20,563 bases of DNA. Origin: Thermoplasmata archaeon. Its GTDB lineage: Archaea > Thermoplasmatota > Thermoplasmata > SG8-5. The stretch's first letter is position 1. Each line of letters opens with the position of its first letter. Where the stretch lies: assembly GCA_030655715.1 (NCBI GenBank), contig JAUSPR010000257.1, positions 1 to 20,563 on the forward strand, read 5' to 3'. The notes beneath the pieces are model-generated. The model worked only from the letters and a program-made list of their open reading frames with translations. It did no database searches and was not told where the DNA came from. Positions 1-20,563 of this stretch are shown here, one piece after another. A program made the position numbers and the translations under genes.

Positions 1-3000
1 TGATCGACTAATTGAACGAATGGTTTTTGTTGTATCTCAGTTGCTTTTTTAATAGGCAACAAATTTAGTATTTCAATTTTAACTTGGGCAAAGACTTTAC
101 CTCCTTCAGCAGTAGTGTTTTTATAGTACCAATTAATAAGAGAACTATTTAAATTTGCAAGAATAAAAAATGGAGAGAATTCCTTATCGGTAATTGTAGT
201 CCCGTGCAAAGTATTTGAATAATAATATTCATTAATATCAAATGCACCAATTATCTTATCAGCTGTTTGCCTTGTTAAGATTTTATTTCTTTCAAAAATC
301 TCTTTTTTCCGTAATCTTAAACCACCACCACCTCTTTGAAGTTCAATTTTCATCATAGCATCAGGTTTATAATTTACCCAATTATTATTAAAATGAATAG
401 TATATCGATTCACATCTTTTCCAAATAAAAGTTTCTTTGAATCTTGATCAACTGGTTTCTTTAAAAATAGAACATCGGGAATTTTACTTTGAATGATTCC
501 ATCCCGTATGTCACTTATCTCTCCCAATTTTATTGATTGCTCTCTTATTTTTCTAGTTAGCATGAATCTTTTTGGATTATATCCTAAATCAAATTGCATA
601 TTTGGGCTCTCAATGAAAGAGGTTATTGGGACTAATTTACTTTTTCTTAAATTTAATTCATATGGTTCAATTTTGTTTTTTATATTTAGGTATTCATAAA
701 TTTTCATGTCATTTTTAAAAAACATGAGAATATTGTCTACAACTGCACTTTCAAATACTCCTTCTTTGAAAGAATCCATTTCTAATATAGTTTGTTGTTT
801 TAATAACCATGCTCTCAAATTAGAACATTGGGTATTTAATAACAATCTGTCAGGTACAATAAATGAAGATATGCCATATTTTCTGGTTAATCTTTTGCCT
901 GATAGTTCAATAAATAAATAAAATATATTGAATCTACCGTTAGTGAATTCATAGACGTTTTCGTATATCTTTTTATATTCTTGACTAATCTGCTTTATTT
1001 GGACATAAGGCGGATTCGCAATCACCACATCAAATCCAGGATTTTCTCTCTGGAACACCTCCGCGAAATTAAGTTTCCAGAGGAAAAATGGCTTAGCTCT
1101 GTTCTTTCTGTCAATTCGATTGATTGTTTCGAATTTTCCCTGTTCTCTCAGGGTGGTTTCAATGAGTTCCCACTCGATTCGGTCCATATTATCTCTGAGT
1201 GTTTTCTTTTTATTCCGGTCCTGTTCGTTGAAGAACCTGTTTTGGAGAGCGATATGTTGCTTTATCTTCTTCTCTGATTCCGCCTCTGAAATCGAAATTT
1301 GGTCTCCTTCTTTTTTAGTATCTGTGAAGATTCTTTCCTGTTTCAATTTTCGAATTTTCGCTTCAATATTCTTCTTTTCTTTTAAGTTTTTAATCAGAAC
1401 CAGTTGTTTTCTTAATTCCTCAATTTTTGCATCAAGTTCATTAATCTCATCCTGTTTGCTCCTTTTCTGTTTCCCTAACATCTTCTCATCGAACAGTTTG
1501 ACGCCCTCGAACTCTTCCAACAGGCTGTTACCACACATTATCTTGTAATCAAGATTGGGTAATGGCTGGATGTTTTCCTTCTTTTCCTCGTCCACAATCA
1601 GTGACAGCCAGAACCTCAGCTTGGCGATTTCAACAGCAGAAGGTTCTAAGTCTACTCCGTATAGGCTGTTCTCGATGCAATGTCTTTTCAGATTGTATTC
1701 AGTCCTTGCTTTACATTCCTCTAGTTTGAAATAATTCGTCAAAATTGACCTAGCCTTGACTATTTCATTCATCATGCCAACAGGGAACGCGCCCGAACCG
1801 ACCGCAGGGTCCACAACTTTAATGTCTCTCAATAAGTTATCCACAATCTGGTAATTGTCAACAATGGATTTGGGAATTAGGAATTTTTCCTCCACATAGC
1901 TTTTCCCATTGTAATTTTCTTTCTGGGCTAATGATTTTATTATCTGGTTCAGGGTGAGATCACCGTATTGGATGAATCTCTCGATGTCTTCCTTGGGAAC
2001 ATTTTCAGTATTGGTTTCCAGATAGTTAATAAGACTCTGCTGGCACATGTAATGGACAATTTCTCTGGGCGTGTAGAACGCGCCCTTGTCCTTACGGTCC
2101 TTGACATCAAGCAAATTCTCAAAAACCTTTCCCAGCATCTCTGGATCAACCGCGACCTCCTTTTCAAGAGGCTCATCTTCCTTGACTGTGAAATTGAACA
2201 AATCGAAGGTATCGAATATTTTCTTGATTATTTCATTCGGTATCTTGACGTCTGTGCCTGTCCAGTCATATTCATTAAGAGGCTCGAACAAACCGCCGTT
2301 CAAAAATGGAATTTTACATTTGAACGTGTCGAAATAATCATTGTCTGCACTCCTATCGTTCGCTAATGCTGAGTAGAACAAAGGCTCCAATCGGTCATTG
2401 AAAAAATTTTCGTAATTGGGGGCAATATCTTCATTGTATAGTTTTCTTAGAAAGTTTCTTGGTCCAGTTCCCCAATCTTCATACGTTCCATCTGGTCTTT
2501 TCTGAACACCGAGCCAGCCCTTCTTTTGAAGGAAGTAAATAAATACAATTTGACCGAGCAGTTTTTTGGAGAAATCGATGGTTTTGATACTTTTGCTATC
2601 GAATTCAGTTTTTATTCTGGAATTCGTTTCAACGATTTTATCGAGCGATTCCCTGAGGTCGATTGCCAGTTCCTTGTATTTCTCGAAGAACTCCTTCGTT
2701 ACCTTCTCGATACTGAATGCCTGTTCAATCTCTGCTATTGAGGGATTTGTTTTTTCTTCCCTGATTAATTCGAGGAACTGGCTCTGACACGTGTGATTGG
2801 GTTCATTAATGCCTACTAGAAATGAATAACGCTTGGCAGGTGTCAGTTCCTTGACGTTTTTAACCTTTCCATCTTCGTCCTTTATCAAGTTGTATTCCAT
2901 TTTTACGAAGGAGAATCTCCAGTCCTGGGGATCGTCTCCGTGGAACGCTACAAGAGCGGCTTCTGACATTTGATTGCCAAGCCAGCCAGATATAAAATTT

Positions 3001-3272
3001 CTCTGCATTGTTCGGGCTCTGTCGCGTGAACTGGTTTTCTTTAGTTTAACGCATAGGATTTCGATTGTACTTTTTTTCTTATCTCGATATTCTCCAATTT
3101 TCTTACATTCAGATATGTATTCCTTGAATTGACTAGCAACAGAGGCAGTTTTGTCTTGAATTACTATGTTGATATCGTTAAACAATTCTTTAATAAATAT
3201 TGAATATTGGTCGATATTAAAATCATTTCTGAAGGTATCTTCAAGCAACTTAACCGCTCTTGGTTTATCCAT
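1..3272 (-). CDS. Eco57I-type DNA adenine methylase / restriction-modification protein, partial (C-terminus beyond left edge)
   Basis: The frame is open from ATG 3272 to base 1, giving 1090 visible codons without a stop, so the C-terminus lies outside the window. The N-terminal part holds a basic segment (IEILCVKLKK, then SRDRARTMQR) of the sort seen ahead of Eco57I-like methylases, possibly a nuclease or helicase-contact region. GAFYTP is near residue 397. SAM-binding motif I, DPAVGSG, is at about 488-494, and catalytic motif IV, NPPY, at 753-756; together they mark an N6-adenine gamma-class methylase. A Lys/Glu-rich helical insertion separates motifs I and IV. The last visible part, ending LPIKKATEIQQ and PFVQLVD, resembles the C-terminal target-recognition region of this family. 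The ATG follows the helicase stop codon by 1 nt, so the two are probably translationally coupled. Inferred role: modification, with or without cleavage, in anti-phage defence. Type IIG self-contained restriction cannot be separated from a methylase-helicase system on this view. Confidence 0.88.
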   Translation of the reverse strand, partial: MDKPRAVKLLEDTFRNDFNIDQYSIFIKELFNDINIVIQDKTASVASQFKEYISECKKIGEYRDKKKSTIEILCVKLKKTSSRDRARTMQRNFISGWLGNQMSEAALVAFHGDDPQDWRFSFVKMEYNLIKDEDGKVKNVKELTPAKRYSFLVGINEPNHTCQSQFLELIREEKTNPSIAEIEQAFSIEKVTKEFFEKYKELAIDLRESLDKIVETNSRIKTEFDSKSIKTIDFSKKLLGQIVFIYFLQKKGWLGVQKRPDGTYEDWGTGPRNFLRKLYNEDIAPNYENFFNDRLEPLFYSALANDRSADNDYFDTFKCKIPFLNGGLFEPLNEYDWTGTDVKIPNEIIKKIFDTFDLFNFTVKEDEPLEKEVAVDPEMLGKVFENLLDVKDRKDKGAFYTPREIVHYMCQQSLINYLETNTENVPKEDIERFIQYGDLTLNQIIKSLAQKENYNGKSYVEEKFLIPKSIVDNYQIVDNLLRDIKVVDPAVGSGAFPVGMMNEIVKARSILTNYFKLEECKARTEYNLKRHCIENSLYGVDLEPSAVEIAKLRFWLSLIVDEEKKENIQPLPNLDYKIMCGNSLLEEFEGVKLFDEKMLGKQKRSKQDEINELDAKIEELRKQLVLIKNLKEKKNIEAKIRKLKQERIFTDTKKEGDQISISEAESEKKIKQHIALQNRFFNEQDRNKKKTLRDNMDRIEWELIETTLREQGKFETINRIDRKNRAKPFFLWKLNFAEVFQRENPGFDVVIANPPYVQIKQISQEYKKIYENVYEFTNGRFNIFYLFIELSGKRLTRKYGISSFIVPDRLLLNTQCSNLRAWLLKQQTILEMDSFKEGVFESAVVDNILMFFKNDMKIYEYLNIKNKIEPYELNLRKSKLVPITSFIESPNMQFDLGYNPKRFMLTRKIREQSIKLGEISDIRDGIIQSKIPDVLFLKKPVDQDSKKLLFGKDVNRYTIHFNNNWVNYKPDAMMKIELQRGGGGLRLRKKEIFERNKILTRQTADKIIGAFDINEYYYSNTLHGTTITDKEFSPFFILANLNSSLINWYYKNTTAEGGKVFAQVKIEILNLLPIKKATEIQQKPFVQLVD

Positions 3273-3273
3273 C

Positions 3274-6200
3274 TCACCCCACCTTCTTCAAATATTCTGA
3301 AAGAACCACTTCCTTCAGCCCAACTATATTGCCAGTGCTACCCGAAACTGTACCCTTGAATAAATTGGGGGATATACCTGCCTTGATTTTCGCGAATATT
3401 TTCAAGGGATTGATGTCATCCTTTGTGGCAATCTCAATCTTCTTCATGGTGGCCTTTGGTATTCCGCCATCCCGCAGCAAGTCCAGAACCTTCTGGAGAT
3501 ATTCCTCATCTTCATCGGTTAGTTCGGGTTTCTTGATTATGGCCTTTATCCTCTTTATCAACTTGGATTCATAGCTGGTGCCAACTGCCTTCGGTGCTGC
3601 AGCATCCTCTTCGAATATTGCATTGAACGCCTTCTTGTTGGCTTCCAGGTGGGTGTAGAAATCCGTTTCCAGCTTTGCCCTTTTGGTGTTCTTGGGTGTT
3701 TTCAGAGTTTCCGCTGCAGTGAAGAAATCCACTTCATCAACGTTTTCGTCACTGGTCATGAAAATCTTTCTCAGCTTTCCCTTTCTGAAGAATGTTATGA
3801 CCGATGTTGAATCAATATCGCAATCTCTTGCGGTCCTGGCCTTCTTGGGCAGCCTCTTGATTTTCTCGTACAGTTCCTGGTCTTTGTCTCTTATGCCTCT
3901 CAGATATGTTAGGTAAATAAGTTCCTGGTCAAGGTCGCCTTCTTCTCCAGTAAGAATTTCCTTGGAATTTAATTTCATGAACAAATCATGAGTCTTAATT
4001 TCTTCATCAGTAAGCAAAACTGCATCGTTGCCAAGCATTTCAATAAAGGCTTTAATTTTGGACTCCGCAGCTTCCCTCAATCCTATATTCTGGTTGATCG
4101 GCCCAGCAGGGAAGAAATTGTAAGTATAGATTTTATCGAATGGCGGGTCTTTGCTCACTCTGTTAACACGCCCGACCCTCTGCATCATGCGCACAGGATT
4201 CCAGGGAATGTCATAGTTAATCACTACATTCGACCGATGAAGGCTCACGCCTTCTGAAAGAATATCAGTGGAAACTAAAATTTTAATGTCATCCAGTTGT
4301 TTATCCTTTTTAGTATTTGCATCATAGTTGCGAATGATTCTGTGCCTTGTGGCTTCACCAGAATGACTTGAAAAGGCCAGCACCTTTTTATCAAACTTTG
4401 GATTCAGTTTCTCTTCGAGGTACATTGCCGTATCCTTAGATTCCGTGAACACGAGCAATTTGTGTTTCTTCAGAATTTTGTCATCAGTTAGAATCTCAAT
4501 AAATTTGTCCAGTTTGGGGTCCTGGTTGACCCTGCCCCACATATCTTGGATTTTTAATAATAACCTCAAATCATGCTCAAGGTCCTTGATGAACTCTGGT
4601 TTGAACTCATCAGCAAGGCGTTTTTCAGCCTCGTCACTTTCTATCATTTTCTGTATGGCATCAGTGTCATCATTCTCAAGCAATTCGAAAATCTTGTTGA
4701 TATTTTTCCTGGCAATGTAAACATTTCCCTTCTTGAACACCTCTATGAACCGCTGGTGAGAGTAAATGAACCTCTCAATCGACTGCTTGAATGCATAAAA
4801 GCTGCTTTCCAATCTCTTGACCAGCAAGATTTTCATGAAACGGCTCATGTTCCTTTGCGGCGTCTTTTCGTTCTCGGGAATTTCTTCCTTAAGATAGAGT
4901 AATGGCGTGTATCTGGAATACTTGAACTCTTTTATAATCAATTCAAGCGTTTTATTGAATATCTTGTCCAGGTCTTCATCGAAATTGTAAACAACAATTT
5001 CGGGCGTCATCACCTCTGGAAATTTCAGTTTCTCATCTTTTAAATCTTTGGTATAGTTTGCAGTGATATCGCCCCTGGTTCTTCTCACCATCAGGTATTT
5101 CAGAACATTTTCGCGTATGTCCTTGGCGTTGTCCTGGATAATTTGGAGATATTCGTCCTTATCCACCTGCCTATCTAGGCCTTTCAATTTCGCCTGGAGG
5201 GCTTTGAAATACTTATCCAGGTCCTTGACTCTTGGATTGGGGAGTGTTGACCTATGAGCGTTCTGGAATAATTTGATTTGGCTGAGTATATCCAGCGGGG
5301 TATTATTGAGCGGTGTCGCTGAAACAAGAATCACTCTTTTTCCTCTGCATATCTCGAACAATTTTTCATACATCTGGGTTGATTCGGTTCTGAACCTGTG
5401 GGCCTCATCAATGATTACATTGTCATATTTCTCTATACCCTGCAGCAGTAACTTATCCAGCTTTCCCAGGGATTCGAACCTGGACGACCTGACACCGAAA
5501 TCCCTGAACACAATAGGCCATGAACCGGGATTATCCTCAGAGATTAAAAACGGGGGCGCAATTACGAGCGTCTTACCGTCCAACTGTTGCACCAGCATGG
5601 CAGAAACATAGGTTTTACCCAAACCCACCACATCAGATAAAAATACACCGCCATATTCTGCAAGCTTCTGCTTTGCATCCGTGACAGCATCCTTCTGGTA
5701 ACCTAAATCCATGAAGTTTTCCGGGAAGTTTTCCTTGTGCAGTTCTTCCTGGTCCAGATTAATTTTATCTTTCAGATATTCGTAAAGGAACTTGATGTAA
5801 AGTTCGAACGGCGTTATATCACTGTTAATCCAGGTATTTTGATTGACAGTTTCTACATACTTTTCTGATACATCCACAGCGTTTTCCCAAAGCTCGTTGA
5901 ATTTAGCCAGTGAGAACTCATAATCCGACCTGTTTTTTAGTTCAACATTGAATTCAATATTCGTCCGCAATCCAGCTTGTGTAAAATTACTGGAGCCTGT
6001 GATAACTCGTCCAGCATCCATTTGGTCTTCCTTGAAGGTCATTATGTAAACTTTGGCATGTATTTTCTCTGAAGGATACACTCTGATTTCTAGCTTCCCG
6101 GATTTTATCCATTCAATGAATTTATGAATTCCCTCTTCTACAATAGGAGAATCTCTTGATCCTTCCATCTCAGATATTATCTGGGACGAAAACATATCCT

Positions 6201-6333
6201 TTGTTTCCTTAGTTGAATGATATATTTTCTCTTGAGTGACTTTTGATTCTTCCAGTAAATCATAGGTTGTTTTGTCTGTGCTAATACCTATTAAAATACG
6301 AATTTTTTCAGTATCCTCAAGAGATTTATACAT
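3274..6333 (-). CDS. PLD-nuclease/SNF2-like superfamily 2 helicase, N-terminally truncated by an upstream in-frame TAG
   Basis: Counting from ATG 6333 (1019 residues), an incomplete phospholipase-D-type HKD domain comes first: H92-x-K94 in IHAKVY, then GSSN at 113-116. Next is a superfamily 2 helicase with Walker A DVVGLGKT (234-241), DEAH (309-312) and SAT (338-340). The C-terminal helicase lobe has STDILSEG and QRVGRVNRV. A long charged C-terminal region follows. Reading upstream in the same frame restores 44 further residues, including YFYASGFYAM, which fits the usual start of this family, but a TAG at 6391-6393 interrupts it. ATG 6333 has no visible ribosome binding site, while ATG 6465 has a good one. 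The gene may therefore be a recent pseudogene, may be read through, or may carry a sequencing error. It is paired with the Eco57I-type methylase, which suggests a DNA-translocating or DNA-cutting partner in phage defence. Confidence 0.85.
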   Translation of the reverse strand: MYKSLEDTEKIRILIGISTDKTTYDLLEESKVTQEKIYHSTKETKDMFSSQIISEMEGSRDSPIVEEGIHKFIEWIKSGKLEIRVYPSEKIHAKVYIMTFKEDQMDAGRVITGSSNFTQAGLRTNIEFNVELKNRSDYEFSLAKFNELWENAVDVSEKYVETVNQNTWINSDITPFELYIKFLYEYLKDKINLDQEELHKENFPENFMDLGYQKDAVTDAKQKLAEYGGVFLSDVVGLGKTYVSAMLVQQLDGKTLVIAPPFLISEDNPGSWPIVFRDFGVRSSRFESLGKLDKLLLQGIEKYDNVIIDEAHRFRTESTQMYEKLFEICRGKRVILVSATPLNNTPLDILSQIKLFQNAHRSTLPNPRVKDLDKYFKALQAKLKGLDRQVDKDEYLQIIQDNAKDIRENVLKYLMVRRTRGDITANYTKDLKDEKLKFPEVMTPEIVVYNFDEDLDKIFNKTLELIIKEFKYSRYTPLLYLKEEIPENEKTPQRNMSRFMKILLVKRLESSFYAFKQSIERFIYSHQRFIEVFKKGNVYIARKNINKIFELLENDDTDAIQKMIESDEAEKRLADEFKPEFIKDLEHDLRLLLKIQDMWGRVNQDPKLDKFIEILTDDKILKKHKLLVFTESKDTAMYLEEKLNPKFDKKVLAFSSHSGEATRHRIIRNYDANTKKDKQLDDIKILVSTDILSEGVSLHRSNVVINYDIPWNPVRMMQRVGRVNRVSKDPPFDKIYTYNFFPAGPINQNIGLREAAESKIKAFIEMLGNDAVLLTDEEIKTHDLFMKLNSKEILTGEEGDLDQELIYLTYLRGIRDKDQELYEKIKRLPKKARTARDCDIDSTSVITFFRKGKLRKIFMTSDENVDEVDFFTAAETLKTPKNTKRAKLETDFYTHLEANKKAFNAIFEEDAAAPKAVGTSYESKLIKRIKAIIKKPELTDEDEEYLQKVLDLLRDGGIPKATMKKIEIATKDDINPLKIFAKIKAGISPNLFKGTVSGSTGNIVGLKEVVLSEYLKKVG

Positions 6334-6465
6334 TGCGTAAAAACCACTGGCATAGAAATATCCTACAAGGCAGTCAAAATTACGAGTACACTAAATCAGT
6401 GTTGAAAACCTGTTTTCTAGGCTCTGCCCTTTCTCGTTGGTAATGAATGTAAGGTCTGTGGACAT
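6334..6465 (-). pseudogene. Detached N-terminus of the PLD-helicase gene (24 codons, then TAG, then 19 codons)
   Basis: ATG 6465 is preceded by a good Shine-Dalgarno sequence (taggagagcttaat). Its frame encodes MSTDLTFITNEKGQSLENRF and STLI, then TAG at codon 25, then CTRNFDCLVGYFYASGFYA, running straight into the downstream helicase ORF at codon 45. The peptide on both sides fits the N-terminal strand of PLD-helicase proteins, where I would expect roughly LIKDT at the TAG. A Lys codon to TAG needs one base change. This is seen directly in the sequence; the family comparison is from memory. Confidence 0.75.
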
Positions 6466-6540
6466 ATTAAGCTCTCCTACTCAGAAGGGGGTATTATTTA
6501 GACATTAATAAAATTGTGTAAGTTATTTATGTTAAAAAAA
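6466..6540 (-). promoter_or_regulatory. Promoter and ribosome binding site of the helicase-methylase operon
   Basis: On the minus strand this AT-rich stretch contains TATA-like sequences (cataaataactta near 6520-6535 and ctaaataatacc near 6485-6495) followed by taggagagcttaat directly before ATG 6465. The ribosome binding site decides the ancestral start at 6465 rather than 6333. Which TATA box is used cannot be told. Confidence 0.45.
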
Positions 6541-6792
6541 ACGGACATGGCATTTGAGTGCATAACGCCCAGGTTGGAGAGAGATTGCCCCGCCCAAGTG
6601 GGGAAGAGTTGATTGGGATTGGAATTGCCCACGTAACAAAGATATGCTTCCCGAAAGGCATAATAGCTTGGTCGGAGATATAGATTTGGGTAGGAATGAA
6701 TGAGAACTGCCAGGGCGAAGCGGAATTTCGTGTAATAGGAGTTAAATGAAATCGGTGGCAAGGGATAATGATAATGCCTAAAGGTGATAGAT
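6541..6792. other. Non-coding spacer with hairpins and a copy of a dispersed element
   Basis: I see no convincing gene here. The 87-codon minus-strand ORF crossing it looks spurious. The stretch holds a cccc/gggg hairpin at 6588-6603 within a repeated element and a small hairpin at about 6640-6660 (tatgc...gcata). The start of the next gene, with its ribosome binding site, lies at the right end. Confidence 0.5.
6577..6614. repeat. Dispersed repeat copy 1 (hairpin plus conserved flank)
   Basis: The 19-nt string aagtggggaagagttgatt (6596-6614) is identical to 20246-20264. The preceding bases, ggagagagattgccccgccc, are close to those before copy 2. The cccc...gggg arms form a short hairpin. Its function is unknown. 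Confidence 0.6.
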
Positions 6793-7170
6793 ATGTCTCG
6801 GTGGAAAATCAGTAAAGGTCAAGCGATAGACCTACAAGATTGGGCATTGAAAGTGAGTGGAACAAAGAAATTTTTAGACACTCTACCCGAACTTCCCCCA
6901 AAGGAAAAAATAAAACCTGGACTCTATGTAAGTTACGAAATCGATGAATCAGAGCTTGATGGCGGTATAGATTGGCCAGATATAGGTGCTGCTTGGGTAT
7001 ATGCAATACTTCAAAACGGAAAAAAGGAATATGTAGGTGAGGTTCGGGCTTACAACTGGGAAGCTATTTGGCTTTGCACAAATGAATTTGATGAAGTAGA
7101 TTCCGTCACGGAGTGGTGGAAGTACATTAAAAAGGATTACGAAAAACTCAAAAAAGGCGACACGAAATGA
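6793..7170 (+). CDS. Hypothetical Trp-rich small protein (125 aa)
   Basis: I do not recognise the family. ATG 6793 is chosen over GTG 6784 because aaggtgat sits about 5 nt before it. The product is soluble, without a signal peptide or membrane segment. It has eight tryptophans, an acidic middle (DESELDGGIDWPD) and a lysine-rich end. The middle reads like a small beta-rich domain (GLYVSYEID, then AAWVYAILQNG and YVGEVRAYNW), but no catalytic motif is visible. It is the first gene of a short plus-strand accessory patch and is followed within about 70 nt by an integron attC-like site, so it has the layout of a gene cassette. No close upstream promoter is obvious. Confidence 0.65.
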   Translation: MSRWKISKGQAIDLQDWALKVSGTKKFLDTLPELPPKEKIKPGLYVSYEIDESELDGGIDWPDIGAAWVYAILQNGKKEYVGEVRAYNWEAIWLCTNEFDEVDSVTEWWKYIKKDYEKLKKGDTK

Positions 7171-7194
7171 TGACTATCGGAATCGCATAATTGC

Positions 7195-7226
7195 CCCCGA
7201 CTCTCGCCAACTTCGTCGGCTCGGGG
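7195..7226 (+). repeat. Stem-loop upstream of the attC-like site
   Basis: The arms ccccga (7195-7200) and tcgggg (7221-7226) enclose a second stem, gcc...ggc. It lies directly between the 125-aa gene and the attC-like site and could act as a transcription end or belong to the recombination structure. Confidence 0.5.
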
Positions 7227-7237
7227 TTAACACCCTC

Positions 7238-7317
7238 ACTTAACAGTGGACATACGGTTACGGTGCTTCGCACCTCCGCCAAAATGCTCGGCTTCGCATG
7301 TCCCCAGACCGTTAGGC
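7238..7317 (+). mobile_element. Integron attC-like recombination site
   Basis: The 80-nt site starts with acttaac (7238-7244), which fits the attC R'' consensus RYYYAAC, and ends with gttaggc (7311-7317), which fits R' GTTRRRY. Inside them ggacat (7248-7253) pairs with atgtcc (7297-7302), giving imperfect long-range complementarity with unpaired bases, as attC sites have. The centre carries a perfect hairpin, ggtgcttcgcacc, as a variable terminal structure. No integron integrase is in the window, so this would be a lone site or part of an integrase-less cassette cluster. Alternative: an unrelated structured repeat. Confidence 0.5.
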
Positions 7318-7369
7318 GCAATCATAAATGAAGAGCATTTGGCGGTCTAGAAAAAATGAAATATAATGA

Positions 7370-7909
7370 GTGAGATGCGGCAGCATGACCAAGAATAACG
7401 GTAGCGGTCAGAAACCAAGAGCGAAGTCAAATAAATCTGTGAAAGGTTCGGACAAGGTCTATACGCTGGCTGTTTATGTGATTGGGGGGCCTGTGGCGAA
7501 GGAATTTGATGAAAAAGAAATATCCCGCACAATCCAGATCAGGGGGACTCAGACCTTAGAAAACCTTCATTGCGCCATATTCTGCGCTTTTGACCGTTGG
7601 GAAGAACACCTTTATGAGTTCATTTTGGGTAAAGGACCGGATGATCGCTCTGCAATCTATTCATCTCACGCATATTTGGCGGATTGGGGGTATGGAGACG
7701 AAGAGATGGGCGATGTTGCCGATACCGCAATTGATTCCTTAGGATTAAAAGTAGATCGCGCCTTCGGTTACAGGTTTGATTTTGGAGATGAATGGGTACA
7801 TCAGATCAATGTGGTTGCAATCAATGAAGAAGCGGGAGAGGGAAAATATCCAAAAATAATCAAACGGGTTGGAAAAAGCCCTCCGCAATATCCAGACATT
7901 GAAGAATAG
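7370..7909 (+). CDS. pRiA4b ORF-3-like domain protein
   Basis: The product is 179 aa from ATG 7370, or 174 aa from ATG 7385; neither has a strong ribosome binding site, so the start is uncertain. After a basic, low-complexity first 30 residues come segments typical of the plasmid pRiA4b ORF-3 family (also called IS1096 TnpR-like): a beta-strand start YTLAVYVIGG, TLENLHCAIFCAFDRW, HLYEFIL, the signature GYRFDFGDEWVHQI and a final VGKSPPQYPD. The biochemical role of this family is not established; members are often found on plasmids and mobile elements. It ends with TAG overlapping the ribosome binding site of the next gene, 10 nt before its ATG, so the two are co-transcribed. Its position just after an attC-like site suggests a cassette-borne gene. 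Confidence 0.8.
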   Translation: MRCGSMTKNNGSGQKPRAKSNKSVKGSDKVYTLAVYVIGGPVAKEFDEKEISRTIQIRGTQTLENLHCAIFCAFDRWEEHLYEFILGKGPDDRSAIYSSHAYLADWGYGDEEMGDVADTAIDSLGLKVDRAFGYRFDFGDEWVHQINVVAINEEAGEGKYPKIIKRVGKSPPQYPDIEE

Positions 7910-7919
7910 GAGATGTGAT

Positions 7920-8519
7920 ATGATGGAAAGAAAATCACCTAAAAAGAAAAACGGAAAAGCCACTCATAAAGAAAATATCCTGGCCGAGGTAGATTCGGAT
8001 ATGGCTCTTGAGATTTTAAAGCGGTTAGCCAAGAACAATGCAGACCTGAAAGCTAAAATTGAACAGATGGCGCTGGATATTATGAAAGGCGTTGATGCGG
8101 AAGAAGTCGCTTCCGATATTTTCTTCTGCCTGGACTCGCTGGAGGTTGAGGATGTTTGGGATAACTCAGGAGGCACGAGGGATGGATATGTTGACCCTAC
8201 AGAATACGCCTGGGAAATGTTTGAAGCCGAGATCGAACCATTTTTGGAAGATATGAGGCGATATCAGAAACTTTCAATGCACGAGGAAGCGAGAAACTAT
8301 TGTATGGGGATATTGATAGGCATCCATAAATTCGAGGAGGAGGCAACCACGGAGTTCGCTGATTCGGCTGTCGATGCCCCACATGATTTTTTCACGCAGG
8401 TGTTGGACGAATGGAATAGTAAAAGCAAGAGAGCGGAAGACATAGAAATTGTGAACTCATTTGCCAGGGAGAAATTCAATAAGTGGTGGAAGGACTGGGA
8501 ACGGCGCTATAAACTATGA
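7920..8519 (+). CDS. Conserved helical hypothetical protein (199 aa)
   Basis: ATG 7920 (with a second ATG at 7923) is preceded by ggag at 7909-7912, 7 nt away, and starts 10 nt after the preceding stop. The frame is open further upstream to 7869, but that part overlaps the previous gene and is unlikely to be used. The protein begins with a lysine-rich tail (ERKSPKKKNGKATHKE) followed by a mainly alpha-helical acidic protein. Recognisable stretches are LEILKRLAKNNADLKAKIEQ, DVWDNSGGTRDGYVDPTEYA and MHEEARNYCMGILIGIHKFE. No known catalytic motif is visible. I have a vague memory of similar hypothetical proteins in methanogens and bacteria but cannot name a family. The tight coupling to the pRiA4b-like gene suggests a shared function. 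Confidence 0.75.
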   Translation: MMERKSPKKKNGKATHKENILAEVDSDMALEILKRLAKNNADLKAKIEQMALDIMKGVDAEEVASDIFFCLDSLEVEDVWDNSGGTRDGYVDPTEYAWEMFEAEIEPFLEDMRRYQKLSMHEEARNYCMGILIGIHKFEEEATTEFADSAVDAPHDFFTQVLDEWNSKSKRAEDIEIVNSFAREKFNKWWKDWERRYKL

Positions 8520-8565
8520 GTTTTGTAATTCATTACCCGAAGCCACCGCGCATCTCCCGCATGTT

Positions 8566-8694
8566 GAATGCGACTCTCAGCCATTCCAAATGTCCTCAGA
8601 CTTTGGATACCACTAAAAGCATTCGACTATGGTGCGAGAACATTATGTTACTGAATCCAGCACCATAAAATCCCCTATTTTGATGGCAATCGGT
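8566..8694. repeat. Tandem repeat unit 1 (129 bp)
   Basis: It starts with a 59-nt inverted-repeat element: gaatgc (8566-8571) and gcattc (8619-8624) outside, tccaaa (8585-8590) and tttgga (8602-8607) inside. A second perfect hairpin follows, atggtgc/gcaccat (8629-8635 and 8660-8666). The unit ends in attttgatggc. The core, tccaaatgtcctcagacttt onward to ggatacc, is identical in unit 2. Confidence 0.7.
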
Positions 8695-8820
8695 GAATGC
8701 GACTTCACCTTTTCCAAATGTCCTCAGACTTTGGATACCGATAAAAGCGTTCGCCATGAATCAGCATTATGCAAGCGATTAGATTACCGGCACCCAGACA
8801 GACCCACATTTTGATGGCGG
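8695..8820. repeat. Tandem repeat unit 2 (~126 bp)
   Basis: It repeats the order of unit 1: gaatgcgact, the same core hairpin (tccaaa 8713-8718, tttgga 8730-8735), then gcgttcg and a diverged second half ending in attttgatggc. Identity is near-perfect only in the hairpin core, so the core is either the conserved functional part or the slowest to diverge. Confidence 0.7.
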
Positions 8821-8867
8821 CCGCGCGGGCTTCCCAGCCAACCCGGTTCGTTCTTCCTTCCAACCAA

Positions 8868-10265
8868 TCAGCGCGTGCTGTTTTCCTTTATCGTCACGAT
8901 GATGGCTTTCGGGTCCCCTTCGCTGTTCCGAATTACCGAGGCACTCAGTTCGGTCAGGAAGCTTGAGCCGTCTTTTCTCAACGATTTGTATTTTGCATCT
9001 ATTACCGTATCCTCACATAGAATTCTGTTCTTAAATTTCGTAGCCTTTCTGTAATCTTCGGGTGTAACAAAGTCAAAAATATTTTTCCCCAGGATTTTTT
9101 TCTCGTTTGAGTATCCATACATTTCAAGCGCCCGTTGCGACGAATATAAAATTTTTCCTTCGAGGTCGGCCATAATCACAGCCTCAGGCAGGATGCTCAC
9201 GAGCGTATCGAACATTATCTTCGATTCGTGTAAATCTTCATGAATTTTCTTTTGATGAGATAGGTCTTCAACGGTACCGCAATAGAACACAATATTACCT
9301 TTATCATCCCGGACTGCCGTGGCGTTTTCACGAACGTGAAGAATGGAACCATCCTTCTTGGTCCAAGATGTTTCATGCCCGGCGACCTGTCCTTTACGTT
9401 CTACACGTTTCTTGAAGTCAGAACGTGAAACGCTCTCGGCAAATCCCTCCTTCTCCAGGTTTCGTTTGGAGAGTTCTATAAAAGATGAGAATCCCAACAT
9501 ACGGACGAGCGCCGGGTTTGCCAGGAGAATTTGTCCCTCGGGAGTGGTCTGGTAAATACCGATTAACGTGTTCTTGAAAAGCTCTTTGAATCTTTCTTCC
9601 GAACTTCGTAATGCCCTTTCTGCTTTTTTCTGGTCGGTGATGTCCTGGGCGAGTATGGAGAATCCGATTATCGAACCTTCCGTATCCCTGATTGGATCTA
9701 TTCTAGCATTTATATCAAATATTTCTCCAGACTTGTGTTTGGCAACAGTGTCGAAGGCAGCGGATTTCTTACCCCGCATGGCAGTTTTTACTATGCCCTC
9801 CAAGGACTTGGAATAAAGAAAAATCTGGATGCTTTTTCCCATCACTTCCGTTACTTTGTAACCGAAAAGCTCTTCGGCAGCGGCATTCCAGAAGAAGGTC
9901 TCTCCATCTTTATCTATTAGGATGACGGCAATTTTCGTCTGTTCTATGACGTTTTGGAAGAAAGTGAATGAAGAGGTAATGTTTGTTTTCTTAATCAAAT
10001 CCTCGAAAAGATTGAAATTTTCCTCAAGCAGAGGAGACAAGAAAAACACCTCCCCGTAACCGCTGCTTTTTGAAGAGATAACAAAACCATTTCTCAAGAG
10101 GGTATCCATGTGATGTTTCACTGTTCTGTAATTTAAGTTCATAATCTCTGCAAGCTGGTTGATATTGTATGGCCGTTCCTTAATCAGTTCAATGATCTGT
10201 ATTCTTTTCGGCCCACCCTTTTGCCCTATGAGCACATGTGAAAATGTCTGTTTCAATGTAAGCAT
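8868..10265 (-). CDS. One-component regulator: N-terminal helix-turn-helix plus three PAS domains
   Basis: Start ATG 10265 (465 aa) is preferred to 10379. It has aggaaag about 10 nt upstream and a TATA-like palindrome at 10301-10316, which would place transcription start between the two candidates. Residues 1-80 form a winged helix-turn-helix (RIQIIELIKERP, then YNINQLAEIMNLNYRTVKHH and LLRNGFV). PAS1 spans about 105-215 (VILIDKDGETFFWNAAAEEL), PAS2 about 225-345 (GIYQTTPEGQILLANPALVR) and PAS3 about 349-465 (VIMADLEGKILYSSQRALEM). There is no histidine-kinase or other output domain after the PAS domains, so DNA binding is the likely output. It is transcribed away from the PHA operon and shares its intergenic region, which makes it a candidate regulator of that operon. 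The ligand or cofactor is unknown. Confidence 0.87.
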   Translation of the reverse strand: MLTLKQTFSHVLIGQKGGPKRIQIIELIKERPYNINQLAEIMNLNYRTVKHHMDTLLRNGFVISSKSSGYGEVFFLSPLLEENFNLFEDLIKKTNITSSFTFFQNVIEQTKIAVILIDKDGETFFWNAAAEELFGYKVTEVMGKSIQIFLYSKSLEGIVKTAMRGKKSAAFDTVAKHKSGEIFDINARIDPIRDTEGSIIGFSILAQDITDQKKAERALRSSEERFKELFKNTLIGIYQTTPEGQILLANPALVRMLGFSSFIELSKRNLEKEGFAESVSRSDFKKRVERKGQVAGHETSWTKKDGSILHVRENATAVRDDKGNIVFYCGTVEDLSHQKKIHEDLHESKIMFDTLVSILPEAVIMADLEGKILYSSQRALEMYGYSNEKKILGKNIFDFVTPEDYRKATKFKNRILCEDTVIDAKYKSLRKDGSSFLTELSASVIRNSEGDPKAIIVTIKENSTR

Positions 10266-10300
10266 AGTTACCGCTTTCCTAAAATCCCCCGTCTGAATGC

Positions 10301-10316
10301 CATATATTAATATATG
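10301..10316 (-). promoter_or_regulatory. Perfect 16-bp palindrome containing the TATA box of the PAS regulator
   Basis: The sequence catatattaatatatg is its own reverse complement. On the minus strand it lies about 35 nt ahead of ATG 10265, at the right distance for an archaeal TATA box with a short leader. Its symmetry also makes it a possible operator for autoregulation. Confidence 0.5.
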
Positions 10317-10419
10317 ATTGTCAATGTATAAATTAATTTCGGTTAAATAGATTTGCTGTGCTCGTACATTATAAGCCATACATTATGAAACCATAGAAAA
10401 GTACATATACGTTAACATT

Positions 10420-10502
10420 CCTATTATAATTTCAATTACGTGGATGCGATTATGGTAAAAACGGATTTATAAAATTTATAAGTACAATAGGGAGGAAAGA
10501 AA
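10420..10502 (+). promoter_or_regulatory. Promoter and ribosome binding site of the PHA operon
   Basis: Two TATA-like sequences are present: attataattt near 10423-10432 and atttataaaatttata at 10465-10480. A strong Shine-Dalgarno sequence, ggagg (10491-10495), lies 7 nt before ATG 10503. The first box leaves room for a leader; the second would put the start site almost on top of the ribosome binding site. Confidence 0.5.
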
Positions 10503-11096
10503 ATGGTAAAGAAGAAAGTCAATGAAAAGTCTAGGACTGACGAAAAGTGCAATGAAGAGAAAAAAAACGCTTCTGGGGAGAACATGGAGGACATTATGAA
10601 AATCTGGATGGAACAGCAACTAGACATGTTCAATCAAATGAACAAAGCGATTGATGCCCAGCAGAAACAATATATGGATATTGGAAAAAATTGGGCAACA
10701 TTCAATGCCAGCGTACATGAGAATGTCAGCAAGGACATTGGCGACAATGACTACCGAGAGTTGGCCAACCTCTGGAAAGAGCAATACGCCAAAATCAATA
10801 CAAATCTTCTGGAAACCACGCGGAAGAACATCAACCAGTATGCGGAACTATTCGACAAGTGGAGTGTTTTCACCGATATTATGAATAAAGTAGCCAGTTC
10901 ACGAGGGGAGGAACAGAAGAAGCACCTTCAGAACCTTGCTAAAAAGTACGAGGATTTACCCAAGTACACCGCAGACCTCTTCGAGAAGGATAATGCTGCC
11001 ATGGCGCGCGAATACAATTCAATCGAATCCACCTGGATGGAATTCACCAAGAAGATGAATGAAATTCTGGCGAAGCAAGCGACCAACGAAAATTAA
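10503..11096 (+). CDS. Phasin/PhaE-like helical protein with Y-x6-W repeats (197 aa)
   Basis: First gene of the PHA operon, with a strong ribosome binding site (ggagg, 7 nt). The first 25 residues are charged and probably disordered. The rest is predicted helical, without membrane segments or signal peptide. Tryptophans fall at 35, 64, 91, 120 and 178, spaced 29, 27, 29 and 58 residues. Four of them are preceded exactly seven residues earlier by Tyr (Y57-W64, Y84-W91, Y113-W120, Y171-W178). This gives a ~29-residue repeat shared with the next gene. Amphipathic helical proteins next to phaC usually coat the polymer granule or act as the PhaE partner. The phasin role here rests on context and composition, as no named phasin signature is visible. 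Spacing to the next gene is 20 nt. Confidence 0.7.
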   Translation: MVKKKVNEKSRTDEKCNEEKKNASGENMEDIMKIWMEQQLDMFNQMNKAIDAQQKQYMDIGKNWATFNASVHENVSKDIGDNDYRELANLWKEQYAKINTNLLETTRKNINQYAELFDKWSVFTDIMNKVASSRGEEQKKHLQNLAKKYEDLPKYTADLFEKDNAAMAREYNSIESTWMEFTKKMNEILAKQATNEN

Positions 11097-11116
11097 CATA
11101 AAGGCAGGAGATAACA

Positions 11117-11989
11117 ATGAACGAAACAAATCAATCTTTCAATGACGTTTGGAACGAATTGCAAAAGAATATTGCGAATCAGATACAGATGGGCATCAAG
11201 AACGTAACGAAACAATACGAAGATATCTCAACAAAATGGCTGGCGGAATCCGAACCCGTCAATAAACTTATGACAGATATACTCAGCGAGAACAAGGAAC
11301 CCTACCTGGAAATCTACAATGTCTGGAAAAACTACCAGAATAAAATAAATGCCAGGATGATTAAAATATTGGATGGGGGAAACGCCCCATATATCGCGTT
11401 GGAGAAAATGTGGACCAAGCATGCGGAAACCGTCATCACCGCGCTTGGTTCCAAGAGCAATGGAGGCAATGAATATATTTACACCTCCTGGTCCGAGCTT
11501 ACCTCGACAATGATGCAACTGGTAAGCGATTACATATCGGAAAGCAGGGTAGAGTACCAGGCATTGAACGACATCGTATCCGAGCTGAAAGAAAAGATGG
11601 ACTCAACCATTTCGAATATGGATAGCAACCTACCCCACCTAGGAGCCATTGAAAGAAGCTTGCGGGAAATGTATTCCAATTTAGAAGATGAGCGGAATGC
11701 CAATTATGGAGATGTCTCCCGAAACGCGATATGGGAGTTCCAGAAAAGCTGGTTCCAGACCATGGAAACAGTAAGGAAATCGCTCATGGGTATGGGACCC
11801 CAAACAGATTATGAGAAACTTTACGCTAGCTTTTTCGACACTTCCAGGTGGACTCCCTTCAGCGCGTTCACGACTTCAACTAGCACATCAAGCCTAGAGG
11901 ATGAGGTTACCCAACTTAGGACTCAGGTAAGCGAGTTAGAAAAGAAACTCAAGAAGAAAAATAATAAATCTGAAGGAGGGCAGATTTGA
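11117..11989 (+). CDS. PhaE/phasin-like protein with Y-x6-W repeats and C-terminal coiled coil (290 aa)
   Basis: ATG 11117 follows ggag by 6 nt. Tryptophans at 12, 41, 70, 99 and 125 keep a 29-residue period (last step 26). Tyrosines at 34, 63 and 92 each lie seven residues ahead of the Trp, in contexts such as EPYLEIYNVW and APYIALEKMW. After about residue 145 the protein is helical (VSELKEKMDSTISNM). A segment, SFFDTSRWTPFSAFTTS, leads into a coiled coil, SLEDEVTQLRTQVSELEKKL. That order, a PFSAF-like segment followed by a terminal coiled coil, resembles PhaE, the non-catalytic subunit of class III PHA synthase. PhaE itself or a granule-associated phasin are both possible. Its stop overlaps the next start by 1 nt (TGATG). 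Confidence 0.7.
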   Translation: MNETNQSFNDVWNELQKNIANQIQMGIKNVTKQYEDISTKWLAESEPVNKLMTDILSENKEPYLEIYNVWKNYQNKINARMIKILDGGNAPYIALEKMWTKHAETVITALGSKSNGGNEYIYTSWSELTSTMMQLVSDYISESRVEYQALNDIVSELKEKMDSTISNMDSNLPHLGAIERSLREMYSNLEDERNANYGDVSRNAIWEFQKSWFQTMETVRKSLMGMGPQTDYEKLYASFFDTSRWTPFSAFTTSTSTSSLEDEVTQLRTQVSELEKKLKKKNNKSEGGQI

Positions 11990-12504
11990 TGACAGAAGAT
12001 TGTTCTAAAGAAAACGACAAGGTAGAGGATTTCATCGAAGTGATGCGAAAGTACCAGGAGGAATTAATCAAGAATTGGACTGAAGCAGTCAAATACACTT
12101 CCCCTGTAAGCACGGTGGACTCTCCGGAATTCGCAAACATCATGAAAAAGTACTGGGAAAAAGTGAACATGGAAGTTGCCGAGGCGATGCCGCAAATTGC
12201 AAAAGGAGATGATGGCTCGCTCCAGAAGCAGAAGGATTTGTTCGTTTCCGCCATGCATGCCTACTCAGACATGCTGAAGGAGTTCCTTGTTTCCCCGGCA
12301 TTCCTCGCTTATCTAAAGCAATCCTATAAAGATAATACCGATATGAAAATCCGGCTGGACAAGGTAAATGAGGAGAACCTCAAACTCTGTGGCGTTATTA
12401 CACGGAAAGACCTGGATGATATTAATTTCAATTTATATAACCTTAATAAAAAGCTGGACCGCCTACAGGACTCGATATCAGAACTCAAGGGAGGGAAAAG
12501 ATGA
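11989..12504 (+). CDS. Small PhaE-like subunit of class III PHA synthase (171 aa)
   Basis: ATG 11989 shares its A with the preceding TGA stop and follows ggaggg (11975-11980) by 8 nt, which decides it over the TTG at 11986. The protein is helical and soluble. Its N-terminal half has aromatic-rich helices (FIEVMRKYQEELIKNW, FANIMKKYWEKVN) that echo the repeats of the two upstream proteins. The C-terminal end, VITRKDLDDINFNLYNLNKK then LDRLQDSISEL, matches the pattern at the end of PhaE proteins, where a (P/I)TR-D/E motif leads into a short coiled coil. PhaE binds PhaC and activates it. The gene overlaps phaC by four bases (ATGA), typical of a stoichiometric partner. Whether this or the 290-aa protein is the true PhaE is open. 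Confidence 0.7.
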   Translation: MTEDCSKENDKVEDFIEVMRKYQEELIKNWTEAVKYTSPVSTVDSPEFANIMKKYWEKVNMEVAEAMPQIAKGDDGSLQKQKDLFVSAMHAYSDMLKEFLVSPAFLAYLKQSYKDNTDMKIRLDKVNEENLKLCGVITRKDLDDINFNLYNLNKKLDRLQDSISELKGGKR

Positions 12505-13559
12505 ACGAGACCTTCATGAAGGAAATAATACAGGGTAATCTCAAGCTGGCCAAGGCATTTGAGATCATAGTCAATGGAACACAGATGGACAGCGAGGCTA
12601 CGGAATATGATGTCGTTTTTGAACACAACAAAATGCGCCTCCTCAGATTCAAGCCGTTGGTCAAGAAAGAATTCCACCCGCCACTTCTCATGGTGTATGC
12701 GGTCATCAACAGACCGTATATTCTCGACCTCCAGCAAGATAGAAGTGTGGTCAAAAAATTCCTTGAGAAAGGATTCGATGTCTATCTCATAGATTGGGGA
12801 ACGCCTTCCGACGCTGACAAGTACACCTGTTTGGACGACTACATAAATTACTATATGCGATACGCTGTAGACCACATTTGTAAAGAAAATACCTGCACAC
12901 AAATCTCGCTGTTAGGATATTGCATCGGCGGGTACTTTGCATCGATATTCAGCTCCCTCTATCCAAAGAGAGTGAAGAACCTCATGATCATGTCCGCACC
13001 AATCGACTTCCATGTCAAGGGCGGTCCCCTGCACGTCTGGACACAAAAAGATATATTTGATGTGTCAAGATTCACTGAGGCGTACGGCAACTGCACACCC
13101 GATATCCTCAACAATGGATTTATGCTCCTGAACCCTATGGAGAACACATACCTGAAGTATCTGGACCTCGTAGAAAAAGTGGATAATAAAGATTACGTGG
13201 ACAATTTCTTCAGGATGGAGAAATGGATAAACGATGGCATCTCGATACCTGCCAGGTTCTTCGTGGAGTGGATTAGGGACGGATACCAGGAAAACAAGTT
13301 GGTAAAGGGCGAGCTCAAGGTGGCTGGAAAGCCAGTCAACTTGAATAAAATTACAATGCCGCTTCTTCTGATTGTAGGAAAAGTCGACAATCTTGTGCCA
13401 CCCGCCTCGACTCTTGGCTTATTATCCCACGTGAAGAGCAAGGATACGAAAGTCTTCGAGAACCCCTCGGGACACATCGGAGTCTCCGTTGGTGGAAAGG
13501 CCCACAGGGTCATGTGGCCTGAAGTAATCAAGTGGCTTGCCAAACACTCTGAGAAGTGA
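12501..13559 (+). CDS. phaC: Class III polyhydroxyalkanoate synthase catalytic subunit PhaC
   Basis: The enzyme polymerises (R)-3-hydroxyacyl-CoA into polyester with release of CoA, at the surface of PHA granules. The 352-aa length fits class III PhaC. It has an alpha/beta-hydrolase fold with the lipase-like box GYCIGG at 139-144, giving nucleophile C141. The other triad members are D296 in VGKVDNLVPP and H325 in PSGHIG. These match C149/D302/H331 of the Allochromatium enzyme with nearly the same spacing. The segment FDVYLIDWGTP is also typical. The start overlaps the PhaE-like stop by four bases and has gggaggga upstream. Hydratase and reductase genes follow in the same operon. Substrate is probably short-chain, as for the family, but this is not visible in the sequence. 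Confidence 0.95.
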   Translation: MNETFMKEIIQGNLKLAKAFEIIVNGTQMDSEATEYDVVFEHNKMRLLRFKPLVKKEFHPPLLMVYAVINRPYILDLQQDRSVVKKFLEKGFDVYLIDWGTPSDADKYTCLDDYINYYMRYAVDHICKENTCTQISLLGYCIGGYFASIFSSLYPKRVKNLMIMSAPIDFHVKGGPLHVWTQKDIFDVSRFTEAYGNCTPDILNNGFMLLNPMENTYLKYLDLVEKVDNKDYVDNFFRMEKWINDGISIPARFFVEWIRDGYQENKLVKGELKVAGKPVNLNKITMPLLLIVGKVDNLVPPASTLGLLSHVKSKDTKVFENPSGHIGVSVGGKAHRVMWPEVIKWLAKHSEK

Positions 13560-13563
13560 TTTT

Positions 13564-14349
13564 ATGAATGAATACAACAACATCCTGTTAAATATCAAGG
13601 GGTCGGTCGCCACGGTCAGACTCAACCGACCGCAAACCCGCAACGTTCACAACCACGACACGCTCGTAGAACTCGAAAACGCTTTCCAGAAAATTGCCAA
13701 GGATGATAACATCAGCGTCGTCGTCTGGAGAAGCAACAGCATGAAGCTATTCACGGCCGGTGCGGACATCAGGGAGATGCGCGAAAAGAGTGTGCTCGAA
13801 GCGATTGAGTTTGCGAGGTTGGGGCACAAGGTGGGTCATACAATTGAGCGTGACCTCCCCCCAGTTATCGCTGTTCTCAATGGATTCGTTTTTGGAGGTG
13901 GGGTGGAACTTTCCTGTGCCTGCGACCTCCGCATCGCAACTCCGGATGCTATTTTTGCCCAACCGGAAATCGACATAGGGATAATCCCTGGCTGGGGCGG
14001 AACACAGAGATTATGTCGAATAGTGGGTCTAGGCAAAGCCAAAGAAATGATATACACCGGAAAGCACATAACCGCAGAGGAAGCGCTGTCCATTGGGCTC
14101 GTGAACATGATTGTACCGCATGAGCAATTGGAACTTGCCATATTGCACCTCACTGGAATTCTTAGTGCGAAGAGCAGGCCAGCTCTTATCTCAGCAAAAA
14201 GGGCAATAGCCATGGCCTTGGAAACACCGCTCAATGCTGGTCTGGCTTACGAAATTCAGGCATGGGGCGCGCTCTTCGATACATACGACGTAAAAGAAGC
14301 AATGAACGCATTTTTAGAGAAAAGAGAGCCTAAATATAAAAACAAGTAG
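13564..14349 (+). CDS. Enoyl-CoA hydratase/isomerase (crotonase family)
   Basis: ATG 13564, 4 nt after the phaC stop, is preferred to the in-frame ATG 13537 inside phaC. This gives 261 aa, normal for crotonases. Both catalytic glutamates of active hydratases are present: E115 in GGGVELSCACDL and E135 in AQPEIDIGIIPGWGGTQR. The oxyanion-hole segments FTAGADIREM (63-72) and the G112 region are also present. The C-terminal FLEKREPKY is typical. Its reaction would be hydration of trans-2-enoyl-CoA (such as crotonyl-CoA) to 3-hydroxyacyl-CoA, or the reverse. Crotonase-fold enzymes normally make the (S) isomer, while PhaC needs (R), so it does not obviously feed the polymerase directly. It may serve a neighbouring crotonyl-CoA/butyryl-CoA or fatty-acid route. 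It ends in TAG. Confidence 0.9.
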   Translation: MNEYNNILLNIKGSVATVRLNRPQTRNVHNHDTLVELENAFQKIAKDDNISVVVWRSNSMKLFTAGADIREMREKSVLEAIEFARLGHKVGHTIERDLPPVIAVLNGFVFGGGVELSCACDLRIATPDAIFAQPEIDIGIIPGWGGTQRLCRIVGLGKAKEMIYTGKHITAEEALSIGLVNMIVPHEQLELAILHLTGILSAKSRPALISAKRAIAMALETPLNAGLAYEIQAWGALFDTYDVKEAMNAFLEKREPKYKNK

Positions 14350-14361
14350 AGGTGATTAAAC

Positions 14362-15108
14362 ATGGGATTATTGGACGGAAGAAAGGCCCTAGTCACGGGG
14401 GCTAGCAGAGGAATCGGGAGAGAGGTAGCCAAAGGGCTAGCGAAGGAAGGGGCGGATGTCGTGGTCAACTTCAACAAGAGCGAGCAGAAGGCTGACGATA
14501 TTGCGAGAGAGATTGAGAAGTTCGGCAGAAACACATGGGTATATCCGGCAAGTACGAGCAATATCGAGGAAGTACGGAAGATGAAAACTGCCATCGAGAA
14601 GAACTTCGGGAAGATAGATATCCTGGTAAACAATGCAGGCATAAATATCGACAGACTCTTTGTGAAGATGAACGAGGCGGAATGGCAGCAGGTAATCGAT
14701 GTGAACCTGACTGGCTATTTTAACTGCTCCAAGGTCTTTCTCGATAACATCACCGCATCGAAGTACGGACGAATCATCAACATCGCATCGGTAGTGGGTC
14801 AGATGGGGAACATCGGGCAGGTAAACTACGCCGCTGCGAAAGCGGGAGTGATTGGCATGACAAAAGCCCTGGCCAGAGAAATGGCAAGGAGCAAGGTTAC
14901 AGTCAACGCAATCGCACCTGGATTCACGCGGACAGACATGGTGGAGGGAATCCCTGAAGAGGTAAAAGAGAAGATCCTCAAGGGCATACCACTTGGTCGG
15001 TTCGGCGAACCTGAGGAAGTCGCTTACGCTTGTGTGTATCTCGCCTCGGACAAGGCGGCCTACATCACGGGCCATGTCCTAGATATCAACGGCGGCATGT
15101 ACATGTAA
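14362..15108 (+). CDS. Short-chain dehydrogenase, probable acetoacetyl-CoA reductase (PhaB/FabG type)
   Basis: The 248-aa protein has the classic SDR layout: cofactor motif TGASRGIG (12-19), NNAG (90-93), N115, and the catalytic S143, Y156 and K160 in the NYAAAK segment. The C-terminal end, ASDKAAYITGHVLDINGGMY, is typical of FabG and PhaB. In the PHA pathway such an enzyme reduces acetoacetyl-CoA to (R)-3-hydroxybutyryl-CoA, the PhaC monomer. Archaea generally lack fatty-acid synthase type II as a main lipid route, and the operon context favours PhaB over FabG. Ribosome binding site aggtgatt lies just ahead of ATG 14362, 12 nt after the hydratase stop. It is the last gene of the operon; a hairpin follows within 5 nt. 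Cofactor choice (NADPH or NADH) cannot be settled. Confidence 0.9.
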   Translation: MGLLDGRKALVTGASRGIGREVAKGLAKEGADVVVNFNKSEQKADDIAREIEKFGRNTWVYPASTSNIEEVRKMKTAIEKNFGKIDILVNNAGINIDRLFVKMNEAEWQQVIDVNLTGYFNCSKVFLDNITASKYGRIINIASVVGQMGNIGQVNYAAAKAGVIGMTKALAREMARSKVTVNAIAPGFTRTDMVEGIPEEVKEKILKGIPLGRFGEPEEVAYACVYLASDKAAYITGHVLDINGGMYM

Positions 15109-15112
15109 ACTA

Positions 15113-15132
15113 CCAGCCCCTAAAGTGGCTGG
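15113..15132 (+). terminator. Hairpin after the PHA operon, possible terminator
   Basis: Perfect arms ccagcc (15113-15118) and ggctgg (15127-15132) form a stem with an 8-nt loop, 4 nt after the reductase stop codon. Only a weak T-rich run (gatttgttcg) follows, so termination is plausible but not proven. Confidence 0.45.
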
Positions 15133-15166
15133 GATTTGTTCGTGGCTGGAAGTTTACCATATGGCA

Positions 15167-15245
15167 GTTGCATACCTGAATTATCGAAGCACATGAGCTT
15201 CGATTTTCTATGCAAATATATTCACGGTATGCAACGGTGGATCGA
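15167..15245. repeat. Nested inverted repeat
   Basis: The outer arms gttgcatacc (15167-15176) and ggtatgcaac (15236-15245) are a perfect 10-bp inverted repeat. Inside lies a perfect 8-bp hairpin, atcgaagc/gcttcgat (15183-15190 and 15197-15204). The structure is strand-symmetric, so the strand of any RNA is unknown. Confidence 0.7.
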
Positions 15246-15381
15246 CGACAGCTTTCATCCTGAATTTCGTGTGTCCCTATCGCCAGATACTCATCCATGC
15301 TGATTTAATAAGTAGATAGGACAGGATATCGAGGTGAGCACTTTAATTAAACTATTTCTCGCCAATAGAAAAGTTTGTAAG

Positions 15382-15422
15382 CGCCCTGTATCCGCAAATC
15401 TAAAGATTGCGGTATTAGGGCG
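15382..15422 (+). promoter_or_regulatory. Long stem-loop ahead of purM
   Basis: Arms cgccct (15382-15387) and agggcg (15417-15422) enclose ccgcaa...ttgcgg with a short loop. This makes a 41-nt two-part stem about 63 nt ahead of the purM start. It could be a leader RNA structure or an operator. I do not recognise a known riboswitch class. Confidence 0.4.
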
Positions 15423-15485
15423 AGAACATGTTTAATAACTCAGCAAAAGGTTTATGTTCAATCGCATATTGCCCCACGTGAGACA

Positions 15486-16508
15486 ATGAAACTAACATAC
15501 GCTGAAGCGGGCGTTGATATTGACAGAAAATCCGATGCCATCGAATCACTTGTAAATATGCTGGGATTCACCAGGCAGGGAGTTGGAAAAAGAGTGGAAA
15601 TGCACGGCGGGTATGCCGGGTTCATCGAGTTCGGTTCTTACGCTCTCGGGCTTTGCACTGACGGTGTGGGCACCAAGATAATGATTGCCAATGCGATGAG
15701 AAAATGGGACACCATCGGAATCGATTGTGTTGCAATGAACGCGAACGACCTGATTTGCGTGGGCGCGGAACCCTTGGCCTTCGTGGATTATATTGCAATA
15801 GACAAACCTGACAATGAACTGGCCAAACAGATCGGAACTGGTATCCAGAAAGGAGCCGAACTGGCAAATGTTTCGCTGGTTGGCGGAGAATTTGCCATTC
15901 TCTCAGAGATGGTGAACGGCTTCGACCTGGCAGGAACTTGCCTGGGATGGGTGAAGAAGAGCAAGCTCATCACCGGAAAGAAAATCGTGGTTGGTGATGC
16001 AATTATTGGGATAAAAAGCTCGGGAATTCATTCCAACGGTCTATCGTTAGCCAGGAAGGTCCTCGAGGTCAATGAGATGGGATATGACGAGAAATTCAGC
16101 AGGTTGAATAGGCCGATCGGCCTGGAATTGCTGGAACCCACCCAGATGTATGTTAAGGAAATTCTCAGCATGGTCAGGCAATGCGAGATTCATGGAATCG
16201 CGCATATCACCGGCGGAGGATTGAGGAATCTTATCAGACTTCATTCCGAAAGGGAATTCAGAATAGAGAAGCCGCTGGAATCGCAACCTGTTTTCAAAAT
16301 TCTTCAGGAAATGGGAAGCATCTCGGACCAGGAAATGTACCAGACATTCAACATGGGAATGGGAATGGCTATCATCTTGCCTGAGAAGCATGTTAAAAAG
16401 GCCCTATCCATTCTGAACAAGACTCTTGAGGCAAGAGAGGTCGGTCATGTGCACGAAGGCGTGGGCGTCTGCAATTCCGAGGCAGGAATCGAGTATCACC
16501 GTTATTGA
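15486..16508 (+). CDS. purM: Phosphoribosylformylglycinamidine cyclo-ligase (AIR synthetase)
   Basis: Catalyses the ATP-dependent ring closure of FGAM to aminoimidazole ribotide (AIR), the fifth step of purine synthesis, in the cytoplasm. The 340-aa length is normal. Motifs in order are YAEAGVDIDRK (5-15), TDGVGTK (58-64), the metal/ATP region DCVAMNANDL (80-89), GGEFA (133-137) and SSGIHSNG (178-185). The C-terminal half has HITGGGLRNL and MGMGMAIILP, the second part of the PurM/AIRS fold. It is the first gene of a two-gene unit with the gamma carbonic anhydrase, which starts 8 nt after its stop. No other purine genes are in view. Confidence 0.94.
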   Translation: MKLTYAEAGVDIDRKSDAIESLVNMLGFTRQGVGKRVEMHGGYAGFIEFGSYALGLCTDGVGTKIMIANAMRKWDTIGIDCVAMNANDLICVGAEPLAFVDYIAIDKPDNELAKQIGTGIQKGAELANVSLVGGEFAILSEMVNGFDLAGTCLGWVKKSKLITGKKIVVGDAIIGIKSSGIHSNGLSLARKVLEVNEMGYDEKFSRLNRPIGLELLEPTQMYVKEILSMVRQCEIHGIAHITGGGLRNLIRLHSEREFRIEKPLESQPVFKILQEMGSISDQEMYQTFNMGMGMAIILPEKHVKKALSILNKTLEAREVGHVHEGVGVCNSEAGIEYHRY

Positions 16509-16516
16509 GGTTTTAT

Positions 16517-17044
16517 ATGGCAATATACGAGTTCGAGGGAAAAAGGCCAGTCATCGGAAATGGGGGCTTTGTCTACCCTGAGGCCACGATAATCGGCGAT
16601 GTCACGATCGGAGAAGAATGTTACATCGGTGCCGGTGCAGTCATCCGCGGAGATTATGGCACTGTTATAATTGGCAATAGAACCGCAATAGAGGAGAACT
16701 GTGTGCTCCACGCCAGGCCCGGCGAAATCCTCAAAATCGGGAATGATGTGACAGTGGGCCATGCCGCGATTCTGCACAATTGCACGCTGGACGATTTCTG
16801 CATCATCGGCATGGGCTCGATTGTTTCGGATTATGCCAGGGTGGGCGAATGGGCTGTTGTCGGCGAAGGCGCCGTTGTCAAGAACAAGACGATCATCGAG
16901 CCGGGCCAGATTGTCGTGGGCATTCCTGCGAAACCCGTGGCCCAGGTCAATGAGGATTACAAGAAGCAGTGGACGCATTTTAAATCGATTTATGTCGATT
17001 TAGCTCGCACAAGATTAGTTTCAGGTTTGAAAAAGATTGGATGA
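16517..17044 (+). CDS. Gamma-class carbonic anhydrase-like left-handed beta-helix protein
   Basis: Start ATG 16517 follows gaggt (16507-16511) by 5 nt and is preferred to TTG 16505. The 175-aa product is a hexapeptide-repeat left-handed beta-helix (GDVTIGEECYIGAGAVIRGD and more turns) closed by a C-terminal helix. The three zinc-ligand histidines of gamma carbonic anhydrases are present at H65, H82 and H87, with R44 and D46 in the conserved VIRGD motif. The Gln often found in the active-site turn is apparently Glu here (AIEENCVLH). Such proteins either interconvert CO2 and bicarbonate or belong to the related PaaY/CaiE group; activity must be tested. Tight spacing to purM suggests co-translation. 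No signal peptide is present, unlike Methanosarcina Cam. Confidence 0.88.
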   Translation: MAIYEFEGKRPVIGNGGFVYPEATIIGDVTIGEECYIGAGAVIRGDYGTVIIGNRTAIEENCVLHARPGEILKIGNDVTVGHAAILHNCTLDDFCIIGMGSIVSDYARVGEWAVVGEGAVVKNKTIIEPGQIVVGIPAKPVAQVNEDYKKQWTHFKSIYVDLARTRLVSGLKKIG

Positions 17045-17077
17045 TGGCAAGCTTTGTTCAGCATGCCCATACGCTCT

Positions 17078-17169
17078 TATTTCAGCCGAATAGTTTCCAG
17101 ATTCATCGGCGCTCTCGTCTCAAATCCGAATTTCTTGTAGAGCGAGCTGGCCAGGTCGGAACATTTGAA
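17078..17169 (-). pseudogene. Orphan perfect copy of the last 92 nt of the aCPSF1 gene
   Basis: Bases 17078-17169 are identical to 17449-17540, position for position with an offset of 371. Read on the minus strand, the copy encodes the C-terminal ~30 residues of aCPSF1 (FKCSDLASSLYKKF and on to NLETIRLK) and ends in TAA where the real gene ends in TAG. Upstream sequence in the copy is unrelated or strongly diverged, so it is not an expressed gene of its own. Confidence 0.85.
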
Positions 17170-17174
17170 GTCCT

Positions 17175-17211
17175 CCCGTAATCCTATCGCTTTCAGAATG
17201 CCGATTACGGG
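17175..17211. repeat. Hairpin at the inner edge of the orphan copy
   Basis: Perfect 9-bp arms cccgtaatc (17175-17183) and gattacggg (17203-17211) with a 19-nt loop, starting 6 nt from the end of the 92-nt duplicate. Confidence 0.6.
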
Positions 17212-17256
17212 CCAACGCATAGAATCATGGTGCTGGTAAAATTTACGATTCTGGGC

Positions 17257-17399
17257 GAATGCTCTACTATGTAATATTCAGTTCTTGCATTCACCTATTG
17301 CTTACAAAATAATACAAGCCACATGGCAATCGATTCAACGATTTTCTGTTGCCATGCCATGGTCGAATGCGCCACTATTAATTATCATGAATTGCATTC
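17257..17399. repeat. Cluster of gaatgc/gcattc and catggcaa/ttgccatg inverted repeats
   Basis: Two elements bounded by gaatgc and gcattc (17257-17292 and 17365-17399) flank a perfect 8-bp hairpin, catggcaa/ttgccatg (17322-17356). The same gaatgc...gcattc ends bound the tandem repeat elements at 8566-8624 and, with one change, 8695-8752. Confidence 0.5.
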
Positions 17400-17447
17400 A
17401 ACTTTCTTGTACATTGCAGTCTTTATCAATAAAAACTATTAATCCGC

Positions 17448-19355
17448 CTATTTCAGCCGAATAGTTTCCAGATTCATCGGCGCTCTCGTCTCAAATCCGA
17501 ATTTCTTGTAGAGCGAGCTGGCCAGGTCGGAACATTTGAACTCTTCTCCGTGACCGATAATAATACGCTCCGGCTTCGGCTCCATGCCCTCGATATATCT
17601 CATGAGCTGGCGTCTGTCCGAATGACCGGAGAAACCATCAACTGTTTCTACATTCATCTGCATGTCCAGGGTTATTCCGTCTCCCCTGCCGCTGAGCTGG
17701 ACTTCCTTCCAGCCTTTCTGGATTTTTCTGCCGATTGTTCCTTCGGCCTGATAACCCACGAAAACGATTGTGGAGTGCGGATTTCTGGCCCATGCCTTCA
17801 GGTACTCAAGTACAGGCCCGCCGTTCATCATGCCCGCGGTAGCAAGAACAATGCATGGTTCAGGGTCGTCCGCAATTCTCTGGCGCATGTCCATGCTGTC
17901 AACGCGCTTGAAGATCGGCGAGAGAAATGGATTTTCCTTCTGCTGGAATATCTGGGTGCGCAACGAGCTGTTGAGGTACTCCGGGTAGGCAGTATGTATT
18001 GCCGTGGCCTCCCAAATCATACCATCCAGGTATACCGGGACTGCGGGAATCTGTTCGTTCCTAATCAGGTCCTCGAGAACCAGCATGACCTCCTGGGAAC
18101 GCCCGACAGCGAAAACCGGAATGAGCACGCGACCGCCCTTCTCTATGGTCCTCGCAACACTCTGGCGAAGCTGGAGTGATGCCTCGGCCCTGCTTGGCTG
18201 CATATCGTGATAACCACCATAAGTGGACTCGATAACCAGCGTTTCAATCCTCGGGAAGCGGTTGACCGCTGAATTGAACAGCCAGGACTTCTCAAACTTC
18301 ATGTCGCCGGTCATGGCGATATTGTAAAGGCCGTCGCCGATGTGGAAATGGCAGACAGCCGAGCCAAGAATATGACCGGCATTCTGGAATGTGAGTCGCA
18401 CGTCCGGAGATATGTCTGTGGTTTCACCGTACTTCAATGGAATGCAATGTTTTACCATATCCCGCACATGGCTTGATTCGTACTGGCCCTTCTTTGCCTC
18501 GCCATATGAAACCTTGAGGGAATCAATAAGCATCAGTGACATCAAATCCCTGGTTGGGGGAGTGCAGTAAACCGGGCCCTCATAGCCATACTTGTAAAGT
18601 ACTGGCAGTATGCCGCAGTGGTCCAGATGTGCATGTGTGATTACTACCGCATCAAGGCTCTCGAGCGGCATGAGTTCCGGCGCGTTAAGGTATGGTGTTA
18701 CATTATCGCTGGAGGGCATTGCACCGCAATCTATCATGACCTTGCTGTTTCTTGTGTTCAGCAGCGTGCAACTTCTTCCAACTTCCCTGTAACCACCCAA
18801 CATTGTGAGGCGCACCCAGTTTTCTCCATCTGGTACTTCTCGAATTAATCTTTTACCCAGCTTTCGAAGGAATGCGATTCTCTCCTCCCTGACCTGGCGC
18901 AGGTAACTTCTGACCTCAGTAACAGTCTTTGAGGCCAGCGGTGGAGCCCTTGTAACCTTCGGAGCCCAGCCAATGGTTTTTTTCAGTTCGTTAAGAAGCG
19001 CACCGTGTTTGCCTATGACCAGTCCAGGAGTTATTGCTTCGATTGTGACCTCGCCAGTCTCATGCTCGAAATAAATGTCAGTAATTTCCGCTTCCTCGGG
19101 AATAATTTTTCTGATCTCGGCCTCGGCCTCCTCCGCGCTGGAGAGAAGCTTGGGATCCGGCCTTATGGCGACCCTGCGCCTGAGGCTCTGCGCTAGCTGC
19201 CTGATTATATCAATATTGTTGGCCAGGCCTTCCATGTCCTCGGTATAAATAATAATGATAGGACCTTCGAAGTCGATTTCAGTAATTTTAATGTTGGGAG
19301 GGACGATTTTTCTAACTTCGTCCCTGGCCTGTTCCAATAGTTTTTCTACGCTCAT
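17448..19355 (-). CDS. Archaeal CPSF-like KH/beta-CASP ribonuclease (aCPSF1/FttA)
   Basis: The 635-aa length is normal for archaeal CPSF1. Residues 1-140 hold the two KH-like domains; the second has GLVIGKHG (111-118). A metallo-beta-lactamase domain follows with the zinc motif HAHLDHCG (241-248), then GDMKF and ESTYGG. The beta-CASP domain has RVLIPVFAVGRSQEV and ATAGMMNGGPVLEY. The last motifs are FSGHSDRRQL and IIGHGEEFKCSDL. This enzyme cleaves nascent RNA and drives factor-dependent transcription termination in archaea, and it dimerises through its C-terminus. It lies 32 nt after psmB on the same strand, so the two probably share a transcript. ATG 19355 follows gggtggttag, a modest ribosome binding site. 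It ends in TAG. Its final 92 nt are duplicated downstream. Confidence 0.95.
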   Translation of the reverse strand: MSVEKLLEQARDEVRKIVPPNIKITEIDFEGPIIIIYTEDMEGLANNIDIIRQLAQSLRRRVAIRPDPKLLSSAEEAEAEIRKIIPEEAEITDIYFEHETGEVTIEAITPGLVIGKHGALLNELKKTIGWAPKVTRAPPLASKTVTEVRSYLRQVREERIAFLRKLGKRLIREVPDGENWVRLTMLGGYREVGRSCTLLNTRNSKVMIDCGAMPSSDNVTPYLNAPELMPLESLDAVVITHAHLDHCGILPVLYKYGYEGPVYCTPPTRDLMSLMLIDSLKVSYGEAKKGQYESSHVRDMVKHCIPLKYGETTDISPDVRLTFQNAGHILGSAVCHFHIGDGLYNIAMTGDMKFEKSWLFNSAVNRFPRIETLVIESTYGGYHDMQPSRAEASLQLRQSVARTIEKGGRVLIPVFAVGRSQEVMLVLEDLIRNEQIPAVPVYLDGMIWEATAIHTAYPEYLNSSLRTQIFQQKENPFLSPIFKRVDSMDMRQRIADDPEPCIVLATAGMMNGGPVLEYLKAWARNPHSTIVFVGYQAEGTIGRKIQKGWKEVQLSGRGDGITLDMQMNVETVDGFSGHSDRRQLMRYIEGMEPKPERIIIGHGEEFKCSDLASSLYKKFGFETRAPMNLETIRLK

Positions 19356-19387
19356 GGGCTAACCACCCAAAAAACTTGCATCTGCCC

Positions 19388-20029
19388 CTATGCTAGTTTC
19401 ATCTTTTCGATTCTCTTTGTGATATCTGCGTCATCAAGTTCTTTAAATTCCTTCTTGGTGATGGTTGCGACACTTATGCCATTCCCCGAAGCGGAATCGC
19501 GCTTCATTGCCGTGGAAATGCCTCTGATTGCAAGGTCTACTGCGTCAGTCATGGACATTCCTTCTTTGTAATAATCCTCAAGAATGCCGTAAACATATGG
19601 TGAACCTGAGCCAGTGGTGGTATAATCATCCGGTATTGAACCGCCTGCCGCGTCAAGGGAGTAAACATGGTACCCGTCGTCATCCACGCCGGCAACAATC
19701 AGTTGTACCCAGTAGGGGTAGTAAGAACGACCGTTCAAAATGTTGGAAAGCATGGCAGCTGCAGCCCTGATGGGCATGTTGCTACCTCTCTTGAGCCTGT
19801 AAAGCTCTGCCTCTGCTTTGAGATACCTGGCAAGGGTCTGTGCGTCACCGACGAGACCTGCTACGGTAAGACCGATATTATCGTCGATCTTGAAGAGCTT
19901 CTTTGTCTTCTTGTGTGCGATAAGCGTTCCCATGGTGGCCCTGTGCTCGGTGGCTATGACCACACCGTCCTTGCAAGTAATACCTACAGTAGTAGTACCT
20001 TTCTTTAATTCTTGAGTGTATTCTGGCAT
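19388..20029 (-). CDS. psmB: Archaeal 20S proteasome beta subunit
   Basis: Start ATG 20029 is chosen over 20065. It has gagggagcgg upstream, and the TATA-like sequence near 20070-20082 lies too close to 20065. The 213-aa precursor begins with a short propeptide, MPEYTQELKKG, cut before T12 in TTTVGI, the N-terminal nucleophile of the mature peptidase. ATEHRATMG carries the catalytic acidic residue (Glu, as in Thermoplasma) and KKTKKLF the catalytic Lys. GLVGDAQTLARYLKAE and GSGSPYVYGILE are conserved, as is the active-site RDSASGNGI. It forms the inner rings of the 20S particle. The alpha subunit is not in the window. It is the first gene of a likely psmB-aCPSF1 transcript and ends in TAG. 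Confidence 0.95.
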   Translation of the reverse strand: MPEYTQELKKGTTTVGITCKDGVVIATEHRATMGTLIAHKKTKKLFKIDDNIGLTVAGLVGDAQTLARYLKAEAELYRLKRGSNMPIRAAAAMLSNILNGRSYYPYWVQLIVAGVDDDGYHVYSLDAAGGSIPDDYTTTGSGSPYVYGILEDYYKEGMSMTDAVDLAIRGISTAMKRDSASGNGISVATITKKEFKELDDADITKRIEKMKLA

Positions 20030-20110
20030 ATCATCCGCTCCCTCAAAATCGGGTCTTTGGCACATAATACTAGTATAAATACCGATTATCCGATTATATG
20101 GTTATAATAT
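20030..20110 (-). promoter_or_regulatory. Promoter and ribosome binding site of psmB
   Basis: On the minus strand ggtatttatactagtatt (about 20065-20082) contains a TATA box about 45 nt ahead of ATG 20029. It is followed by gagggagcgg as ribosome binding site. The distance supports 20029 as the true start. Confidence 0.5.
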
Positions 20111-20194
20111 ACAATTACGGAAATAGCCTCGGCGTATATAAGGATTTCCACATCAGGTTCTGTTGCGTCTGAGGGTGCTTTTTATAAAAATAGA

Positions 20195-20243
20195 GGACGG
20201 GGTCTGGCCGTTTCCGGCCTGCCTTTAGGAGAGTGACCCCGTC
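20195..20243 (-). terminator. Strong hairpin followed by a T-rich run, likely terminator of the right-edge gene
   Basis: Perfect 10-bp arms ggacggggtc (20195-20204) and gaccccgtcc (20234-20243) enclose a second hairpin, ggccg/cggcc (20206-20219). On the minus strand the outer stem is followed by tctatttttat. The whole lies 19 nt after the TAA of the right-edge gene. A small structured RNA on either strand is the alternative. Confidence 0.6.
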
Positions 20244-20264
20244 CAAAGTGGGGAAGAGTTGATT
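20227..20264. repeat. Dispersed repeat copy 2
   Basis: Shares aagtggggaagagttgatt (20246-20264) exactly with 6596-6614 and has similar sequence before it (ggagagtgaccccgtcc). It abuts the stop codon of the right-edge gene and overlaps one arm of the terminator-like hairpin. Confidence 0.6.
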
Positions 20265-20563
20265 ATGAAGTTGGTGGATTTTCTGTCTTAGGCTTTACTG
20301 GGGCATTTGTAGGGGCGGAAGTAGACTGGTTTTGTGGAGTTATAACTGCTTTTTGTTTCTTTGCCTGGCGTTCAAGTTTCCTATAATATTTCTTAACCTG
20401 TTTTTGCGCAAGTTCGGCACGTTCCCCAGTTAGTGCATCTCGCTTGATAACGTCGTTAATTATGATTCCTTGAACCATATCCGCATCAATCTTCACGCCC
20501 GGATAAATTTTCCTCAGTTCTTTTCCTACTGCGCTTACAATGCCATCTGCTTGCAAAAGTGTC
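20263..20563 (-). CDS. C-terminal part of an unknown protein, running off the right edge
   Basis: The frame is open to the last base of the window. The only possible internal start is a TTG at 20556 without support, so the gene most likely begins outside. About 100 residues are visible. First comes a compact helical region (GIVSAVGKELRKIYPGVKID, then MVQGIIINDVIKRDALTGER), then a basic helix (QKQVKKYYRKLERQAKKQ). The last 25 or so residues are rich in Pro, Thr, Ser and Asn and are probably disordered. No membrane segment or known motif is visible, and I cannot name a family. It ends in TAA, followed by a strong hairpin and T-rich run. Confidence 0.6.
   Translation of the reverse strand, partial: TLLQADGIVSAVGKELRKIYPGVKIDADMVQGIIINDVIKRDALTGERAELAQKQVKKYYRKLERQAKKQKAVITPQNQSTSAPTNAPVKPKTENPPTS

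What the first reader, a model, noticed from the sequence alone, without database searches (positions are those of the whole stretch)
10503..12504. A regular ~29-residue Y-x6-W repeat shared by the phasin-like proteins of an archaeal PHA operon
In the 197-aa protein Trp falls at 35, 64, 91, 120 and 178; in the 290-aa protein at 12, 41, 70, 99 and 125. The step is 29 (27-29, with one double step and one of 26). In seven of these a Tyr precedes by exactly seven residues, so Tyr and Trp lie on one face of a helix. The small PhaE-like protein has a looser version (F48-Y55-W56). This looks like an undescribed repeat for coating polyester granules or for assembling PhaC, grown by internal duplication and then spread across neighbouring genes.
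Basis: seen in the sequence. Interest (0 to 1): 0.72.

Follow-up and report, generated by a model that had tools for sequence, protein, structure and literature searches.

The report
Tryptophan-repeat proteins in archaeal polyester operon
Next to the bioplastic-making enzyme of an uncultured archaeon lie two unnamed helical proteins built from a 29-residue tryptophan repeat that also forms the front part of the enzyme's known helper subunit (PhaE) in other archaea, which suggests that the granule's accessory proteins and the enzyme's helper share one origin.

Summary
The 197-aa protein (A197) and the 290-aa protein (B290) carry tryptophans on a 29-residue grid. The repeat exists apart from its tryptophans: in-phase units score -0.003 BLOSUM62 per residue, against -0.53 at the best other phase. 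A repeat profile built without window units finds A197 (E 2.4e-12) and B290 (E 1e-9), with 0 of 1590 shuffled decoys at E<=0.01. Trp is mostly kept in distant relatives; Tyr(-7) is common but looser.

The two proteins are paralogues aligned in register (E 2e-10). They belong to an unnamed Thermoplasmata family found mainly in genomes with phaC. The same array precedes the PhaE domain in some Thermoplasmata PhaE and in haloarchaeal PhaE, where Trp steps are often 29-27-29, as in A197. Units match best at the same position in different proteins, so the array predates the gene duplications. The third protein is PhaE-like and has largely lost the array.

Best reading: PhaE-related, phasin-like helical-bundle proteins. 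Granule coating versus synthase scaffolding is undecided.

The parts
10503..11096 (+). A197: array protein with six grid positions (W35, W64, W91, W120, Y149, W178; codons start at 10605, 10692, 10773, 10860, 10947, 11034)
   Evidence: repeat profile built without window units E 2.4e-12; profile match to the B290 family E 2e-10 with controls
11117..11989 (+). B290: array protein with eight grid positions (W12, W41, W70, W99, W125, V154, 183, W212; codons start at 11150, 11237, 11324, 11411, 11489, 11576, 11663, 11750), then a conserved DYEKLYASFFD stretch and a C-terminal coiled coil
   Evidence: profile match to the Thermoplasmata family A7 E 1.9e-30
11810..11968 (+). C-terminal tail of B290 (residues 232-284): DYxxLYxxFFD-like motif and short coiled coil, shared by the family
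   Evidence: alignments; predicted helix 260-284 (low pLDDT around it)
11989..12504 (+). E172 (171 aa from the ATG at 11989; 172 from the TTG at 11986): short PhaE-like subunit whose array is largely lost
   Evidence: PF09712 E 3.2e-5 but 23.8 bits, under the 25.7 cut-off; profile match to haloarchaeal PhaE E 1.8e-12 and to Thermoplasmata PhaE E 9.2e-19 (controls)
12501..13559 (+). PhaC, class III PHA synthase, 352 aa, with GYCIGG box (Cys141) and candidate Asp296 and His325
   Evidence: TIGR01836 376.1 bits over cut-off 365.3; residues; start overlaps the E172 stop (ATGA)
13564..14349 (+). enoyl-CoA hydratase/isomerase-like gene of the operon (ATG; the ORF listing starts it at a TTG at 13537)
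   Evidence: PF00378 E 3e-58
14362..15108 (+). short-chain dehydrogenase, PhaB/FabG-like
   Evidence: PF13561 E 2.6e-65

Best explanation
A197 and B290 are paralogous, predicted all-helical proteins of an undescribed archaeal family. They are built from six and eight copies of a 29-residue unit (Y-x2-L-[YF]-x2-W-x-[DE]-[FY]-S-x-[KR]-M-G-x2-[ILM]), and the same array forms the N-terminal part of archaeal class III PhaE. Shown here: the repeat, its conservation, its tie to phaC, and the homology chain A197 - B290 - family - Thermoplasmata PhaE - haloarchaeal PhaE. Inferred: each unit is about eight turns of amphipathic helix, and two units make one long helix of a bundle. The Tyr/Leu/Trp/Phe/Met/Ile face packs inside the bundle or against PhaE, and is offered to the nascent polyester so that the proteins coat the granule around PhaC as phasins do. 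They share an ancestor with PhaE: one gene kept the PhaE end (E172) and the others the array.
For: Repeat: 61 W pairs at distance 29 in 18 proteins left after clustering at 45% identity, against 3.8 +/- 1.9 in shuffles (13 of the 18 were first noticed for two or more Y-7 pairs, so selection is not excluded); in-phase unit score -0.003 against -0.53 or lower at the other 28 shifts. Window proteins found by a profile without them. Homology: A1-A2 E 2e-10, A1-A7 1.7e-30, A7-A6 3.5e-17, A6-A4 1.1e-15, each far stronger than its reversed and 20 column-shuffled controls. In 45 of 74 PhaC loci a candidate ORF ending at phaC has Trp steps 29-27-29, as in A197; shuffles give 0.002. PhaE with the array: six phaC-adjacent proteins over the PF09712 cut-off, all hit by the repeat profile with four or more units. 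Whole haloarchaeal genomes searched with the B290 family gave one hit each in 3 of 6, inside PhaE (places compared with the contig ranges). Tie to phaC: a B290 search hits 15 of 250 genomes of the class, 13 of them among the 23 with a strong PhaC match. Helical model: B290 pLDDT 74.9, helices 3-58, 60-111, 117-166. Start/stop overlaps at B290-E172 and E172-PhaC.
Against: A197 against haloarchaeal PhaE directly is not significant (E 0.02-0.03); the link runs through intermediates and the shared Trp steps. B290's family against haloarchaeal PhaE is only marginal (E 7e-4). Autocorrelation alone is not significant for A197 or haloarchaeal PhaE. The family profile found nothing in 3 of 6 haloarchaea. 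10 of the 23 strong-PhaC genomes gave no B290 match, G001 among them with phaC at a contig end. The A197 model is poor (pLDDT 60.8). A review says that in Haloarcula PhaC but not PhaE stays stably on granules (PMC7137286, passages), which argues against the array being a strong granule binder. The array also occurs away from phaC in the same genome (G000:C138), and G202 has an array protein but no PhaC match. No phasin Pfam family matches A197 or B290 at E<=1.
Confidence: 0.6

Rival explanations
1. Extra synthase subunits rather than coat: the arrays dock PhaE and PhaC to each other and activate or oligomerise the synthase, without touching the polymer.
For: The array sits in PhaE itself, which the literature calls indispensable for PHBV synthesis in Hfx. 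mediterranei (PMC2939530, passages); PhaE was not stably granule-bound in Haloarcula (PMC7137286, passages). Overlapping start/stop codons couple B290, E172 and PhaC.
Against: Array genes can outnumber phaE (G009 has four array ORFs before its PhaE-position gene), more than a one-to-one subunit would need; no tool here tests binding.
Confidence: 0.3
2. The arrays link granules to something else (chromosome, membrane, each other), as a spacer of defined length; polymer binding lies in another part such as the B290 tail.
For: Regular length unit; conserved non-array tail in B290 relatives; a second array gene pair away from phaC.
Against: The repeated face is hydrophobic and aromatic, unlike a passive spacer; no DNA-binding or membrane family over its cut-off.
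Confidence: 0.08
3. Nothing special: generic amphipathic helices or coiled coils in which Trp spacing is coincidence.
For: Unit similarity also rises at helix-like shifts 3, 4, 7, 11 (-0.53 to -0.63); weak matches of B290 to many coiled-coil families; a designed helical repeat protein is the one PDB sequence match of A1 at E<=0.001 (9e-5).
Against: In-phase score far higher even with W-W pairs left out; reversed and shuffled profile controls fail; Trp largely conserved at 17-30% identity; the same 29-27-29 steps in haloarchaeal PhaE.
Confidence: 0.02

Closest known systems
Haloarchaeal PhaE (class III PHA synthase subunit, about 180 aa; matches the end of PF09712)
   Same: Immediately upstream of phaC; Trp steps commonly 29-27-29, identical to A197; the only genome-wide hit of the B290 family profile in 3 of 6 haloarchaea
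   Different: Carries the PhaE C-terminal region after the array; A197 and B290 have no PF09712 match. Direct profile match with A197 not significant
Thermoplasmata PhaE with array (PF09712 over cut-off, e.g. L047:4369-5193, L132:7317-8150)
   Same: Four to seven units of the same repeat by profile in the six proteins tested
   Different: Array and PhaE end in one protein; in the window they are in separate proteins
Bacterial phasins (Pfam PF05597, PF09361, PF09602 and others; which Pfam entries are phasins is partly recalled)
   Same: Helical amphipathic proteins of PHA granules; working model of helices opening on the polymer (PMC5658603, passages)
   Different: No phasin Pfam match for A197/B290 at E<=1; no Trp repeat mentioned in the passages read ('tryptophan' occurs 0 times in that review)
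Haloarchaeal PhaP
   Same: Small helical-looking protein gene just before phaE in the cluster (order maoC-phaR-phaP-phaE-phaC, PMC7137286, passages)
   Different: In the six ORFs at that place that I checked, Trp number 0 to 3 and steps are 37, 42 or 44, never 29
Apolipophorin III (PF07464)
   Same: Weak matches of relatives (best 28.2 bits against a cut-off of 36.3; P0007 bears the label); works-like analogy of a helix bundle opening on a hydrophobic surface (recalled)
   Different: Insect lipid carrier (recalled); under the cut-off; not among the matches of A197 or B290

Membership tests
Class III PhaE (PF09712, TIGR01834), for E172 | Curated profile score | tested here: not met
   23.8 bits against 25.7 (PF09712) and 19.6 against 154.95 (TIGR01834). 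So it is called PhaE-like, not filed as PhaE
Class III PhaE (PF09712, TIGR01834), for E172 | Homology to PhaE and place directly upstream of phaC | tested here: met
   A5-A4 E 1.8e-12, A5-A6 E 9.2e-19; reversed controls 0.021 and 0.32, best of 10 shuffles 0.066 and 0.026; ATGA overlap with phaC
Class III PhaE (PF09712, TIGR01834), for E172 | 'PhaE box' | not tested
   The motif was not given in the passages read; reported missing in Hfx. mediterranei PhaE (PMC2939530) and, among haloarchaea, present only in Haloarcula and Halorhabdus utahensis (PMC7137286)
Class III PhaE, for A197 and B290 | PF09712 match | tested here: not met
   No PF09712 hit at E<=1. They are called paralogues of PhaE through the array only
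Class III PhaE, for A197 and B290 | Needed for PhaC activity | not testable with these tools
   experiment
Phasin | Match to a phasin family profile | tested here: not met
   none for A197 or B290 at E<=1; relatives reach only E 0.0049-0.033 with PF09361, under its cut-off
Phasin | Binds the PHA granule surface | not testable with these tools
   experiment
Phasin | Encoded with PHA synthase | tested here: met
   operon with class III PhaC, hydratase and reductase; association across the class
29-residue Trp-array family (proposed here) | Three or more units by profile, with Trp on the 29 grid | tested here: met
   A197 four and B290 three units over 3 bits with a profile built without them

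The most novel reading that the evidence does not exclude
A 29-residue Trp repeat is the ancestral building block of archaeal class III PhaE, and the archaeal PHA granule coat evolved from this synthase subunit by gene duplication and array growth. That would be a phasin kind independent of the known phasin families, and it would supply a hallmark for haloarchaeal PhaE, which mostly lacks the bacterial PhaE box.
Probability: 0.5. Interest if true: 0.68.

Novelty: new variant of a known kind. Interest (0 to 1): 0.55.

Why it matters
Haloarchaeal PhaE is needed for PHA synthesis, but the bacterial PhaE box is mostly missing from it (PMC2939530 and PMC7137286, passages), so how it works is open. 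A conserved Trp array common to PhaE and to unnamed neighbour proteins gives specific residues to mutate in a genetically tractable host, Haloferax. It also gives a profile for finding PHA accessory proteins in uncultured archaea that are now called hypothetical, and a modular repeat that might serve as a polyester-binding tag.

Full report
WHAT IS THERE. The stretch 10503-12504 holds three same-strand genes directly before a class III PHA synthase gene (12501-13559; TIGR01836 376.1 bits over the cut-off of 365.3; GYCIGG box with Cys141, candidate Asp296 and His325). An enoyl-CoA hydratase-like and a PhaB/FabG-like gene follow. B290/E172 and E172/PhaC overlap by start and stop codons. The genome (G000, 1.73 Mb in 287 contigs) is of Thermoplasmata: contigs of two same-genus genomes have the lengths and matches of records named Euryarchaeota archaeon S2_100 and Methanomassiliicoccales archaeon UBA147 (lineage), and B290's closest database relative is from a Candidatus Thermoplasmatota archaeon.

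THE OBSERVATION. The Trp and Tyr positions given for A197 and B290 are right. Over both proteins together, the shared W-W lag was matched at a rate of 5e-5 in 20,000 shuffles and the shared Tyr offset in none. Taken singly, the best W-W lag of A197 is not striking (0.10), nor B290's best Tyr offset (0.09).

IT IS A TRUE REPEAT. Relatives in 20 fetched regions show runs of W at exactly 29, for example 29-29-29-29. From 124 units the consensus is Y(-7) L(-4) Y/F(-3) W(0) D/E(+2) F/Y(+3) S(+4) K/R(+6) M(+7) G(+8) I/L/M(+11). The units were picked for a W with another W at 29, so W itself is not evidence there; the other columns are. A profile of 117 units with the window's own units left out found A197 (E 2.4e-12) and B290 (E 1e-9). 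It hit 63 of 1590 ORFs at E<=0.01, the proteins that gave the units included, against 0 of 1590 shuffled decoys; without duplicates these are 54 of 1522 distinct ORFs. In 18 proteins left after clustering there are 61 W pairs at 29 (shuffles 3.8 +/- 1.9, maximum 11), 25 at 58 and 21 at 87; without the window's two they are 56, 22 and 18. Thirteen of the 18 were first noticed for having two or more Tyr-7 pairs, so this count is not free of selection. Within single proteins (8 family members), units compared in phase score -0.003 per residue with W-W pairs left out; the best other phase gives -0.53, at shifts of 3 to 4, as expected of an amphipathic helix. Profile autocorrelation peaks at 29 for A6 and A7 (0 of 1000 permutations); lags 58, 87 and 29 lead for A1 (p 0.007 for 29). 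It is not significant for A2 (0.164) or A4 (0.709).

CONSERVATION. In 18 aligned sequences (B290 and 17 relatives at 17-91% identity), Trp is present in 18 of 18 at grid positions 12, 41, 70 and 212, 17 of 18 at 125, 14 of 18 at 99 and 11 of 18 at 154; at 183 the four commonest residues are not Trp. Tyr at -7 is looser: 9 to 14 of 18 at the first four units. Among five A197 sequences the five Trp are kept in all, but the G002 copy in L125 lacks Trp 120.

WHO ELSE HAS IT. B290's alignment matches that of a wider Thermoplasmata family (A7) end to end (274 columns, E 1.9e-30). A197 and B290 match each other over 157 columns with their first four Trp in register (E 2.3e-10). Six phaC-adjacent proteins from other Thermoplasmata pass the PF09712 (PhaE) cut-off, mostly with their C-terminal parts, and carry four to seven repeat units. 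This set (A6) matches both the array family (E 2e-17) and 16 haloarchaeal PhaE (A4; E 3.4e-17). In one search these four links fell to E 6.5e-4 or worse when one side was reversed, and to 0.02 or worse in 20 column shuffles each. Links that failed or are marginal: A197 with haloarchaeal PhaE directly (E 0.028, no better than controls); B290 with haloarchaeal PhaE (E 7e-4; controls 0.055 or worse). Of 269 PhaC relatives the best 80 loci were kept; 74 have a candidate ORF ending at phaC, and in 45 of the 74 its Trp steps are 29-27-29, exactly those of A197 (shuffles 0.002 on average). Most of these are haloarchaea, many closely related, so the 45 are not independent. Searching whole genomes with the 18-row family profile gave hits in 11 of 24 genomes; of 6 haloarchaea, 3 gave one hit each, lying in the front part of PhaE when the contig ranges are applied, and 3 gave none. 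Four family-12 genomes with no match in that search have phaC-adjacent proteins with steps 29-27-29 then 26 or 30; the repeat profile scores these weakly (E 0.0009 to 0.07).

TIE TO PHA SYNTHESIS. In 250 genomes of the class, B290 found matches in 15, and PhaC in 24, of which 23 are strong; I take the two draws to be the same, since the handles agree. Thirteen of the 15 are among the 23; 10 of the 23 gave no B290 match. The two exceptions are G237 (weak, E 9.7e-4; the repeat profile finds nothing there) and G202, whose protein is a genuine array protein near a contig end with masked stretches behind it. A search of 292 genomes of the phylum with A7 hit only G000 and G032, both with phaC; phaC was not searched in all 292. 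The window's genome also has a second pair of array genes on another contig (G000:C138), mirrored in G002:C12, with no phaC-like box in the ORFs listed there.

THE THIRD GENE. E172 falls just short of the PF09712 cut-off but matches haloarchaeal PhaE (E 1.8e-12) and array-bearing Thermoplasmata PhaE (E 9.2e-19) by profile, with reversed and shuffled controls at 0.02 or worse. So the window has a short PhaE-like protein plus two array proteins where some other lineages have both in one protein.

EVOLUTION. In eight family members, units at the same position in different proteins score 0.94 per residue, units at different positions -0.01, and units within one protein 0.008 (shuffled -0.76). A197 and B290 units agree on the diagonal 35/12, 64/41, 91/70, 178/154, each the best of its row; units 120 and 149 do not. 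The internal duplications are therefore old and were followed by duplication of whole genes.

HOW IT MAY WORK. Predicted B290 (10 sequences; pLDDT 74.9, pTM 0.63) has helices 3-58, 60-111 and 117-166, two grid positions each; the A197 model is poor. The unit is amphipathic (moment 0.40 per residue at 100 degrees), with its hydrophobic positions on one face. The best inference is a bundle whose aromatic face packs in solution and meets the polyester or PhaE/PhaC at the granule. For phasins such opening has been proposed (PMC5658603, passages). That PhaE was reported not to stay on granules in Haloarcula (PMC7137286, passages) keeps the scaffold rival alive.

NOVELTY. None of the 39 relatives listed shows a functional name (names shown, where any, are 'hypothetical protein' or cut off), and only P0007 bears a Pfam label, PF07464. 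Ten paper searches listed nothing that describes the repeat; the lists were capped and subscription papers are mostly not held. I class it as a new variant of a known kind: PhaE- and phasin-like accessory proteins with an undescribed repeat architecture.

Noticed in passing
window 8868-10379 (-): A divergently transcribed winged-helix plus three-PAS regulator lies just upstream of the PHA operon. An ORF with a like start lies at the same place before the array genes in G009 (L127:1622-3064, by eye), a candidate PHA regulator of these archaea.
   Followed up: partly
L124 (G000:C138) 1553-3330: Second pair of array genes in the window's own genome, away from phaC, with a like pair in G002:C12 (L126:6489-8284). 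The first has Trp at 19, 48, 77, 164, 193, 222, all on one exact grid of 29.
   Followed up: partly
L179, L180, L182, L184: Four genomes of one family carry two phaC-like ORFs in tandem behind the array-bearing gene at the PhaE position.
   Followed up: no
L127 (G009:C54) 3545-7652: Four array genes in a row before the PhaE-position gene and phaC, the longest run that I saw.
   Followed up: partly
window 3274-6333 (-): 1019-aa ORF that by eye looks like a phospholipase-D-like domain fused to a helicase, perhaps a defence gene; no search was run.
   Followed up: no
L120 (Methanoperedenaceae) 646-2267: Two neighbouring ORFs both match PF09712, the longer one with the front and middle of the profile, and both have weak repeat units: a possible intermediate between array proteins and PhaE.
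   Followed up: partly
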